Assembly (NCBI RefSeq): GCF_010994755.1
Contig: NZ_WHSB02000001.1
Span: 806,001 to 870,000 of the forward strand
DNA from: Shinella lacus
Lineage (GTDB): Bacteria; Pseudomonadota; Alphaproteobacteria; Rhizobiales; Rhizobiaceae
DNA length: 64,000 nt
Direction of reading: 5' to 3'
Shown piece after piece: positions 1 through 64,000 of the stretch. Each line of letters begins with the position of its first letter. The stretch's first letter is position 1. The translations under genes were made by a program, and so were the position numbers. The notes below the pieces were generated by a model. That model searched no databases. It saw only the letters and a list, made by a program, of their open reading frames with translations, and was not told where the DNA came from.

Positions 1-828
1 CGTCGTGTCGACTGGCATTGGGCGCAGAACGGAACCGCCGGCCTCTCGCAGGGCTGGAAACCCGAATGCGGATTTCTCCACTATGGCTGGGAAGGCTACA
101 ACGAGGCGCTGATCCTGTATGTCCTGGGGTTTGGTTCCCCGACCTTCCCGCTGACGTCAGAGTGCTACGAGACATGGAGCCTGACCTATCAGTGGGAGAA
201 CCTCATGGACCGGAACGTGCTGTATTCCGGCCCGCTCTTCACGCATCTCTTTTCGCATGCCTGGATCGATTTTCGCGGTATCCGCGATACCTTCATGCGC
301 GAGAAGAACAGCGACTATTTCGAAAACACCAAAAGAACGATCGCCATCCATCGCGACTATGGCGAGCGCAATCCCTACGAATTCGCGGGCTATTGCCGCG
401 ATTTCTGGGGTGTGACGGCGGGCGATGGCCCATCGGTGCCGGCCTTGCGCCAGAGCGGCAGGGACCGCCGGTTCTACGGCTACATGTCGCGCGGCGTGCC
501 TTATGGCCCGGATGACGGCACGATCTCGCCCTGGGCGATGCTGGCAACGCTGCCCTTTGCCCCCGCTGCCGCGCTCGCCGGCACCCGCCACCTCCTCGAA
601 ACCTATCCGCAGGTCTGTCGCGAGGACCGGTTTTCCAGCGGCTTCAACCCGACGCTGCGCTGCGGTCCGGAGGGGTGGCTTTCGGAAGGCTGGTACGGGC
701 TCGACCAGGGCCTGCTCGCGATGACGATCGAAAATCACCGCACGGGGCTGATCTGGGAAATCATGCGGCGCTGCACATATGTGCGTGACGGCCTCGCGCG
801 GGCCGGGTTCAAGGGCGGATGGTTATAG
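1..828 (+). CDS. glucoamylase-like protein, C-terminal part (5' end outside window)
   Basis: The reading frame is open from the first base to the TAG at 826-828, giving about 275 C-terminal residues. The stretch GWEGYNEALILYVLGFGSP near residue 34 and the aromatic-rich segment after it (YGLDQG near the end) are typical of the bacterial glucoamylase-like domain (Pfam PF10091). These proteins are putative carbohydrate-active enzymes with an (alpha/alpha) barrel and mostly unknown substrates. Signal peptide and N-terminus cannot be judged. The last codons overlap the start of the next gene, so the two are probably co-transcribed. Confidence 0.8.
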   Translation, partial: RRVDWHWAQNGTAGLSQGWKPECGFLHYGWEGYNEALILYVLGFGSPTFPLTSECYETWSLTYQWENLMDRNVLYSGPLFTHLFSHAWIDFRGIRDTFMREKNSDYFENTKRTIAIHRDYGERNPYEFAGYCRDFWGVTAGDGPSVPALRQSGRDRRFYGYMSRGVPYGPDDGTISPWAMLATLPFAPAAALAGTRHLLETYPQVCREDRFSSGFNPTLRCGPEGWLSEGWYGLDQGLLAMTIENHRTGLIWEIMRRCTYVRDGLARAGFKGGWL

Positions 829-2339
829 ACATGCAAGGCAATGCACCACGGGCAAAGCCCGGCGACGATGGCCTCTTTCTCCGGCGCGTGCGGCCGCGGG
901 ACTGGACCAATCCCGAACCGAAAAGCCTCTACGATCTTGTCATCGTCGGCGCCGGGCCGGCGGGGCTGACGGCGGCCGAATGCGCGGCGCGGGGGGGTTT
1001 TTCCGTCGCCCTTGTCGAGCGTGATCGCATGGGCGGAGACTCGCTGAACACGGGGTCCGTACCGTCGAAGGCGATCATCCGCAGCGCGCTGGCCTATGAC
1101 CTCATGCGGGAGACCGACGGGTTCGGCGTGCCCATCCCGGCCGAACCCGTTCTCGACTTTGCCGCGGTGATGGGACGCATGCGCCGGATACGGACGCGGA
1201 TCGCGGAATATCATTCGGTCCATGAACTCGCGGCCCTTGGCGTGGACATCTTCTTCGGCGCTGCCCGGTTTGCCAGCGCGAATGCGCTTGTCGTCAATGA
1301 CACCCGTCTGACCTTCAGGAAGGCGCTCATCGCCACGGGTGCGCGACCGAGAATCCCCGATATTCCGGGCCTCGACCGGATGGATTACCGCACAAGCGCG
1401 ACGATCTTCGACATGACGGCGCTGCCGAAACGTCTTGTCGTCATCGGCGGGGGGCCGCTCGGCTGCGAACTGGCGCAGGCCTTCTGCCGGCTGGGTTCGC
1501 ATGTGACGATCGTGCAGAAAAGTCCGAAATTCCTGCCCCGGGAGGGGCGCGATGCGGCCGAGATCCTGTCCTGGTCCATGGCGCGCGACGGCATGGACAT
1601 TCGCCTGAACACCACCGTCGTCGGGGCGCGGCGTGAGGGGGATGCCAAGGTGCTGGAGACCCTCAATTACGATCTGAAAGGCGAGATCGCGGCCGATGAA
1701 ATCCTCGTCTGCGCCGGGCGGTTGCCCAATGTCGAGGACCTCGAACTGGCGGCGGCCGGCGTGGCACTCGATCCCGACTGCGGCATCAGGGTCGACGATT
1801 TCCTGTGCAGCAGCAACCCCGACATATACGCCGCCGGCGATGTCTGCCTGCCGCTGAAGTTCACCAACGCCGCGCAATCCTCCGCGCGCATGGCGGTCCA
1901 GAATGCGCTCATGCAAGGGCGGCAGCGGCACGATAACTCGGTCATTCCCTGGTGCACCTTCTGCGACCCCGAGATCGCGCATATCGGCCTGCATGTCTGG
2001 GAGGCCCGCCGGCAATCCATTCCGATCCGGAGCTACACCGTGATGATGACCGATGTCGATCGCGCCGTCACGGACGGGCAGGAGGCCGGCTTCGTCAAGA
2101 TCCACGTCGCGGAGGGCAGCGATAAAATCCTCGGCGCGACCATCGTCGCCTCGCGGGCGAGCGAGATGATCAATGAAATGGCGGTCATCATGAGCGCCGG
2201 CATCGGCATGAAGGCGCTCGCCGAAGTGGTCCACACCTATCCGGCGCAGTCCGGGGCGATCATGCTCGCGGCTCAGGCCTACCGGCGCGATGTCGACAGG
2301 ATCGCCCGGCAGGCGACGGCCGGAGAGGCATCGGCCTGA
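819..2339 (+). CDS. FAD-dependent pyridine nucleotide-disulfide oxidoreductase-like protein lacking the redox cysteines
   Basis: This 506-residue protein has the fold of mercuric reductase/dihydrolipoyl dehydrogenase: FAD motif GAGPAG at 44-49, an NAD(P) motif IGGGPLGCE in the middle, the second FAD motif NPDIYAAGDV, and a C-terminal dimerisation domain. The active-site segment normally reads GGTCLNxGCxPSK. Here it is GGDSLNTGSVPSK at 72-84, so both cysteines are Ser75 and Ser80. The C-terminal His-Pro/Glu dyad is also lost (HTYPAQSG). Disulfide chemistry is therefore unlikely; a one- or two-electron NAD(P)H:acceptor role is possible but unproven. Start: ATG 819 overlaps the preceding stop; ATG 831 is an alternative. 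Confidence 0.8.
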   Translation: MVIDMQGNAPRAKPGDDGLFLRRVRPRDWTNPEPKSLYDLVIVGAGPAGLTAAECAARGGFSVALVERDRMGGDSLNTGSVPSKAIIRSALAYDLMRETDGFGVPIPAEPVLDFAAVMGRMRRIRTRIAEYHSVHELAALGVDIFFGAARFASANALVVNDTRLTFRKALIATGARPRIPDIPGLDRMDYRTSATIFDMTALPKRLVVIGGGPLGCELAQAFCRLGSHVTIVQKSPKFLPREGRDAAEILSWSMARDGMDIRLNTTVVGARREGDAKVLETLNYDLKGEIAADEILVCAGRLPNVEDLELAAAGVALDPDCGIRVDDFLCSSNPDIYAAGDVCLPLKFTNAAQSSARMAVQNALMQGRQRHDNSVIPWCTFCDPEIAHIGLHVWEARRQSIPIRSYTVMMTDVDRAVTDGQEAGFVKIHVAEGSDKILGATIVASRASEMINEMAVIMSAGIGMKALAEVVHTYPAQSGAIMLAAQAYRRDVDRIARQATAGEASA

Positions 2340-2348
2340 TCGGCCGGC

Positions 2349-4085
2349 TTATCCGCCGCCCGTCACCGGCAGGAGGCGCAGCGTGCGCGAAAACAGATCG
2401 ACGCGCCCTTCTCCCGTGCCCATCGCGATGATCGCCGCACTCGCCAGTTCGTCGCGGAAGATGGAGGCGACCCGCTCGCCGTTTTCGCCGTCGGTCAGAT
2501 CGCCGATATCGTCGATCACAATCCAGCCCGGACGGTGGAGGAGCAGTTGCGCGATGCTCAGCATTCGGCGCTCATCGTTGCCGAGTTCGTGTTCCCATCG
2601 GGCAATGCGATCCAGCGAGGGTGACAGGCGCTCAAGCCCCGCCCGTTGCAGGCTGGCCAGGATTTCCTCGGTCGAGTAGGCGTCGGCGTCACGTGGATAA
2701 CAAAGGGCCGCGCGCAGCGTACCGGCCGGCATGTAGGGGTCGCGCACCACGAACGCGATGCCACCCTCGCGCGGCAGGCTGATGCTGCCCCTGCCCCAGA
2801 ACCACAGCCCGGCAATCGTGTGCGTCAGGAGCGTCTTGCCGGCGCCCAGGGCTCCGGTGACGAGCACGCGGTCGCCGGGATAAACCTCGACATGCGGCTC
2901 GGACAGCCGCACCGGCCCCGACGGCACGTCGATTTCCAGATTGTCGAGGACGATGACGGGATCGGGCGACGGGACGAAAGCGATGCGGTCCGCCGTTCCG
3001 TCGGCCGTCTCGGCATCCATCAGGGCGAGCCGGAACGCTGCGACCCGCCCGAGCGTCGCGCGCCAGTCGGCGATGGAGCCGATATTGTCGACGAACCATC
3101 GCAGCGAGGCGTGGAACTGGTTGAACGCGCCGACGGCCATCATCAGTCCGCCGAAGGTCATGTCGCCGCCGAAATAGACCGGCGCGGCGATGATGATCGG
3201 CGCAACGATCGTCACCCAGCCATAACCCGACGTGACCCAGGCAAGGCGTGTCATCGCGAAGACGATGCGGCGGGTTGCGGCCATGACCGCGGCGAGGTCC
3301 CGCTGAAGGCGCCGCGCCTCGTCCACCTCGCCGGAGGCGACCGAGATGGCGGCGAGCTGTTCGTTCACCCGCATCAGCGAAGAGCGCAGGTCCGCCTCGC
3401 GCGCGTAGCGGTCGCCATTGAGAGCGATCAGCGGGCGGCCGACCATCCAGCTCAGCCAGGAGGCTGTTCCCGAATAGAGGATCGCGGCCCAGACCATGTA
3501 GCCGGGGATCAGGAAAGCGTAACCCCACAGGTGGAAGACGAAGCCCGAGGACAGCGCCCAGAGAACACCGACGAAGCTCAAGAGCAGGACGCCCGCCTGC
3601 AACAGGCCGACGCCCAGATCGACCGAGAGATCGCTCAAACGGTGCGCATCCTCGTGCAGCCGCTGGTCGGGATTGATGCCGATCTGCCCCCGCCGCGCCA
3701 CGCGGAATGCGCGCCCGGGACGAAGCCACTCGTCGATCATGTCGCGCGTCAGCGCTTCCCGGAGCTTCAGGTGCAGCATCTGGTTGAGCCAGAGCTGCGC
3801 GACGTTGAGAACGAGCAGCGCGCCGGCGATCTCGAAGAAGACCAGCAACTGCGCGAGGAAGGCCGGCATGTTGCGCTGTTGCAGGGCGTCGTAGAACGGC
3901 TGGTTCCAGCGATTGAGGACAATCTGCCCGTAAGCCGTGGCAAGAATGACTGCAAGGATGCCCGCTGCCAGCAGCATCAGGACGCCGCGAAGCGGAGAGC
4001 CGTGGAAGGCCGCCGCCATCGTCGCCAAATATTGCCGCAGTCGCGGTTCCTCGGCCCCGTCACGCACCGGATTCAGATCAGCCAT
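2349..4085 (-). CDS. SbmA/YddA-type ABC transporter, fused membrane and nucleotide-binding domains, degenerate ATPase
   Basis: From ATG 4085 the protein has 578 residues. The N-terminal two thirds carries about six hydrophobic segments with the NQPFYDALQQ region typical of the ABC_membrane_2 family (YddA, and BacA/SbmA peptide and B12 importers). The C-terminal third is a nucleotide-binding domain with Walker A GALGAGKT at 411-418. The remaining ATPase motifs are eroded: the LSxGE signature is ELGNDERR (500-507), Walker B ends IVIDD without the catalytic Glu, and the switch His is replaced (AMGTGEG). Poor hydrolysis is expected. TTG 4115 would extend it by 10 residues. A 40-codon ORF with a good ribosome site ends 5 bases before ATG 4085. 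The 3' end nearly abuts the convergent oxidoreductase gene. Confidence 0.78.
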   Translation of the reverse strand: MADLNPVRDGAEEPRLRQYLATMAAAFHGSPLRGVLMLLAAGILAVILATAYGQIVLNRWNQPFYDALQQRNMPAFLAQLLVFFEIAGALLVLNVAQLWLNQMLHLKLREALTRDMIDEWLRPGRAFRVARRGQIGINPDQRLHEDAHRLSDLSVDLGVGLLQAGVLLLSFVGVLWALSSGFVFHLWGYAFLIPGYMVWAAILYSGTASWLSWMVGRPLIALNGDRYAREADLRSSLMRVNEQLAAISVASGEVDEARRLQRDLAAVMAATRRIVFAMTRLAWVTSGYGWVTIVAPIIIAAPVYFGGDMTFGGLMMAVGAFNQFHASLRWFVDNIGSIADWRATLGRVAAFRLALMDAETADGTADRIAFVPSPDPVIVLDNLEIDVPSGPVRLSEPHVEVYPGDRVLVTGALGAGKTLLTHTIAGLWFWGRGSISLPREGGIAFVVRDPYMPAGTLRAALCYPRDADAYSTEEILASLQRAGLERLSPSLDRIARWEHELGNDERRMLSIAQLLLHRPGWIVIDDIGDLTDGENGERVASIFRDELASAAIIAMGTGEGRVDLFSRTLRLLPVTGGG

Positions 4086-4090
4086 GCCTG

Positions 4091-4213
4091 TCACCGATGT
4101 ATCGAGGGGTCGCAAGACCCGCTCCCGTGTGGTTTGCGCCTGTCTCTAGCCAAAGGAAACTTGACTCGACCACGCGTTGAATGAACCGCGAGAGCGCCAC
4201 CGGCCTGGATCAT
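4091..4213 (-). CDS. possible 40-residue leader or small protein before the ABC gene
   Basis: On the minus strand an AAAGGAG ribosome site lies 8 bases before ATG 4213. The frame runs 40 codons (MIQAGGALAVHSTRGR at the start) to TGA at 4091, and the ABC gene's ATG follows after 5 bases. The ABC gene itself has only a weak ribosome site, so translational coupling through this ORF is plausible. The peptide is basic and resembles nothing I recognise. It could equally be a chance frame in a 330-base region (4086-4415) where the only other signal I see is a TATAGT box upstream of the ORF. Confidence 0.35.
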   Translation of the reverse strand: MIQAGGALAVHSTRGRVKFPLARDRRKPHGSGSCDPSIHR

Positions 4214-4415
4214 CGTTGAGCTCCTTTGAAACACCCCGGCGAGACTATAGCCCGACATAGGGAGCGTCCATTCAATCGGCAATGTGCCGATGCAGCATTG
4301 CCGGCTGCTTCCGGTCACCGGCACGCACTTCGGCGTGGCTCGTCCGTCTACACCACAGGCGAAATCGCGCATGCAGAATTCCCCGACGTCTCCTTCCGCC
4401 AGGAACTGCGTTCGC

Positions 4416-6512
4416 TCAGGCGGCTGGAAAGAACAATTCCACTGTCGTTCCCTTCCCGACTGTGGAGTAAATGCGTGCGTCGCCGCCGCTCTGGCGCATG
4501 AAGCCGTAGACGACCGCGAGGCCGAGGCCCGCGCCGCCTTCTTCGTCGCGCGTCGTGAAATAGGGCTCGAAGGCCTTGTCGACGGCATCCGCCGACATGC
4601 CGATGCCATCGTCGATGACTGAAACCGCGATGCCCGTTTCGATGCCCATGCAGCGGATGAGGATTGTCCCGCCCTCGGGCATGGCGGCGGCGGCGTTGAG
4701 GCAGAGATTGAGGATCGACTGCTCGAAGAGGGCGGCGTCGAGCTGCACCGTCGGCAGGTCGTCCGCGATGTCGAAGGCCAGGCGGCGGTTTTCGCCGATG
4801 GCGATCTCCAGCACATCGGCCATGCCGCGCAAGAGCGCACCGATCTCCACCGCGCCGGGATGGATCGGCTGCTGGCTGCCGATGGACAGCATGCTGCCCG
4901 CAAGCGACCGGCCCCGGTCGGCCGCCTTGCGGATGCGGGCGAGATGGCGCTTCTGGCGATCGTTGAAACCGGTTTCACGTTCGAGAAGACCGAGGCTGCC
5001 GGTGATGATGCCGATCATGTTGCCGACCTCGTGGCTCACCTGGTGGGTCATGCGCATGATGCCGTCGAGGCGCTGGATCCTGGCCGCTTCCGCCTCCTGC
5101 CGGTCGAGGTCGGTAATGTCGCGCGCCAGGAGCACGATGCCACCATCCGGCTGGCGCGACAGCGACACTTCCGTCACCCGTCCCGCCTCGGAACGATGGC
5201 GCAGCACGGACCGCGCGCCGAGCAGGCCGGCGTCGGTCTCGGCGGGCAGAAGTGCTGGATCGATTTCCGGCAAGGGCGCCACGAATTTGCGCAGCGGCAG
5301 TTTTCGCGCCGAGCCCGACCAGCCGACAAGCTCGATGACGCGCCGGTTCATGGTGATCGGCCGGCCGCGCGGGTCGAACAGCGCAATGCCTTCGTTCATG
5401 GTGCGGAAGGTGGAGCGGATGGTGCGGGCGGCGGCTTCCGCCGTGCGCCGGAGCCGGGAGACGCGCTCGACGCTTTCGCGAAACGCGCGGAAGGCTTCGA
5501 GCAGCCGCACCAGCTCCGTCTCCGTGCCGTTATAGGCCGGGGCATCCACATCCTTGCGCCCTTCTGCCAGCGCGTTCATGCCCGTGGAAAGCGCCACGAT
5601 GCCGCGCGAGACGCGCATGACCGAGCGGATGGAGAAGATCGCCATCACAAGCACCAGCAGGGACGCGAAGGCGACGATGACGAGCAGGCGGCTCAGCGCG
5701 TCGGAGGTCGAGACGAGGTCCTCGTTGAGGCCGCGGGCGACGGCCTCGCTCTGGGTTTCGGTCGCATGCGAAAGATCGCGGGATACGGAATGCAACCGCG
5801 CCACGGCGGCGCGGATGGCGAACATTTCGAGCAGATAGCGGGTCTGCGCCTCGAAGACGCGCTCGTAAGGCATGAGCTCGGCCGCGGAAACCCGCGCATC
5901 CGGGGACGCACGGTCGAGGCGCGGCGCGGTTTCGGCGACATAGCGGCGGCGCAGCTCACCCAGCTGGAAAAGACTGTCGGAATTGGAGGCCGACTGCACG
6001 ATGCCGTTGAGCCGCCGGCGGAAATCGGTTTCGGTTATGCCGCTGCCCGTGGCGATCTCGCCGAGGGCGGCCGCCGCCTCCGCCTTGTGCTGCTGGGCGG
6101 CTTCCGCGTCGGCCGCGAGCATCGTCGTCTGCGTGCGGATGGTCTCCAGCAGTTCGACGATGCGCGCGCCGGCAAAGCCTTTTACCGCCGTGCCTTCGCG
6201 TTCCGGCTGCATGGTGCGCAGCAGCACATCGACCTGCGCGACGACAGCACGGCTCTCGCTGGAGACCCGGTAGGGCGACGTCGCGTTCATCAGGAAGGGC
6301 GCGCTCGACACGAGGTCGGAGACCTGCCGCGAGACCAGCGATGCCTTGGCGAGGCTGGAAAAGGCCTGCAGGCCATAGGCCGCCATCTCCTCGCGCGCCC
6401 GTTGCAGGCCGTAGACCGCGATGGTCGCCAGGCTGAACACGAGCACGCAGATGAAGGCGATGGCGAAGGGCAGGCGAAAGGCGATCGAGGAGAGGAACGG
6501 GCGATTGATCAC
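4416..6512 (-). CDS. membrane sensor histidine kinase
   Basis: The 698-residue kinase has TM1 at about 10-34, a periplasmic sensor region at 35-274, TM2 at about 275-297, a HAMP-like linker, a PAS-like domain at about 366-470 and a catalytic core. Visible motifs are the H-box QVSHEVGN with phospho-acceptor His494, N-box NLCLNAAAA from 602, G1 DDGIG 634-638 and G2 GAGLGLA 660-666. The start is GTG 6512, overlapping the response-regulator stop (GTGA), so translation is probably coupled. The pair diverges from the AfuABC-type importer and most likely senses that importer's ligand or ligand-bound binding protein in the periplasm (inference from context). Confidence 0.9.
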   Translation of the reverse strand: MINRPFLSSIAFRLPFAIAFICVLVFSLATIAVYGLQRAREEMAAYGLQAFSSLAKASLVSRQVSDLVSSAPFLMNATSPYRVSSESRAVVAQVDVLLRTMQPEREGTAVKGFAGARIVELLETIRTQTTMLAADAEAAQQHKAEAAAALGEIATGSGITETDFRRRLNGIVQSASNSDSLFQLGELRRRYVAETAPRLDRASPDARVSAAELMPYERVFEAQTRYLLEMFAIRAAVARLHSVSRDLSHATETQSEAVARGLNEDLVSTSDALSRLLVIVAFASLLVLVMAIFSIRSVMRVSRGIVALSTGMNALAEGRKDVDAPAYNGTETELVRLLEAFRAFRESVERVSRLRRTAEAAARTIRSTFRTMNEGIALFDPRGRPITMNRRVIELVGWSGSARKLPLRKFVAPLPEIDPALLPAETDAGLLGARSVLRHRSEAGRVTEVSLSRQPDGGIVLLARDITDLDRQEAEAARIQRLDGIMRMTHQVSHEVGNMIGIITGSLGLLERETGFNDRQKRHLARIRKAADRGRSLAGSMLSIGSQQPIHPGAVEIGALLRGMADVLEIAIGENRRLAFDIADDLPTVQLDAALFEQSILNLCLNAAAAMPEGGTILIRCMGIETGIAVSVIDDGIGMSADAVDKAFEPYFTTRDEEGGAGLGLAVVYGFMRQSGGDARIYSTVGKGTTVELFFPAA

Positions 6513-7255
6513 GGCGAGAGCTCACCCTCGTCCGTGCTCAGCACGTACCCCTTGCCGCGCCGGGTCTGGATGTGGCGCGGCAGATCCGGATTGCGCTCGA
6601 TCTTGCGGCGAAGGCGCAGCACCAGCACGTCGACATTGCGGTCGATGTAGCGTTCGCTTTCCGCTCCGAGCCGGTCGAGAATATGCGCGCGGCTGACGGG
6701 TATGTTCGGTGTCTCGGCGAGGATTTCGAGCAGGGCGAATTCGGCGCTGGTGAGCGATTTGGCAGGATCGGTGAGGCAGACGGCGCGACGGTTCTTCAAA
6801 TCGACCGACCAGTCGCCCAGCTTCAGCGCCGCCGGTTCGTGCTCGCGCTCAGTCTCCCGTTCGGGCTTCAGCGAGGGGATCGTCCGGCGCAGCACGGCCT
6901 TGATACGTGCCGTCAATTCGATCGGCTCGAAGGGTTTTACGACATAGTCGTCCGCCGCGGTCTCCAGCCCCAGCACCCGGTCCGCGGCACTGCCCGCCGC
7001 CGTCACCATGACGATGCCGATATTGGTCTGCGCGCGCAGGCGCTGCGCGAAGGTGCGGCCGGAGGTGCCGGGCAGGTTATGGTCAACGAGCACCAGATGC
7101 ACGGTCTCGCGCGCCAGCACGCCCATGGCCTCCTCTGCCGATGGCGCGGTCAAGGGCGTCCAGCCCTCCGCCTCCACCAGATCGGAGATAAGCTCCGCCA
7201 TGTCCGGATCGTCCTCGACGATCAGAATCCTGATCCTCTCATTCAACACATGCAC
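6509..7255 (-). CDS. OmpR/PhoB-family response regulator
   Basis: The 248-residue regulator has a receiver domain with acidic pocket EDD near 14-16, phospho-acceptor Asp58 (LVLVDHNLPG), switch Thr85 and Lys107 (VVKPFE). It ends with an OmpR-type winged helix (recognition region around VLRLRRKIERN, ending TRRGKGYVL). GGGAGG sits 7 bases before ATG 7255. It is first in the two-gene operon with the kinase and diverges from the binding-protein gene at 7470. The intergenic region between them holds 9-bp-spaced TGTMA repeats that are probable binding sites. Confidence 0.92.
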   Translation of the reverse strand: MHVLNERIRILIVEDDPDMAELISDLVEAEGWTPLTAPSAEEAMGVLARETVHLVLVDHNLPGTSGRTFAQRLRAQTNIGIVMVTAAGSAADRVLGLETAADDYVVKPFEPIELTARIKAVLRRTIPSLKPERETEREHEPAALKLGDWSVDLKNRRAVCLTDPAKSLTSAEFALLEILAETPNIPVSRAHILDRLGAESERYIDRNVDVLVLRLRRKIERNPDLPRHIQTRRGKGYVLSTDEGELSP

Positions 7256-7283
7256 GTCCTCCCGCGCGCATCATAGGCAGGCC

Positions 7284-7420
7284 TGTCACAATCTTCAAAG
7301 CGGGCTCGCGTTATGCACCTTGTCACATTTGTAACCTTTGTCATTTTTGCCCGGTCGATGGTGCGCCAGGCTGTAAGAACGGTAACCATTCTTCGATTGC
7401 AGCGAGCGACAGATGTGACA
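7284..7420. promoter_or_regulatory. probable response-regulator binding sites (TGTCA repeats, 9-bp period)
   Basis: Three direct repeats start at 7321, 7330 and 7339 (TGTCACATT, TGTAACCTT, TGTCATTTT), spaced exactly 9 bp. A fourth copy lies at 7284 (TGTCACAAT) and an inverted copy at 7412-7420 (GATGTGACA). Short direct repeats about one helical turn apart are typical of OmpR-family regulators, and these lie between the regulator gene and the importer it probably controls. Assignment to this regulator is an inference. Confidence 0.55.
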
Positions 7421-7469
7421 TCCTGACTGCGGAGATTGGGACGTTCGTCGTTCCAAAGGGAGGAACATC

Positions 7470-8492
7470 GTGAAAGGCATCACCGCTTTCAGTGCGGGCG
7501 TGGCTTTGTGGCTCATGAGCGCCACGGCCGGCACGGCAGCCGCATCGCTCACCGTCTTGTGCGGTGTCGACGAGGCGTGGTGCGCCGCGATGAAGACGGC
7601 CTATGAGGCAAAGACCGGCCTCGACATTTCGATGACCCGCAAGAGCACCGGCGATATCCTCAACCAGATCCGCGCCGAAAAGGCCGCCCCGACCGTCGAT
7701 GTCTGGTGGGGCGGGACGGGTGATACCCATTTGCAGGGCGGATCGGAAGACCTGCTGGAACCCTACCAGCCGGCGCACGAACGCGACATGCTGCCCTGGG
7801 CGCAGAACTTTTTCGCCATGTCCGGCGGCCGCTCCGCCGGCATCTATGCCGGGGCGCTCGGCTTTGCCTACAATGCCGATCTGCTGCGCGAACTGAAGCT
7901 GCCGGCGCCGACCTGCTGGAAGGACCTGACGGACATCGCCTATCGCGGCCGCATCCGGAGCGGCAATCCGAACTCTTCCGGCACCGCCTTCACGACGCTC
8001 GCGACGCTGGTGCAGCTCTTCGGCGAGGAGGAAGCCTTCCGCTATCTCGCCGCCCTCAATCGCAATATCGACCAGTACACGACGGCGGGTTCCGCCCCGG
8101 TCAAGGCGGCCGCACGCGGCGAAACGCTGATCGGCATTTCCTTCATGCATGATGCCGTTACGCAGAAGCAGGCGGGTTCGCCCCTGATCATCGTCGCGCC
8201 CTGCGAGGGCACGGGGTATGAGATCGGCGCCGTCAGCATCGTCAAGGGTGCACAGCATATCGAAGAGGCGAAACGCTTCGTCGATTTTGCACTGAGCCCG
8301 GAGGGACAGGGCACGGGCGCGGCCTCGGGCCAGAACCAAGTGCCGTCCAATGCGAAATCGGCCCTGCCGCTGGCGGCTCCCGATATCTCGCTCATCAAGA
8401 TGGTGGACTACGACTTCGCCACCTTCGGCTCCCCGGAAGAACGAAGTCGGCTGCTCGAACGGTTCGACGCGGTGATATCCGCGACGAACTAA
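7470..8492 (+). CDS. periplasmic binding protein of AfuA/Fe3+-type ABC importer (copy 1)
   Basis: The 340-residue exported protein has a signal peptide at about 1-25 (basic start, hydrophobic core, AxA end). It belongs to the AfuA/FbpA-like cluster of type-II binding proteins; the loops DVWWGGTGDTHLQ, NPNSSGTAF and CEGTGYEIG are characteristic. GGGAGG lies about 10 bases upstream of the GTG at 7470. A close paralogue follows directly at 8611. AfuA homologues include ferric-ion binders and sugar-phosphate binders. The phosphatase gene downstream favours a phosphorylated organic ligand here, but that is inference. Cysteines in the LTVLCGVDEAWC, PTCW and PCEGTG segments recur in copy 2 and may form disulfides. 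Confidence 0.85.
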   Translation: MKGITAFSAGVALWLMSATAGTAAASLTVLCGVDEAWCAAMKTAYEAKTGLDISMTRKSTGDILNQIRAEKAAPTVDVWWGGTGDTHLQGGSEDLLEPYQPAHERDMLPWAQNFFAMSGGRSAGIYAGALGFAYNADLLRELKLPAPTCWKDLTDIAYRGRIRSGNPNSSGTAFTTLATLVQLFGEEEAFRYLAALNRNIDQYTTAGSAPVKAAARGETLIGISFMHDAVTQKQAGSPLIIVAPCEGTGYEIGAVSIVKGAQHIEEAKRFVDFALSPEGQGTGAASGQNQVPSNAKSALPLAAPDISLIKMVDYDFATFGSPEERSRLLERFDAVISATN

Positions 8493-8610
8493 CCGCCAAC
8501 ACCAACCACGATCCGAATTTCGTGAACGCGCCGCTCACAGGCAGGCCGATGGCCGCGCCATGTCTCGTTCGCGCCAAAAATCCAAAACCAGGCAACAGGA
8601 GGATGCCCCC

Positions 8611-9636
8611 ATGAAAAAGACCCTTTCCCTCATGCTCTTCGCTGGCACGGCACTTGCCGCCCTGCCGGCACAGGCGGCCGGCGAACTCAACCTCATCTGC
8701 TCGGCGGACGTCGTCATCTGCGAGCAGATGAAGGGCGATTTCGAGAAGTCGCACAGCGACATCAAGGTGAACATGGTTCGCCTGTCCTCCGGCGAGACCT
8801 ATGCCAAGGTGCGTGCCGAAGCCCGCAACCCGAAGACGGATATCTGGTGGGCTGGCACCGGCGACCCGCATCTTCAGGCCGCCTCTGAAAATCTGACGCT
8901 GGAATACAAGTCGCCGAAGCTCGACGAGTTGAATGACTGGGCGAAGAGCCAGGCGGAAAGCTCCGGCTACAAGACGGTCGGCGTCTATGCCGGTGCGCTC
9001 GGCTGGGGCTACAACACGGAGATCTTCAAGTCGAAGGGCTTCAAGGAGCCGGTCTGCTGGGCCGACCTGCTGGCACCGGAACTGAAGGGCGAAATCCAGA
9101 TCGCCAATCCGAATTCGTCGGGCACCGCCTATACGGCGCTCGCCTCCCTCGTGCAGATCATGGGCGAGGACCCGGCCTTCGACTACCTCAAGAAGCTCAA
9201 CGACAACATCTCGCAATACACCAAGTCCGGCTCGGCACCCGTCAAGGCGGCGGCGCGCGGCGAGACGGCGCTTGGCATCGTCTTCGTGCACGATGCGGTG
9301 GCGCAGACGTCGGAAGGCTTCCCGGTCAAGTCGATCACGCCCTGCGAGGGCACCGGCTACGAAATCGGCTCCATGTCGATCATCAAGGGCGCCCGCAACC
9401 TCGACAATGCCAAGATCTGGTACGACTGGGCGCTGAGCGCGGAAGTCCAGTCGCGCATGAAGGATGCCAAGTCCTTCCAGCTTCCGTCCAACAAGAACGC
9501 TGAAATCCCCAAGGAAGCCCCGCGCTTCGAGGACATCAAGCTGATCGACTACGACTTCAAGACCTATGGCGACCCGGAAAAGCGCAAGGCGCTGCTGGAG
9601 CGTTGGGATCGTGAAGTCGGCGCGGTCGCCAACTGA
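8611..9636 (+). CDS. periplasmic binding protein of AfuA/Fe3+-type ABC importer (copy 2)
   Basis: ATG 8611 is preceded by an AGGAGG-type site and begins a clean signal peptide (MKKTLSLMLFAGTALAALPA); the frame upstream to 8560 is not part of it. The 341-residue product is a tandem paralogue of the preceding protein and shares the segments NPNSSGTAY, SGSAPVKAAARGE and CEGTGYEIGSMSIIKGA. Having two binding proteins for one permease suggests two ligands, two affinities, or a signalling role for one of them with the neighbouring kinase. A strong hairpin after the stop probably lets this gene be expressed above the permease. Confidence 0.87.
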   Translation: MKKTLSLMLFAGTALAALPAQAAGELNLICSADVVICEQMKGDFEKSHSDIKVNMVRLSSGETYAKVRAEARNPKTDIWWAGTGDPHLQAASENLTLEYKSPKLDELNDWAKSQAESSGYKTVGVYAGALGWGYNTEIFKSKGFKEPVCWADLLAPELKGEIQIANPNSSGTAYTALASLVQIMGEDPAFDYLKKLNDNISQYTKSGSAPVKAAARGETALGIVFVHDAVAQTSEGFPVKSITPCEGTGYEIGSMSIIKGARNLDNAKIWYDWALSAEVQSRMKDAKSFQLPSNKNAEIPKEAPRFEDIKLIDYDFKTYGDPEKRKALLERWDREVGAVAN

Positions 9637-9658
9637 CGCTCTATCTCTTTGTTTTCAC

Positions 9659-9702
9659 GCAATTCCGGACGCAAAACCGCGACGCGCTTTTGCTGGAATT
9701 GC
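9659..9702. repeat. imperfect 44-bp palindrome (rhizobial-type intergenic repeat)
   Basis: Arms GCAATTCC and GCAAAA on the left are mirrored by TTTTGC and GGAATTGC on the right around a GC-rich centre. I recall similar palindromes recurring between genes in Rhizobiaceae; copy number cannot be checked from this window. It sits directly before a second hairpin. Confidence 0.5.
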
Positions 9703-9709
9703 TCTAAGC

Positions 9710-9741
9710 GGCGGCGCCCGTCTCCTCCGGGCGCCGCCTTT
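9710..9741 (+). terminator. strong hairpin after the second binding-protein gene
   Basis: A perfect 11-bp GC stem (GGCGGCGCCCG at 9710-9720 with CGGGCGCCGCC at 9728-9738) and a 7-base loop are followed by TTT. This fits a partial terminator or RNA-stabilising loop that raises binding-protein mRNA over the downstream permease. Confidence 0.65.
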
Positions 9742-9771
9742 CCCCAAACAGCAATGACAGCGAGGTCGGCC

Positions 9772-11994
9772 ATGACGCATGGCAATCGCAGGCTGGACAT
9801 GGTCCTGATCCTGGGCGCGGTCGCTTTGACCCTTCTGCCCTGGTATCGGATCGAGGGCGGCTTTTTCGGGTTCGGCTGGCTCGCCGGTTTTCCCCTCTCT
9901 TCCGAGGCGGCACCCAACCTATTGCAGATAGCCGTGCATGGCCGGCTTTGGCTTGCCGGTGCCGTGCTTCTCTTCCTCATCGCCGGTGTGGCGCGCGGCA
10001 TGGCGGACCCGATGCGCCGCGGCGCCGTGCTGGCATGGGTGGGGGCACTCGGCGTGCTGTTCCTCTCGCTGCAAGGCCTCGCCATCAGCCTTACCGGCTG
10101 GACATGGACGATCAGCGAAACGCTCTTCGGGCCACTTTCCGACGGCCAGTCGTCGATGGGCGCGGGCGCCGTTCTTTCTGCGGTCTCCTTCGTCCTGCTC
10201 TTTGCCTTCGGTCTTGCCGAACGCGGCGTGATGAAGGGGGATGCCTTCGTCGTCAGCTCGATTTCGCTGCTCGTCTTCCTCGTCGCCGTCTTCGTCTTCT
10301 ACCCGATCGGCAGCATGTTCATCGGTGCGGTGCAGGACTTCGACGGCTCGTTCAATCCGGACAATTTCATTCGCAACATGCAGGATCCCGGCATCTGGAG
10401 CCTCGGCTGCCTGACCGGCGGTACGCGTTGCGGCGTGGCGTGGCGTACGCTGTGGCTCGCCATCATGACCGGCCTCGGCTCGACCCTGCTCGGCCTGGCC
10501 TTCGCGCTCGTCGCCACCCGCACACGGTTCCCCTACAAGAAGGGCCTGCGCCTGCTGACCATCCTGCCGATCATCACGCCGCCCTTCGTGATCGGCCTCG
10601 CGCTGACGCTGCTCTTCGGCCGCGCCGGCGTCATCACGCAGGGCCTTTCCGACCTCTTCGGCATCGAGCCGGGCCGCTGGCTCTATGGCCTCACCGGCAT
10701 CTGGATCGCGCAGGTCCTGTCCTTCACGCCGATCTCCTTCCTCGTGCTGATTGGCGTCGTCGAGGGTGTCAGCCCGTCGATGGAGGAAGCTTCGCAAACG
10801 CTTCGCGCCGACCGCTGGCGCACCTTCTGGCGCGTCTCGCTGCCACTGATGAAGCCGGGCCTCGCCAACGCCTTCCTCATCGGCTTCATCGAGAGCATGG
10901 CCGACTTCGGCAATCCGCTGGTGCTCGGCGGCAGCCATGGCGTGCTCTCGACGGAAATCTTCTTCGCGGTCGTCGGCTCGCAGAACGATCCGTCGCGCGC
11001 CGCCGTGCTCGCCACCGTCCTCCTGTGCTTCACGCTCTCGGCCTTCCTTGCCCAGCGCCTGTGGCTCTCCGGCAAGAACTTCGCGACCGTGACGGGCAAG
11101 GGCGACAGCGGCGCGCACATCGCGCTCCCCCGCGGCGTCTCGATCGGCGTGCACGCCCTTGTGATACCGTGGGGCCTCTTCACGCTCGTCATCTACGGCA
11201 TGATCCTCGTCGGCGGCTTCGTGAAGACCTGGGGGCTCGACAATTCCCTGACCCTAGACCATTACGCAAAGGCCTTCTCTATCAGCTTCGAGGGCGGGAT
11301 TGCCTGGACGGGCGTCGCCTGGAACTCCTTCTGGACGACGATGGAGATCGCGCTGATCTCCGCACCGCTGACGGCCATCGTCGGCCTGCTGACGGCCTAC
11401 ATCATCGTGCGCCAGAAATTCGCCGGCAAGAACGCCTTCGAGTTCGCCCTCATGATGAGCTTCGCCATTCCCGGCACGGTCATCGGCGTCAGCTACATCA
11501 TGGCCTTCAACCTGCCGCCGCTCGAAATGACCGGCTCGGCGCTGATCCTGATCGCCTGCTTCGTCTTCCGCAACATGCCGGTCGGCGTGCGCGGCGGCAT
11601 CGCGGCAATGAGCCAGCTCGACAAGAGCCTGGACGAGGCTTCGCTGACGCTCAGGGCCAACAGCTTCCGCACGATCCGCAAGGTCATCCTGCCGCTGCTC
11701 CGCCCCGCCATTACCGCCGCACTCGTCTATTCCTTCGTGCGCGCCATCACCTCGATCAGCGCCGTCATCTTCCTCGTTAGCGCCGAATACAACATGGCGA
11801 CCTCCTATATCGTCGGCCTCGTCGAGAATGGAGAATACGGCGTGGCGATCGCCTATTCCTCCATGCTGATCGTCGTGATGATCACGGTCATCAGCGGCTT
11901 CCAGCTTCTCGTGGGCGAACGCCGCCTCCGGCGCGAAAACCGCGTCGCCGGCGTCACCCCATCCGCTTCCTCCCATCAGGAGAAAATCGCATGA
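9772..11994 (+). CDS. fused double permease of Fe3+/AfuB-type ABC importer
   Basis: ATG 9772 gives 740 residues. An N-terminal portion with several hydrophobic segments is followed by two complete binding-protein-dependent permease domains. Each carries an EAA loop for the ATPase: EASQTLRADRWRTFWRVSLP in the first and EASLTLRANSFRTIRKVILP in the second. This two-in-one layout is normal for the FbpB/AfuB family. ATG 9754 is an alternative start. The stop overlaps the ATPase start (ATGA), so expression is coupled. It forms the inner-membrane channel for the ligand delivered by the two binding proteins. Confidence 0.9.
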   Translation: MTHGNRRLDMVLILGAVALTLLPWYRIEGGFFGFGWLAGFPLSSEAAPNLLQIAVHGRLWLAGAVLLFLIAGVARGMADPMRRGAVLAWVGALGVLFLSLQGLAISLTGWTWTISETLFGPLSDGQSSMGAGAVLSAVSFVLLFAFGLAERGVMKGDAFVVSSISLLVFLVAVFVFYPIGSMFIGAVQDFDGSFNPDNFIRNMQDPGIWSLGCLTGGTRCGVAWRTLWLAIMTGLGSTLLGLAFALVATRTRFPYKKGLRLLTILPIITPPFVIGLALTLLFGRAGVITQGLSDLFGIEPGRWLYGLTGIWIAQVLSFTPISFLVLIGVVEGVSPSMEEASQTLRADRWRTFWRVSLPLMKPGLANAFLIGFIESMADFGNPLVLGGSHGVLSTEIFFAVVGSQNDPSRAAVLATVLLCFTLSAFLAQRLWLSGKNFATVTGKGDSGAHIALPRGVSIGVHALVIPWGLFTLVIYGMILVGGFVKTWGLDNSLTLDHYAKAFSISFEGGIAWTGVAWNSFWTTMEIALISAPLTAIVGLLTAYIIVRQKFAGKNAFEFALMMSFAIPGTVIGVSYIMAFNLPPLEMTGSALILIACFVFRNMPVGVRGGIAAMSQLDKSLDEASLTLRANSFRTIRKVILPLLRPAITAALVYSFVRAITSISAVIFLVSAEYNMATSYIVGLVENGEYGVAIAYSSMLIVVMITVISGFQLLVGERRLRRENRVAGVTPSASSHQEKIA

Positions 11995-13052
11995 TCACCC
12001 CGAAAGCCGGTTCCGTCGTCTTCCAGAACGTGAAGAAGACGTTTGGCGCCTTCACCGCCATTCCCGACCTCTCGCTCACCATCGAGCCGGGCACGCTCGT
12101 CACCCTGCTCGGCCCGTCCGGCTGCGGCAAGACGACGACGCTGCGCATGCTGGCCGGCCTCGAACATCCGACGGCGGGGAAAATCCTCATCGGCGGCAAG
12201 GACGTCACCATGCTGCCCGCCAACGAGCGCGACGTTTCGATGGTGTTCCAGTCCTACGCGCTCTTTCCGCATCTGAGTTCGCTCGAAAACGTCGCCTACG
12301 GCCTCGAATCGTCGGGTCTTTCGCGTAAGGAAGCGCGGGAGAGAGCGGAGGAAGGGCTGGCGCTCGTCGGCCTCGCCGGCATGGGCCAGCGCCTGCCGGC
12401 CGAGCTTTCCGGCGGCCAGCAGCAGCGCGTCGCCGTCGCCCGCGCGCTGGTGCTGGAGCCGCAGGTCCTGTTGCTTGACGAACCCTTGTCGAACCTTGAT
12501 GCGCGCCTGCGCCGCCGGGTGCGCACGGAAATCCGAGAACTCCAGCAACGCCTCGGCTTCACCGCGGTCTATGTCACGCACGACCAGGACGAGGCGCTCG
12601 CCGTCTCCGACCGCATCATCATCATGAAGGACGGCGAGATCGCCCAGTCGGGCGCGCCGCGCGAGCTCTACGAGACGCCGGCCTCCTCCTTCATCGCCGA
12701 CTTCATGGGCGAGGCGAATGTGATTGCCTGCGAGGTGCTCGGCATCGACGGCAACGAGGCGCAGATCCGCGTCGGCGGCGTCGAGCATCGCGTGCCCGCC
12801 GGCAAAGCCAAGCTCGGGGCTGCAAGCCTGGCCGTGCGCCCCGGCGCCGTGACGCTTGCCGAAGGGCGTGGACCCGGTCTTGCCGGCCGCATTCTGCATT
12901 CGGCCTATCTCGGCGACCATGTCGAATACGAGGTCGAAACCGACGTCGGCACGCTCTTCATCGTCGATCACGCCGTCGACCGCATCCTTCCCGCCGCCTC
13001 CGACGCCACGCTCGGCTTCAAGACCCGCGGCATCGCCCTCATCAACGCCTGA
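11991..13052 (+). CDS. ABC importer ATP-binding protein (Fe3+/AfuC type)
   Basis: The 353-residue ATPase has Walker A GPSGCGKTT near residue 43, Q-loop MVFQSYALFPH, signature LSGGQQQR, Walker B VLLLDEPLSNLD, switch YVTHDQDEA and a C-terminal TOBE-like domain. All catalytic residues are intact. It starts inside the permease stop codon and is followed after 18 bases by the phosphatase gene, completing the importer operon 7470-13871. Confidence 0.93.
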   Translation: MITPKAGSVVFQNVKKTFGAFTAIPDLSLTIEPGTLVTLLGPSGCGKTTTLRMLAGLEHPTAGKILIGGKDVTMLPANERDVSMVFQSYALFPHLSSLENVAYGLESSGLSRKEARERAEEGLALVGLAGMGQRLPAELSGGQQQRVAVARALVLEPQVLLLDEPLSNLDARLRRRVRTEIRELQQRLGFTAVYVTHDQDEALAVSDRIIIMKDGEIAQSGAPRELYETPASSFIADFMGEANVIACEVLGIDGNEAQIRVGGVEHRVPAGKAKLGAASLAVRPGAVTLAEGRGPGLAGRILHSAYLGDHVEYEVETDVGTLFIVDHAVDRILPAASDATLGFKTRGIALINA

Positions 13053-13070
13053 TATTGCAAGGAATATGGA

Positions 13071-13871
13071 ATGACATCGCAAGAAACCGGACTGGACAGA
13101 CGCTTCGTCCTCGCCAAGGCCATCGCCCAGGAGGCCGGCGCCATGGCGCTGGATTATTTCAACCGGCGCGATTCCCTGGTGATCGAGACCAAGCGCGATT
13201 TGCAGGACGTCGTCTCGATCGCCGATCGCAACGTCGAGCAACTGATCCGCCAGCGCGTCGAGGCGACGTTCCCGGAAGACGGCTTCCTCGGCGAGGAATT
13301 CGGCCATACGCCGGGAACCTCCGGCTACACCTGGGTCGTCGACCCGATCGACGGCACCGCGCCCTTCGTCAACGGCATGCCGAACTGGTGCGTCTCGATC
13401 GCGGTGCTGCACGACAATACGCCGGTCATCGGCGTCATCGGCGCACCCTGCCACAACGAACTCTACACGGCAGCAAGCGGCAAGGGCGCCAAGCTCAATG
13501 GCAGGGTGCTGACGCTCGACCCCTCCCGCACGATCCAGAACGCCATGACCGGCATCGGCGCCAACAGCTATGTGACGCCGGAAAGGGTGGGCGACATCGT
13601 CAGCCAGCTGCTCCATGCCGGCGGCAATTTCGTGCGCAACGGCTCCGGCGCGCTGATGCTCGCCTATGTCGCCGCGGGCCGGCTGGTCGGCTATTACGAA
13701 CCCTATATGCATGCTTGGGATTGCCTTGCAGGCTACTGCCTCGTGAAAGAGGCCGGCGGCTGGTATCACCCCTTCCCGACGCAAGGCGAGGGGCTGACCA
13801 AGGGCGCACCGGTCGTCGCGGCCGGACTGGGCGCGCGGGCCGAGCTCGAAAAATTGGCAGGCTTGGCCTGA
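13071..13871 (+). CDS. inositol monophosphatase-family phosphatase
   Basis: The 266-residue protein carries the metal-binding motifs of the Mg2+-dependent, Li+-sensitive phosphatase family: EE after FLG (GEEFG), WVVDPIDGT near 86-94, and HAWDCLAGY near the C-terminus. Family members hydrolyse inositol phosphates, histidinol phosphate, fructose bisphosphate or PAP; the sequence alone does not choose. Placement as the last gene of an AfuABC-type operon suggests that it dephosphorylates the imported ligand in the cytoplasm (inference). Start ATG 13071 follows an AAGGAATATGG ribosome-site region. Confidence 0.88.
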   Translation: MTSQETGLDRRFVLAKAIAQEAGAMALDYFNRRDSLVIETKRDLQDVVSIADRNVEQLIRQRVEATFPEDGFLGEEFGHTPGTSGYTWVVDPIDGTAPFVNGMPNWCVSIAVLHDNTPVIGVIGAPCHNELYTAASGKGAKLNGRVLTLDPSRTIQNAMTGIGANSYVTPERVGDIVSQLLHAGGNFVRNGSGALMLAYVAAGRLVGYYEPYMHAWDCLAGYCLVKEAGGWYHPFPTQGEGLTKGAPVVAAGLGARAELEKLAGLA

Positions 13872-13912
13872 CGCTTCCCATCCATCGATAGCAATGCCTG
13901 CTGCAACTTGCG

Positions 13913-13934
13913 CGCCGCCGCCCCGTCGGCGGCG
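13913..13934 (+). terminator. GC-rich hairpin downstream of the importer operon
   Basis: An 8-bp stem CGCCGCCG / CGGCGGCG with a 6-base loop begins about 40 bases after the phosphatase stop. There is no T-run, so it may be a Rho-dependent or stabilising structure rather than a classic terminator. Confidence 0.4.
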
Positions 13935-14118
13935 TAAGCGCGTGCCGACCAGCCGCGGCCGCGCGACGCCCTGAAAACAATCTGGCCATGCAGCAGCCCG
14001 ATACCACCTCCTCGACTCCGTATAGGCTATATTGCCCGCTGGTAGGGGTGTGAAAATGTGGTACCCTTTTGCCATAATCGAGTGCGAAAATGCGCTTTGA
14101 CTGAATCTGGGAGGGTTC

Positions 14119-14598
14119 ATGGTCGAGATATTTTCGAAGCAGGACGGACCGCGTCGGGAGGACGCGCAAGTCAGACGGCTGATAGAACAGAACCGCGGCG
14201 TCATCACGAAACTCGCCGATCACTTCAGTGGGGGCCTCTACTCGGAATCGAAAAAGCCGAAGATCGGCCCGCAGGCGGAAGGCCTCATCATCCATATCGG
14301 CGGTACGGCACCGGTCCACGCACCGGAGCCGAAAATCCGCGTGACCGCCAACGGCCGCGTCATCGCCGTCGATGTCGGCACCGGGCGGCAGCTGCACCAC
14401 TTTGGCAATCTTCGCAGCGAAGACGGCGTGACGATGTTTGCCTTAGCAACGAAGGCCAATGGTTTCATCGCACCGCTCGATGACACGATGGCCGAGGCGC
14501 TGTCGGATATGAATGACGTTCCCGTCGGGGCGTCCTACGGAACCGCAGACCTGGCGGCCGACATCGGCCTGCGGCTTAGCATTCCTCCCGAGACGTGA
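14119..14598 (+). CDS. hypothetical protein, 159 residues
   Basis: A GGGAGG site lies 4 bases before ATG 14119. The product has no signal peptide or membrane segment. It is a mixed-charge N-terminal half followed by a probable beta-rich half (GLIIHIGG, KIRVTANGRVIAVDVG, DGVTMFALATKANGFIAPLD). I do not recognise a family. It is a stand-alone gene between the importer operon and the sigma-54 activator, with about 250 bases of upstream non-coding DNA. Confidence 0.65.
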   Translation: MVEIFSKQDGPRREDAQVRRLIEQNRGVITKLADHFSGGLYSESKKPKIGPQAEGLIIHIGGTAPVHAPEPKIRVTANGRVIAVDVGTGRQLHHFGNLRSEDGVTMFALATKANGFIAPLDDTMAEALSDMNDVPVGASYGTADLAADIGLRLSIPPET

Positions 14599-14663
14599 GG
14601 ACGAGGCGCACGCCTCCATCCGCGTAGACCCGTTTTGGCGTCAAGTTCCCTCGAACGTGGAAT

Positions 14664-16724
14664 GTGAACAGCCGTATGAACCGAGATGTAAACACGCCGC
14701 GACATTCCGCGAAGGGCCGCCTTCCCGCGGCCGGCGATGTGATGCTGATGTCCGCCTATGACGAGCGCGTCACGATGCGCGCGTGGGAATCGCTGCTGGA
14801 GGGCCGGAACCCCTCCAACCGATCCTCGCTGCCCGTGCGCTCGACGATCAACGATTCCTGGCAGCGCTGCGCCACGGGCGGTATCGACGCCCAGCGAAAC
14901 GAGGCGCCGATCGAAACGGACAAGGATGCGGTCGAAGCCTTGGCGAGAAGCAGGCCGGAGCTGCTGGCCGCCGCCCGCCGCCCCTTCCGGGCGATCGGCA
15001 AGCTTTTGGACGGCACGGGCGCGATGCTGATGCTCGCCGACGGTGAAGGCGTCCTGATCGACGTCATCGGCGACAAGAAGACCATCTCCGACGGGATGGA
15101 CATTCATCTCGGCGTCGGCGGAAAATGGACGGAAGATGTTGTCGGGACCAACGGCATAGGGACTGCCCTTTGGACCGGGGAGCCGGTCTTCGTCCATGCC
15201 GCCGAACATTTTTGCGCCGGCATAAAAGCCTGGACCTGCGCCGGGGCGCCCATTCGCGATCCTTATGACGGCAAAGTCATCGGGGTCGTCGACCTGTCGG
15301 GCTATCCCGATATTTTCCGGCCACATAACATCGCCCTCGTGACGGCGGCCGCGCGGGAAATCGAGCAGGCACTCGCCGACGCGCAGAACGAAGAGCGGAC
15401 GCGGTTGCTCGAAGCCTTCATTGCGTCGGCGAGCCGCTATCGCTCGAACGATGGCGTCATGATCATCGATCGCCATGGCCGCGCCATCTACAGCAGCAAT
15501 GTGCCGGCTGCGGAAAGAAAGCGCGTCGGCGACATGATCCGCGGCGGCCCGGAGAGCTGTCGGTTGCCGGAGCTGAGCAACTCCGGCTTTCTCGACAGCA
15601 TCGTCACCACGCTGCCCAAGGATATGCAATCCTGCCACATCTGCCCGCTGGAGCTGGATGGCGACGTGCGCGGCGCGGCCTTCGTGTTTCCCAAGAGCGA
15701 CGACAGCAGGACCGTCGCGATCGGCAGCAGAATTGCGTCACAGCAGGTCAAGGACGAAAGCGCGCTCATCATCGGGGAGAGCCCGGCCTTGCGCGCGGCC
15801 GTCGATATCGCCTGCAAGATCGGCGAGACGGAAGACGTCACATCGCTCTTGATCGAAGGGGAAACAGGCGTCGGCAAGGAACTCTTCGCCCGGCTCATCC
15901 ACGCCGCCAGCCGCAAATCGGCGAACAATCCCTTCATCGCGCTCAACTGCGGCGCCGTCACCAAGGAGCTCTTCGGCAGCGAGCTGTTCGGCCATGTCGG
16001 CGGCGCGTTCACGGGCGCATCCCGCGAGGGCAAGCCCGGCGTCTTCGAGCTTGCCAGCGGCGGCGTCCTCAGCCTCGATGAAATCGGCGAGATGCCGCTC
16101 GACATGCAGCCCTTCCTGTTGCGCGTGCTCGAAGAGCGGGCAGTCAACCGACTGGGCGACAGCCGGCTGCGGCCGGTCGACGTGCGGCTTGTCGCCTCCA
16201 CGAACCGCGATCTCAAGGTGGAAGTCGCAAACGGTCGCTTCCGCAAGGACCTGTTCTACCGGATCAGCACGGTCTCCATCTGCGTTCCGCCACTGAGAGA
16301 GCGCGGCAGCGACAGTCTGCTGCTGATCGAGCATTTCAACCGCAAACTGGCGGATCGCAGGGCAAGCCCGCCGCTGCGCTTCTCGAACCAAGCCCTCGAC
16401 GCCCTGCTCGCCTATCGCTGGCCGGGCAATGTGCGCGAGCTGCGCAACCTCGTCGAACGGCTGCACCTGCTCTCGAACACCGGGCTGGTGGGGCTTGAGG
16501 ATTTGCCCTCCGATGTGACCGAACCGGCGCAGGACCGGACCACGCCCCAGACGGATGCAACCGACGCCGTCTTCAGCCTCGAAGATGCGGAACGCCAGGC
16601 GATCCGCTCTGCGCTAAGGGCCGAACACGGCAATCTCAGCAAGGTTGCCCAGCGCCTCGGCGTGTCACGGCCGACGCTCTACCGCAAGCTTGAGCAATTC
16701 GGCATCAAGCGCGGTTTCATCTGA
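14664..16724 (+). CDS. AcoR-type sigma-54-dependent activator, probable regulator of the diiron monooxygenase
   Basis: The 686-residue protein has an N-terminal GAF-like sensor at about 85-245 and a central AAA+ domain with Walker A GETGVGKE 399-406, intact GAFTGA loop 447-452 and Walker B VLSLDE near 468-473. A Fis-type helix-turn-helix lies at the C-terminus (NLSKVAQRLGVSRPTLYRKL). The intact GAFTGA predicts real contact with RNA polymerase-sigma54. It converges on the monooxygenase operon, whose promoter at 24979-24994 is sigma-54 type. Homologous activators (MimR, AcoR) control such operons elsewhere. The start is GTG 14664 or ATG 14676; neither has a strong ribosome site. Confidence 0.88.
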   Translation: MNSRMNRDVNTPRHSAKGRLPAAGDVMLMSAYDERVTMRAWESLLEGRNPSNRSSLPVRSTINDSWQRCATGGIDAQRNEAPIETDKDAVEALARSRPELLAAARRPFRAIGKLLDGTGAMLMLADGEGVLIDVIGDKKTISDGMDIHLGVGGKWTEDVVGTNGIGTALWTGEPVFVHAAEHFCAGIKAWTCAGAPIRDPYDGKVIGVVDLSGYPDIFRPHNIALVTAAAREIEQALADAQNEERTRLLEAFIASASRYRSNDGVMIIDRHGRAIYSSNVPAAERKRVGDMIRGGPESCRLPELSNSGFLDSIVTTLPKDMQSCHICPLELDGDVRGAAFVFPKSDDSRTVAIGSRIASQQVKDESALIIGESPALRAAVDIACKIGETEDVTSLLIEGETGVGKELFARLIHAASRKSANNPFIALNCGAVTKELFGSELFGHVGGAFTGASREGKPGVFELASGGVLSLDEIGEMPLDMQPFLLRVLEERAVNRLGDSRLRPVDVRLVASTNRDLKVEVANGRFRKDLFYRISTVSICVPPLRERGSDSLLLIEHFNRKLADRRASPPLRFSNQALDALLAYRWPGNVRELRNLVERLHLLSNTGLVGLEDLPSDVTEPAQDRTTPQTDATDAVFSLEDAERQAIRSALRAEHGNLSKVAQRLGVSRPTLYRKLEQFGIKRGFI

Positions 16725-16729
16725 ATAAG

Positions 16730-16763
16730 GACACCCTGCGGCAATCGCTTGCCGCAGGGTGTC
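16730..16763. terminator. bidirectional hairpin between the activator and chaperonin genes
   Basis: A perfect 15-bp stem (GACACCCTGCGGCAA at 16730-16744 with TTGCCGCAGGGTGTC at 16749-16763) has a TCGC loop. It lies exactly between convergent stop codons, as expected for a shared terminator. Confidence 0.75.
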
Positions 16764-16773
16764 ACGCCATCCG

Positions 16774-18402
16774 TCACGCGCGGCCGAGCTTCTCCGCGCC
16801 GCCGCCGAGCGCCGGTCCCTCGGTCGGGTCCTCGTCTTCCTCCAGATCACCGATCAGGGTCTCGGTGGTCAGGATCAGCGTGGCGACGGAGGCGGCGTTG
16901 CGCAGCGCCGTATAGGTGACGCGGACGGGATCGATGATGCCGGCGTCGATCATGTTCTGGTATTTGCCGACCGCGGCATTGTAGCCGTATCCGCTGTTGA
17001 CCCGCGTCACCTCCGCGATGATGGCATCCGGATCACCGCCCGCATTGGTGGCGATGCGCCACAGCGGGCGCGACAGGACGGACTGGACGAGCTTCACCCC
17101 TTCCGCGACATCGCCGCTGACGGTTGCCAGCACCGCGTCGAGCACCGGGGCGATCTGCGCCAGCGCCGAACCGCCGCCGGCGACCACGCCCTCCTCGGCC
17201 GCCGCGCGCACCGCATGCAACGAATCCTCGATCAGCTGGATCGTGCGCTTCTGCTCGACCGGCGTCACGCCGCCGGCATAGAGGATGGCGGAGCCACCGG
17301 AGAGCTTGGCAAGCCGCTCGCGCAGCTTGTCCTGTTCGATATTCGGCGGCGCCGCCTCGAACTGGCGCTGCACCTGGGCGCGCCGCGCAGCGATCGCCGC
17401 CTCATTGCCGCCGCCGCGCACGACGGTCGTGTAGGACGCGCTGGTTCTCACCCGCTCGGCCGTGCCCAGATCCTCGATGGTCACGTCCTCGATACGCCCG
17501 CCAAGGTCGCGCGCAATAACGCGTCCGCCGGTCAGGATCGCCAGGTCCTCCATCATGCCCTTGCGCCAATGGCCGTATTCCGGCGGATGGACGACGAGGT
17601 ACTTTCCGGTCTCCTGCTTGCCGAGCAAAGCGAGCACCGCCTCGGGCGAAACCTCCTCCGCCACGATCAGGAGCGGCCGGCCGGCCGCGTCGGCAAGGCG
17701 CCGGACGGCATCGAGGGATTGGGGATCCTTGATCTTCAGGTCGGTCATCAGGATATAGGGCCGGTCGAGAACCGCCTCCATCTTCTCCTGGTCGGTGACC
17801 ATGTGATGGGAAAGATAGCCGCGCTCGAACGACATGCCCTCCACGACCTCCAGCGTCGTTTCGGTCGTCACGCTGAACTCGGTCGAAATGGCGCCCTTGG
17901 TGCCGACGCGCTCATAGGCCTCGGCGACCAGCGCGCCGAGCGCCGGATCGGTGGCGGCGATGTTGGCGACGGCGGCAAGGCTGCCGTTGCGCGCCGGCTT
18001 GGCACTCGCCTTCAGCGCGTCCACGACCCTTGCCACCGCAAGATCGATGCCGCGGCACAGATCGACGGATTTCGCGCCGCGCTCACCGGCCTCTATGCCC
18101 TTCTGGACGAGCGCGTTGGCCAGCACGATGGCGGTCGTCGTGCCGTCACCGGCGATTTCGTTCGTCTGCATCGAGACTTCGCGAACGACCTGCGCACCCA
18201 TATTCTCGAAGCGATCGTGCAGTTCGATCTCGGAGGCGATGCTGACGCCGTCGCGGGTGACCATCGGCGTGCCGAGCGGCCGGTCGATCATGGCGTTCAT
18301 GCCTTTCGGGCCGAGCGTCGGCTCGACCGCTGCGGCGAGTTTGCCGACGCCGCGGGCGAGCGCCCGCCGGGCATCGGAATTGTGGAGCAGAATCTTGGGC
18401 AT
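16774..18402 (-). CDS. GroEL-like chaperonin of the monooxygenase operon (MimG/PrmG type)
   Basis: The 542-residue chaperonin-60 relative has the ATP-site motif GDGTTTA, EPTLGPKGMNAMID near the N-terminus and NAGGDP near 400. It diverges from housekeeping GroEL and lacks the C-terminal GGM tail (ends GGGAEKLGRA). There is no groES beside it. In mycobacterial mim and other prm clusters a dedicated GroEL-like protein is required to fold the hydroxylase; the same role is inferred here. It is last in the operon. In its leader a small stem (CCGCC/GGCGG at 18414-18428) sits just before an AAGGAGG ribosome site. Confidence 0.88.
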   Translation of the reverse strand: MPKILLHNSDARRALARGVGKLAAAVEPTLGPKGMNAMIDRPLGTPMVTRDGVSIASEIELHDRFENMGAQVVREVSMQTNEIAGDGTTTAIVLANALVQKGIEAGERGAKSVDLCRGIDLAVARVVDALKASAKPARNGSLAAVANIAATDPALGALVAEAYERVGTKGAISTEFSVTTETTLEVVEGMSFERGYLSHHMVTDQEKMEAVLDRPYILMTDLKIKDPQSLDAVRRLADAAGRPLLIVAEEVSPEAVLALLGKQETGKYLVVHPPEYGHWRKGMMEDLAILTGGRVIARDLGGRIEDVTIEDLGTAERVRTSASYTTVVRGGGNEAAIAARRAQVQRQFEAAPPNIEQDKLRERLAKLSGGSAILYAGGVTPVEQKRTIQLIEDSLHAVRAAAEEGVVAGGGSALAQIAPVLDAVLATVSGDVAEGVKLVQSVLSRPLWRIATNAGGDPDAIIAEVTRVNSGYGYNAAVGKYQNMIDAGIIDPVRVTYTALRNAASVATLILTTETLIGDLEEDEDPTEGPALGGGAEKLGRA

Positions 18403-18480
18403 AGGTCCTCCTTCCGCCTTACGGGCGGTTTGTTGATTTGGCGCCTCTTGCAGAAAGGCGTTGTTTTCAGAACAGGCGTT

Positions 18481-19278
18481 TCAGGTCGCGTGCGCGGGAG
18501 CCGGCACGCGGTCCATGATGAAGTCGACAAGCGTCGGCTCACCGTCGATCACGTCCATTTCCTTGTATCGCGTGTGCTTGAGTCCCCGGCAGAGCGCGCC
18601 GTTGAACTCCATGTTGATGCGCACGCTGCGCAGGTCGGCGAGATAGGCACCGAGCGCATCCACCGGGATCCGGTCGCCCTCCCAGGTGACGAAGGCCGCG
18701 TCATCCGGCCGCCGGTCCGGCCAGCGGCCGAGCAGCGCCTCGCGATAGCGCGGCTTCTGCTTTGCCGCCTCGCCGGCATCAAAACCTGCGGCGTCAAGTT
18801 CCGACAGGTCCATGCCGACGATCTCGCCGTCCGTCAGGCCCTGCTGACGCAGTCCCAGCAGCACGGCCTCCTGGCGCCGCTTGAAGGCCTTTGCCCGGAA
18901 GATTGCGCGCAGGCTTTCGAGGTCCTGATCGCCGGCGAGCTCGCCGAAGATTTCGCCAAACGCCTTTCCCTCGGCGATGCCCCTGTTCACCTCTTCGGCG
19001 AACATATGGTCGTGCAGCGTCACCCGGTAGGCGGGCGACCAGGACAGGGAATCGAGCGCCTGGCGCACACCGTCCAGCATCAGGAAGGCGAAGTTTGGCG
19101 AGCACCAGTAGGTGGGCAGGCGGAAATCGATCTCCACGCTGCCGTCGAGCTTGATGAGGACGCGCTCGACGAACCCCATGGCGGTGACCGGCTCGTCCAG
19201 TTCCGGGTCGTTCACCTGTTCGAGACGCCGCCAGAGCTCCTCGCTCCGGCGGGCTGCGGACATACGGACCGGCGTCAT
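18481..19278 (-). CDS. MIP18/PaaD-like (DUF59) protein with long C-terminal extension
   Basis: The first ~100 residues of this 265-residue protein resemble the MIP18/PaaD iron-sulfur assembly-associated domain: LEQVNDPELDEPVTAMGFV, then YWCSPNFAFLMLDGVR with the conserved Cys. The remaining ~160 residues are not recognised. Its position, 5 bases downstream of the amidohydrolase and before the chaperonin, matches an uncharacterised conserved gene in mim/prm clusters. A role in metal or cofactor loading of the diiron hydroxylase is plausible but not shown. Confidence 0.7.
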   Translation of the reverse strand: MTPVRMSAARRSEELWRRLEQVNDPELDEPVTAMGFVERVLIKLDGSVEIDFRLPTYWCSPNFAFLMLDGVRQALDSLSWSPAYRVTLHDHMFAEEVNRGIAEGKAFGEIFGELAGDQDLESLRAIFRAKAFKRRQEAVLLGLRQQGLTDGEIVGMDLSELDAAGFDAGEAAKQKPRYREALLGRWPDRRPDDAAFVTWEGDRIPVDALGAYLADLRSVRINMEFNGALCRGLKHTRYKEMDVIDGEPTLVDFIMDRVPAPAHAT

Positions 19279-19283
19279 CGTCC

Positions 19284-20306
19284 CTACTCCGCCGCGACGC
19301 TGAAGGGCGAATTGGCGAGCGCCGCCTTCTTGGCCTCGATGTCGATGTCGTAGAGGCGGGCCGCATTCAGGCCGAGGATCTTTTCCTTGATCTCCGGGGT
19401 AAGATCGACGCCGCGCTCCTGCTTGATGTCCTCGGGCAGTTCGAAGGCCCAGAACTTCTCGACCAGCCAGCGCGGGGTCCAGATGGCATAGTCCGATCCG
19501 AACAGGATCTTTTCAGGACCGGCCCAGAACAGCAGTTCGGAAATGACTTCGGCGAAATAACGCGGCCGCGAATGGATGAAGGGCAGCGCCACAGCGAGGC
19601 CCCCGTAGACATTGGTTTCCTGCACGGCGATCCAGCAGAAGTCGTCGAGGCGTGGCAGGCCGCAATGCTCGACGATCCAGTTGAGGTTCTGGAAATCCGT
19701 CGCCGCATAATCGACGTCATGCACGTCGAATGCGTCCTTGTTGAGCGGCAGGATGGTCGGTCCCTTGTGGACGTGCACATTCTTGATGCCGAGTTTCTCG
19801 CACAGCTCGAAGCACCGGTAGGCATCCGGGTCGTTGAGCTTCCATCCCTTGGAGGCGCCGTTCCACTCGGCCGTGTACATCTTCACGCCTTTGATGTCGT
19901 AGGTCTCCTTCATGAAGTGGATGTATTCCAGCGCCTTTTCGCCGTCGCGCGGGTCGAAGGAGCCGTTGACGATGAAGCGCTCGGGATAGCGCTTGGCCAT
20001 CTCGGCATTCTTCTCCACCGTGTTGAAGCCGTTCTTGTAAAAATCCTTCAGATAGGTCGACTGCACGATCGCAACGTCGTCCGGCCCGTCGATGAAGAGG
20101 TCGTGATAAAGGTCGTCGGCGGTGTATTTTTCGAACTTGCTCTTTTCCCAGAGCTGTTCCTTGGGACTGAGCGCCGTGTGATAGGCGTAGAAACATTCGA
20201 CGAACTGCTTGCCGTGAATGTTGCGCTGGTTTTCCGGGCTCCCATCCCAGAAATGGATGTGGCCGTCGACGACGAAGATTTCCTTGCCTTCCGGTGTCCT
20301 GAACAT
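19284..20306 (-). CDS. amidohydrolase-family (amidohydrolase_2) protein of the monooxygenase operon
   Basis: The 340-residue metal-dependent TIM-barrel hydrolase shows the N-terminal metal motif VDGHIHFWD, a later His in NVHVHKGPT, and GSDYAIWTP near the C-terminus. A GGAGG site precedes ATG 20306. Proteins of this type sit next to the coupling-protein gene in prm/mim clusters, and I know of no proven reaction for them. It may act on an oxidation product or help maturation. Acidic ligands and water-activating residues look intact. Confidence 0.82.
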   Translation of the reverse strand: MFRTPEGKEIFVVDGHIHFWDGSPENQRNIHGKQFVECFYAYHTALSPKEQLWEKSKFEKYTADDLYHDLFIDGPDDVAIVQSTYLKDFYKNGFNTVEKNAEMAKRYPERFIVNGSFDPRDGEKALEYIHFMKETYDIKGVKMYTAEWNGASKGWKLNDPDAYRCFELCEKLGIKNVHVHKGPTILPLNKDAFDVHDVDYAATDFQNLNWIVEHCGLPRLDDFCWIAVQETNVYGGLAVALPFIHSRPRYFAEVISELLFWAGPEKILFGSDYAIWTPRWLVEKFWAFELPEDIKQERGVDLTPEIKEKILGLNAARLYDIDIEAKKAALANSPFSVAAE

Positions 20307-20377
20307 TGTCTTCCTCCAAAACGAATGTGTTGAGCAATCCGGCGCACCAGCATGGCGGCGCGCCGGTCAAGGGGTCG

Positions 20378-20746
20378 TCAGATGTATTCGAAGACCTCGT
20401 CCATATCGCCGAACAGGATCACCTCGTTGTCGTCGATGCGCACCATCCGGCCGTAATGAGTGGACGTGTTCACCTCGAAGATTTCCGCGGTCATCTCGCG
20501 GCCAAGATATTCGCTGATGTCGTCCATCTTGAAGATCAGTTTGCCGTTGCCGTCGATGCGGATCATCGCCGGCTGGTAGGTGACGGTGACCCCAGGCTTC
20601 TTGCCCATGAACTCGGCGATGGCCCTCGCCTCGACGGAATCGTTCATGGTGACGCCACACTGGTGGGAGATCGTCTGTTCGAAGGTGATGTCCTTCATCG
20701 CCTTGAAGATGTTGGACTGCGACGCGTCGCGTGCTGCTGTAGACAT
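20378..20746 (-). CDS. prmD: monooxygenase coupling (effector) protein, MmoB/DmpM family
   Basis: This 122-residue cofactor-free effector protein tunes substrate and O2 access in soluble diiron monooxygenases. Family features are the N-terminal ECGVTMNDS-like segment (here QCGVTMNDSVEARAIAEFM), a central beta region (VTVTYQPAMIRIDG) and a conserved C-terminal acidic stretch. It follows the small hydroxylase subunit by 17 bases in the normal A-B-C-D order. The symbol follows propane monooxygenase naming; mimD is the equivalent name. Confidence 0.88.
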   Translation of the reverse strand: MSTAARDASQSNIFKAMKDITFEQTISHQCGVTMNDSVEARAIAEFMGKKPGVTVTYQPAMIRIDGNGKLIFKMDDISEYLGREMTAEIFEVNTSTHYGRMVRIDDNEVILFGDMDEVFEYI

Positions 20747-20763
20747 GCTGAATTCTCCCTTGA

Positions 20764-21822
20764 TTAGCGCTTGAGGCCGAGTTCGCCGAGGATCTGTGCG
20801 ATGCGCTCTTCAGAAGAGGCCCGCACGTCCTGGAAGGAAATCGGCTTGGAATGCGGCATCGACCAGATCGGCTGGAGGCCGATGGCTGCCTTGTCGGCGA
20901 GCGCGCCGTGCTTCTTGATCCAGCCCTGGAACAGCGCCTTGTTGGCGGCGCCATGGACCTCGTCATTGGCGAGCAGGTAGATGAGGTCGATCGTGTTCGC
21001 GAGGTTGCGCTCGTAGTCGGCTTCCGCGGCCGACACCACCGGCGGGGTGATGAAGTCGTGATTGGCGGCCGAGGCCTGCATCAGGAAACCGGAACGGAAC
21101 AGTTCGCCGACCAGTGGTTCGAAGACGATGTTGATGGCGAAATACTGTTCGAGATAGTCGGTTGCGCCCATGATGGTTTCAATGGCTTCGCGCGTGCCCT
21201 GCCAGACGCTGTCTTCCAGCCAGTGCTTCTTGCCCAGCTCGTCGTCCCAGCCGGGAATATCCATGCCGATTTCGGCGAGATAGAGCGTGATGTCCTGCGC
21301 GAGCCGGAGCTTGTAGGAGGAGTTGGTCAGCGTGGCATTGTTGATCATCTGGGTATAGCCGTAGCGCTGCGCCTGCATCAGCGAGGTGCCCAGCCCGAAT
21401 TCGGCATGTTTCCATGCGCCCAGATGCGCCTGCAGGATCTTGACCCAGGTCTTGTCGAAGGTTTTCGGCGCTCCGGCCCGGCGGGCGTTGGCGATGACGC
21501 TCTGCACCATCGTCTCGATCTTCGACTGACGCTGGTAGTGCGTGCGCTCCCACTCCTGGTCCGGCGCGCGGAAGGAATGCCAGTTGGAGCTTTTCGCCGC
21601 CGTGTTGTCCTTGACGTAAGCGCCCTTGCCATCGGCAAACGAGATGATCCAGTCCTGGATCAGGTAGCGTTCCGGATCGGGCTGGACGTCGACGGTCACG
21701 TCCTCGTAATGCGTGGCGCGCTGGCCCTTGGGATCGTAGTAGCGGTATTTCCGGCTGTCGGAATCGGCAAAGACCGCGGAACCCGCCGCACCCGAACCGA
21801 TTGAAGTCGCTGTCGCTGTCAT
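20764..21822 (-). CDS. prmC: diiron monooxygenase hydroxylase small (beta) subunit
   Basis: The 352-residue protein is ferritin-like but lacks the iron ligands, as usual for the beta subunit that pairs with the large subunit. Recognisable segments are YYDPKGQRATHYEDVTVDVQ near the N-terminus and the helical core LYLAEIGMDIPGWDDELGKK. AGGGAGTG precedes ATG 21822. It lies in the A-B-C-D operon between reductase and coupling protein. Confidence 0.88.
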   Translation of the reverse strand: MTATATSIGSGAAGSAVFADSDSRKYRYYDPKGQRATHYEDVTVDVQPDPERYLIQDWIISFADGKGAYVKDNTAAKSSNWHSFRAPDQEWERTHYQRQSKIETMVQSVIANARRAGAPKTFDKTWVKILQAHLGAWKHAEFGLGTSLMQAQRYGYTQMINNATLTNSSYKLRLAQDITLYLAEIGMDIPGWDDELGKKHWLEDSVWQGTREAIETIMGATDYLEQYFAINIVFEPLVGELFRSGFLMQASAANHDFITPPVVSAAEADYERNLANTIDLIYLLANDEVHGAANKALFQGWIKKHGALADKAAIGLQPIWSMPHSKPISFQDVRASSEERIAQILGELGLKR

Positions 21823-21870
21823 GGTTTCTCACTCCCTTTTTCAGTTGGCTTTCGGACCCCAAGGGTCCTT

Positions 21871-22956
21871 TCAGTGACCCGTCGTGGTGGCGCCGGACGA
21901 GGTGGTGAACTTGTCGAAGAAGATGCGCTCCAGCTCGAAGCCGTTCATGAAGAGAACCGGCTGCAAGGCGTCGATCATCGGAGGTGGGCCGCAGGCATAG
22001 ACGTCACCCTCGCCGTCGATGCCGAGCTGTTTCAGGATGGCGTCGACGCTCTGGTGCACGAAGCCCCGCTCGCCCTCCCATCCGCTCGCCTCGTCGGCAT
22101 GGGACAGGACGGGGATGAAGGTGACGTCCGGATGTGCGCTGAGGAGCGCCTCTATCCGGTCGAGATAGAACAGGTCGTCAGGCGTGCGGGCGCCGTAGAA
22201 GAAGTAGACCGGACGCGTCTCGCCGCTCTTCACATGGTCGTTGAGGATCGACCAGACCGGCGACATGCCGGAGCCGGCGCCGACCAGCACTAGTGCTCCC
22301 TGTCGCTCCTCCCGTCGAAAGCAGGTTCCGTAGGGTCCGACGACGGTGACCTCGGCTCCGACGCGGATGCCTCCGGAATCGAGCTCTCCGGAGAACTTTC
22401 CCTCGGGGTATTTCTTGATGATGAAGGAGAGTTTCTGGGTTTCGTGCGGCGTATTTGCCATGGAGAACGAGCGCGTAATCGTCTCCCCTTTTTCCGTGGT
22501 GACCGTGATGTCGACATATTGCCCCGCCCAGAACTTCATCGGAGAGCTGAGCTCGATCTCGATGCCGCGGATATCGTGGGTCAGGTTCTCCTTGGCGGAG
22601 ATCCGGCCGCTGAATGTCTTGACGGCAATCGATTTCGCCAGAACCTCCTCGTCGTAATTGAGAAGTTCGACTTCCATGTCGGAATAGGCGATCGACCGGC
22701 ACAACAGGATGTGGCCGGTATCCTTCTCCATGTCGTTGAGGGCGAAGGTCGAATATTTGAGCATCTCGACTTCGCCGTCGAGCAGCACGCACTTGCAGGC
22801 GGAACATTGCCCTTCCTTGCAGCCGTGCGGCAGCGCGATCCCCTGGCGGAACGCGGCGTTGAGAACCGTCTCGCCATGTTCGACCTCGAACTCGACGCCG
22901 ACCGGCTCGAGACGAACCTTATGTGCTTCCTGATGTCGTTTTTGAGCTTCTGCCAT
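21871..22956 (-). CDS. prmB: diiron monooxygenase reductase (2Fe-2S, FAD, NADH)
   Basis: ATG 22956 follows GGGAGG and gives 361 residues; upstream frame extension is spurious. An N-terminal plant-type ferredoxin domain has Cys46, Cys51, Cys54 and Cys86. The FAD motif RSFSMANTP and NAD-binding motif GAGSGMSPVWSI follow, and CGPPPMID lies near the C-terminus. It passes electrons from NADH to the hydroxylase diiron site. All cofactor ligands are present. Confidence 0.93.
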   Translation of the reverse strand: MAEAQKRHQEAHKVRLEPVGVEFEVEHGETVLNAAFRQGIALPHGCKEGQCSACKCVLLDGEVEMLKYSTFALNDMEKDTGHILLCRSIAYSDMEVELLNYDEEVLAKSIAVKTFSGRISAKENLTHDIRGIEIELSSPMKFWAGQYVDITVTTEKGETITRSFSMANTPHETQKLSFIIKKYPEGKFSGELDSGGIRVGAEVTVVGPYGTCFRREERQGALVLVGAGSGMSPVWSILNDHVKSGETRPVYFFYGARTPDDLFYLDRIEALLSAHPDVTFIPVLSHADEASGWEGERGFVHQSVDAILKQLGIDGEGDVYACGPPPMIDALQPVLFMNGFELERIFFDKFTTSSGATTTGH

Positions 22957-23042
22957 GCTGGAACCTCCCAATTCCCGATCCCGGACTGTTGCGGAGGCCG
23001 GCCGAAACCGGCCCCCGCGGGTCGTAACCCGGTGAAAAGGCT

Positions 23043-24710
23043 TCAGTTGATGGCGTTGATCTTGAAGCCTGCGCGGTACTCGGCGAGGTGCTGCTCGCGG
23101 GCGGCCGGCGTCATTTCGCGAAGCAGGGTCAGCGGCGACAGGATGGTGTGGCCGCGGATATCGTCCAGCGTCCACATGTCCTTGGCGTCGAAGCTCAGAT
23201 GCGGTTGCGGAATGAGCGTCTTGCCGTCGGAGCGGATGAAGTTCAGGTCCTTCATCGCGTCGCCGAGATCCCAGCCGTGATAGACGGTTTCCCATTCGCG
23301 CTTGCCGCTGAAGCGGCCCATGGCAGGCGTCGGCCGGCCCTGGTATTCGTCGGAGAACGCCTCGACGGCGGTCCAGCGGTCCAGTTCATGGGCGAAGGTG
23401 TGGATCTGCCCGTCAATCTCGTCGACGACGATGTCCTCGCGGATGAGGCAGGGCACCAGGCAGCTCCAGCAGCGATGCGGATAGACGTAGCCGACATCCT
23501 CGTTGAAGGTGATGATCTTCTCGCCGCGCTTGCTGAGCTTGGCATGCCATTTCCAGAAGTCGCCGAATTCGGCGTACCAGCCCGGATATTTGTGCTCGAA
23601 CCATTCGAAGTCCTTGTCGGTCTGGGCTTCGATGCGCCAGAAGTTCAGCGGCCAGCCGACCGTGAAGAACTGGGCGACCTTGTGGACGTAGTTCTTCTTG
23701 GTGATGCGGTTCCAGGCTTCGTGCACGTCGTCGTGATGGACCTTGATGCCGTATTTTTCGAGCGGCAGCATGTAGGTGCGGTAATAGTCCTCGAAGATCC
23801 AGCGGTGCCACATTTCCGCGTAGGATTCCTTGTTCTTGTCGCGGTTGGTGGTGCCGTATTCGATCAGCGTGCCGATGGCGGCATCGACGATCGCGTGGTT
23901 CTGCCAGAACGCGTAGCGCAGGTCGCGCTCCAGAAGCAGGTGGTTTTCCGGCTCCTTCAGGGCGGCCATCAGCAGCGAATGGCCGTTGCCGATATGGCGG
24001 CTTTCATCGGACTGGACCGACAGGAACACCGTCGGCAGCGCATAGTCGCCGTTGCGGGCGGCTTCCGAAGGCATGGCCACGAACAGGGTGTTGGTGAAGG
24101 CCGTTTCCGCGACCACGGTCAGGTACATGCAGGCGGACGTCATCACGTCGCCGGTGATGAAACCCTCGCCGAACTGGCGGCCGATGGTCGTGGCGTAGCA
24201 CTTGCCGAAGGCTTCCTCGGTGATGTCGAAGCCCGCCGGGTCGATATAGTTCTCCATGTACCATTTCTTCAGGTTCATCTGGATGGTCGAGTGGCGGAAC
24301 TCGTCGACCATCTGCATGGTGAAGCCGGTGCGCAGGTCCTCGCCGGGCGCGATGCGCGCCACCATCGCCATGGAGCGGGCGGCCGAGATTTCCGGGAAGG
24401 GAATGATGGCGAGGAACAGCTTCATCCACTCCACCCAGCGCGGCTGGACGTTGCGGAACATGTCGCCGCGCAGCGCGGCATCGAGCGCGCCATAGACGCG
24501 GTTGTCCTTTTCCTCCTGCATCGGGAAATAGGACCGCAGGACCTGCTTCATCGGATCGCGCGGCGCCTTGGTGATCTTGTAGTCCGTCGGAAACGTCATG
24601 GCTTCCTGGACATAGGTAGGATTCCAACCGAGGTCGGAAATCTTCTTCGTCGCCTCGCCGACGGATATGCCGCGCTGCGAAGTAATCTTGTTGAGCGTCA
24701 AAGACGACAT
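23043..24710 (-). CDS. prmA: diiron monooxygenase hydroxylase large (alpha) subunit, propane/MimA type
   Basis: The 555-residue catalytic subunit contains all six diiron ligands: Glu107, Glu137 and His140 (DEFRH), Glu202, Glu236 and His239 (DESRH). The spacing is the same as in methane monooxygenase hydroxylase. Start ATG 24710 has GGAGG 9 bases upstream; ATG 24716 is too close to that site. It is the first gene of the operon reading to 16774 and is transcribed from the sigma-54 promoter at 24979-24994. The substrate is not fixed by sequence: propane, acetone and phenols are known for relatives. The alcohol dehydrogenase nearby favours an alkane or secondary alcohol route. Confidence 0.92.
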   Translation of the reverse strand: MSSLTLNKITSQRGISVGEATKKISDLGWNPTYVQEAMTFPTDYKITKAPRDPMKQVLRSYFPMQEEKDNRVYGALDAALRGDMFRNVQPRWVEWMKLFLAIIPFPEISAARSMAMVARIAPGEDLRTGFTMQMVDEFRHSTIQMNLKKWYMENYIDPAGFDITEEAFGKCYATTIGRQFGEGFITGDVMTSACMYLTVVAETAFTNTLFVAMPSEAARNGDYALPTVFLSVQSDESRHIGNGHSLLMAALKEPENHLLLERDLRYAFWQNHAIVDAAIGTLIEYGTTNRDKNKESYAEMWHRWIFEDYYRTYMLPLEKYGIKVHHDDVHEAWNRITKKNYVHKVAQFFTVGWPLNFWRIEAQTDKDFEWFEHKYPGWYAEFGDFWKWHAKLSKRGEKIITFNEDVGYVYPHRCWSCLVPCLIREDIVVDEIDGQIHTFAHELDRWTAVEAFSDEYQGRPTPAMGRFSGKREWETVYHGWDLGDAMKDLNFIRSDGKTLIPQPHLSFDAKDMWTLDDIRGHTILSPLTLLREMTPAAREQHLAEYRAGFKINAIN

Positions 24711-24978
24711 CGTCATTAGCCTCCACTGTGTTTGAACCGCGAGCCTCCCGGCTCCGGCTGGAACGGCGCCATCAGCACCGCGAGCGAAAGTTGACATGGC
24801 ACGGCAAAGGGTGGCGCCCGGGGCGCGACCAAGGTCCGACCATTCAAGTGGATCACGGCAAAGGTTTTTGGGGGAAAGGCCCAGTCACTCCGAACACGGA
24901 CTGTTGCGAACCTGTACCCCCACTCCTTCGTTCTTCTGGCGTCGCTTCAAGCGCGATGGCTTCTTGTGAAATAGACGT

Positions 24979-24994
24979 TGCAAGGCCCGTGCCA
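24979..24994 (-). promoter_or_regulatory. sigma-54 promoter of the monooxygenase operon
   Basis: The minus strand reads TGGCAC-GGGCC-TTGCA, the consensus -24/-12 element with correct N5 spacing. Transcription would start near 24967, leaving a leader of about 250 bases before ATG 24710. It fits the GAFTGA-containing activator at 14664. The non-coding region 24717-25202 holds this element, upstream inverted repeats and a divergent promoter. Confidence 0.82.
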
Positions 24995-25045
24995 GTTTCG
25001 AAACACCCGGCAATCCACGCCTCGACGCGATCGAAAAACCAAAAG

Positions 25046-25083
25046 TGTAACGTTATTTTACAATCGTAAATTACAACATGTAA
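25046..25083. promoter_or_regulatory. candidate upstream activator sites for the monooxygenase promoter
   Basis: Two inverted repeats built from the same half-site occur here: TGTAA-N7-TTACA at 25046-25062 and TTACA-N3-TGTAA at 25071-25083. They lie 50-90 bp upstream of the -24 element, where sigma-54 enhancers usually lie. They could instead serve the divergent operon. Confidence 0.5.
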
Positions 25084-25141
25084 CGCCTTAAATACTTAGC
25101 ACATGCAGCATAAATTCATTTAAAGGCCCAGGAAAACAATA

Positions 25142-25171
25142 TTGGACATGATTTTATTCTTTACCTATATA
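25142..25171 (+). promoter_or_regulatory. candidate sigma-70 promoter for the divergent 25203 operon
   Basis: TTGGAC (25142-25147) and TATATA (25166-25171) are separated by 18 bases, about 30 bases before ATG 25203. Confidence 0.45.
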
Positions 25172-25202
25172 GACCGCTTCCTTCTCAATTCGGAAGACAG
25201 CC

Positions 25203-25658
25203 ATGGCCAACAACGATGATCCGATCGCAGGAATAAGCGAAGGCGAGGATGTCAGCACTGCGCTCGCGCAGCTCATGCCGCGGGACCTGGTTTTCTCGAT
25301 GCGCTTCATGGGCGAGAGCCAGCACCTGATGCAGAACCACTTCCAGCAGTTCATTCTGCAGGAACTGGCCATGGCCGGCATCACGCCGGAAACCCATCCG
25401 ATGCTCCACGCCTTTGCGGAAAAACACGCGCTCATGCTGCGCGATTTCGTCTTCTCCGGCGTGTCGCTTTCCCGGCAGTTCCGCGTCGGGGAGATGGAGC
25501 AGCTGACCGGCGACATGTTGATCCGTGTCGATGTCTGGGACCAGTTGCGCAGCCACGTTTCCATGGCGGAGCGGCAGTTCAGGACGCAGCTGCCGGACCT
25601 GCCGACCATCCTGGAAGCCTGGAAAGCACCCGAAGCCGGCGGCACCGTCCGCCGTTGA
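25203..25658 (+). CDS. unrecognised 151-residue protein, first gene of divergent operon
   Basis: The soluble, probably helical protein has a Met/Gln/Phe-rich core (SMRFMGESQHLMQNHFQQF) and no signal peptide or membrane segment. I know no family for it. A modest GAAG ribosome site precedes ATG 25203. It heads an operon of four genes (25203-27280) that diverges from the monooxygenase hydroxylase gene, from which it is separated by a 490-base regulatory region. Confidence 0.7.
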   Translation: MANNDDPIAGISEGEDVSTALAQLMPRDLVFSMRFMGESQHLMQNHFQQFILQELAMAGITPETHPMLHAFAEKHALMLRDFVFSGVSLSRQFRVGEMEQLTGDMLIRVDVWDQLRSHVSMAERQFRTQLPDLPTILEAWKAPEAGGTVRR

Positions 25659-25686
25659 ACACGCCGTCACAGTCAGGAGGTTTGCA

Positions 25687-25986
25687 ATGTCCGCTCTCGA
25701 TCTCATGCGCCGCCGCGTCGATCTCGTCGGCACCGTATCGGCGCTGACCGCGAAGGCCCTGAAGCTGACCCAGGCGGTCTCCGGGGTCGAAATGGACATC
25801 CTGCGCCTCGAACTGGCAATCGGCCGCGATCCCGCAAACGGGCAACTGGTGCGGGAATTGCATAGCCAGGAGGAGAGCGCCGCGGCGATCCGCCAGGAAC
25901 AGGCCGACTGCGCGGAAGACATCGCGGCGGCGGAACGGGAGGTCGCCGCACTGGATGCGCTGATCGCAGCCGCAAAGGGAGGATGA
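25687..25986 (+). CDS. unrecognised 99-residue coiled-coil-like protein
   Basis: A perfect AGGAGG site lies upstream of ATG 25687. The sequence is strongly helical with heptad-like spacing of Leu/Ile/Val (VSGVEMDILRLELAIG; IAAAEREVAALDALIAAA), suggesting a coiled coil or helical hairpin. It has no known family. It is one base from the next gene, so the operon is tightly coupled. Confidence 0.7.
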   Translation: MSALDLMRRRVDLVGTVSALTAKALKLTQAVSGVEMDILRLELAIGRDPANGQLVRELHSQEESAAAIRQEQADCAEDIAAAEREVAALDALIAAAKGG

Positions 25987-25987
25987 A

Positions 25988-27088
25988 ATGAACCAGCAGA
26001 CCATTCCCAACGTCACCCTGTTCGATCTTCTGGCGCGCAACTGGCAGCGCCCGGCGCCCGTCCGCCAGCTCTGTTTCAACGAGGACGACACGATCCTGGC
26101 GATCGGTTCCGCCGACGGCGCGGTCGCCCTCGCCCGCATCGGCGACAATGAACCGCCGGAATCGCGCATCGCGATCGACAACGGCCAGACGACGATCGCG
26201 CCGCGAAAGGGCAAACCCTCGCCGCTGATCAGCACCCGCATTCAGGAGGGCGCTGCCCTTTCGGCCTACCGGGACGGCGCCTTTCTTGTCTCGACCCGCA
26301 GCGGCGAACTTCTCCACGTCACGCGTTCCGGCGAGATCGCGGGAAAAGTTCTTTCCGACAGGACCCCGATTTCTGCCTTCGCCCATAACCACGCGGCAGA
26401 CCTGACGGCGGTGGTCGTCAGGCGGCGGCTACGCCTGCAATCGGGCGAGGTGCAAGCGATCCGAGAAGTCGATCTCGGCGAGCTGGCGCCGGTGATCGTC
26501 TCGATATTCAACGATGGCAGTCTGATCGCCCTTGCCGGCCCGAACAGATTGAGCATCCGGCGCAGCCACGATGATCCCGGCCCGCTATTGGAAGCCGACC
26601 TTTCATCACCACCGCTATCGTTGAAATGGAGCGCGGATGGTCGATGGCTCGCCTGCGGGCTACAAACTGGCGACCTCTGTCTGCTGAATGCGGAAACCGG
26701 CGAGCGCATTGTGTTCGCCGATTTTCCGGGTCCGGTGGGCACGGTCGACTGGAGTTCGGTGACGAACACCGTTCTCGCGTCCGGAGCCTATCGCATCGCC
26801 GGCTGGTCGATGACGGCAGCGCCTGCCAAGGCGCTTGCAACGGGACGTGCCGGCTTCGTCATGGTCGAGGCCGTGGCAGTGCATCCGTCCAAGGCACTGG
26901 TGGCCGCAGGCTACGCAAACGGCAGGATTGCCGTCGCCGAGATTGGCTCACCCGAAGAGCTGACCATCTGCGATATCGGCGGCCCCGTCACGGCGCTGCG
27001 ATGGTCGGCGAGTGGCCGCTATCTGGCGGCGGGCGACGCCTTGGGCAACGCCGCCATCATCACCTTCCCCAATGAAATCTTCAAATAG
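25988..27088 (+). CDS. WD40-like beta-propeller protein
   Basis: The 366-residue protein contains at least five WD40-like blades, each with a hydrophobic-SxDG-xxLAxG pattern: CFNEDDTILAIGSADG, LKWSADGRWLACGLQTGD, VDWSSVTNTVLASGAY, VHPSKALVAAGYANG, LRWSASGRYLAAGDALG. It has no signal peptide or catalytic domain, so it looks like a cytoplasmic scaffold. GGGAGG precedes ATG 25988. It is in one operon with the two small proteins before it and the 59-residue protein after it. Function unknown. Confidence 0.78.
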   Translation: MNQQTIPNVTLFDLLARNWQRPAPVRQLCFNEDDTILAIGSADGAVALARIGDNEPPESRIAIDNGQTTIAPRKGKPSPLISTRIQEGAALSAYRDGAFLVSTRSGELLHVTRSGEIAGKVLSDRTPISAFAHNHAADLTAVVVRRRLRLQSGEVQAIREVDLGELAPVIVSIFNDGSLIALAGPNRLSIRRSHDDPGPLLEADLSSPPLSLKWSADGRWLACGLQTGDLCLLNAETGERIVFADFPGPVGTVDWSSVTNTVLASGAYRIAGWSMTAAPAKALATGRAGFVMVEAVAVHPSKALVAAGYANGRIAVAEIGSPEELTICDIGGPVTALRWSASGRYLAAGDALGNAAIITFPNEIFK

Positions 27089-27100
27089 CAGGAGGACATC

Positions 27101-27280
27101 ATGCAAGCAGAACAACGCACGAATGAAGACACAAGCAAGGACGCCTTTTTCGAACGGATTGCCAAACTGTCGGAGGAGATGATCGCAGCTCACGGCAAGG
27201 ATTTCAGCATGGGCGCGCTGGTGCTCGGTGCGCGGTGGATCGCCGAGGGCCGTGTCGAACCCGACCGCAAGGACAATTGA
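27101..27280 (+). CDS. small unrecognised protein, 59 residues
   Basis: ATG 27101 is preceded by a perfect AGGAGG at 8 bases and begins 12 bases after the propeller stop. The product (starts MQAEQRTNEDTSKDAFFERI, ends in a charged tail) is acidic and helical. The ideal ribosome site, operon position and normal composition argue that it is real. Confidence 0.65.
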   Translation: MQAEQRTNEDTSKDAFFERIAKLSEEMIAAHGKDFSMGALVLGARWIAEGRVEPDRKDN

Positions 27281-27354
27281 ACGCCGCGCAACGCGGTGGC
27301 ACGATCCGGCGGGGCCGGGATCAGCGGATGTTGCCCGTCTGCCGATGCCGGCCG

Positions 27355-27648
27355 TCAGGCCCGGTTTGCGGCCCCGATCCCGCCCCGGCGCTCCTCGTGG
27401 TAGAGGAGACAGACGGTCCGCAGGATGGAGGCCAGGTTGGAGATGCCGCCGGGCAGTTCCATCGCCTCGGCGTAAAGCTGCGAAATCAGCTTGGAGGTCG
27501 AAAGTCCCTCCGTCTCCGCTATGCCTTCCAGAACCTGCCAGAACGCCGTTTCCAGGCGGACACTGGTCGAGTGCCCCGAAATCCGCACCGATCGGCTGAC
27601 CTTCGCGAACCGTCGCGGGCTCTGGTCCGTCAATACCCTGCACATCAT
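27355..27648 (-). CDS. ribbon-helix-helix domain protein (RHH_4 family)
   Basis: This 97-residue protein has the pattern SVRISGHSTSVRLETAFWQ followed by LEGIAETEGLSTSKLISQL, typical of the alphaproteobacterial ribbon-helix-helix family PF13467. It is a putative small DNA-binding regulator. AAGGAAG precedes the twin ATGs 27648/27645. It converges with the propeller operon and precedes the alcohol dehydrogenase on the same strand by about 90 bases, so it could regulate either. Confidence 0.75.
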   Translation of the reverse strand: MMCRVLTDQSPRRFAKVSRSVRISGHSTSVRLETAFWQVLEGIAETEGLSTSKLISQLYAEAMELPGGISNLASILRTVCLLYHEERRGGIGAANRA

Positions 27649-27741
27649 GGTTTCTTCCTTTGCTTCCTCGCGCCTCCAACAGACGCTCCCCGCCGCTTGT
27701 CGCGGCAGGGAGCGGGAGAAGGTTCGCGGCTGATCGGCATC

Positions 27742-28794
27742 TTAGGGGATGAGCACGGCACGCCCATGGATCTTGCCGTCGCGCAGGTCCTTGAGCGCCT
27801 GGTTGGCATCGGCGAGCCGGTATTCGACGGTCGTCAGGTCCACCAGCCCGCGGTCGGCGAGCGCCATCAGCTCCGTCAGTTCCGCCCAAGTGCCGACCAG
27901 GTTGCCGATGATGTTCTTCTCGGTAATCACCATGTCGACGGTCGGAATGCGGATGTCCTCGCCGTAGCCGACGACATAGTAGCTCCCCATCGGCCGGGTC
28001 ATCTTCAGGCCCTTCAGCGTCGTGCCCTTCTCGCCGACGAAGTCGATGACGGCTTCGGCGCCCTGCCCGCCGGTCAGTTCGAGCACGGCCTCCACCTCGT
28101 TGCCGTCGGCCTTGACCAGCTTGTCGGCGCCGATCCTGCCGGCAAGCGCCAACGAGTCGTCGGAGATATCGACGACGATCACGTCGGCCGCGCACATGGC
28201 CTTCAGGCACTGGATGCCGATATGGCCGAGCCCGCCGGCGCCGATGACGACGACCGATTCACCGGGCAGCAGATGGCGCGTCGCCTTCTTGACCGCGCGA
28301 TAGGCGGTGAGGCCCGCGTCCGCATAAGGCGCGACTTCCTTGGGTGCCAGCGTCTTCGGCAGCGGCACGATGTTGCGCTCGGAGGTGCAGAGATATTCGG
28401 AATAGCCGCCGTCGCAGTCGAGCCCAGGGAATTTTCCGGGGCCGTGCATATCGAAGCCGCGCCGGCAGGCAAGGCAGGTGCCGCCGGAGATTTTCGGATG
28501 CACGATCACCGGATCGCCGACCTTGATGCCCTCGACCTCCTTGCCGATGGCTTCGACCCAGCCGGCATTCTCATGGCCCATGATCAGCGGCAGGAGCGCG
28601 TTGCCGTTCGGATCCATGTGCGGACGCCAGACGCCCTCGATGATGTGCAGGTCCGTGCGGCAGACCCCGGCGCCACCGATCCGCACGATCACGTCGGTGG
28701 ACTTCTTGATCGTCGGGTCGGGGACATCCTGAAGCGAGACCCACCGTCCCGTTTCCAGTTTGTCGTCATATTGCGTCAGAACTTGCGCCTTCAT
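27742..28794 (-). CDS. zinc-dependent NAD alcohol dehydrogenase
   Basis: AAGGAGG precedes ATG 28794, giving 350 residues; the longer upstream frame is not used. It is a medium-chain dehydrogenase with catalytic-zinc residues Cys/His (CRTDLHIIEG, GHENAGWVEAIG) and NAD motif GAGGLGHIG. The structural-zinc lobe appears reduced: only one Cys pair, CLACRRG, and a lone CD are visible. The likely role is oxidation of the alcohol made by the monooxygenase. Its own sigma-54-like promoter lies 50 bases upstream, matching regulation with the monooxygenase. Confidence 0.88.
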   Translation of the reverse strand: MKAQVLTQYDDKLETGRWVSLQDVPDPTIKKSTDVIVRIGGAGVCRTDLHIIEGVWRPHMDPNGNALLPLIMGHENAGWVEAIGKEVEGIKVGDPVIVHPKISGGTCLACRRGFDMHGPGKFPGLDCDGGYSEYLCTSERNIVPLPKTLAPKEVAPYADAGLTAYRAVKKATRHLLPGESVVVIGAGGLGHIGIQCLKAMCAADVIVVDISDDSLALAGRIGADKLVKADGNEVEAVLELTGGQGAEAVIDFVGEKGTTLKGLKMTRPMGSYYVVGYGEDIRIPTVDMVITEKNIIGNLVGTWAELTELMALADRGLVDLTTVEYRLADANQALKDLRDGKIHGRAVLIP

Positions 28795-28843
28795 GCTGAT
28801 GTCTCCTCCTTCGGCGGGCCAGTGCCCGTTGCAGGGGATTATT

Positions 28844-28859
28844 CGCAAGCGCCATGCCA
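28844..28859 (-). promoter_or_regulatory. sigma-54-like promoter of the alcohol dehydrogenase
   Basis: The minus strand reads TGGCAT-GGCGC-TTGCG, keeping the invariant -24 GG and -12 GC with N5 spacing. The start site would be near 28832, about 38 bases from ATG 28794. Confidence 0.65.
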
Positions 28860-28932
28860 CATGAATAATACAAGCAATATCAAAAGGATAATCTGGACAA
28901 GCGACGCACCGACTGTTCACCGCCTGAACGGC

Positions 28933-28953
28933 CTGGACAGCCGGCCTGTCCAG
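28933..28953. promoter_or_regulatory. perfect inverted repeat, candidate activator site
   Basis: CTGGACAG-N5-CTGTCCAG at 28933-28953 lies about 75 bp upstream of the adh -24 element. A weaker related pair is found at 28893-28899 (CTGGACA) and 28914-28920 (TGTTCAC). It lies between adh and the divergent activator gene at 29021, which may bind here and also autoregulate. Confidence 0.55.
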
Positions 28954-29020
28954 TTTCTGTTCATTGCGCAGGCGCGCGACAAGCAGTTACCCTGCTTGAA
29001 ATGATGCATGAGGAGGAGAC

Positions 29021-30904
29021 ATGCAGCATCTATCGGGAATGGATCGCGCGCGCAGCGCGCTGGAAAAAGGCGAGCGTTTCCCCATCGGCACGCTGCATCC
29101 CGTCGTGGCCGACAGCTGGCAGCGCTGCCGCGATTTCGATCTCAACCCGCGCGGCACGCCACGCCACAACGTCGTCGCCTTTGCCGATGTGAAACAGCGG
29201 CGCGAGGCGAACACCGCCATGCGCCTGCTGGCGCTGGCCGAGATGCAGCTCCTGCATTCGCAGATCGCCGGCTCCAATTTCATGATCGCGCTGGGGGACG
29301 CGAACGGCGTCGTGCTGGATACGATCAGCGACCAGCACTTCGCCGACAGCGAGGCGGGCCGCGCGATCATTCCCGGCAGCATCTGGAACGAAAGCGAGCG
29401 TGGCACCAATGCGCTGGGGCTTGCCGCCCTCGTCGAAAAGCCGGTGGCGATCTATGGCCGGGAGCACTATTTTGCCTGCCACGGCCATCTGAGTTGCATG
29501 GCTGCACCCATCTTCAGTTCGGATGGCAAGGTGCTTGGCCTGCTCGACGCCTCCTGCGCCCATGAAGCCCGGCAGGAGCACACCCACGCTCTGGTCCGCA
29601 TGGCCGCGGCCCAGATCGAAAACGGCCTCCTCTACCAGAGCCATTCGAAAAGCTTCGTCTTCGCCTTCCATCCGCGCGTGGAATATCTCGACACGCTCTC
29701 CGCCGGCCTGGTTTCCGTCTCGCTCGATGGCGAAATCCTGTCGATCAACCGCCCGGGCAAGACCCTGCTGGACGGCCTGCCGGCCCTGTTGGGCAACCAT
29801 TTCGACATGCTGTTCGAAGCCGGCTTCGGCCAGGCGGTGGACGGTCTCCTGAAGGGCGGCGTCATCCGGATCCGCGACCGGGCGGGCAGCGGCGTCTTCA
29901 TGGTCTGCCGGCAGATCGGCGAGCACGATGCCCCGGTGAAGAAGCGCTCGTCACCATCGATCCCGGCCCTCATCCGACAGGAAAGCGCACCGGACTTCGT
30001 TTCACACGATCCGGCCGTCAAACGATCGCTTGGCGACCTCGCCGAGGCGGCGGTGCTGCGCATGCCCGTGCACATCACCGGGGAAACCGGCACCGGCAAG
30101 GAGCTGATGGCGCAGCATGTCCACAAGGTCAGCGCGCGCAAGGGCGAGTTCGTCGCGCTCAATTGCGGCGCCGTGCCGGAAGAACTGTTCATCGCGGAAA
30201 TTTTTGGCCACGAGCGCGGCGCCTTCACCAATGCGCGCGCCGAAGGCTCCATCGGGCTGGCACGCATGGCCGACCGCGGCACGCTGTTCCTCGACGAGGT
30301 CGCCGATATTCCGCTGGCGGCGCAGACCTCCTTGCTGCGGTTTCTCGACAGCATGGAAATCCGCGCCGTCGGCGCGCAAAAGACGCAGAAGGTGGATGTC
30401 CAGATTGTCTCGGCAACCAATCGCGACCTGGAAAACATGGTGGCGCACAGGCAGTTCCGGGCGGACCTCTATTATCGCCTGAACGCCTTCTCCATCCGCT
30501 TGCCGCCGCTGCGCAGCCGGACCGATTTTGCAAGCATCGTGCGCCACCTCATGGAAAAGATGGCGCCCGGAACGCCGGTGACCGATGCGGCGATCGCCAC
30601 GCTCTCGCAGCGAAAATGGCCGGGCAACATTCGAGAGCTCAGGACCGTCCTGCAACGCGCGCTGGTGCGCCGCTGCGCCGACTACATCGATGAAAGCTGC
30701 TTCGACGAGGCCAGCCTCGTGCCTGACCTTGCCCGCGATTGCTGCGACGAGTGTCGGGACAGGCCGCTCAGCCGCGCCAAATGCCAGGAAATCCGGTCGG
30801 TCTACGAAAAGACGCAGCAGAACATCTCCCGGACGGCGCGGGAACTCGGGCTGTCCCGCACCACGGTCTACAAACATGTACGGACCGTGGAAGCATCGCC
30901 GTAG
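29021..30904 (+). CDS. AcoR-type activator with altered GAFTGA loop (GAFTNA)
   Basis: The 627-residue protein has an N-terminal GAF-type sensor at about 70-205, a PAS-like region at about 220-300, and an AAA+ domain with Walker A GETGTGKE 354-361 and Walker B GTLFLDE 420-426. A C-terminal Fis-type helix-turn-helix follows (NISRTARELGLSRTTVYKHV). The sigma-54 contact loop reads GAFTNA at 400-405 (Gly404 to Asn). GAGGAG precedes ATG 29021. It diverges from the alcohol dehydrogenase, its most likely target, but the loop change raises doubt over normal sigma-54 activation. A Cys-rich segment near the end (CCDECRDRP) may bind metal. Confidence 0.87.
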   Translation: MQHLSGMDRARSALEKGERFPIGTLHPVVADSWQRCRDFDLNPRGTPRHNVVAFADVKQRREANTAMRLLALAEMQLLHSQIAGSNFMIALGDANGVVLDTISDQHFADSEAGRAIIPGSIWNESERGTNALGLAALVEKPVAIYGREHYFACHGHLSCMAAPIFSSDGKVLGLLDASCAHEARQEHTHALVRMAAAQIENGLLYQSHSKSFVFAFHPRVEYLDTLSAGLVSVSLDGEILSINRPGKTLLDGLPALLGNHFDMLFEAGFGQAVDGLLKGGVIRIRDRAGSGVFMVCRQIGEHDAPVKKRSSPSIPALIRQESAPDFVSHDPAVKRSLGDLAEAAVLRMPVHITGETGTGKELMAQHVHKVSARKGEFVALNCGAVPEELFIAEIFGHERGAFTNARAEGSIGLARMADRGTLFLDEVADIPLAAQTSLLRFLDSMEIRAVGAQKTQKVDVQIVSATNRDLENMVAHRQFRADLYYRLNAFSIRLPPLRSRTDFASIVRHLMEKMAPGTPVTDAAIATLSQRKWPGNIRELRTVLQRALVRRCADYIDESCFDEASLVPDLARDCCDECRDRPLSRAKCQEIRSVYEKTQQNISRTARELGLSRTTVYKHVRTVEASP

Positions 30905-31129
30905 CAAATATAAAAAGAGGCCGCTAATTTAAAATATACCTAAATAACGACTATACTCATGAAGGCGAGCCGGCGGCGCAATAAGCTCGAATTTTTCATT
31001 CACGTACGAAGAAAACTGCGCCTTGAAACGTAACCCAGGCGCAATACATTGCCCTTGGCTACCCTTCAGGCAGTCGCGGGCCTTGATCCCGTTTCGACGC
31101 AGCCCGCCAGAACAGGACCGATCTGTCGC

Positions 31130-32215
31130 ATGCCTCAACAGACCGCCGCCATCCAACGCCCCCCTGCCGAAATCGCATATCGAGAGGAACTGGACGCCCT
31201 GCGTCGCACCGACAAGGGGCCACGTCCGCCCGGTTGGGCACTTTCGCTGCGGGCCGTCAAATCCTTCGTGCTCGGCGGTGATGGCGCGAGCGCCAAGCTC
31301 GTCGCTTCCCCCGCCCTCATCGAGCGCGCGATGGTCACGCTCGCCACCTCCCGCGCCCTTCTCCTCATCGGCGAGCCGGGCACGGCCAAGAGCTTTCTCT
31401 CGGAGCTGCTTGCCGCAGCCATCGGCGCGGATTCGACGCTGACGATCCAGGGCGGCGCATCGCTCACCGAGGACCAGATCAAATATGGCTGGAACTATGC
31501 GCTTCTCGTCAGCGAGGGGCCGAGCCGGCGCGCGCTCGTTCCGGCACCTTTGCATCGCGGCATGTCGGACGGCAAGATCGTGCGTTTCGAGGAAATCACT
31601 CGCTGCCCGCTGGAAGTGCAGGATACCCTGCTGTCGATCCTCTCGGACCGGGTCATGGCCGTGCCGGAGCTTTCCGGCGAGGACGGCATGGTCTTCGCCC
31701 GCGACGGCTTCAATGTCATCGCCACCGCGAACACCCGCGACCGCGGCGTCAATGAAATGTCGGCGGCGCTGAAGCGGCGCTTCAACTTCGAAACGGTCTT
31801 TCCTATCCGCGACGCGGACGAGGAACTGGCGCTGGTCAAGCGCGAGGCAGCAAAGCTGCTCGCCCGCTCCGGCGTGCCGGCCGCACCCGACGACGACGTG
31901 CTGGAAGTCCTCGTCACCTGCTTTCGCGAATTGCGTGACGGCCTTTCGGCCGAGGGCGGCATGGAGCGGCTGAGCTCCGTGATGAGCACCGCGGAAGCCG
32001 TCAGCGTCGCCCACGCCGTCGGCGTGCGCGGCCATTACATGCGCGGCGACCGCGGACGGCCTGAAGACATCATCGAATGCCTTGCCGGCACCGCCGCCAA
32101 GGACAATGCGGAAGATCTCACAAAGCTCCGGCGCTATCTGGAGCAGAAGGTATCGAAGCGGTCCGGCGAAGCTTGGAAGGCGTTTTATGCGGCTCGGCAT
32201 CTTCTCACGCCCTGA
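31130..32215 (+). CDS. MoxR-family AAA+ ATPase (YehL-like)
   Basis: ATG 31130 gives 361 residues; a TTG 81 bases upstream is less likely. Motifs are Walker A GEPGTAKS 81-88, Walker B KIVRFEEI 149-156, sensor-1 VIATANTRD 196-204 and arginine finger in LKRRF near 214-218. MoxR ATPases work with vWA-domain partners as remodelling or metal-insertion chaperones (RavA-ViaA, NorQ-NorD, CbbQ-CbbO). A vWA gene is four genes down. It is first of five overlapping genes (31130-41570) that correspond in domain content to E. coli yehL, yehM, yehI, yehP and yehQ. The 225 bases upstream hold an AT-rich stretch with a TATACT box at 30952 and nothing else I recognise. Confidence 0.85.
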   Translation: MPQQTAAIQRPPAEIAYREELDALRRTDKGPRPPGWALSLRAVKSFVLGGDGASAKLVASPALIERAMVTLATSRALLLIGEPGTAKSFLSELLAAAIGADSTLTIQGGASLTEDQIKYGWNYALLVSEGPSRRALVPAPLHRGMSDGKIVRFEEITRCPLEVQDTLLSILSDRVMAVPELSGEDGMVFARDGFNVIATANTRDRGVNEMSAALKRRFNFETVFPIRDADEELALVKREAAKLLARSGVPAAPDDDVLEVLVTCFRELRDGLSAEGGMERLSSVMSTAEAVSVAHAVGVRGHYMRGDRGRPEDIIECLAGTAAKDNAEDLTKLRRYLEQKVSKRSGEAWKAFYAARHLLTP

Positions 32216-34517
32216 GCGCAAGACCGCGCCGGCAGCGGGCGAACGGCTCGTCGTGATCGGCGTCCGGCACCATTCGCCTGCCTGCGCGCGCCTGGTCCGC
32301 CAGGCCATCGCGCGCCACCGTCCAGCCTTCGTGCTGATCGAGGGGCCGGCGGACTTCAATCCGCATCTTGCCGATCTCCGGCTCGACCACCAGCTGCCGC
32401 TTGCGATCTTCAGCTATCACGCGAGCCGGCACCGCAGCTTCGCTTCCTATTCGCCCTTCTGCGCCTATTCGCCGGAATGGGAGGCCTTGCAGGCCGCGTG
32501 GGAGGTCGGGGCGACGCCCCTCTTCTGCGACCTCCCGGCCTGGCATCCGGATTTCGGCGAGCGGGCCAACCGCTATGCCGATCCGCATGGTCGCCGCGCC
32601 GCCGTGGCCGAAGCTGCCGTCGCCGGTGCGCTTGGCGAGGATGGCCGCGATGCCGTCTGGGACGCGCTTGCAGAACAGGCGCCGGCCGACGAGCTGGAGC
32701 GCCGGCTGGACCGCTATTTCGACCTGCTGCGCCCGGAGGGCGGCGAGGACCCGCAGGAACTTTCCCGCGAGCGCTTCATGGCCGCCCATGCCGCCTGGGC
32801 GCTGAAGGAGGCGCAAAACCGCAAGGTGGTCCTCGTCTGCGGCGGCTGGCATGCGGAGGCGATACGGCGGCTGGCACGGGAGGCGGATGGGGAACGGCCT
32901 GCTGTCCCGGCCCCGACCGGCGACGAGCGCGCCGGAAGCTATCTCGTGCCTTACGATTACCGCCGGCTCGACCGCTTCACCGGCTACGCCTCCGGCATGC
33001 CCTCTCCCGCCTATTACGAACAGGTTTTCGCCCGTGGGCTGGATGCCGCCGCCGACTGGGCGGAAAACGCGATCGCACAGGCGATGCGGGCCGCCGGGCA
33101 GGTCGTCTCCACGGCCGATCGGGTGGCCTGGCACACCCATGCGCAGGCGCTCGCCATGGCACGCGGCCACCGTACGAGGCTGCGTTCGGATCTGCTCGAC
33201 GCGGCACTCGCGACCCTCGTCAAGGATGGGCTCGACCAGCCTGCCGCCTGGAGCCGCGACGGCGCCGTGCGTGCCGGCACCCATCCCGCCCTCGTCGCGA
33301 TGCTGAAGGCACTGACCGGCGAACGCCGCGGCCGGCTGGCGCCCGGAACGCGCCGGCCACCGCTGATCACCGACATCGAGATCCGGCTGGCAGAGGCGGG
33401 GCTGACGCCCGACCATCGCGCCCGCCAGATCGAACTCGACTGGAACGTTGCGGCCGACCGGGAGCGCGCCCACACGCTGAACGCGTTGCGGCTTCTCGGC
33501 ATGCCCGGTCTGGAACGGCTCGAAGGTCCGCTGGCGCCCCGCACCGCCGCCCCGCGGGAAACCTTCCGTCTGGTCCTCCATCGCGATGCGGAAGGCACGC
33601 TGATCGAGGCGTCGCGCTGGGGCGGCACGTTGCCGATGGCGGCGGCCGCGCTCCTCAGCGATCGCGCGGCGCAAGCCGGGGGCGACCTTAAAATCCTCTC
33701 CCTTTGCCTGGCCGATGCACTGTTTGCCGGATTGCTCGTTCTCGAAAACGACCTGACCGCTCAGCTCGCGCAGGGCATCGCGCTGTCGCACGACATGGGC
33801 GCCATCGGCGCGGCGGGCCGCCTGGCCGTCCAGTTGCATCGCTTCGGCGAGATTTTCGGCATCGCCGCGCGGCAAGCACTCGGCGAGTTGTGCGAAGCCG
33901 TCTTCGACAAGGTGTTGCAGACCGCGGAGTCCATCCACAACGACGAGGAGGGCCTGCGCGCCATTCCGGCATTCGCCGCCTGCCGCGACATGCTGCGCGA
34001 TTGCCCGGACCTCGATATCGAGCGCGACGCCTTTCTGGCGACGCTCGGCCGGTGCCTGGCGAATGCGGAAACGGCACCTGCCGTTGCCGGCGCGGCCCTG
34101 GGCACGCTCGTGGCCTGCGGTGAAGGCGGCGCCTACGATGTCGCCGGCCGCATGCACCGTTTCAGCCGGCCCGACCAGCTCGGCGATTTCCTGTCGGGGC
34201 TGTTTGCGCTGGCGCGCGAGGAGATTGCCGCCGACACGGCCGTCATCGACGCTGTCCGCGCCCTGATTGACGGCTGGCACGACGATGCCTTCCTAACGGC
34301 GCTCCCTGCCCTCCGGCAGGCCTTCGCGTTTTTCCCGCCACGCGAGCGGGAGCGGCTGTCGCGCGTCATCCTTCGCGCCCATGGCGCGAGCGAGGCGCAA
34401 GCGGAAATCCAGGCGCTGGAATGGATGCGCCAGCCGGCACACGTCACCGACCAGGCGGCGGCACTGGCACTCGAAGCGATCGTCGCCCGGCGTCTTGCCG
34501 ATGCCGGGCTGGTTTGA
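32187..34517 (+). CDS. DUF5682-family protein (YehM-like)
   Basis: ATG 32187 lies inside the end of the MoxR gene (29-base overlap), giving 776 residues. The N-terminal region has VRHHSPACA at 26-34, LIEGPADF at 50-57 and CGGWHAEAI near 218-226. His and Glu in such positions recall the EreA/ChaN/TraB group of putative metal-dependent enzymes, an inference from pattern only. The rest is helical. The family (PF18934) occurs mainly next to MoxR, vWA and SWIM genes. Cytoplasmic, with no membrane segment. It overlaps or nearly abuts both neighbours, indicating coupled synthesis. Confidence 0.78.
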   Translation: MRLGIFSRPERKTAPAAGERLVVIGVRHHSPACARLVRQAIARHRPAFVLIEGPADFNPHLADLRLDHQLPLAIFSYHASRHRSFASYSPFCAYSPEWEALQAAWEVGATPLFCDLPAWHPDFGERANRYADPHGRRAAVAEAAVAGALGEDGRDAVWDALAEQAPADELERRLDRYFDLLRPEGGEDPQELSRERFMAAHAAWALKEAQNRKVVLVCGGWHAEAIRRLAREADGERPAVPAPTGDERAGSYLVPYDYRRLDRFTGYASGMPSPAYYEQVFARGLDAAADWAENAIAQAMRAAGQVVSTADRVAWHTHAQALAMARGHRTRLRSDLLDAALATLVKDGLDQPAAWSRDGAVRAGTHPALVAMLKALTGERRGRLAPGTRRPPLITDIEIRLAEAGLTPDHRARQIELDWNVAADRERAHTLNALRLLGMPGLERLEGPLAPRTAAPRETFRLVLHRDAEGTLIEASRWGGTLPMAAAALLSDRAAQAGGDLKILSLCLADALFAGLLVLENDLTAQLAQGIALSHDMGAIGAAGRLAVQLHRFGEIFGIAARQALGELCEAVFDKVLQTAESIHNDEEGLRAIPAFAACRDMLRDCPDLDIERDAFLATLGRCLANAETAPAVAGAALGTLVACGEGGAYDVAGRMHRFSRPDQLGDFLSGLFALAREEIAADTAVIDAVRALIDGWHDDAFLTALPALRQAFAFFPPRERERLSRVILRAHGASEAQAEIQALEWMRQPAHVTDQAAALALEAIVARRLADAGLV

Positions 34518-34539
34518 TGATGAGATGAGGATGGACAGC

Positions 34540-37500
34540 ATGGAACGCTACGAACTCGTCGAGGGAACCTCCTCTAAATTCTGGGAAGCTGCCGTCGCAG
34601 GAACCCGGCTCACGGTGCGTTTCGGGCGGATCGGGACGCAGGGCCAGACGAAGGACAAGGACTTCGACAGCGCCGAGGATGCCGAGAAGGAAAAGAAGAA
34701 GCTCGTCAAGGAGAAGACCGGCAAGGGCTATGTGCTGGCGGCAAACGGTGCGGCCGCGCCCGCCGCCCCTCAACCGAAACCCCAACCCGCCGAAGCGAAG
34801 ACGGAAAAGCCCGCGCCGGCAGCGGCAGCCGAGATCGAGGAAAAGCCGGTCGCCGAGACGCCTCAGGAGCGCGCTCCCGAACCGGCTCCGCCGGAGATTC
34901 ATCTGGACGAGGCCCAGCTCGACACGTTGCTGGGGGAGCCGCTCGCCACCCGCTCACGTCCGCATCCACATCTCGACGCGGCCGGCGCCTGGGCGCAACT
35001 CGTCACCGACCTGCAAAGCATCAAGCCGCTCGTTCGCAAGGAAGGTGTCGAGGCCCTAGCCTGGCTGTCGGAGAGGATGGGCGAAACCGGCCCGAAGGAC
35101 CCTGCCTCCGGCGGCGCCGTCGGCTGGCTGAAATCGAAGTTTGCCGGAAAGGCGGCGGCGAGCCTCGACCCCGCGGAAGCGCAGAAGTGGATCTCACAGA
35201 TCCTTCTTGCGAGCGACGGCCTGGTCATGGGGCAGAAGGGCCGCGAGGACAAACGGGCGGCGAGCCTCTTCACCCTGCGCGCCTTCTTCTTCTGGCTTTT
35301 CGGCACGGGCGGTGTCGAGGCCCTGATCGAAGCCGTGCTGCCCTCCATCGGCAATGTCCGCAAGGGCCGCCATGGCTATGACACGTCCTCCTGGAGCGCG
35401 CCGTTCGATCTTGCCCTGCGCGATGTACTGACGTCGCTGCCGCAGCAGGACTACGAACAGGCGATCGGCCTGTTGACGCCGGTCTATCACGCCGAGCAGG
35501 ACTGGATGAAGAAAACCATCTACGCCTTCGTCCTGGGCGATGACCGTCCGGTCACGCACGACCTCACGCCGCTTTCCGTCCTCAACCAGGCTGCCGCCAG
35601 CGGCGAGGATGTCGGTGCGTGGCTTTGCATGGTGCCGCTGATCGTCGACGCGCCGCCGTCCGCGACGAGCAAATGGCGCGCAAAACGCTCCTATTTCATG
35701 TATTTCACCTATCTCGACGTCCCGCTCTCGGACATCGCGGCCAGCATCATCGCCAATGCGCGGCATTACGGCGAGACGCCGCTGCCCATGCTCGACTGGA
35801 TGCTCCACTATGGCTACGAAGCACAGCGCACGACGCTGGCCCGCATCATACTCGCCACCGGCGACGACACGGCGCTGACCGTGCTCCTGCCCTATCTGCA
35901 TGAAAAGTGGATCCGCGCAGCACTCGACGAGGCAATGGCGGCCAATCCGGCGCTCGGCCTGCGCCAGCACCTCGTGACGCTCGCCGCGGGACGAAACGAA
36001 CCGGTTGTCCGCGCCCGGGTGATGGATCTCATCAAGCAATATCCGGCACAAACCCTGAAGGCCTGGGCCGGCAGCGGCCGGCCGCTTGCCCAGTTGGAGC
36101 GGCTGCTTGAAACCAACAATGTCCCGCTTGCCGCGCCCGAAAGCCTGCCAGGGGTCCTTAAGGATCCGCCATGGCGCAAGAAGGCCGTCAGGAACGAAGA
36201 CACGGTGCTTGATCTCAAGCCGGTCGCGACACCTTTCCGCTATCACCGCGAGGAGCCCCTCCCGGAAGAAAACCGCTGGCGCCATTCGCGCGCCCGCATC
36301 GTCAAGACAACGGAGGAGCTGATCAAGGCGATCCGTGAGTTCGAGGCGAAGGAACTCTCCGACTGGTACAAGGTGCCGCGGTCGCTCTCGGTGCCGCAGC
36401 CCGGCGACGACGAGGAGCAGGTGCTCGCCTTTGTCGCGCAGCGTGTGAGCGAAATCCACAACGCCCGCTCCTATGCGCTGACCGTGAGCGGATGGAACAC
36501 GCTGATCGATGCCGTCGAGCAGCAGCCCGACAGGCTGGCGATGACGCTTTGGGGATGCCCGGGCGTCCTGGCGAGCTATTTCATGGGCGATGTCTATCCA
36601 CGCATGATGGCCCGCTTCGGCGAGAGGGCGCTTCCCGGCCTGCTGCGCCAGGTCGAAAGCGACCCGATCGGCATGCTCGACAAGGTGAAGGACGTCGATG
36701 CGGCGGAGCTCGCCCCGCTCGCCGCACGCGCACTGCTCAAGCTCAAGAAGGCCCGGCTGCCGGCCATGCACTGGCTGCGGAGCCATCGCCAGACGGCGAT
36801 CACCCGGCTCATCCCCGACGCCGCCGGCAGGAAGGGCGCGGCACGCGATGCCGCGGAACATACGTTGCGCTGGCTGATTGCCGACCGGGCGGAGACGCGC
36901 GAGGAAATCGAAGCGATCGCCCGCACCTACGAGGCGCAGTCCGCCGACGTGCACAAGGCGCTCGCCGAGGTTCTGGACCGCGACCCGCTCGGCCGTTACC
37001 CGGCACGCATCGCCAAGCTGCCCGCCTGGTTCAAGCCCGCCGCTCTTGCCCGCCCGGCCCTGAAGGCGGGCGGCGCGTTTCCGGACGAAGCGGTCACCGC
37101 CCTTGCGGAGATGGTGTCGTTTTCCACGCCGGAAGCCATCTATGCCGGCATCGACGTCGTCAAGGACACGGCGAACCCCGACAGCCTCGCCCGCTTCTCC
37201 TGGGACCTGTTTTCCGCCTGGCTGGCGGAGGGTGCGCCGGGCAAGGATGGCTGGGCGCTGCGGGCGATCGGCTGGCTCGGCGACGATGAATGCGCCCGCC
37301 AGTTGACCCGGCTGATCCGCAAGTGGCCGGGCGAATCCGCCCACCAGCGCGCCGTGACCGGTCTCGACGTGCTGGCCGATATCGGCACCGACGTCGCCCT
37401 GATGAACCTCAACGGCATCGCCGAGAAGCTGAAGTTCAAGGGCCTCCAGGAGCGGGCGCGCGAAAAGATCGCCGTTCTCGCCGAGGCACGCGACCTGACG

Positions 37501-38490
37501 CCGGAGGAACTGGCCGACCGGCTGGCGCCGGACCTTGACCTCGACGAGCGCGGCGGCATGGACCTCGACTTCGGCCCACGGCGCTTCCGTGTCGGTTTCG
37601 ACGAGTTCCTGAAGCCCTGGGTGAAGGACGAAACCGGAAAGCGGCTGAAGGACCTGCCGAAGCCGGCGAAATCGGACGACGGAGAGCTTTCCGCCACCGC
37701 CGTCAAGACGTGGGCGGCCTTGAAGAAGGATGCCCGCGCGGTTGCGAGCCTCCAGATCACGCGGCTGGAAAACATGCTCTCGACCTCGCGGCGCGTGGCC
37801 CCGGATGTCTTCTGGACCTTCTTCGCTAGCCATCCGCTGATCCGCCACCTCACCCAGCGCCTGGTCTGGGGCATCTATGGCGACCGCGATCCGCGCACCG
37901 CGCCGACGACGGTCTTCCGGGTCTCGGACGATCTTTCCGTCACGAATGCCGCCGATGACACGCTTGATCTCGATTTTTCGGCGAGCGCGCCGGGCTTCAT
38001 CGGGCTCGTTCATCCGTTGCATTTGCCGGCGGGAGGGCTCGATGCCTGGGGTGCGCTGTTCGGCGACTACGAGATCTCGCAGCCCTTCGCGCAGCTTGGC
38101 CGGGAGATCCACACGCTGAGCGAGACGGAAAAGACCACGCGCGAAATCGACCGCTTCGAAAACCTCAAGGTGGAATCGGCCCGCATTCGCGGCATGGCGT
38201 CCCGCGGCTGGCAGCTTGGCTCGCCGCAGGATTCAGGCTGCATCTGGTGGTTGGAGCGGCCTGTCCGGTTCCAGGACGGCACGACGAAGGACGCGATGTT
38301 CTACTTCAGTGACGGCCTCTTTGCCGGCGCGGCGGATTTCGAGGACAAGCTCCAGACCCTCGGCAAGCTCTCGCTGGAGCAACCCTATGGCAACAAGGGT
38401 GGCACCAGGACCTTCGGTGAGCTGGACCCGGTGACGGCGAGCGAGATGCTGCGCGGGCTGGCGCTGCTTGCGGAAACGGCGGTGAAATGA
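34540..38490 (+). CDS. giant WGR/DUF4132 protein (YehI/MolR-like)
   Basis: From ATG 34540, with GATGAGG 9 bases upstream, the protein has 1316 residues; ATG 34525 and 34531 are alternatives. Residues 1-70 are a WGR domain (YELVEGTSSKFWE, RFGRIGTQGQ), the nucleic-acid-associated module found in PARPs. A Pro/Ala/Glu-rich linker (about 75-125) follows. Then comes a very long helical, HEAT-like region, with the DUF4132 domain towards the C-terminus. It probably serves as the large scaffold or client-binding part of the MoxR-vWA module. It overlaps the vWA gene by ATGA. Confidence 0.78.
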   Translation: MERYELVEGTSSKFWEAAVAGTRLTVRFGRIGTQGQTKDKDFDSAEDAEKEKKKLVKEKTGKGYVLAANGAAAPAAPQPKPQPAEAKTEKPAPAAAAEIEEKPVAETPQERAPEPAPPEIHLDEAQLDTLLGEPLATRSRPHPHLDAAGAWAQLVTDLQSIKPLVRKEGVEALAWLSERMGETGPKDPASGGAVGWLKSKFAGKAAASLDPAEAQKWISQILLASDGLVMGQKGREDKRAASLFTLRAFFFWLFGTGGVEALIEAVLPSIGNVRKGRHGYDTSSWSAPFDLALRDVLTSLPQQDYEQAIGLLTPVYHAEQDWMKKTIYAFVLGDDRPVTHDLTPLSVLNQAAASGEDVGAWLCMVPLIVDAPPSATSKWRAKRSYFMYFTYLDVPLSDIAASIIANARHYGETPLPMLDWMLHYGYEAQRTTLARIILATGDDTALTVLLPYLHEKWIRAALDEAMAANPALGLRQHLVTLAAGRNEPVVRARVMDLIKQYPAQTLKAWAGSGRPLAQLERLLETNNVPLAAPESLPGVLKDPPWRKKAVRNEDTVLDLKPVATPFRYHREEPLPEENRWRHSRARIVKTTEELIKAIREFEAKELSDWYKVPRSLSVPQPGDDEEQVLAFVAQRVSEIHNARSYALTVSGWNTLIDAVEQQPDRLAMTLWGCPGVLASYFMGDVYPRMMARFGERALPGLLRQVESDPIGMLDKVKDVDAAELAPLAARALLKLKKARLPAMHWLRSHRQTAITRLIPDAAGRKGAARDAAEHTLRWLIADRAETREEIEAIARTYEAQSADVHKALAEVLDRDPLGRYPARIAKLPAWFKPAALARPALKAGGAFPDEAVTALAEMVSFSTPEAIYAGIDVVKDTANPDSLARFSWDLFSAWLAEGAPGKDGWALRAIGWLGDDECARQLTRLIRKWPGESAHQRAVTGLDVLADIGTDVALMNLNGIAEKLKFKGLQERAREKIAVLAEARDLTPEELADRLAPDLDLDERGGMDLDFGPRRFRVGFDEFLKPWVKDETGKRLKDLPKPAKSDDGELSATAVKTWAALKKDARAVASLQITRLENMLSTSRRVAPDVFWTFFASHPLIRHLTQRLVWGIYGDRDPRTAPTTVFRVSDDLSVTNAADDTLDLDFSASAPGFIGLVHPLHLPAGGLDAWGALFGDYEISQPFAQLGREIHTLSETEKTTREIDRFENLKVESARIRGMASRGWQLGSPQDSGCIWWLERPVRFQDGTTKDAMFYFSDGLFAGAADFEDKLQTLGKLSLEQPYGNKGGTRTFGELDPVTASEMLRGLALLAETAVK

Positions 38491-39626
38491 CGGTGACGGC
38501 CCTCGATGCCCTGACACGGTGGCGCCTCGTCCTCGGCGAGGCGGCGGATGGAGCCTGCCGCTCCGCCGGCGGCGCGCTTGCCGGCGAGACGCTCGCCATG
38601 GATGCGGCGCTCGACTGGCTCTACGGGCGCGAGGAGGAGGACGGCACGCGCAACATCGCGCGTCAGGGCGGGCGCGGCGGCTCCGCGCTGACGACGCCGC
38701 AATGGATCAACGACATCCACCGGCTCTTCCCAAAGGAGACCATCGAGCGGCTTGAGCGCGACGCGATCGAGCGTTATGCGATCGACGACGTGGTGACGAA
38801 CCCGGACGTGCTGGCGCGCGCCGAGCCGAACGAGACGCTGCTGAAAGCGGTGCTCCGCACCAAGCATTTGATGTCGCCCGACATCCTCGTGCTGGCGCGC
38901 AAGCTGGTGCAGGAGGTCGTGCGCCAGCTGATGGAAAAGCTCAGCCGCGAACTGACGCTAGCCTTTTCCGGGGTGGTGGACCGGCGACGTCACAGCCGGT
39001 TCCGCATCGCCAGCGACCTCGATTTCCGCCGGGTGGTGAAGGACAATCTCAAGCACTACGATCCCGAGACACGCAAACTGACCGTCGAAAGGCTGCATTT
39101 CTTCGCCCGCAACCAGCGGCACATGAAGACCTGGCAGATCATCCTGCTCGTCGACCAGAGCGGCTCCATGCTGGATTCGGTGATCCATTCGGCGGTGACC
39201 GCCGCCTGCCTTTGGGGGCTGCCGGGCGTTCGCACCCACCTCGTCGCCTTCGACACCAATGTCGTCGACCTCACGAAGGATGTGGACGATCCCTGCGAGC
39301 TGCTGATGAAGGTGCAGCTCGGCGGCGGCACGGACATACAGGGCGCCGTCGCCTATGCGGCCGGCCTCATCGAACAGCCGGAGCGGGCGATCGTCGTTCT
39401 GATCTCGGACTTCTACGAAGGCACAAGCCCTGCCATGCTCGAACAGCGTGTCGCCTCGCTCACCGCCCAGCGCACCCTGGTACTCGGTCTTGCCGCGCTC
39501 GATTCGGAAGCGGCGCCCGCCTACGATCGCGAGATGGCGCGCCGGCTGGTTGCCGCCGGGGCGGAAGTGGGCGCGATGACGCCCGGCGAGCTGGCCGGCT
39601 GGCTCGCCGAAAAGATCGGACGCTAG
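38487..39626 (+). CDS. von Willebrand factor A-domain protein (YehP-like)
   Basis: The 379-residue protein has an N-terminal helical region (1-210) followed by a vWA domain with an intact metal-ion-dependent adhesion site: DQSGS at 223-227, Thr282/Asp283 in GGGTDIQGA, and LISDFYEG. It is cytoplasmic. vWA proteins encoded with MoxR ATPases act as their adaptor or substrate-recruiting partner. The start overlaps the WGR gene stop (ATGA), and the stop is 3 bases before the SWIM gene. Confidence 0.87.
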   Translation: MTVTALDALTRWRLVLGEAADGACRSAGGALAGETLAMDAALDWLYGREEEDGTRNIARQGGRGGSALTTPQWINDIHRLFPKETIERLERDAIERYAIDDVVTNPDVLARAEPNETLLKAVLRTKHLMSPDILVLARKLVQEVVRQLMEKLSRELTLAFSGVVDRRRHSRFRIASDLDFRRVVKDNLKHYDPETRKLTVERLHFFARNQRHMKTWQIILLVDQSGSMLDSVIHSAVTAACLWGLPGVRTHLVAFDTNVVDLTKDVDDPCELLMKVQLGGGTDIQGAVAYAAGLIEQPERAIVVLISDFYEGTSPAMLEQRVASLTAQRTLVLGLAALDSEAAPAYDREMARRLVAAGAEVGAMTPGELAGWLAEKIGR

Positions 39627-39629
39627 CGC

Positions 39630-41570
39630 ATGGCCCGTTCCGACCTGATCGCGCTGACCGATGAAGGGCTCGTGCAGCTTTCCAATGCGGGCCTCGTCAA
39701 GCGGGCCGTTCGCGAGCTTGCCGCCGGAAGCGGACCTGCCATTGCGGAAGCGGCCGACGGCACGATTGAGGCCCGCTTTTCCGACGGCACGCTGACCCGC
39801 CTCACCCCCGACCAGGGTCTCGCCGATGCGAGCTGCACCTGCCCCTCCTCGGGTGTGTGCCGCCACCGCATCATGCTGGCCGTCGCCTATCGGGCGGAAA
39901 GGGCGGAGGCGACGGGCTCGGATGCGCCGGCAACACCAAACTGGAACCCTGCCGCGCTGGACCCGGGCATCTTCGAGGCAACGCTGGCACCATCGACGAA
40001 AGCGGAACTCTCCCGCCTCATGGCGTCCCGCCACACGGTCCGGCTCGAATATGGACAGACGCCCACGGCGCATCTGCCGATGGCGAGCGTGCGCTTCCTC
40101 GTGCCGGACGACCTGTCCTATGCCCGCTGCGACTGCGTGGAGGGCCAGCGCTGTGCCCATATCGCGCTGGCGATCCGCGCCTTCCGGGCAGCCGATGGCG
40201 GCAGGGAAACGGCGATCGGCGGCGGCCACGCCGCGGACAGCGGCGGCTCCAGCGAAAAGCTCCGCGAGGCATGCGACGCGGTCGTTTCCCGCCTCATCGA
40301 GGCCGGCATCACGGCCGGGCCGGCTGCCTATGAGCAATCGCTCGCGGCCGCGCACCGCCATGCCGAGGCGCTCGGCGCGGCGCAGATGCTTCTCGTGCTC
40401 GGCGCGCTGCGCGAACAGATAGACGCCTATGAAAGCAGGAGCGCCCGTTACGACGAGCGGGCCGTGCTCCGGCTTGCCGCCGAGCTTTTCGCCCGCACGC
40501 GGGCCGGCGACGCCGCCAGTGCGCTTGGCCTCGGCGAACCCTTCGAAACCGCCATGGGCAAATCGCGCCTCGTCTCGCTCGGTGCCCGGCTCCGGCAGGA
40601 GGGCACGGATATCCGCGCCTCCATCCTGCTCGCCGACAGCGACATGGGCGCCACGATGCTGATCGAGAGACTCTTCTCGCCACTGCCCGCGGACCGCGAC
40701 ACCTTCCAGGCCTCGGTGGTGCGCCGGCAGATGGCGCCGGGCCTGCCGGTTGCCGGCATCGGCCGCGGGCAGATTCTCACCAGCGTCGCACGCCGCAGGG
40801 CCGATGGCCTGCTCGGCCTCGGCAGCGGCAGCGGCGGGCGCACGCAGGTCATGTCGCGCGACGCGGTCTTCGCCTTCCCCCGGCCGCTCGCAACGACACG
40901 GCTTGCCGAGGTCGCGGACGCGCTTTCCGCCCGCCCCATCGCACTGCTGCGGCCACGCAGGCTGTGCGACGCGGTGCATGTCTTCGAGGTGGAGGCGGTC
41001 CTCGGCCAGTCCTGGGCGCCCGGAAGCCAGATATGGGAGGCCGCGGTGCGCCTCAGGGGCGACGGCGGCGTCCTCTATCTGGAGCGCGAATTCGATGCCG
41101 GCGCTCCCGGCGCGACCGGCGTGCTGGCCGCCGCGCTCGACGGCGCGTGGGGCGCGCTCCGCCAGGTGGCCGGGCCGGTGAGAATGGAAAGCGGCGCGCT
41201 CGTCTGCACGCCATGGTCGCTTTCGGCCGATCGCTTCATCGTTCCCGATCTCGATGTCGCCGAAGAGCAGGATAGCGTGATCCCTGCGGCGATGGATGCG
41301 CGGTCTGACCTGCTGGACGAGACCGAGCGGCTCCTCAGCGGTGTGCTGCACGCCGGAAGCCGCGCGCGAAGTGCCGTCGATGCCCTCGCCGCTTCGCTCC
41401 ACGCCCGGCTTGACGGCGCCGGCTACCGCGCCATGGCCGAGCGGCTTTCCCTTTGGAGACAAGCGCCGGCAGCGGACCACACCGAGTTTTGCCGTGCCGC
41501 GATCTGGCTTCTGACAGTGCAGGAAAGCCGCGCATGGAACCAGCCGACCTCCAGCGACCGTATCGAGTGA
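39630..41570 (+). CDS. tandem SWIM zinc-finger protein (YehQ-like)
   Basis: This 646-residue protein has two SWIM-type zinc sites of the form CxC-x5-CxH: Cys69/Cys71/Cys77/His79 and Cys167/Cys169/Cys175/His177. The remaining ~450 residues are helical and unassigned. SWIM domains bind DNA or proteins. It is last in the five-gene module and begins 3 bases after the vWA stop, so it is very probably co-expressed with it. Confidence 0.83.
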   Translation: MARSDLIALTDEGLVQLSNAGLVKRAVRELAAGSGPAIAEAADGTIEARFSDGTLTRLTPDQGLADASCTCPSSGVCRHRIMLAVAYRAERAEATGSDAPATPNWNPAALDPGIFEATLAPSTKAELSRLMASRHTVRLEYGQTPTAHLPMASVRFLVPDDLSYARCDCVEGQRCAHIALAIRAFRAADGGRETAIGGGHAADSGGSSEKLREACDAVVSRLIEAGITAGPAAYEQSLAAAHRHAEALGAAQMLLVLGALREQIDAYESRSARYDERAVLRLAAELFARTRAGDAASALGLGEPFETAMGKSRLVSLGARLRQEGTDIRASILLADSDMGATMLIERLFSPLPADRDTFQASVVRRQMAPGLPVAGIGRGQILTSVARRRADGLLGLGSGSGGRTQVMSRDAVFAFPRPLATTRLAEVADALSARPIALLRPRRLCDAVHVFEVEAVLGQSWAPGSQIWEAAVRLRGDGGVLYLEREFDAGAPGATGVLAAALDGAWGALRQVAGPVRMESGALVCTPWSLSADRFIVPDLDVAEEQDSVIPAAMDARSDLLDETERLLSGVLHAGSRARSAVDALAASLHARLDGAGYRAMAERLSLWRQAPAADHTEFCRAAIWLLTVQESRAWNQPTSSDRIE

Positions 41571-41661
41571 CTAGAGAGATGTCTTTGCTCGCGAATTTAT
41601 CGGTTTGTCCCGCCGTCTCCACCTTGCCGACACCATAAGCGAAACAATTTCCAGGCAGATC

Positions 41662-42768
41662 ATGACATTTCCAACCATCACGCTTCCAGCCCGCGCTCTC
41701 ACCATCAAGCGCGGGGTCATTTCCACGCCGCTCGCCTACTATTTCTCCACGCCGATCCTGCTCGTCATCGCCGTGTTCATGGTGATGACAGAAGGCCCCG
41801 GCATCCTTCGCGACTACAAGATCAGCCAGAATCCGCTTGTCCTCCAGAATGCCGATATCAACGGCAAGTGCACGACGCGCAAAGCCGTCTTCACCACCTG
41901 CGAGGTCGATCTTACCTATGACTACGACGGTCAGCGGTACGAGAAGGACGTCGAGGTGATGTTCGTCGATTTCCACACCGGCGACTACGAGACCGGCGCC
42001 GTGATTTCAGCCGACAAGCCGGATCTCGCTACAATCAGCCTCGGCCTCGACATGCTGTGGAACCGGATCATCACGCTTTCCGCCTTCGCCATCCTGCTGG
42101 GCGGCGGGTCGCTGGCGATGATCTTCCTGGCCCTGCGCATCCTGCGGGTGCGCGCACAATTGCGGCATCCGGCAGTCCTGACGCCCATCCCTGTCGAGAT
42201 CACGGCCATCGACAACAAGCGCAAGCGCCTGTCGGTCACCTATGCGGACAGGCTGAGCGAGCGGAAAACGAAACGCGTGGCCTATACCCGTTTCGAGGCT
42301 GGACAGGAGCCGATCATCGTAGGCGATGCCGGCAACAACGCGGTGGCACTGGCGGTCTGGCACGGCAACACCGCCCTGCCCGTTCTTCTCGACGACCGGC
42401 TGGAGCGGATCGACATGTCCGACCAGGAGCGCGCCGACGCGCTCGCGCCACTTTTGGCAGCAGCCGCGTCGGGCGCTGGCCAGCCGGCGGTCGCACGACC
42501 TGTCGCGACGCCGCCCAAGGGAATGTCCCTGGCACGGCGCATTGGCCTTTTTCTCATCGTTCTGGTTCTGCTCGTCGCCGGCATCTTCGGCTACTGGCTC
42601 TGGTACGTCACGAGTGCACCGTCACAGTACAATTCGCCCGGCATGGACATCAACAACATGATGCCCGAGGCGCTCAACCGATGGGGTTGCAGCCAACTGC
42701 AAAAACGCTTCGGCGATGGACCGGCGCCTTTCGGATGCACTGCCGCTGATTATCAGAGCTGGAAATGA
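41662..42768 (+). CDS. integral membrane protein of unknown function
   Basis: From ATG 41662 the product has 368 residues with three clear membrane segments: near 30-48 (YYFSTPILLVIAVFMVM), around 135-160 (FAILLGGGSLAMIFLALRI) and 292-318 (IGLFLIVLVLLVAGIFGYWL). Between TM1 and TM2 is a periplasmic beta-rich domain with two Cys (KCTTRKAVFTTCEVDL), and between TM2 and TM3 a cytoplasmic domain. The overall plan resembles DUF3592-like proteins, but I am not certain. It lies 91 bases after the SWIM gene on the same strand and may or may not belong to that module. Confidence 0.68.
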   Translation: MTFPTITLPARALTIKRGVISTPLAYYFSTPILLVIAVFMVMTEGPGILRDYKISQNPLVLQNADINGKCTTRKAVFTTCEVDLTYDYDGQRYEKDVEVMFVDFHTGDYETGAVISADKPDLATISLGLDMLWNRIITLSAFAILLGGGSLAMIFLALRILRVRAQLRHPAVLTPIPVEITAIDNKRKRLSVTYADRLSERKTKRVAYTRFEAGQEPIIVGDAGNNAVALAVWHGNTALPVLLDDRLERIDMSDQERADALAPLLAAAASGAGQPAVARPVATPPKGMSLARRIGLFLIVLVLLVAGIFGYWLWYVTSAPSQYNSPGMDINNMMPEALNRWGCSQLQKRFGDGPAPFGCTAADYQSWK

Positions 42769-42780
42769 CGAAAGCGCTAC

Positions 42781-42822
42781 GCGCGTCGAAGCCCATGAAA
42801 AACATCATGGGCTTCGACGCGC
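42781..42822. terminator. bidirectional terminator hairpin
   Basis: A perfect 18-bp stem (42781-42798 with 42805-42822) has loop AAAACA. It lies between the convergent stops of the membrane protein and the chemoreceptor. Confidence 0.8.
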
Positions 42823-42837
42823 AGCTATCTCTCCTAA

Positions 42838-45072
42838 TCAGAATTCTTCCCAGGAGTCGTTCTGGACTGCGACGGCGGCCGAACCCTTTGTCCCGAAGGC
42901 ACTGGCGATGCGGTTGACCATGTTGCGGGCGGGGGAGTGCGATGGAGCGGCCTTGGCGGCGGGTGCAGCCCGGCGCGTGGAGTGACCTGCGGACGCACCG
43001 CTTCCCAACTGGAACTGCCCGACCAGTTCACGCAGCCGGGTCGCTTCATTGGCCAGCGTCGCGCCGGCGGCGTTGGCTTCTTCCACCATGGCCGCATTCT
43101 GCTGGGTCACCTGGTCCATCTGGTTGACGGCCGTATTGACCTCCGTCAGCCCGATCGACTGCTCGCGCGACGAGGTCGCAATCGCGTCCATGTGCTGGTT
43201 GATCGAGACGATATAGCCCTCGATCGTTCGCAACGCCTCGCCCGTCTGGCTTACCAGATGAACGCCGTTTCCAACCTCGGCAGACGAATTGCGGATCAGG
43301 TCCTTGATTTCCTTGGCGGCCGTCGCCGAGCGTTGCGCAAGCTCGCGGACCTCCTGGGCGACCACCGCGAAGCCCTTGCCGGCATCGCCGGCGCGCGCGG
43401 CTTCGACGCCGGCGTTCAGCGCCAGCAGGTTGGTCTGGAAAGCGATGTCGTCGATGACGCCGATGATGCTGGAAATCTGGTTCGACGACTGCTCGATCTT
43501 GCCCATGGCATCGACCGCGTTCGCGACGACATCCCCCGACTGACGGGCGCTCTGGTTCGCCTGAATGGCGACCGTGCGCGCCTCGTCGACGCGCTTGGAG
43601 GAGTTGCCGACATTGGTCGTGATCTGGTCGAGCGCCGCGGCCGTTTCCTCAAGCGAGGCAGCCTGCTGCTCGGTACGCTTGGAGAGATCGTCGGCGCTTT
43701 GGCTGATCTCGCGCGATCCGCTGTCGATGGAGCCGGTCGCATCCGCAACCGCGGCCATCGTATCGCGCAGCTGTGCGACGGCGCGGTTGAAGTCGCTGCG
43801 CAGGCTTTCGAATTCCTCGGTGAACGGCTGGTTCAGCTGGACGCCGAGATTGCCGGAGGCGAGCTGCTGCAGCCCGGAGGCAAGGCCGTTGGTCGCCTGC
43901 GCCATCGCGTCCCCGCGGACACGATCCTGCTCGGCGGCAAGACGCCGATGCTCCTCGGACTCGCTGCGCTGGGCTTCCGCCTGGCGTTCCAGGTCACGCG
44001 TCTTCAGGCCGTTGTCCTTGAACACCTTGACCGCGCGGGCCATCGCGCCGACTTCGTCGCGACGGGCATCGCCTTCGATGGTCGCCGTGAGATCACCGGC
44101 CGCCAGGCTCGTCATCGTTCCCGTGAGGCGGCCGAGCGTGCCGGCCAGCGAGCGGGCGAAGAGAAGGAAGCCGAGAAGCGACAGGAGCGAAACCACGCCG
44201 GTGCCGATGACCGTCATCCACAGGGCCGTCTTTCCTTCGTCAACGATCGAGCTGACGTCGGACGCGATCTCCAGGATACCGATCTTGGCGCCGGAGTAAT
44301 TGTTGAACGGCACCGCCTTGACGACAAATGTCGCGTCGTTGGACACGACCTGCTTTTCAAGCGCCTCCCCGTCGAAGGCGGCCTTCAGGTCGTCGTCGGA
44401 GAGGAACACGGAATCCGTCGTTGAAGCTTGCTTTTCCAGTTTGCCGTCGACGAGGATATGGACCACGACGGCGCCGCCGATCCGTTTTGCGAGGGGCTCG
44501 AAATAGGCGTTCGCCAGGCTGGTCCCGACATCGACAACGCCCACCGTCTGGCCGCCGCTGATGACCGGAGCCGAAGCGAACATGCTGACGGCCGTGCGGC
44601 CGGGCTCTATGCCCGCCACGAGCTTGCCGCTGGACAGCGCCTCCACGATGGTCTTGCGGCGCCCCTTCATGTCGTCGCCGAATTTGTCCGGCGTGTGGAT
44701 GCGGGCGACGGCCTCGCCATTCGCATTGACGAACGTCATCAATTGCAGGCCGCCGTCACGCACGACGGCCGGCAAGGTCGGCGCGTGCCGGGCGACAATC
44801 TCGTCGCGGGCGTTCCTGGTGATCAGGTCGGCGACCTCGGGCTCGCCCGCAACCATCAGTGCGAGGGCGGACGCGGCCTTGCGCTGGGCCGCCATGTCCG
44901 TTTCGATGAGGGCGAGGTCGCTCGCGATTTCGCGCTGCAAGGCGTCGTTGGTCGCGATCGATTGCCGATACCAGGCCGTGCCTCCGATCGCGACACTGGA
45001 AAACAGAACGGCTGCGAAACCGCAGGCCGTGATCGTCATCCACAGAGGGCGTCTAATCTCGACTTCAGGCAT
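42838..45072 (-). CDS. methyl-accepting chemotaxis protein with C-terminal tether pentapeptide
   Basis: ATG 45072 with an AAGGTGGGG ribosome region gives 744 residues. TM1 is at about 11-35, a periplasmic Cache-like sensor at 36-284, TM2 at about 285-307, then HAMP and a long cytoplasmic coiled coil with the conserved hairpin tip (IIGVIDDIAFQTNLLALNAG, DAGKGFAVVAQEVRELAQRS). The protein ends NDSWEEF, a WxxF-type pentapeptide that in high-abundance receptors tethers CheR/CheB, so it is likely methylated efficiently. It is a single-gene unit. Confidence 0.92.
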   Translation of the reverse strand: MPEVEIRRPLWMTITACGFAAVLFSSVAIGGTAWYRQSIATNDALQREIASDLALIETDMAAQRKAASALALMVAGEPEVADLITRNARDEIVARHAPTLPAVVRDGGLQLMTFVNANGEAVARIHTPDKFGDDMKGRRKTIVEALSSGKLVAGIEPGRTAVSMFASAPVISGGQTVGVVDVGTSLANAYFEPLAKRIGGAVVVHILVDGKLEKQASTTDSVFLSDDDLKAAFDGEALEKQVVSNDATFVVKAVPFNNYSGAKIGILEIASDVSSIVDEGKTALWMTVIGTGVVSLLSLLGFLLFARSLAGTLGRLTGTMTSLAAGDLTATIEGDARRDEVGAMARAVKVFKDNGLKTRDLERQAEAQRSESEEHRRLAAEQDRVRGDAMAQATNGLASGLQQLASGNLGVQLNQPFTEEFESLRSDFNRAVAQLRDTMAAVADATGSIDSGSREISQSADDLSKRTEQQAASLEETAAALDQITTNVGNSSKRVDEARTVAIQANQSARQSGDVVANAVDAMGKIEQSSNQISSIIGVIDDIAFQTNLLALNAGVEAARAGDAGKGFAVVAQEVRELAQRSATAAKEIKDLIRNSSAEVGNGVHLVSQTGEALRTIEGYIVSINQHMDAIATSSREQSIGLTEVNTAVNQMDQVTQQNAAMVEEANAAGATLANEATRLRELVGQFQLGSGASAGHSTRRAAPAAKAAPSHSPARNMVNRIASAFGTKGSAAVAVQNDSWEEF

Positions 45073-45190
45073 TGAATCCCCACCTTGGCACAACTTGAGT
45101 TGCATTACTGATGCGGAGTAATCCTTCAATTTTGAGTAAATTCTTCCAGGCGAAAAATGCATCGCAATTTCTTGTAGCCGGCAGGCCGTT

Positions 45191-46453
45191 TCAGCTCGCG
45201 ATCGCCTCCCGCCTCCACTGGCGCAGCTTCGGCCCGAAGATCAGCCAGCTCACCAGAACGAGGTTCACGATGTTCCACAGGAAGCCGTGCAGGAAGGCGA
45301 GACGGTAGGAGCCGGTGGCGTCGAAGATGTAGCCGGCGGCGAGCCCCCCGCACGCCATGCCGAGCACGGTTGCCATCAAAACCAGGCTGATGCGGATGCC
45401 GGCCTCGCGCGGCGGCAGGAACTGGCGGATGATCACCGCATACATCGGCACGATGCCGCCCTGGAACAGCCCGAACAGGCCGGAGATCACATAGAGCGAC
45501 GACCGGCTGTCGAAGAACAGATAGAGCAGCAGCGCCGCCGCCTGCATGGACGAGCCGAGGATCAGCATCGGGCCAGCGCCGATCCTGTCGGCGACGACCC
45601 CGGAAGCCAGGCGGCTGACGACGCCGAGCCCGAGCATCAGCGCGATGATCTGCGTGCCCACGGCGACGCCATAGCCGAGATCCCCGCAATAGGCGACGAT
45701 ATGGACCTGCGGCATCGACATCGCCATGCAGCAGGCAAAGCCGGCGACGACGAGAATGGCCTGTAACACATTCGGCTTCAGGCCGAGCTCGTTGCGCGCC
45801 GCTTCGGTTGCGGCCTCGGCCTCGGCGTAGCTGGCCGTCTGTACACGCCGCTTCAGCAGCAGACCGATCGGGACCATAACCAGAGGGATGAACAGGCCGA
45901 TGCCGATATGGGTGGCCCGCCAGCCTTGCGTGGCCTGGAAATGCTCGATGATCAGCGGCCACACCGCGCCGGAGAGATAACTGCCCGAGGCAGCAAAAGC
46001 GACCGCGAGCGCCCGGTGCTTGCGGAACCAGTGAGAGAGGTCGGAGATGAGCGGCGCGAAACCGGCGGCCGAACCAAGGCCGATCACCACCGACAGAGCG
46101 GCGAATTGCCAGATATTGCTGGTGAAGGCGGCCAGGACATAGCCGATGCAGAGCAGGAATGCCCCCAGCAACACAGGCAGGACGATGCCGACCCGATCGG
46201 CCAGGCGCCCCATCGCCACCCCGCCGAAGGCAAAGCCCAGCATGGTGCAGGTATAGGGCAGCGAGGCACCGCCGCGCACCGTGTCAAACTCGATCTGGAG
46301 CGTCGGCAGCAGCACCACGACGGACCAGTTGCCGACGCAGGCAACAGTGCCGAGAATGAGCGTGAGCACCAGCCGCAGCCAGGCATAAGCGGAATCTACC
46401 TCGCCGGGGACAAGGTCTCCTGGCGCCCCAATTTGCTTTCCCGATAATGCCAT
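45191..46453 (-). CDS. major facilitator superfamily transporter
   Basis: The 420-residue protein has about 12 hydrophobic segments and the MFS A-motif-like loop GRLADRVG after TM2, with a counterpart GVVADRIG in the second half. The pattern resembles monocarboxylate/oxalate-formate type carriers (GNWSVVVLLPTLQ, SLPYTCTMLGFAFGG). GAGGAGA precedes ATG 46453. Substrate not predictable. It stands alone between the chemoreceptor and Nudix genes. Confidence 0.85.
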   Translation of the reverse strand: MALSGKQIGAPGDLVPGEVDSAYAWLRLVLTLILGTVACVGNWSVVVLLPTLQIEFDTVRGGASLPYTCTMLGFAFGGVAMGRLADRVGIVLPVLLGAFLLCIGYVLAAFTSNIWQFAALSVVIGLGSAAGFAPLISDLSHWFRKHRALAVAFAASGSYLSGAVWPLIIEHFQATQGWRATHIGIGLFIPLVMVPIGLLLKRRVQTASYAEAEAATEAARNELGLKPNVLQAILVVAGFACCMAMSMPQVHIVAYCGDLGYGVAVGTQIIALMLGLGVVSRLASGVVADRIGAGPMLILGSSMQAAALLLYLFFDSRSSLYVISGLFGLFQGGIVPMYAVIIRQFLPPREAGIRISLVLMATVLGMACGGLAAGYIFDATGSYRLAFLHGFLWNIVNLVLVSWLIFGPKLRQWRREAIAS

Positions 46454-46555
46454 GCTTGGTCTCTCCTCGACTCAGTCTGCACACTGAACGTTCTTGGATT
46501 GCCGTCAAGGATCATCCGCTTTGGAACGGCGCGGCGTGAACAGCAGATCAAGACC

Positions 46556-47281
46556 TCAACGCGGTTTGAACTCGATAAGCAACGATTTGAGTTCGATTTC
46601 GCGCACGCGGCGCGCGGCCTCGTCCGGGCTGACCCAGGCGATCGTGCGTTCGCCCTTTTCCTTGAACTTCTCGGCGAAGGTCGTCGCTTCGATCTGGAAG
46701 ACATCGACGATGCAAGGGGCGACGTCGCCGTCGTCCAGCAGTTTCAGATAGGTGTAGCAGCCCACGGGTTTCTTGCGGATCTTTCCGCTGATGCCGGCTT
46801 CCTGCAAGGCTTCGATCGCCGCCGCCTCAAACGGCTTCTTGCCTTTCATGGGCCAGCCTTTGGGAATGATCCACCGGCCGCTGTCGCGCGAGGTGACGAC
46901 AAGGAGTTCGAAGCCCGATCCGTCCGGAACGTAGCGAAAGCACAGGGCACCATATTGCTGGCGAAACGCCCCCGAAAACAGCTTCTCGGGGGTTTCGGCG
47001 AGCTTCTGCAAAAGCGTTTTTGATTTGGCGGCCTTCGGCGCCTTCGCCTTCTTGATCGCTTTCGGCTCCTCATCCGCGGGGTAATTCGGCCACTTTACCG
47101 CACCTGCAGGGGCAAGGCGACGAGAGCGGGTTTGTCCATTCCATACGCGAACGAGCCGGGCAAGAACAAGTTGCAGCAGCGTGCAGGCGGGAGAATTGCC
47201 CGCGGGCTGTGATGTCAGCCACGCTCCTTGCGCACGACGTCCATGAACGCCTGCGCCCGCTGCGGATCGACGGCATTCCAT
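46556..47281 (-). CDS. Nudix hydrolase (DIPP-like), start uncertain
   Basis: The Nudix core starts about residue 95 (QYGALCFRYV) and carries a variant Nudix box, KGKKPFEAAAIEALQEAGI, in which the usual REUxEE reads IEALQE. Alphaproteobacterial diphosphoinositol-phosphatase-like Nudix proteins often show such variation. A Lys/Ala-rich tail (KAIKKAKAPKAAKS) precedes the core. The only in-frame ATG is 47281, inside the btpA-family gene (67-base overlap, 241 residues); a TTG at 47011 is the shorter option. The far upstream part of the frame is a shadow of that gene. Confidence 0.7.
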   Translation of the reverse strand: MECRRSAAGAGVHGRRAQGAWLTSQPAGNSPACTLLQLVLARLVRVWNGQTRSRRLAPAGAVKWPNYPADEEPKAIKKAKAPKAAKSKTLLQKLAETPEKLFSGAFRQQYGALCFRYVPDGSGFELLVVTSRDSGRWIIPKGWPMKGKKPFEAAAIEALQEAGISGKIRKKPVGCYTYLKLLDDGDVAPCIVDVFQIEATTFAEKFKEKGERTIAWVSPDEAARRVREIELKSLLIEFKPR

Positions 47282-48021
47282 GTATGGCCATCGACTTTGA
47301 GCGAGGAGCCCACGACGCAACCATCGGCGACCTTCAGCACATCGATCACCGTGGCATGTTTCACGCCGGTATTGGCGAGCACCGGCGTATCCGGCAGCGC
47401 GTTCTTCACCGATTGCAGGTCGACCATTTTCGCCGATTCCCCGGTGATTGCGCCCGAGACCAGAACGGCATCCGGGATCGACGAGAAAACGGCCGAACGC
47501 GCCCGGTCCGCCAGGGGACGGTTGTCGATCGAAGCCGCAAATTCCGCTGAGACATTGTTGAGAATGACCAGGTCCCTGCGGTCGAGTTGCCGCGCACGCC
47601 GCATGGCGCGCCCGGCATTCGGGGTCCACGGCCCCATGTCCGAGGCATAGGTGCCGGTAAAAATCTCGCGCACGAACGAGGCGCCGGTCGCCGCGGCCAA
47701 GGTGACGGTGCTGTCCGGGTCCCACAGCACATTCACGCCGAAGGGCTTTTCGATCTTTTCGACAAGACGCCCGATCACGAAGGCCATGGCCGAGGTGGTG
47801 GCGATATCGACCTTCAGTTCATAGGGACGATCGTTTTCATTCCCGAACATCACGGCATCGACGCCGGCTGCTTGCAAAGCCTCCAGATCCTTCAAGGCGC
47901 CGTTGTAGATGCCTTCGATCCCGGCATCGGCATCGTAAAGCGGCGTTCCGGGCATCGGGTTCAAATGAACCATCGCGATAACCGGTTTAATGCCGGGAAA
48001 AAGCTGGGCGAATTTCGTCAT
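47215..48021 (-). CDS. BtpA/SgcQ-family protein
   Basis: The 268-residue TIM-barrel-like protein shows family PF03437 segments: KPVIAMVHLNPMPGTPLYD at the N-terminus, DAVMFGNENDRP, and ANTGVKHATVIDVL with GSSLKVDG near the end. BtpA is linked to photosystem I stability in cyanobacteria, but in proteobacteria the family (SgcQ) sits in sugar and nucleoside catabolic loci and is of unproven function. It diverges from the DeoR gene, and the shared upstream region has repeated ATGTTCG half-sites, so the DeoR protein probably controls it. Confidence 0.87.
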   Translation of the reverse strand: MTKFAQLFPGIKPVIAMVHLNPMPGTPLYDADAGIEGIYNGALKDLEALQAAGVDAVMFGNENDRPYELKVDIATTSAMAFVIGRLVEKIEKPFGVNVLWDPDSTVTLAAATGASFVREIFTGTYASDMGPWTPNAGRAMRRARQLDRRDLVILNNVSAEFAASIDNRPLADRARSAVFSSIPDAVLVSGAITGESAKMVDLQSVKNALPDTPVLANTGVKHATVIDVLKVADGCVVGSSLKVDGHTWNAVDPQRAQAFMDVVRKERG

Positions 48022-48130
48022 GGTGTACTCCGTTATCCGCCAGCCGAAGGTGCGGGGCGGTTATGATTGCAGGGGAAAGGATCCGTTTTCCGGCATTCGG
48101 TCAGTCCGGCCTGCCTGTCGATATCCATTT

Positions 48131-48220
48131 GAACATAACCAAACAAAAATCTTTTCATTGCGCAACAAAAATGTTTTATTATGTTCGAAACGGCCAGAAA
48201 ATGTGTTTTATTATGTTCGA
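48131..48220. promoter_or_regulatory. DeoR/GlpR-like operator array between btpA-family and deoR-family genes
   Basis: Two identical 17-mers, TGTTTTATTATGTTCGA, lie at 48172-48188 and 48204-48220, spaced 32 bp (three helical turns). An inverted half-site GAACATAA lies at 48131-48138. ATGTTCG is the known half-site type for GlpR/DeoR-family repressors. The 309-base intergenic region 48022-48330 holds nothing else I recognise. Confidence 0.65.
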
Positions 48221-48330
48221 TACGTACCGACCTCCCCCACTGAACGCCGGAAATCCTGGGAGAATGCCTGATAGATGTGCTACCCGCTGGGAAACAAAAC
48301 GCCCCGCCAGACCTTGAGACAGGCACACAG

Positions 48331-49206
48331 ATGACGCAGTCCGAACAGAAGATCGCCACCTCCCCTTCGTCCGCACGAGAACGCACACGAGCGCCGGCAC
48401 GCGCGCGTCTGGCCCGTATTCTGGAAAGGCTGAACGAAGGCGGATCGATCTCGGTCACGGATATCGCGCAGGAATTTGGCATTTCGGACATGACCGTGCG
48501 CCGCGACCTGGCGGAGCTGGAGCGCGACGGATTGCTCGAACGCGTTCACGGCGGCGCGGTAGGGCTGAAGCGCGGGCCGCTTGAGGTGATCGACGATGCC
48601 GAGCCGGCGTTCGAGGCCCGCACGCGCCAGAACGCCGAGCGAAAGGCCCGCATCGCGCAAGCGGCTGCCCGCCATGTCGCCGGGCGCAAAGCGATCGCTT
48701 TCGACCTCGGCACGACCGTTCTGGCTGCCGCCAATGCCATCGTAGAGGCCGGGCCGGATCCGCAACTGCGCGCCTTCTCCAACAGCCTGCATGTCGGCAT
48801 GACCATGGCGCGGGCCGGCATCGCCACCTACATGAGCGGCGGCCTGATCCGCGCCGAGGAAATGTCGCTGACCGGCAAGGAGGCCGTGGACGGGTTCTCC
48901 CGCTATTATTTCGACGTCGTGCTGCTCGGCGCCTCGGGCATGACGGCCGAAGGCGTTTTCGATTATTCGCCCGAGGAGGCGGCGGTAAAGTCCGTCTTCC
49001 TTCAGCGCTCGGCCGAGCGTGTGCTGCTGATGGACAGCAGCAAGTTCCGCCGGATTTCGACGGTTCTCATCGCCACGCTTTCTGAAATCTCGACGCTGAT
49101 CACCGATGCGCCGCCGCCGCCGGACCTTGCCACCGTGCTGGCCTCGGCGGGCGTACGCGTGCTCGTCGCCGATCCCTCGCACCTTCCGGAACGATCCCTG
49201 GAATGA
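48331..49206 (+). CDS. DeoR/GlpR-family transcriptional regulator
   Basis: From ATG 48331 the protein has 291 residues. An N-terminal DeoR helix-turn-helix (ISVTDIAQEFGISDMTVRRDL, then LERVHGGAV) is followed by the sugar-phosphate-sensing DeoRC domain (FDLGTTVLAAANAI, TGKEAVDGFSRYYFDVVLLGASG). It probably represses the divergent btpA-family gene and its own operon with the FGGY kinase, responding to a phosphorylated sugar or polyol. Its stop overlaps the kinase start. Confidence 0.92.
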   Translation: MTQSEQKIATSPSSARERTRAPARARLARILERLNEGGSISVTDIAQEFGISDMTVRRDLAELERDGLLERVHGGAVGLKRGPLEVIDDAEPAFEARTRQNAERKARIAQAAARHVAGRKAIAFDLGTTVLAAANAIVEAGPDPQLRAFSNSLHVGMTMARAGIATYMSGGLIRAEEMSLTGKEAVDGFSRYYFDVVLLGASGMTAEGVFDYSPEEAAVKSVFLQRSAERVLLMDSSKFRRISTVLIATLSEISTLITDAPPPPDLATVLASAGVRVLVADPSHLPERSLE

Positions 49207-50687
49207 CCGTTTTTCTTGGCCTCGACATCGGCACCACCTCGACCATCGGCATCCTTGTCGATACCGCAGGCAACATCCTGTCGCTCGCTTCGCGGCCGGT
49301 GACACTCTACTCCGAGAAACCGGGATGGGCCGAAGAGGAAACGGAGCAGTGGTGGCAAAACTGCTGCGCGATCATCCCGGACCTGCTGGCCCAATCGGGC
49401 ATCGAGGCCACGCGCATAGCAGGAATCGGCGTGGCGGGAATGCTCCCCGTAACCGTGCTGCTGGACGATGCAGGGCGTCCGCTGCGCCGGTCTATTCAGC
49501 AAAGCGACGCTCGTGCCGGAACCGAGGTCGAGGATATCCGGCGCGAAATCGACGAGGCCGCCTTTCTCGAAGCGGCCGGTTGCGGGGTGAACCAACAGCT
49601 TGTCGGCGCCAAGATCCGCTGGCTCGCGCGGCATGAGCCGGAGATGCTGGCGCGGGCAAAGACGTTGCTCGGCTCGTACGACTACCTCAATTTCCGGCTG
49701 ACCGGCAAAGCGGCGGTGGAACAGAACTGGGCGCTCGAGGCGGGGATCATCAATCTTGCAAGCGGTGCGATCGATCTCGCCCAGGCGGAAAGAACCGGAA
49801 TCCCCGGACATCTCCTCCCGCCGCTGATCAGGTCCTCGGCAATTCTGGGCCGGGTCACCGCAGCATGTGCCCGCGAGACCGGACTTGCAGAAGGCACGCC
49901 AGTCGTTGGCGGCGCGGCAGACATGATCGCGTCCTGCCTCGGGGCGGGCGTCGTGAGCAATGGCGACGTACTTCTCAAATTCGGCGGCGCCGTGGATATC
50001 CTGACTGCGACCGACGTGCTCCGTCCCGATCCACGCCTCTTTCTCGATTACCATCTGGTCCCCGGTCTCTGGATGCCGAACGGCTGCATGTCGACCGGCG
50101 GGTCCGTCCTGAACTGGTTTGTCGAGACATTCGCGGGCGCAATCGAACCCTTGAACGGCTCGCGCCATGCGGCGCTGGATGCGATGGCCGCCGACCGCCC
50201 GGCCGGGGCTTTGGGCCTGACTTTCCTGCCCTATCTGCTGGGAGAAAAGACCCCGCTGCACGACCCCTGGGCACGGGGTTCGCTGAACGGACTGACGCTG
50301 TCGCACGATCTGGGCCATATCTGGCGCGCGGTGCTGGAATCCTATGCCTATGCAATCCGCCACCATATCGAAACCTTCAACGAGGCAGGGCATCGGACCA
50401 GCCGTTTTCTTGTCTCGGATGGCGGAGCGAAATCCTCCGTCTGGATGGGCGTCGTCTCCGACGTTCTCGGCCAGCCGCTGCAACGCCTCACCGGACATCC
50501 CGGCTCCTGCCTTGGAGCAGCATGGGTCGCCGCCGTCGGCCTCGGCGCCGCAGAATGGAATGGCATCGCCGCCTTCACCACCAGGGACACAGTGTTCAAC
50601 CCAACCCCCGGCAATCGCGAAATATACGACCGCGGCTACGCCGCCTTCCGGGACCTCTACCGCCGCCTGCAAAGCGTGCAATCATGA
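49203..50687 (+). CDS. FGGY-family carbohydrate kinase
   Basis: The 494-residue kinase has phosphate motif GLDIGTTSTIGILVD at the N-terminus, a catalytic-region Asp in GGAADMIASCLGAG, and the C-terminal segments STGGSVLNWF and SDGGAKSSVWMGVVSDVLG typical of FGGY enzymes (xylulokinase/glycerol-kinase superfamily). The substrate is not predictable. The ATG overlaps the DeoR stop, so regulator and kinase are co-translated; its product may be the DeoR effector. Confidence 0.9.
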   Translation: MTVFLGLDIGTTSTIGILVDTAGNILSLASRPVTLYSEKPGWAEEETEQWWQNCCAIIPDLLAQSGIEATRIAGIGVAGMLPVTVLLDDAGRPLRRSIQQSDARAGTEVEDIRREIDEAAFLEAAGCGVNQQLVGAKIRWLARHEPEMLARAKTLLGSYDYLNFRLTGKAAVEQNWALEAGIINLASGAIDLAQAERTGIPGHLLPPLIRSSAILGRVTAACARETGLAEGTPVVGGAADMIASCLGAGVVSNGDVLLKFGGAVDILTATDVLRPDPRLFLDYHLVPGLWMPNGCMSTGGSVLNWFVETFAGAIEPLNGSRHAALDAMAADRPAGALGLTFLPYLLGEKTPLHDPWARGSLNGLTLSHDLGHIWRAVLESYAYAIRHHIETFNEAGHRTSRFLVSDGGAKSSVWMGVVSDVLGQPLQRLTGHPGSCLGAAWVAAVGLGAAEWNGIAAFTTRDTVFNPTPGNREIYDRGYAAFRDLYRRLQSVQS

Positions 50688-50697
50688 GGATCAGCCG

Positions 50698-50850
50698 TTG
50701 ACGCCGGCTGAGATGGAACTGCGTCGCTAGCTCGTTCTCGGCGCCATTCCCGACGACGTTTGATCGCATAAGGACCGGCGCGACAACGTGGAGTATGTGC
50801 TCGGCGAGAGAATGACGGATTTTCTCGAAACCACGAATGATCAGGCTTAA
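50698..50850 (+). pseudogene. possible remnant of a small coding sequence
   Basis: Frame 1 from TTG 50698 reads protein-like segments broken by two in-frame stops (TAG 50728, TGA 50761): LTPAEMELRR, LVLGAIPDDV and then SHKDRRDNVEYVLGERMTDF, to a TAA at 50848. It may be a decayed gene end or chance; I recognise no family. Confidence 0.25.
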
Positions 50851-50857
50851 TCGCGCC

Positions 50858-50902
50858 TTGACACTGCAAAAATTCCGTCGTTACATGTTGCATGTTATAA
50901 CA
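50858..50902 (+). promoter_or_regulatory. promoter and overlapping operator of the importer/dehydratase operon
   Basis: TTGACA (50858-50863) and TTACAT (50881-50886) are 17 bases apart, a good sigma-70 promoter. A perfect palindrome TGTTATAACA at 50893-50902 covers the expected start site, the right place for a repressor, possibly the GntR protein at 61358. ATG of the first gene is at 50920. Confidence 0.6.
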
Positions 50903-50919
50903 AGAAACGAGCGATCGAC

Positions 50920-51741
50920 ATGCAACCCCCCTTGTACGTGAAGATCCTGACGCACCTCGTTCTGGGGCTCGCGAGCGCCGTCATTCTGCTGCCGCTTCTT
51001 TGGGTTCTGAGGACCTCATTCGTCGATCGCGTCATCGCCTACAAGCTGCCGCCGGAGCTCTTCTTCACGCCGACACTCGACAATTATCGGACGATCCTGA
51101 CGGAGATGGAATTCGGGAAGTTCTTCCTGAACAGCATGGTCGTCGCATCGACGTCGACGCTGTTGGCGGTCATCATCGGGGCGATGGCGGCCTATGCGAT
51201 CGATCGGTACAGGGCTGGCGGCAGCGCCATGCCGATGATCATCCTCGCGACACAGATGATGCCGCCGATCGTCCTCGTCATCCCTTTCTTTCTGATCTTC
51301 AAGAATATCGGCCTGACGGATTCGCGCCTCGGCCTGATATTCGCCTATCTCGCATTCAACCTGCCCTACGTCGTCTGGCTGCTGCTGAGCTTCATGAAGC
51401 GTGTGCCGCGGGAGCTTGACGAGGCAGCTCTCATCGACGGCTGCACGCCGCTGACGGCCTTCGTGCGGATCGTGGTTCCGGCGATGCTGCCCGGCATCGG
51501 CGCCGCGACGATCCTCAGCTTCGTGCTTTGCTGGAACGAGTTCCTTTTCGCCCTGATGCTCACCGGCCAGCAGACGAAGACCTTGCCGGTTGCGGTCTCA
51601 AGTCTGGTGACCCAGCAGGGAACGGCAATCGGCGCGGTAAGTGCCGCCACCATCCTCGCCATGCTTCCCATGGCGCTCCTCTATTTCGCAGTCCGCCGGT
51701 TCCTGGTGGCGGGGCTCAATGCGGGCGCGGTCAAAGGATGA
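50920..51741 (+). CDS. sugar-type ABC permease (MalG-like)
   Basis: The 273-residue protein has six hydrophobic segments and the EAA loop DEAALIDGCTPLTAFVRIVVP contacting the ATPase, typical of CUT1 MalG-type permeases. Unusually it is the first gene, ahead of the binding protein. The MalF-type partner is at 53187 and the ATPase at 56824. It opens an operon running to 61253. Confidence 0.9.
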   Translation: MQPPLYVKILTHLVLGLASAVILLPLLWVLRTSFVDRVIAYKLPPELFFTPTLDNYRTILTEMEFGKFFLNSMVVASTSTLLAVIIGAMAAYAIDRYRAGGSAMPMIILATQMMPPIVLVIPFFLIFKNIGLTDSRLGLIFAYLAFNLPYVVWLLLSFMKRVPRELDEAALIDGCTPLTAFVRIVVPAMLPGIGAATILSFVLCWNEFLFALMLTGQQTKTLPVAVSSLVTQQGTAIGAVSAATILAMLPMALLYFAVRRFLVAGLNAGAVKG

Positions 51742-51802
51742 ACGAATAACAAGACAGAACGGAGCAAAAAGCTCTGCAACCCCCTTCAGATGGAGAACGT
51801 TT

Positions 51803-53104
51803 ATGTCACGGTTTTATAAAGCCAGCCTGCTGGCCACGGTCGCTTGCGTCCTTGGTGCCACGTCCGCCTTCGCCAATCCGGCAGAGGTTTGCAAGGACGT
51901 GACCCTGAACATGTTGCTCGAAACGGTTCCAGACACCGTCGCGCTGCAGAAGGTCGCCCCGGAATTTGAGGCACTTTCGGGCGCGAAGGTCAACATCGAG
52001 GCCGTCAACTACTCGCTCATGCATGAAAAGCTGGTCCCAAGCCTCACGGCCTCGTCCGGAGCCTACGACGTCCTCGTCGTTGACAGCTACTGGGTCGGCG
52101 AATTCGTCACGGCAAAATGGATCCAACCGCTCGACGAACGCATCGCCAAGGATGGCGTCGATACGTCCGTCTACTTCCCGGCGCTGATGGATATCAACGG
52201 CAAGATCAAGGGAACGACCTATATGCTGCCGTTCTGGCAGTATGCCATGGGCCTTCTCTACCGCAAGGACATCGTGGAAGCGCCCGAATTCCAGGCGGCC
52301 TACAAGACCGAGTTCGGCCGCGACTGGCGCTTGCCGGAAACGCTCGAGGAATATGCGGAGCTTGCGAAATGGGCGGGTAAGTTCACGGGCAAGGCGGGCG
52401 CTGCCATGTCCGGCCAGCGCGCGGACCCCGTCGTCATGGAAGCAACGAACTACGTCTTTTCGCTTGGTGCCGATTTCTACAATCGCGAGGACTGGGTGCC
52501 GACCTTGAACTCCCCCGAAGGAATCAAGGCTGTCACCGTCTACGCGGATCTGATCAACAATGCCGCGCAGCCCGGCGCCCTGGGCGCCAACTTCGACGAC
52601 GTCGCCAATGCCCTCAAGCAGGACAAGGCGGTCTTCGCGATCACCTACCTCTTCCTGATGCCGACGCTCCAGGATCCGAAGGAATCGCTCGTCGTAGACA
52701 AGATCGGGTTTGCCAGGATGCCCGGCGAAGACAGTCTGCTTGGTGCATGGGGATGGGCCGTTCCGAGCAATGCGTCAAACCCGGATTGCTCCTGGGAGTT
52801 CATCAAGTGGGTGGAATCCAAGGACATCGCGCTGAAGCGCGGTATCGCAGGCGGCCAGCCGACGCAGACCTGGATCTATGAAAACGCCGACTTCATCAAG
52901 GCGTGGCCGGCGATGGCAGCGGTCGGTGACGCGCTCGCCCATGCGAAGGGCCTTCCGGTCATGTCGCGTGCGACCCAGCTTGTCGAAGTGTTCGCGGAAG
53001 TGATGGGCGACGTGCTGGCGAACGGCACTGATCCCGCGACGGCCATCACCAATGCGGAAGACAAGCTTGCGGCGCTTACCCGAGGCGATCCGCTCCTGAA
53101 GTAA
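51803..53104 (+). CDS. periplasmic solute-binding protein, family 1 (sugar/polyol type)
   Basis: ATG 51803 has GGAG 7 bases upstream and starts a clear signal peptide (MSRFYKASLLATVACVLGAT, cleavage after about residue 25). The mature 408-residue protein is a type-II binding protein of the CUT1 importers (LLETVPDTVALQKVAPEFEA, YWVGEFVTAKWIQPLDERI). The ligand is unknown; pathway genes downstream suggest a polyol or amino-alcohol derivative. A hairpin follows the gene. Confidence 0.88.
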   Translation: MSRFYKASLLATVACVLGATSAFANPAEVCKDVTLNMLLETVPDTVALQKVAPEFEALSGAKVNIEAVNYSLMHEKLVPSLTASSGAYDVLVVDSYWVGEFVTAKWIQPLDERIAKDGVDTSVYFPALMDINGKIKGTTYMLPFWQYAMGLLYRKDIVEAPEFQAAYKTEFGRDWRLPETLEEYAELAKWAGKFTGKAGAAMSGQRADPVVMEATNYVFSLGADFYNREDWVPTLNSPEGIKAVTVYADLINNAAQPGALGANFDDVANALKQDKAVFAITYLFLMPTLQDPKESLVVDKIGFARMPGEDSLLGAWGWAVPSNASNPDCSWEFIKWVESKDIALKRGIAGGQPTQTWIYENADFIKAWPAMAAVGDALAHAKGLPVMSRATQLVEVFAEVMGDVLANGTDPATAITNAEDKLAALTRGDPLLK

Positions 53105-53127
53105 GCCAGGCTCTGCCTGCGCTCACG

Positions 53128-53156
53128 CCCGCCGCCACGCTCGAACTGGCGGCGGG
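53128..53156 (+). terminator. hairpin after the binding-protein gene
   Basis: A perfect 10-bp stem CCCGCCGCCA / TGGCGGCGGG (53128-53137, 53147-53156) has a 9-base loop and no T-run. It probably stabilises binding-protein mRNA relative to the downstream genes, as at 9710-9741. Confidence 0.55.
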
Positions 53157-53186
53157 CCGGTCTGACTGTAGCTGGATCATGATGAC

Positions 53187-54104
53187 ATGAAATCTGCGAC
53201 CACCTCCATGAATCTGCGGGCGCCACACCTCGCTCGAAAGGGCGACGAACTTTCCCTCGGTTTCTACAAGTTCGTCTTCATGACGCCGACCATTCTCGTC
53301 ATGATGCTGGTCGTCGCGGCGCCGTTGCTCTACTCGTTCTACCTCAGCCTGCACGAGTATATCGTGACCTATGGCCAGGGACCCTTTATCGGCCTCGGCA
53401 ACTACGTCCTTCTGATGGGACGGGAGTTTGCGGGCGTCTCATGGGTCACGATGAAACTCACGGTCAGCGTGGTGGTGATCGAGTTCCTGATCGCCTTCAG
53501 TTTGGCGCTCCTGCTCAATCAATCCTGGCTGCGGTTTCGCGAGTTCTACCTCGTCATCCTGATGCTTCCCATGCTGATGACGCCGGTCGCCGTCGCGCTG
53601 ATGTTCCGGTTGATGTTCAATCCAAATCTCGGGATTATCAACTGGCTCCTGAGCCTCGTCGGCATCCCAGCACAGGGTTGGTTCGGAGATCCGAACCTGG
53701 CGCTCGCGACCGTCATCTTCGTCGATGCCTGGACCGAGACGTCGCTGATGCTGATCATGCTCTATGCCGGCTTGCGGTCGCTGCCGCAGGATCCGGTCGA
53801 GGCGGCACGGATCGATGGCGCGAATGCCTGGCAGATCCTCCGGCACGTCACGCTGCCGACGCTCCGACCCGTCATCCTTGTCACGCTGCTGATCCGCATG
53901 ATCACGGCCCTAAAGAGCTACGACCTCATCTATATCCTCACCCAGGGCGGCCCCGGAAAGACGACAGAAACGATCAGTTTCTACGCCTATCGCCTGGGCT
54001 TCCGCTTTCTCGATATCGGGCAAGCCGCGGCCGTCTCGTTCATCCTGCTTATTGCCGTCGTTGCGCTCACGCTCGTCCTGCTGCGCATACTGAGGGAGAG
54101 GTAA
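53187..54104 (+). CDS. sugar-type ABC permease (MalF-like)
   Basis: The 305-residue inner-membrane permease has about six hydrophobic segments and EAA loop EAARIDGANAWQILRHVTLP. Its N-terminal first segment FVFMTPTILVMMLVVAAPLL follows a short cytoplasmic tail. It partners the MalG-like permease at 50920. The dehydratase gene starts one base after its stop, so importer and enzyme are produced together. Confidence 0.9.
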   Translation: MKSATTSMNLRAPHLARKGDELSLGFYKFVFMTPTILVMMLVVAAPLLYSFYLSLHEYIVTYGQGPFIGLGNYVLLMGREFAGVSWVTMKLTVSVVVIEFLIAFSLALLLNQSWLRFREFYLVILMLPMLMTPVAVALMFRLMFNPNLGIINWLLSLVGIPAQGWFGDPNLALATVIFVDAWTETSLMLIMLYAGLRSLPQDPVEAARIDGANAWQILRHVTLPTLRPVILVTLLIRMITALKSYDLIYILTQGGPGKTTETISFYAYRLGFRFLDIGQAAAVSFILLIAVVALTLVLLRILRER

Positions 54105-54105
54105 G

Positions 54106-56385
54106 ATGGAAGAGAATTCAACCGGCAAGCGCCGCTGGCACCGCTTCGAGGAATGGGATGCGCGGCCGCTCAGGCTGGACAGCTTTGCAGACGAGAACCC
54201 GGAGGATGGCTTCGCCGTCTTCCACAGTCCCTATGATCCAAGCCCGAGCCTGCGGCTTGCACCGGATGGCTCCGTGCTGGAGATGGACGGGCGTCTTGCT
54301 GCGGATTTCGACATCCTCGACGCATTCATCGCCCATCACCACATCGACCCGGCCGTCGCGGCGGAAGCCATGGCGATGGACAGCGCGCAAGTGGCGCGCA
54401 TGCTGGTGGACATCAACGTGCCACGCGCCCGCCTGGAGCATCTTGCACGGGGCATGACGCCGGCAAAACTCACCGACGTGCTGGGTCACCTGAACGCGCT
54501 GGAGACCACATTCGCCTATTCGAAAATGCGCCAGCGACACAGCCCCGGCAACCAGGCGCATGTCACCAATGCAAAGGATGACCCGCTGCAGCTAGCGGCG
54601 GATGCGGCGATCGCTGTCGCGCTCGACTTCGACGAAATCGAGACGACGATGCGGGTGGCGGGCAATGCTTGGGCGAACGCGCTCGCCTGCACCGTGGGGG
54701 CGGCAGCCGGCCGGGGAAGTACGCTCTTCCAATGCTCCATCGAGGAGGCGGAAGAGCTGAAGATCGGCCTCGCGGGCCTTGCGACCTATGCGGAAACTGT
54801 CTCGGTCTACGGCACCGAGCGGTCCTTCGTCGATGGCGACGATACGCCCTGGTCGAAAGCCTTCCTGACGGCCGCCTATGCCTCGCGTGGCATCAAGGCG
54901 CGCTGCACATCCGGCGCGTCGTCGGAACTCCTCATGGGGTTCCATGAGAAGCGCTCCGTGCTCTATCTCGAAGCGCGCTGCCTTTGCCTTCAGCGGGCGA
55001 TGGGCGTCCAAGGCACGCAGAACGGCGGCATCGACGGCGCGCCGCTCACGGCTTCGATGCCTGCGGGCGTCCATGAACTTCTGGCCGAGAACTTGCTTGC
55101 CGTCTGGCTCGGGCTCGAATGCGCGTCCGGCAATGATACCCGGATCTCGGAATCGGAAATCCGCGTCGGGGCCAAGATCACGCCCTACCTTCTTGCCGGC
55201 TCCGACCTCATCACATCGGGTTTCGGCTCGATAAAGGCCTATGACAATTCATTCAACCCCTCGCTATTCAACAGCGAGGAGCTTGAGGACTACCTCGTCC
55301 TCCAGCGCGATTTTCAGGTAGATGGGGGCCTGGTGCCCATCATGGAGGACGACGCCCTTCAGCTCCGCCGCCAGGCCGTCGATGCCTTGAGCGATGTGCT
55401 GGAGGAGCTTGGGCTCGCTCAGGCCGATCAGGCCATGAAGGAGAGCGTCGTCCATGCCTCGGGATCCAACGAGACTGAGACGTTTTCGCCGGCAACGACG
55501 TTGGCGATCAGCAGCAGCATCGCTGCGCGTGGGTTGACGGCGCTCGACATAGTCCGCGCACTGGCGAAGCGCGGCCATGAGCGGCTGGCGGAGAACGTGC
55601 TTGTCATGCTGCGCCAGCGCGTGAGCGGTGACTACCTCCAGACATCCGCGGTGATCCGCGACGGCAAGGTCGTTAGCGCCGTCAACGAACCGAACGACTA
55701 TACGGGACCGGGGACGGGCTACCGCATGAGTCCCGAGAAATGGAACCGGATCAAGTCGATCCGCGGCACGATCAATCGTGAGCACGTGCTCAAGGCGGAA
55801 GGCCGCCATGAGGCGCCGACCGGCACGCCGACGCTCTATGGCATTGGCCGGGCGGAAAACGGCCGCGATCCGCACGAAGTCGTCATCGGTATCAGTCCCG
55901 CGTTCGGCGAGCGGCTGCACCAGACGACAGCGGGTCACGCGGTCACCGATGTGCTGGACGCGCTCTATTCCGGCATTCTCTCCGGCGGCGGACTGCCGCG
56001 GGTGGTTCGCATCATGCACACCGCCGACACGTCGTTTCTGGGGCTGACGGCAGCGCGCCTGTCGGGTTCGGGCTACGGCATCGGCATCCAGGCCAAGGGC
56101 ACCGCGATCATTCACCAGCGTGACCGGCTGCCGCACTTGAACCTTGAGCTTTTTTCTAACGCGCCCCTCGTGACGATCGAACACTATCGACGGATGGGCC
56201 AGAACGCAGCGCGGATGACCTGGGGCGAGGTTCCCGAGCCGGTCATCGTCACGAATGATGGGCAGGCGCTCAGTGCCCGGTTCCACACGAAGGTCGCGCT
56301 TCTCTACGCAATCGAGACCGAGATGACGGTGCCCGGCGCCGAGCCGGTCGACCAGTATTTTGCGACACCGGAGCGCAACGCATGA
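54106..56385 (+). CDS. B12-dependent diol/glycerol dehydratase, fused large and medium subunits
   Basis: Of the 759 residues, about 1-570 match the large (PduC/DhaB1) subunit: the barrel core with NAWANALACTVGAAAGRG, RCTSGASSELLMG and QGTQNGGIDGAPLTAS. Residues from about 590 (EVVIGISPAFGERLHQT) to the end match the medium (PduD/DhaB2) subunit (RLSGSGYGIGIQAKGTAIIH). In enteric bacteria these are separate genes. The enzyme dehydrates 1,2-diols or glycerol to aldehydes via adenosylcobalamin. GAGAGG precedes ATG 54106. The small subunit follows with ATGA overlap. No reactivase genes are present in this window. Confidence 0.9.
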   Translation: MEENSTGKRRWHRFEEWDARPLRLDSFADENPEDGFAVFHSPYDPSPSLRLAPDGSVLEMDGRLAADFDILDAFIAHHHIDPAVAAEAMAMDSAQVARMLVDINVPRARLEHLARGMTPAKLTDVLGHLNALETTFAYSKMRQRHSPGNQAHVTNAKDDPLQLAADAAIAVALDFDEIETTMRVAGNAWANALACTVGAAAGRGSTLFQCSIEEAEELKIGLAGLATYAETVSVYGTERSFVDGDDTPWSKAFLTAAYASRGIKARCTSGASSELLMGFHEKRSVLYLEARCLCLQRAMGVQGTQNGGIDGAPLTASMPAGVHELLAENLLAVWLGLECASGNDTRISESEIRVGAKITPYLLAGSDLITSGFGSIKAYDNSFNPSLFNSEELEDYLVLQRDFQVDGGLVPIMEDDALQLRRQAVDALSDVLEELGLAQADQAMKESVVHASGSNETETFSPATTLAISSSIAARGLTALDIVRALAKRGHERLAENVLVMLRQRVSGDYLQTSAVIRDGKVVSAVNEPNDYTGPGTGYRMSPEKWNRIKSIRGTINREHVLKAEGRHEAPTGTPTLYGIGRAENGRDPHEVVIGISPAFGERLHQTTAGHAVTDVLDALYSGILSGGGLPRVVRIMHTADTSFLGLTAARLSGSGYGIGIQAKGTAIIHQRDRLPHLNLELFSNAPLVTIEHYRRMGQNAARMTWGEVPEPVIVTNDGQALSARFHTKVALLYAIETEMTVPGAEPVDQYFATPERNA

Positions 56386-56810
56386 ACCAGCCGCAAAACC
56401 ACGCCGATATCTATCCGCTCTCTGAGAAGGCGCCGGAACTCGTCAGGACCACGACCGGCCTCCCTCTCAAGGACTTCACCCTGGAGGCGGTGCTGGAGGG
56501 TAAGGTCGGCGCCGCCGACCTCGCCATCACGCCGGAGATTCTCAGACTGCAGGCCGGGATCGCGCGGGCGTCCGGGCGCGACAAGCTAGCGGAGAATTTC
56601 GAGCGCGCCGCCGAACTCGTGGCCGTGCCGCAGGACTTGCTGCTCAGCACATACGAGCTTTTGCGGCCCGGTCGCGCTAGCTCCCCGACGGTGCTTCGCG
56701 AGCGGGCACAGGCGCTGCGGAAAGAATTCGGCGCCGAACGCATCGCTACGCTGATCGAGGAAGCAGCCGATGTCTATGACCGGCGCGGCCTGTTCTCAAA
56801 GAGATTTTAG
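56382..56810 (+). CDS. diol dehydratase small subunit
   Basis: The 142-residue PduE/DhaB3-like subunit has DYPLSEKAPELVRT-type N-terminal motif (here YPLSEKAPELVRTTTGLPL), a central PEILRLQAGIARASGR, and the C-terminal helix RPGRASSPTVLRERAQALR. The start overlaps the fused large-medium subunit stop (ATGA), consistent with 1:1 assembly. Confidence 0.92.
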   Translation: MNQPQNHADIYPLSEKAPELVRTTTGLPLKDFTLEAVLEGKVGAADLAITPEILRLQAGIARASGRDKLAENFERAAELVAVPQDLLLSTYELLRPGRASSPTVLRERAQALRKEFGAERIATLIEEAADVYDRRGLFSKRF

Positions 56811-56823
56811 GAAAGGGACGACC

Positions 56824-57906
56824 TTGGCCCAAGTGGAAGTCGTTGGACTGTCGAAGAGCTTTGGAACAGTCAACATCATCGAAGACCTGAACCTGAAGAT
56901 AGCGGATGGTGAATTCGTCGTGCTTGTCGGCCCGTCGGGATGCGGCAAGACGACCTTGCTGCGCATGATCGCAGGCCTTGAAGCGTCGAGTAAGGGCGAA
57001 ATCAGGATCGGCGATCGTGATGTCACGCGGCTTTCGCCGAAAAACCGCGATATCGCAATGGTCTTTCAGTCCTATGCCCTCTACCCCCACATGACCGCTG
57101 CCGAGAATATGGGTTTCAGCCTCAAGCTCGCAGGCGTCCCGTCCGCTCAGATTTCCGAACAAGTGCAGCGCGCGGCAAAACTCCTGCATATCGAGCATCT
57201 TCTCGCCAGAAAGCCGAAGGATCTCTCCGGCGGCCAACGCCAGCGGGTAGCGATGGGCCGCGCGATGGTGCGCCAACCGGCGGTCTATCTGTTCGACGAA
57301 CCGCTTTCCAACCTCGACGCCCAGCTGCGCACGACGATGCGTGCCGAGATCAAGCGGATGCATCTCGAAGAGAAGCAGACTGTGGTCTACGTCACCCATG
57401 ACCAGATCGAGGCGATGACGCTTGCCGATAGGATTGTTGCCATGCGCGACGGCAAGATCGAGCAGATCGGAAGTCCCGACGACCTCTACAATCGTCCCGC
57501 GTCGATTTTCGTCGCCCGCTTCATCGGCTCACCTGCCATGAATGTGCTTCCCGCAACCATCCGTGATGGCAAGATCGTCGTTGAGAACGGCCCCTCCTTC
57601 GATTTGCCACAGGCTTTTCAAAGGCTGGGTGCACGCGACGGACGCCACATTCTGCTCGGCATTCGCCCGGAGGCGTTCCATCTCAATCCGCCTTCGGAAA
57701 ACGCGCCGGCTTTCGAGATGACCGTGTCGCTCATCGAGCCCTGCGGCGCCGAAGTCTACGTGATCGGCGAGGTCGCCGGGCGCGATGTCACGATCAGGCT
57801 GAGCCCGGGCACGCAGCCTGCCCGCGGCGAGACAAGGCGGATCTACGCTGATCCCCTCGCCCTGCACCTCTTCGACAAAGACAGTGAACTGACACTGCGG
57901 ACATAG
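56824..57906 (+). CDS. sugar-type ABC importer ATPase (UgpC/MalK family)
   Basis: TTG 56824 follows AGGAAAGGG by about 6 bases, giving 360 residues; the ORF upstream of it is a shadow of the small-subunit gene. Walker A GPSGCGKTT, Q-loop MVFQSYALYPH, signature LSGGQRQR, Walker B VYLFDEPLSNLD and switch YVTHDQIEA are intact, followed by a TOBE domain. It completes the importer with the permeases at 50920 and 53187. Its position after the dehydratase genes is unusual. Confidence 0.92.
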   Translation: MAQVEVVGLSKSFGTVNIIEDLNLKIADGEFVVLVGPSGCGKTTLLRMIAGLEASSKGEIRIGDRDVTRLSPKNRDIAMVFQSYALYPHMTAAENMGFSLKLAGVPSAQISEQVQRAAKLLHIEHLLARKPKDLSGGQRQRVAMGRAMVRQPAVYLFDEPLSNLDAQLRTTMRAEIKRMHLEEKQTVVYVTHDQIEAMTLADRIVAMRDGKIEQIGSPDDLYNRPASIFVARFIGSPAMNVLPATIRDGKIVVENGPSFDLPQAFQRLGARDGRHILLGIRPEAFHLNPPSENAPAFEMTVSLIEPCGAEVYVIGEVAGRDVTIRLSPGTQPARGETRRIYADPLALHLFDKDSELTLRT

Positions 57907-57915
57907 GAGACAGCC

Positions 57916-58707
57916 ATGGCCAAACCCCTTCTCGACGGCAAGGTCGCTCTGGTGACGGCGGCTGGATCCGGCATCGGGCGATCTTCCGCGCGTATCCTCG
58001 CCGCGCACGGTGCGCGCGTCGTGGTTACGGATCGCGATGTGGCCAGCGCCGAGGAGACGGCGTCCAGCATCGTCGCCGACGGCGGGCTGGCGCAGGCGCA
58101 TGCCCTCGACGTCACGGACGAAGCGGCCATCGCGTCATTGCTGGATGCCGTGGTGAAGGCGCATGCCGGATTGCACATCTTGCACAACCATGCCGGCATC
58201 CAGGTGGCGGGCGCGCTCGAACAAATCGACAGCAACGATATGCGCAAGTCTTATGAGGTCAACGTCGTCGCACAGTTTGCAGCCTGCCGCGCCGCGCTGC
58301 CACACATGCGCGCACAAGGCGGCGGCGTGATCCTCAACACGGCGTCCAATGCCGGCGTCTTCCTCGACAAGGGGATGCTTGCCTATATCACGACGAAATC
58401 GGCGGTCATCACCATGACCAAGCAGATCGCCCTCGACTACGCGCAGGACGGCATTCGCGTCAACGCCATCTGCCCTGGCTGGGTCGATACCTCGTTCAAC
58501 GGACCCTATGAAAACCAGCTTGGCGGCCGGGCCGCACTCGAAAAGGTCGTACGCGATCTGGTTCCCATGGGCCGCTTCGGCCGCCCCGAGGAGATCGCCG
58601 AGGCCGTTCTCTTCCTGTGCTCCGACCGCTCGGCCTTCATCACGGGCCATGCGCTCGTGGTGGACGGTGGTGAATGCCTGGCCGGTGGCAGCAACTCGTC
58701 GGTGTGA
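57916..58707 (+). CDS. short-chain dehydrogenase/reductase
   Basis: The 263-residue classical SDR has cofactor motif TAAGSGIG near 14-21, an Asp in VTDRD suggesting NAD preference, the NNAG element altered to HNHAG, catalytic Ser in LNTASNAG and Tyr-x3-Lys in AYITTKSA. It probably oxidises or reduces the alcohol/aldehyde of the dehydratase pathway. It begins 9 bases after the ATPase gene. Confidence 0.9.
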   Translation: MAKPLLDGKVALVTAAGSGIGRSSARILAAHGARVVVTDRDVASAEETASSIVADGGLAQAHALDVTDEAAIASLLDAVVKAHAGLHILHNHAGIQVAGALEQIDSNDMRKSYEVNVVAQFAACRAALPHMRAQGGGVILNTASNAGVFLDKGMLAYITTKSAVITMTKQIALDYAQDGIRVNAICPGWVDTSFNGPYENQLGGRAALEKVVRDLVPMGRFGRPEEIAEAVLFLCSDRSAFITGHALVVDGGECLAGGSNSSV

Positions 58708-58755
58708 AGATCCCGGTGCCAATCGATGAGAGGCGCCAAATGAAGGAAATCGTTC

Positions 58756-59922
58756 TTGCAAAGTCAAATCAATCGGGCCGCCGGCGGTGAGAGCAGCGCA
58801 CTGCCTCCGGTCCTCGCCACGACGGATCCGGCCCGCGCGCCGGACAGGACAGGCGGGGAAGGACACTCTCTGCTTGCGAGCTCCGGCCCCAGGATCAGCC
58901 CAGGCGATGCGGCCGATCTCGCTCGCCAGTTCTACGGTGTGGACGGCAAGGTCCGCATGCTTTCCTCGGAGCGGGACGCCAACTTTCACATCCAGCTTCC
59001 CGGCGGCGAGCAGGCTCTGCTCAAGGTCAGCAACTCGATGGAGGACAGGGCCGAGACCGGCATGCAGACCGCAGCCTTGATGCATATCGCGGCGGTCGAT
59101 CCGGGCCTGCCCGTGCAGCGTATCCACGCGGCAAAAGACGGCTCTGCCTGGGTTCTCATCGACGGTCCGTTCGGCGACCGTCACATCGTGCGCCTGATGT
59201 CCTATATCGAAGGCACAATGCTAAGTGTTGCCGAGCCATTGCCGGGCCTGCACTTCGAGATCGGCCGCACCCTTGCACGGCTCACTCGAGCGCTGCGCGG
59301 CTTCTTCCACCCTTCCAGCGGCCGCTTCCTGCAATGGGATATCAAGCATGCCGGCAGGCTGCGGCCAATGCTCGAGGCCGTCGAAGAGCCGGCGCTGAAG
59401 GCAAGGGTCGTCCGGCTGCTTGAACGTTTCGATACCGAGATCGGGCCGCGCCTACCACATCTGCGTGCGCAGACGGTGCACAACGACTTCAACCCGCACA
59501 ACATCGTCGTCGACGGCCCGCATGCCGCGCGTGTCACCGGCGTCATCGACTTTGGTGACATGGTGACGACACCGAATGTTTGCGATCTCGCCATTGCCTG
59601 CTCCTACCATCTCATCGGCGAAACCGGCTCGCTTAAGCCCGTTGAGGATCTGGTCGCGGGCTACGCCTCGGTCCTTTCCCTTGAACCCGAGGAGTTGGAC
59701 CTGCTTCCGGATCTGATCCGCCTGCGCCATGCCACCACGCTTGCCATCACGTCCTGGCGTGCACGGAAATACCCGGAAAACGCAGCCTATATCCTTCGCA
59801 ATGCCGCCGCATCGCGCCGCGGCCTGGAGATCCTCGATTCCCTCGACCCCTCCGCGACGAACGACGCCCTGGCGCGTGCTGCGGCGCGAGGCACCTTAAC
59901 GGCAAGTGCAGGAAACAACTGA
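58756..59922 (+). CDS. aminoglycoside-phosphotransferase-fold kinase (hydroxylysine-kinase-like)
   Basis: TTG 58756 with AAGGA 8 bases upstream gives 388 residues. The kinase core shows ATP-site SERDANFHIQL near 71-81 and Lys90, catalytic loop HNDFNPHNI with Asp244 and Asn249, and metal Asp265 in VIDFGD. Within the APH family the pattern matches the AGPHD1/hydroxylysine-kinase group that phosphorylates amino-alcohol hydroxyls. It is one codon from an ETNPPL-like phospholyase gene, the partner that removes the phosphate and amine. A short frame (MKEIVLAKSN) from ATG 58740 overlaps the start. Confidence 0.82.
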   Translation: MQSQINRAAGGESSALPPVLATTDPARAPDRTGGEGHSLLASSGPRISPGDAADLARQFYGVDGKVRMLSSERDANFHIQLPGGEQALLKVSNSMEDRAETGMQTAALMHIAAVDPGLPVQRIHAAKDGSAWVLIDGPFGDRHIVRLMSYIEGTMLSVAEPLPGLHFEIGRTLARLTRALRGFFHPSSGRFLQWDIKHAGRLRPMLEAVEEPALKARVVRLLERFDTEIGPRLPHLRAQTVHNDFNPHNIVVDGPHAARVTGVIDFGDMVTTPNVCDLAIACSYHLIGETGSLKPVEDLVAGYASVLSLEPEELDLLPDLIRLRHATTLAITSWRARKYPENAAYILRNAAASRRGLEILDSLDPSATNDALARAAARGTLTASAGNN

Positions 59923-59924
59923 CC

Positions 59925-61253
59925 ATGAGCATGGTGAACGCATTCGACCCCACCCGCGTCGGCATGCTTGATCCCGAAGATCTGGGATTGATCAAGCGCC
60001 GGGAGAAAGCCCTCGGGCCAGCCTACCGGCTGTTCTACGAGGAGCCCCTGCACCTGGTTCGCGGCGAAGGCGTTTGGCTTTACGACAAGAACGGCAAGGC
60101 CTATCTCGACGCCTACAACAACGTCGCCTCGGTCGGACATTGCCATCCCAAGGTCGTCGACGCGATCTCGCGCCAGGCCAGCACGCTGAACACGCATACG
60201 CGCTACCTGCACGATGGCGTGGTCGACTATGCCGAACGGCTACTCGCCACGATGCCGCCCGCACTCGGCCATATGATGTTCACCTGCACCGGCTCGGAGG
60301 CGAACGACCTCGCCTTGAGAATAGCCCGCGCCTTCACCGGCCGGCAGGGCGTCATCGTGACGAGCCTCGCCTACCATGGTTTGACGGAGGCCGTTGCGGA
60401 AATCTCTCCCTCACTCGGAAACCATGGGCAGCGCAGCGGGCGGGTGCGGTTCATCCCCGCCCCGAACGCCCTTTTCGTTCCTCCGGCCGAGCAGGGCGCC
60501 AAGCTCGCAGCCGATCTCGCGGCCGCCATCGCCGCCATGCGCGAAGATGGCATCGAGCCTGCGGCCTTCATCGTGGACACCATCTTTTCGAGCGACGGCC
60601 TCTATCCCGATCCGGCCGGATTCCTGGCGCCGGCCGTCGATCTCATCCGCAAGGAGGGTGGCCTGTTCATTGCCGACGAGGTGCAGCCGGGTTTTGCCCG
60701 TACGGGTGAAACCTTCTGGGGCTTCCAGCGTCACGGCGTGGTGCCGGACATCGTCACAATGGGAAAGCCGATGGGCAACGGCTTTCCGGTCGCGGGCATT
60801 GCGCTGAAGCCGGATCTCGTGGCGGAGTTCGGCGCCAAGGCGCGCTACTTCAACACGTTCGGCGGCAATCCCGTAGCCTGTGCCGCGGGCATGGCCGTGC
60901 TGGATGTGATCGAAGACGAAGGCTTGCAAGCCAATGCGCGAGATATCGGCCGCCAACTCAAGGATGGGCTGGCGGCGCTCGTCGCCGGCCGGGACGACAT
61001 AGCCGATGTCCGCGGTGCAGGCCTCTTCCTGGCCGTCGAATGTGTCCTGCCCGCGGAAGACCGGGCGCCGAATGCCCGACTTGCCGCCTCGCTCGTCAAC
61101 CACCTTCGCCGCAACGGCGTCCTGATCAGCGCTACCGGCCCGGGTGCGAATATCCTCAAGATCCGCCCGCCACTCGTCATGAAACAGAACGATGCCGACC
61201 ATTTCCTCGCATCGGTCGAGACCGCCTTGAAGGCATCGAGCGACGGCAGCTAG
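59925..61253 (+). CDS. class-III PLP enzyme of the ethanolamine-phosphate/hydroxylysine-phosphate phospholyase type
   Basis: The 442-residue fold-type-I PLP enzyme has PLP Lys281 in MGKPMGNGFPVA, Asp251 in ADEVQPGF, and the N-terminal segments LDAYNNVASVGHCHP and NTHTRYLHD. These segments resemble animal ETNPPL and PHYKPL more than ordinary aminotransferases. Such enzymes eliminate phosphate and ammonia from phospho-amino-alcohols to give an aldehyde. Paired with the kinase just upstream, it suggests a kinase-phospholyase route for an amino alcohol; an ordinary transaminase role is the alternative. Confidence 0.85.
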   Translation: MSMVNAFDPTRVGMLDPEDLGLIKRREKALGPAYRLFYEEPLHLVRGEGVWLYDKNGKAYLDAYNNVASVGHCHPKVVDAISRQASTLNTHTRYLHDGVVDYAERLLATMPPALGHMMFTCTGSEANDLALRIARAFTGRQGVIVTSLAYHGLTEAVAEISPSLGNHGQRSGRVRFIPAPNALFVPPAEQGAKLAADLAAAIAAMREDGIEPAAFIVDTIFSSDGLYPDPAGFLAPAVDLIRKEGGLFIADEVQPGFARTGETFWGFQRHGVVPDIVTMGKPMGNGFPVAGIALKPDLVAEFGAKARYFNTFGGNPVACAAGMAVLDVIEDEGLQANARDIGRQLKDGLAALVAGRDDIADVRGAGLFLAVECVLPAEDRAPNARLAASLVNHLRRNGVLISATGPGANILKIRPPLVMKQNDADHFLASVETALKASSDGS

Positions 61254-61327
61254 CGGTTCGAATAGCGCCGGTTCGCCTGCAACTTCCATTGCATATCGGG
61301 CGGAGCTAGCTGGAGGGGGATTTTTTT

Positions 61328-61347
61328 GATATTGGCCACCCGATATC
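61328..61347. promoter_or_regulatory. inverted repeat before the GntR gene
   Basis: GATATTGG-CCAC-CCGATATC (61328-61347) is a near-perfect inverted repeat ending 10 bases before ATG 61358, a likely autoregulatory operator. Confidence 0.5.
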
Positions 61348-61357
61348 GGAGAGCTAT

Positions 61358-62053
61358 ATGGGAAAGATCGAGAACAGGACCCTGAATGAGCGCGCTTACG
61401 ATGAAATCAAGCGCTCGCTCATCGCCGGACATTTTCGTCCGAGCGATGTCCTGGTAACCCGTACCCTCGCCGAATATTATGGCATTTCGACAACGCCGGT
61501 CCGCGAAGCGCTCCAGCGGCTGGTTGGCGAGCGTCAGCTCGTCCTTTTGCCGAACCGCTCGGTTGCCGTCCCGGCATGGGATGTCGAGAAGTATCTCGAG
61601 CTCGCCCGCATCCGTCGTGAACTCGAAGGGCTGGCCGCCGAACTGGCGGCTGCCAACATCACCGACAAGAAGATACGGGCTCTCGAGAAGGTGCTTCTCG
61701 ACATCGAAAAATCCATCTCGGCCAAAGACATCTCGGCCTATGTGAACCTGAACCAGCAGTTCCATTTCGCGATCTACGAGAGCGCGAATTCACCACGCTT
61801 GCTGCAGATGATCCAGGACGTCTGGGGCCAGGTCGGCCCTTACTTCCTGGAACTGTTCAGCGATCCTGTCTACGAGTCCGTCGCAAACACCGAACATGTG
61901 CTCATTCTCGAAAGCCTGAGGGCAAGGGATGGCGCCGGCGTTCGCAAGCATATTGTCGCCGATATCGCCAGCGCGGCCGAAGTGCTGGAACCGCGTATTC
62001 AGGAGCTCGCGTCTAAGGATGATCGCGTGCTCATAGGCTCGCTCCGTCTATGA
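61358..62053 (+). CDS. GntR-family (FadR/FCD) transcriptional regulator
   Basis: The 231-residue protein has an N-terminal GntR winged helix (LNERAYDEIKRSLIAGHF, YYGISTTPVREALQRL) and a C-terminal helical FCD ligand domain with metal-type residues (NQQFHFAIYESANSP). It is the last gene of the importer/dehydratase region and is the probable regulator of the operon promoter at 50858. GGAGAG precedes ATG 61358. Confidence 0.92.
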   Translation: MGKIENRTLNERAYDEIKRSLIAGHFRPSDVLVTRTLAEYYGISTTPVREALQRLVGERQLVLLPNRSVAVPAWDVEKYLELARIRRELEGLAAELAAANITDKKIRALEKVLLDIEKSISAKDISAYVNLNQQFHFAIYESANSPRLLQMIQDVWGQVGPYFLELFSDPVYESVANTEHVLILESLRARDGAGVRKHIVADIASAAEVLEPRIQELASKDDRVLIGSLRL

Positions 62054-62088
62054 CAGATCGCCGCACGAGCAACGGCGTTTGGAGATTC

Positions 62089-63894
62089 TCAGGCCGTTGT
62101 TTCTAGCAAATAGCTGCGCCAGCCGCGGTGGGCTGTGATGTCGAGGGCATCGGTGACGGCGGAAGCTTCTACGATGAAGCCTTTTGCCGAGCTTCCGTCC
62201 TCCAAGGCCAGCGTGCCGATTCCGAGGGGGGCGGGAATTGCGGCGACGAAGCGACCGAAGGCGTCGGGCGACAGGCTCCACACTTCAACTTCGATGGAGC
62301 CACCGGGCGCGTCCGAGACGCGCAGCAGTCCTGGTTTCGGCGGCACGCTGCCGGCGAGGGAGAAGAGGCGGTATGCTGCGGTCGTGCGGGTTTCGCGCAG
62401 GAAATGGGCGCCGAGTGCCTTGAGCTCTCCGTTGAGCGGCATGCCGGAGAGATGGGCACCGACCACAACGAGCTCGATCCGGTCTTCTGGGGAGATGGAC
62501 AGGGCGAGCTCGGCTTTCGGAAGCGCCCACGCGGTGGCGCCGAGCGCCAGCCCGCTGCGTTCGTGGAGATCACGCGCCAGGGAAGCGACGAGGCCATCCT
62601 TGCCGGCCGGCCCGAGCAGCGTGATACTGGCCGGCAGTCCGTCCGTGCGCTTGCCGGTCGGCACGGCCATGCCGCAGAGGTCGAGCAGGTTGACGAAATT
62701 CGTGTAGGTGCCGAGACGGGAATTTTCGCGGATCGGTTCGGCCGCAAGCTCGGCCAGCGTGAAATGCCGCGGCGCGGTCGGAACGCACAGCAGGTCGACC
62801 GAGGCGATCAGCGGCTCCACCTTCTTCTTCAGCGCTTGCAGGGCATAGAAGCCCTTGAAGGCATCGGCGGCGGAAAGCGATTTGGCGCCGCCGTAGATCT
62901 TGCGTGTCACCGGATGAAGGCTTGCCTCGTGAGCGTCGAAGAAGGGCTGGATCGCCGCATAACGCTCTGCCACCCAGGCGCCCTCATAGAGCAGGTTCGC
63001 GGTGGCGTAGAAATCGGCGAAGGGCAGCTCGACGAGCTGGTGGCCCATGGCTGACAGCGCGGACAACGCATCGGCATAAGCCGCCGCCATCGCGGCGTCG
63101 CCGAAGAATTGCCGATCGGCAACCGCCGGCACGCCGATCTTCAGCACCGGCGGGGTGGCGCCGTAACCGATCGCCGGGATCGTCCTCGAATAGGGATCGG
63201 CCGCGGCCGCCCGCGCCGCCACCGAAAAGACGCGCCAGGCATCGTCGACGGTGAGCGCGAAGATCGAGACGCAGTCGAGCGTGCGGCAGGCGGGGATGAC
63301 CCCGCTGGTGGAAAGCGCGCCGACCGTGGGCTTGAGGCCGATTATGTTGTTGAGGCCTGCCGGAATGCGGCCTGAGCCGGCGGTATCCGTGCCGAGCGCG
63401 AAGGAGACGATGCCGCGTGCCGTGGCGACGGCCGAGCCGGAGCTGGAGCCGCCCGGCACCAGCGTCGGATCGATGGCGTTGCGCGGCACCGGAAAGGGCG
63501 TGCGCACGCCGACGAGGCCGGTCGCGAACTGGTCGAGATTGGTCTTGCCGATGACGAGCGCGCCGGCCGCCTTCAGCAGCCGCACGACGGTCGCGTCCGT
63601 TTCCGGCATATAGGCATAGTCCGGGCAGGCCGCGGTCGTCGGCATGCCCGCCACGTCGATATTGTCCTTGACGGCGAAGGGGATGCCCCAGAGCGGTTTT
63701 GCGACGGGATCGAATGGTCCCAGTGCTGCGGCAGCCGCCTTCACGGTGTCGATTTCGGCAAGATGCAGGAAAATCCCCGGGTCGTCCGCGGCGGTGATCC
63801 GGGCATAGGCCTGGTCGATCATGGCGTCGACGGCAAGCCCGGCCGCATAGGCCTGGTGCAGCGAGGCGATGTCGAAGGGTTGGTCCATGCTCAT
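62089..63894 (-). CDS. atzF: allophanate hydrolase
   Basis: This 601-residue amidase-signature enzyme hydrolyses allophanate to ammonium and CO2 in urea or s-triazine nitrogen use. The catalytic triad is Lys76, Ser150 (GGSSSGSA) and Ser174 (TAGSGRIPAG), with the same spacings as in AtzF. The C-terminal domain from about residue 440 matches the extra AtzF domain that acts on the intermediate. Start ATG 63894 (or ATG 63888) is 3 bases from the upstream gene's stop, so it is co-transcribed with it. It converges with the GntR gene. Confidence 0.92.
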   Translation of the reverse strand: MSMDQPFDIASLHQAYAAGLAVDAMIDQAYARITAADDPGIFLHLAEIDTVKAAAAALGPFDPVAKPLWGIPFAVKDNIDVAGMPTTAACPDYAYMPETDATVVRLLKAAGALVIGKTNLDQFATGLVGVRTPFPVPRNAIDPTLVPGGSSSGSAVATARGIVSFALGTDTAGSGRIPAGLNNIIGLKPTVGALSTSGVIPACRTLDCVSIFALTVDDAWRVFSVAARAAAADPYSRTIPAIGYGATPPVLKIGVPAVADRQFFGDAAMAAAYADALSALSAMGHQLVELPFADFYATANLLYEGAWVAERYAAIQPFFDAHEASLHPVTRKIYGGAKSLSAADAFKGFYALQALKKKVEPLIASVDLLCVPTAPRHFTLAELAAEPIRENSRLGTYTNFVNLLDLCGMAVPTGKRTDGLPASITLLGPAGKDGLVASLARDLHERSGLALGATAWALPKAELALSISPEDRIELVVVGAHLSGMPLNGELKALGAHFLRETRTTAAYRLFSLAGSVPPKPGLLRVSDAPGGSIEVEVWSLSPDAFGRFVAAIPAPLGIGTLALEDGSSAKGFIVEASAVTDALDITAHRGWRSYLLETTA

Positions 63895-63897
63895 GCT

Positions 63898-64000
63898 CTA
63901 CTCCGCTTCCAATATTGTCACAGGCCGATCCCATTGGATCAGCACCACGCATCCCGTGTCGCTCCAGATCGAATGTTCCGTGCCGATGGCATTGACGATA
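63898..64000 (-). CDS. C-terminal 33 residues of an unidentified protein upstream of atzF
   Basis: The frame on the minus strand ends at TAG 63898 after GTEHSIWSDTGCVVLIQWD and a short tail. The pattern (GxxHxxWSxxGC) is reminiscent of a cupin strand, but too little is present to name it. It is immediately upstream of atzF and probably in the same operon. Confidence 0.5.
   Translation of the reverse strand, partial: IVNAIGTEHSIWSDTGCVVLIQWDRPVTILEAE

Follow-up and report, generated by a model that had tools for sequence, protein, structure and literature searches.

The five large genes at positions 31130 to 41570 of the window (the 64,000-nucleotide stretch of Shinella lacus DNA analysed here) are best explained, with a probability of about 0.48, as encoding a mobile, self-contained five-protein MoxR-vWA remodelling machine of the Escherichia coli yeh type, in which the DUF5682 protein would be both the dedicated client and the working enzyme. 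An uncharacterised and widespread machine of this kind sits in E. coli, the best-studied bacterium. A literature search for the five-protein set nevertheless returned no paper on it, the matches listed being mostly unrelated; among 5.39 million open-licence papers, two or more of yehL, yehM, yehP and yehQ were named in only two, whose titles and abstracts present one as a genome announcement and the other as a strain resource, and the names DUF5682 and DUF5691 were not found there. The gene yehQ appears in the strain list within an excerpt of a paper on butanol.

Organization and boundaries of the five-gene unit

The unit comprises the following features, the Pfam input being the longest open frames.

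31007..31129, + strand: probable promoter/leader of the five-gene unit; homology with a same-genus copy (G614) begins at 31007, which suggests the promoter role.
31130..32215, + strand: MoxR-type AAA+ ATPase, YehL-like, 361 aa; Pfam AAA_5 1.9e-35, 61% identity to YehL, motifs kept.
32187..34517, + strand: DUF5682 protein, YehM-like, 776 aa, candidate enzyme; Pfam 1.1e-94, AlphaFold pLDDT 91.6, ChaN/TraB profile match, invariant motifs.
34540..38490, + strand: WGR, HEAT-like repeats and DUF4132, YehI-like putative scaffold, 1316 aa; Pfam WGR and DUF4132, HEAT-type profile matches.
38487..39626, + strand: CoxE-type vWA protein, YehP-like, 379 aa, MIDAS intact; Pfam VWA_CoxE 1.4e-54.
39630..41570, + strand: SWIM zinc-finger protein, YehQ-like, 646 aa, two CxCx5CxH motifs; Pfam SWIM 2.8e-5, motif counts.

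All five open reading frames are intact and tightly spaced on one strand. The MoxR and DUF5682 genes overlap by 29 bp, a 22-base gap separates the DUF5682 and WGR-DUF4132 genes, the latter joins the vWA gene through an ATGA overlap, and 3 bases lie between the vWA and SWIM genes. An initial annotation had described five coupled genes with these domains from the letters and open reading frames; open reading frames, spacing and Pfam agree with it, and profile searches of each protein recovered AAA_5, DUF5682, DUF4132 plus WGR, VWA_CoxE and SWIM.

Homology to the unit of the congener G614 spans 31007 to 41530, an extent that argues against an origin of the unit within the neighbouring monooxygenase operon. 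When the window is compared with this congener, Agrobacterium vitis and Sinorhizobium sp. RAC02, similarity does not extend beyond the five genes, and their surroundings are different. The window's monooxygenase region has a homologous counterpart in Rhizobium sp. CB3060, which stops at the regulator and leaves the unit out. The neighbouring diiron monooxygenase cluster is probably incidental.

Conservation, linkage and movement of the set

The set is conserved in composition, its proteins diverge in concert, and it moves as a unit. In a scan seeded with DUF5682, 66 loci had sufficient flanking sequence, and 59 of them have all five families: 58 as independent genes, and L048 as a locus where DUF5682 and vWA share a single frame, a fusion seen again in L072. 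These loci span eight phyla as named in the records. The fixed set anticipated by the initial annotation, including its presence in the E. coli yeh genes and in actinobacteria, is upheld, the window encoding homologues of all five Yeh proteins. Three of the 66 complete loci (L018, L062 and L079) have no nearby DUF4132, and DUF5682 is solitary in L083 and in L070, the latter a locus with less flank; because such loci exist, some DUF5682 proteins may work without the machine.

Across 398 genomes of the phylum, DUF5682 is found in 14, DUF4132 in 11 and both in 9 (the window genome included), against 0.39 expected by arithmetic, and in 8 of these 9 genomes the two share a contig and are no more than 10 kb apart. 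When protein distances are compared pairwise over 31 loci, those of the five proteins correlate at 0.86-0.96, with a permutation maximum of 0.33; these correlations are uncorrected for the species tree. Clustering of 635 neighbouring open reading frames from 80 loci yielded no further family recurring as partner or client, and the unit looks self-contained.

Occurrence is patchy close to the window and dense elsewhere: with the window genome counted, the unit is present in 3/21 genomes of the genus and, above the cut-off, in 6/151 of the family, and it is near-core in E. coli, where 3976 of 5426 genomes carry at least 80% of yehI-yehQ. It moves whole, is sometimes plasmid-borne, and once lies beside a type I restriction system. 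A phage-borne system was rejected or left weak, since none of the 5 pattern matches from a scan of viral contigs was confirmed as a relative; the sole match in a phage collection is an unverified faecal scaffold of 14 kb. The PHROGs collection contains families matching DUF5682, DUF4132, vWA and SWIM.

The MoxR ATPase and the vWA protein

In its AAA_5 domain the ATPase has both Walker motifs, A and B, together with the sensor and the arginine finger, the features of MoxR AAA+ proteins, and we take it to be of the YehL type. The Walker A lysine, both Walker B glutamates, the sensor asparagine and the RR pair are kept in 67/67 sequences; the phenylalanine of FEE (58/67) and the Walker A serine (56/67) are less fixed. 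Walker B reads FEE in the window type, the usual MoxR form being a DE pair. A match of the window set to the Pfam bpMoxR family reached 18.5 bits, under its cut-off of 27. The vWA protein has the domain and full MIDAS of a VWA_CoxE cochaperone, and D/S/S/T/D is present in all 57 sequences.

DUF5682 as a candidate ChaN/TraB-superfamily enzyme

Proteins of the ChaN/TraB superfamily are His/Glu metal- or haem-binding hydrolases. Residues 12-345 of DUF5682 (about the first 330) matched the ChaN-like profile PF04187 with a score of 48.6 over 181 columns (E 5.4e-6, single comparison), and the N-terminal part matched TraB PF01963 with 34.6 over 196 columns. The reference pair of PF04187 and PF01963 scored 49.1, and control maxima were 22.4 and 20.2 for 50 column shuffles each and 20.7 for six other profiles, such that the whole-domain similarity stands above the controls. 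A separate profile comparison gave 42.1 for ChaN, and 26.5 for TraB over only 32 columns. The motifs follow one another in the same register: DUF5682 RHHxP with ChaN GExHxxP, IEGP with the ChaN glutamate, RExxMA with RDxxMA, and GGFH with GxGH. The His/Glu motifs singled out at first sight proved invariant, R27, H28, H29, P31, E52, E97, D115, R194, E195 and H222 being present in 62/62 sequences.

Judged from sequence profiles, the N-terminal part is most likely a member of the ChaN/TraB (TIKI-like) superfamily or very similar to it, a proposed placement that is new here. This call leans on profile comparison and motifs because Foldseek, run with the whole AlphaFold model, gave no PDB match at E <= 0.001; a search of the DUF5682 profile against PDB sequences likewise gave nothing convincing. 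The C-terminal part, of about 440 residues, is mostly helical. The placement names residues to mutate, making an old unknown directly testable, and the His/Glu site offers the first testable idea of the machine's function.

The WGR-DUF4132 and SWIM proteins

Pfam detects DUF4132 (4.6e-47) and WGR (1.5e-17) in the 1316-residue protein. Among 36 DUF4132 proteins scanned, the DUF4132 domain is present in all and WGR in 14, and the window protein has the make-up of the MolR-like group, for which DUF4132 is required and WGR optional. The DUF4132 family profile matches solved structures of HEAT type, and a structure model built for the C-terminal 757 residues (pLDDT 88) returned general HEAT/ARM scaffolds alone from Foldseek, with E above 0.001. 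The similarity between DUF5691 and DUF4132, with a score of 31 against 16.5 for the reversed comparison (E 0.013), is too weak to count as clear homology; Pfam DUF5691 matches 1/36 DUF4132 proteins, at 5e-4.

Two SWIM sites had been claimed for the last protein, and two CxCx5CxH motifs are indeed present, at residues 69-79 and 167-177. Pfam, however, reports one stretch. The first motif, which satisfies the CxCxnCxH pattern of SWIM zinc fingers, is kept in 42/45 aligned relatives, but all four residues of the second occur in at most 20/45. The SWIM profile found nothing convincing among PDB sequences. An ADP-ribose connection, also suggested initially, was abandoned, as Pfam finds no ADP-ribose-related domain in the five proteins and WGR is confined to the 14/36 DUF4132 proteins noted above.

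Proposed mechanism and alternative explanations

In the preferred mechanism, the vWA protein would engage the MoxR ring through its MIDAS domain, and DUF5682 would be opened, metallated or switched by the ring at the expense of ATP. Target recognition would fall to the SWIM zinc protein and to the HEAT-repeat DUF4132 protein, some members of which carry WGR; the two would keep the target, a nucleic acid or a protein, in contact with the DUF5682 enzyme. We infer complex formation, hydrolase or metal chemistry and target selection, and the mode of action of the MoxR-vWA pair may follow, by analogy, the NorQ/NorD precedent as outlined in excerpts of PMC9976466 and PMC13036017. A broader version, which is tentative and somewhat unlikely, envisages a bacteria-wide class of ATP-gated enzymes in which a MoxR-vWA motor controls DUF5682 as a ChaN/TraB-superfamily protease or hydrolase, DUF4132 and DUF5691 are exchangeable scaffolds, and SWIM proteins are target readers. 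If true, E. coli would possess an unrecognised system of regulated proteolysis or hydrolysis that has no relation to Clp, Lon, FtsH or the proteasome.

It is quite unlikely that the unit instead serves a separate metalloenzyme as the chaperone inserting its metal or cofactor, for example in the manner of NorQ/NorD, the client in one version being the upstream diiron monooxygenase. The vWA protein is of the CoxE type by Pfam, CoxD/CoxE serve CO dehydrogenase, and molR presumably belongs with the DUF4132/WGR group. Excerpts of the literature further describe metal insertion by NorQ/NorD for nitric oxide reductase (PMC9976466, PMC13036017), cite Lee 1990 for a requirement of molR in molybdate use (PMC8533742, PMC4245954), tie molR to the DUF4132/WGR group (PMC8533742) and record yehM mutations after copper exposure (PMC12409786). 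However, no client gene recurs among the 635 neighbouring frames, which argues against fixed linkage to a metalloenzyme; in A. vitis, RAC02 and G614 the unit has different neighbours, and the CB3060 monooxygenase region lacks it; and in the excerpted Deinococcus radiodurans data moeA/moeB were not differentially expressed while the DUF4132 operon was induced (PMC8533742).

An anti-phage or inter-bacterial conflict system is improbable, although MoxR-vWA ternary systems have been proposed as such in the part of PMC7159879 consulted, and the patchiness in genus and family, the movement as a whole, sometimes on plasmids, and the one neighbouring restriction system would suit it. A strong match comes from Bradyrhizobium (L066), where a frame downstream of the unit, cut by the contig end, matches PADLOC WGR_XIII (4.3e-116) and HEAT-ARM_XIII (5.2e-15) and resembles the window WGR-DUF4132 protein in its WGR-plus-HEAT composition; because of this match the conflict reading was given slightly more weight and the best explanation slightly less. 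Lone neighbours match models for GajB-type helicase, RTasHel, PD-Lambda-2_C and DpdF in a scan of 105 of 316 candidate neighbours (hits at 1e-15, no background control), but these are isolated members, helicase models among them. Moreover, no PADLOC model matched the window DUF5682, DUF4132, vWA or SWIM proteins, the MoxR ATPase had two weak matches, the viral-contig scan confirmed no relative, the unit is near-core in E. coli, and its motifs are invariant rather than variable. The conflict function floated in the initial annotation finds little support, though the L066 neighbour, one of the 105 scanned, matches WGR_XIII strongly.

A role in DNA damage or nucleic-acid stress, in which WGR and SWIM would act as sensors of DNA or RNA, has a similarly low probability: the window protein carries WGR, and excerpts report that D. 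radiodurans DRA0166 (DUF4132) and DR2173 (WGR) rise after mitomycin C in the wild type and not in an irrE mutant (PMC8533742) and that a molR1 deletion is synthetic with lepA (PMC4245954), but just 14/36 DUF4132 proteins have WGR, and the D. radiodurans DUF4132 operon may not contain the other unit genes. Four LexA-type patterns were sought in 81 operons, between -350 and +400 relative to the gene presumed to come first, and matched 0, 3, 0 and 0 operons, all 3 downstream of the start, with 0.3-0.6 sites expected per pattern from simple shuffles. With no clear LexA-box signal, SOS regulation as a general feature was rejected or left weak, and the stress or repair role once suggested has only indirect literature in its favour.

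Comparison with known systems

The remodelling machine that we favour is most similar to E. coli K-12 yehI-yehL-yehM-yehP-yehQ, which comprises the same five families, with the MoxR-DUF5682-vWA-SWIM order and overlaps or short gaps. Window proteins share 61% identity with YehL, 35% with YehM, 57% with YehP, 31% with YehQ and 35% over 595 residues with YehI. The YehI alignment omits the WGR part of the window protein, which matches YehF instead. The place of DUF4132 also differs, yehI lying upstream with yehK between, whereas the window copy stands between DUF5682 and vWA; K-12 additionally has yehF and the pseudogene yehH.

A second lineage (Deinococcus, Nocardia, Mycobacterium and others; 6 loci seen) is ordered SWIM-DUF5691-MoxR-DUF5682-vWA. 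It keeps SWIM, MoxR, DUF5682 and vWA, with the order of the last three unchanged and the SWIM protein aligning past the zinc finger, but has the weakly similar DUF5691 in place of DUF4132 and a shorter SWIM protein located upstream. Gene lists are incomplete in Methylosinus (without vWA) and Hymenobacter (without a separate SWIM). Which proteins to purify together can be read from the existence of two lineages, from the fusions and from the way the unit moves.

CoxD/CoxE is a MoxR-vWA pair, and we know of no DUF5682, SWIM or DUF4132 partner for NorQ/NorD, RavA/ViaA or CoxD/CoxE. As in the window, a MoxR ATPase is joined to a vWA partner in NorQ/NorD (excerpts of PMC9976466, PMC13036017) and in RavA/ViaA; unlike these pairs, the window unit has no fixed client gene in the 80 loci. 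The VMAP, iSTAND and beta-propeller ternary conflict systems likewise unite MoxR, vWA and a dedicated protein in one operon (PMC7159879, in part), but Pfam finds no VMAP, iSTAND, beta-propeller or FtsH-type third component in the window five, and SWIM, WGR, YehL and DUF4132 are absent as words from the main text of that paper. PADLOC WGR_XIII and HEAT-ARM_XIII have a WGR and HEAT/ARM composition in common with the window protein, although the window DUF4132 and SWIM proteins gave no match to them at 0.01. We take these models to represent retron type XIII, a system that to our knowledge has no MoxR-vWA motor. Finally, ChaN (PF04187) and TraB/GumN (PF01963) have His, Glu and a final GxxH in register with the N-terminal part of DUF5682, which is set apart from them by its additional ~440 mostly helical residues and its MoxR-vWA operon setting.

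Organization of the five-gene unit

The five genes were each identified from the ORF listing, the translated protein and Pfam:

31130-32215, MoxR protein
32187-34517, DUF5682 protein
34540-38490, WGR-DUF4132 protein
38487-39626, vWA protein
39630-41570, SWIM protein

These coordinates match the spacings claimed in the initial annotation (a 29-bp overlap, a 22-base gap, an ATGA overlap and a 3-base gap), Pfam bears out each of its MoxR, DUF5682, WGR-DUF4132, vWA and SWIM domain calls, and both of the SWIM motifs it described are present in the window protein, the second being retained in no more than 20 of the 45 relatives aligned. G+C is 0.665-0.700 per 2 kb across 32-42 kb of the window and 0.59-0.65 on either side (20-32 kb and 42-62 kb). 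The Walker A K, EE, sensor N and RR residues of MoxR are retained in 67/67 proteins and the vWA MIDAS residues in 57/57. The predicted structure of the DUF4132 protein's C-terminal 757 residues (pLDDT 88) resembles HEAT/ARM scaffolds only loosely, in agreement with the HEAT matches. PHROGs families strongly match the window DUF5682, DUF4132, vWA and SWIM proteins; these families are possibly mis-drawn prophages.

Occurrence and gene order

A genome scan with DUF5682 alignment A1 confirmed at least 578 relatives among 593 stretches, and the best 80 were kept; loci were selected by DUF5682, not by neighbouring genes, and were annotated with HMMs from window and E. coli seeds. The five genes are indeed kept together elsewhere, as had been proposed: all five families occur in 58 of the 66 loci with enough flank (from the best 80 of at least 578 relatives), and in a further one, L048, DUF5682 and vWA share one frame. 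DUF4132 is absent nearby in three (L018, L062 and L079), three others (L091-L093) represent the second lineage, and one (L083) has DUF5682 by itself. At L083 (9923-12370) and L070 (5628-8180), DUF5682 lies without MoxR, vWA or SWIM in the retrieved stretch. By our assignment from record titles, five-family loci occur in Pseudomonadota, Acidobacteriota, Myxococcota, Planctomycetota, Bacillota, Bacteroidota, Verrucomicrobiota and Actinomycetota, the last as anticipated. An independent sample of 398 genomes of the phylum agrees with the DUF5682-seeded scan: DUF5682 was found in 14, DUF4132 in 11 and both in 9, eight of which carry the two at most 10 kb apart on one contig (DUF5682 without DUF4132, 5/14; the converse, 2/11). 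The DUF5682 cut-off is exceeded in 6/151 genomes of the window's family, and 3/21 of its genus have a relative of the window protein, the window genome being included in both counts. As claimed, the five families are all represented in E. coli K-12; at least 80% of yehI-yehQ is present in 3976 of 5426 E. coli genomes and some part in 5342. In E. coli a7 (L099, 4341-6355), IS1 and IS3 pieces lie between WGR-gene and SWIM-gene remnants at the expected site.

Among the loci listed, MoxR, DUF5682, vWA and SWIM keep a constant order, and DUF4132, in one to three copies, lies mostly upstream of the rest. Several Clostridia and Tannerella (L071) have it downstream instead, and at L013 and L069 it is encoded on the opposite strand; the window, Hydrogenophaga (L054), Paenibacillus (L080), G297 (L142), A. 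vitis and RAC02 carry it within the operon. The second lineage, with the order SWIM-DUF5691-MoxR-DUF5682-vWA, is found at L011, L012, L014 and L091-L093 and in Deinococcus taeanensis. Its SWIM protein aligns with that of the first lineage past the finger (E 8.2e-5), and a relationship of DUF5691 to DUF4132 is only suggested by sequence. At L092 (5950-8823), a single 957-aa frame matching the SWIM and DUF5691 models is likely a fusion. Natural DUF5682-vWA fusions, one open frame each, occur at L048 (9971-13675, 1234 aa) and L072 (3-4160, 1385 aa). One genome, G026, has both lineages (L012 and L013); G342 carries L141 and another copy, whose placement in the second lineage is based solely on a high DUF5682 score.

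Mobility

Between the window and the same-genus genome G614, nucleotide homology of ~81% spans 31007-41530 and ends there, other matches within the 34 kb compared being short. The five genes also occur, identically ordered and with other neighbours, on A. vitis pAvCG78a and on pBSY16_2, a conjugative plasmid of Sinorhizobium sp. RAC02; homology to the window extends from 31145 to ~41260, with a gap inside DUF4132. The stretch upstream of the unit, 20.5-30.9 kb, has its matches elsewhere, in rhizobial replicons that carry a soluble diiron monooxygenase cluster. These alignments indicate that the five-gene set moves as a unit. Aminobacter replicons also match the upstream region, which encodes a WD40-type protein (25988-27088) and a sigma-54 regulator (29021-30904); its hydroxylase, MmoB/DmpM, 2Fe-2S and alcohol dehydrogenase names are taken from matching records. 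The five families are also present on the mobilizable 77-kb Iodobacter plasmid pl1 (L147, 4357-21761), where DUF4132 is represented by two genes and a type I restriction system lies after the set.

DUF5682 and the ChaN/TraB superfamily

In the AlphaFold model of DUF5682 (pLDDT 91.6), the N-terminal part is alpha/beta and the C-terminal part mostly helical; a Foldseek search with the complete model against the PDB gave no significant match. By profile, residues 12-345 score 48.6 against ChaN-like and 34.6 against TraB, both over full length, compared with 49.1 for these two profiles against each other, at most 22.4 and 20.2 for shuffle controls, at most 20.7 for six other profiles and at most 17.3 for the C-terminal part. 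The motifs aligning with ChaN/TraB are invariant in 62/62 DUF5682 proteins. The N-terminal part thus appears, by profile, to belong to or closely resemble this superfamily. ChaN binds haem, and TraB, Tiki and EreA-like proteins belong to a single superfamily.

Proposed function and alternatives

DUF5682 and a SWIM protein accompany MoxR and vWA in either lineage, and DUF5682 is twice fused to vWA. The simplest reading is that DUF5682 would be the client of a MoxR-vWA motor. The motor may switch or metallate DUF5682, and the HEAT and SWIM subunits may choose the target. In NorQ/NorD, a finger of the vWA protein is reported to insert into the ring, and the pair to function in metal insertion (PMC9976466, PMC13036017). 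Across 31 loci, pairwise distances show correlations of 0.86-0.96 among the five proteins (species-tree kinship left in), as expected for co-inherited parts.

That the unit is instead a chaperone for an outside metalloenzyme seems unlikely: yehM mutations under copper, reported in E. coli (PMC12409786), are a thin hint, but a constant client is lacking, since no recurrent partner emerged when 635 neighbouring ORFs, some of them not real genes, were clustered. The clusters that spanned at least three loci were antisense frames, the second-lineage SWIM or widespread families (response regulators and ABC transporters, for example).

A conflict role, which we regard as improbable, would suit the patchy, mobile distribution and the WGR_XIII neighbour downstream of the unit in Bradyrhizobium jicamae (L066, 16253-17740; WGR_XIII 4.3e-116, HEAT-ARM_XIII 5.2e-15), a frame left incomplete by the contig end. 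However, no PADLOC model matched the window DUF5682, DUF4132, vWA or SWIM proteins (MoxR drew two weak matches), and no recurrent defence genes turned up when 105 of the 316 candidate neighbours were compared with PADLOC: the matches (GajB-type helicase, RTasHel, PD-Lambda-2_C, DpdF and the one strong WGR_XIII) were isolated, a single member for each model. Nor did a pattern scan of viral contigs confirm a DUF5682 relative or phage carriage.

A damage-response role is likewise improbable: its one real hint is that the DUF4132 protein DRA0166 of D. radiodurans is reported to be induced by mitomycin C (PMC8533742), but no general LexA signature was found from -350 to +400 of the presumed first gene in 81 operons. 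A molR1-lepA interaction reported in E. coli (PMC4245954) is a thin hint. In an ST131 subbranch, a resistance transposon is reported within the metG/DUF4132/yeh region (PMC9334617), which says no more than that the locus can be disrupted.

Comparison with known systems

MoxR-vWA machines are already known, and the gene set itself can be seen, with annotation, in E. coli; the superfamily placement of DUF5682 and the two-lineage description were not found in print in the open-licence literature. The usual Walker B motif ends in DE, whereas that of the window-type MoxR group (31130-32215 and relatives) ends in EE, with both glutamates in 67/67. MoxR/vWA pairs such as NorQ/NorD remodel a client, the part that DUF5682 may play here.
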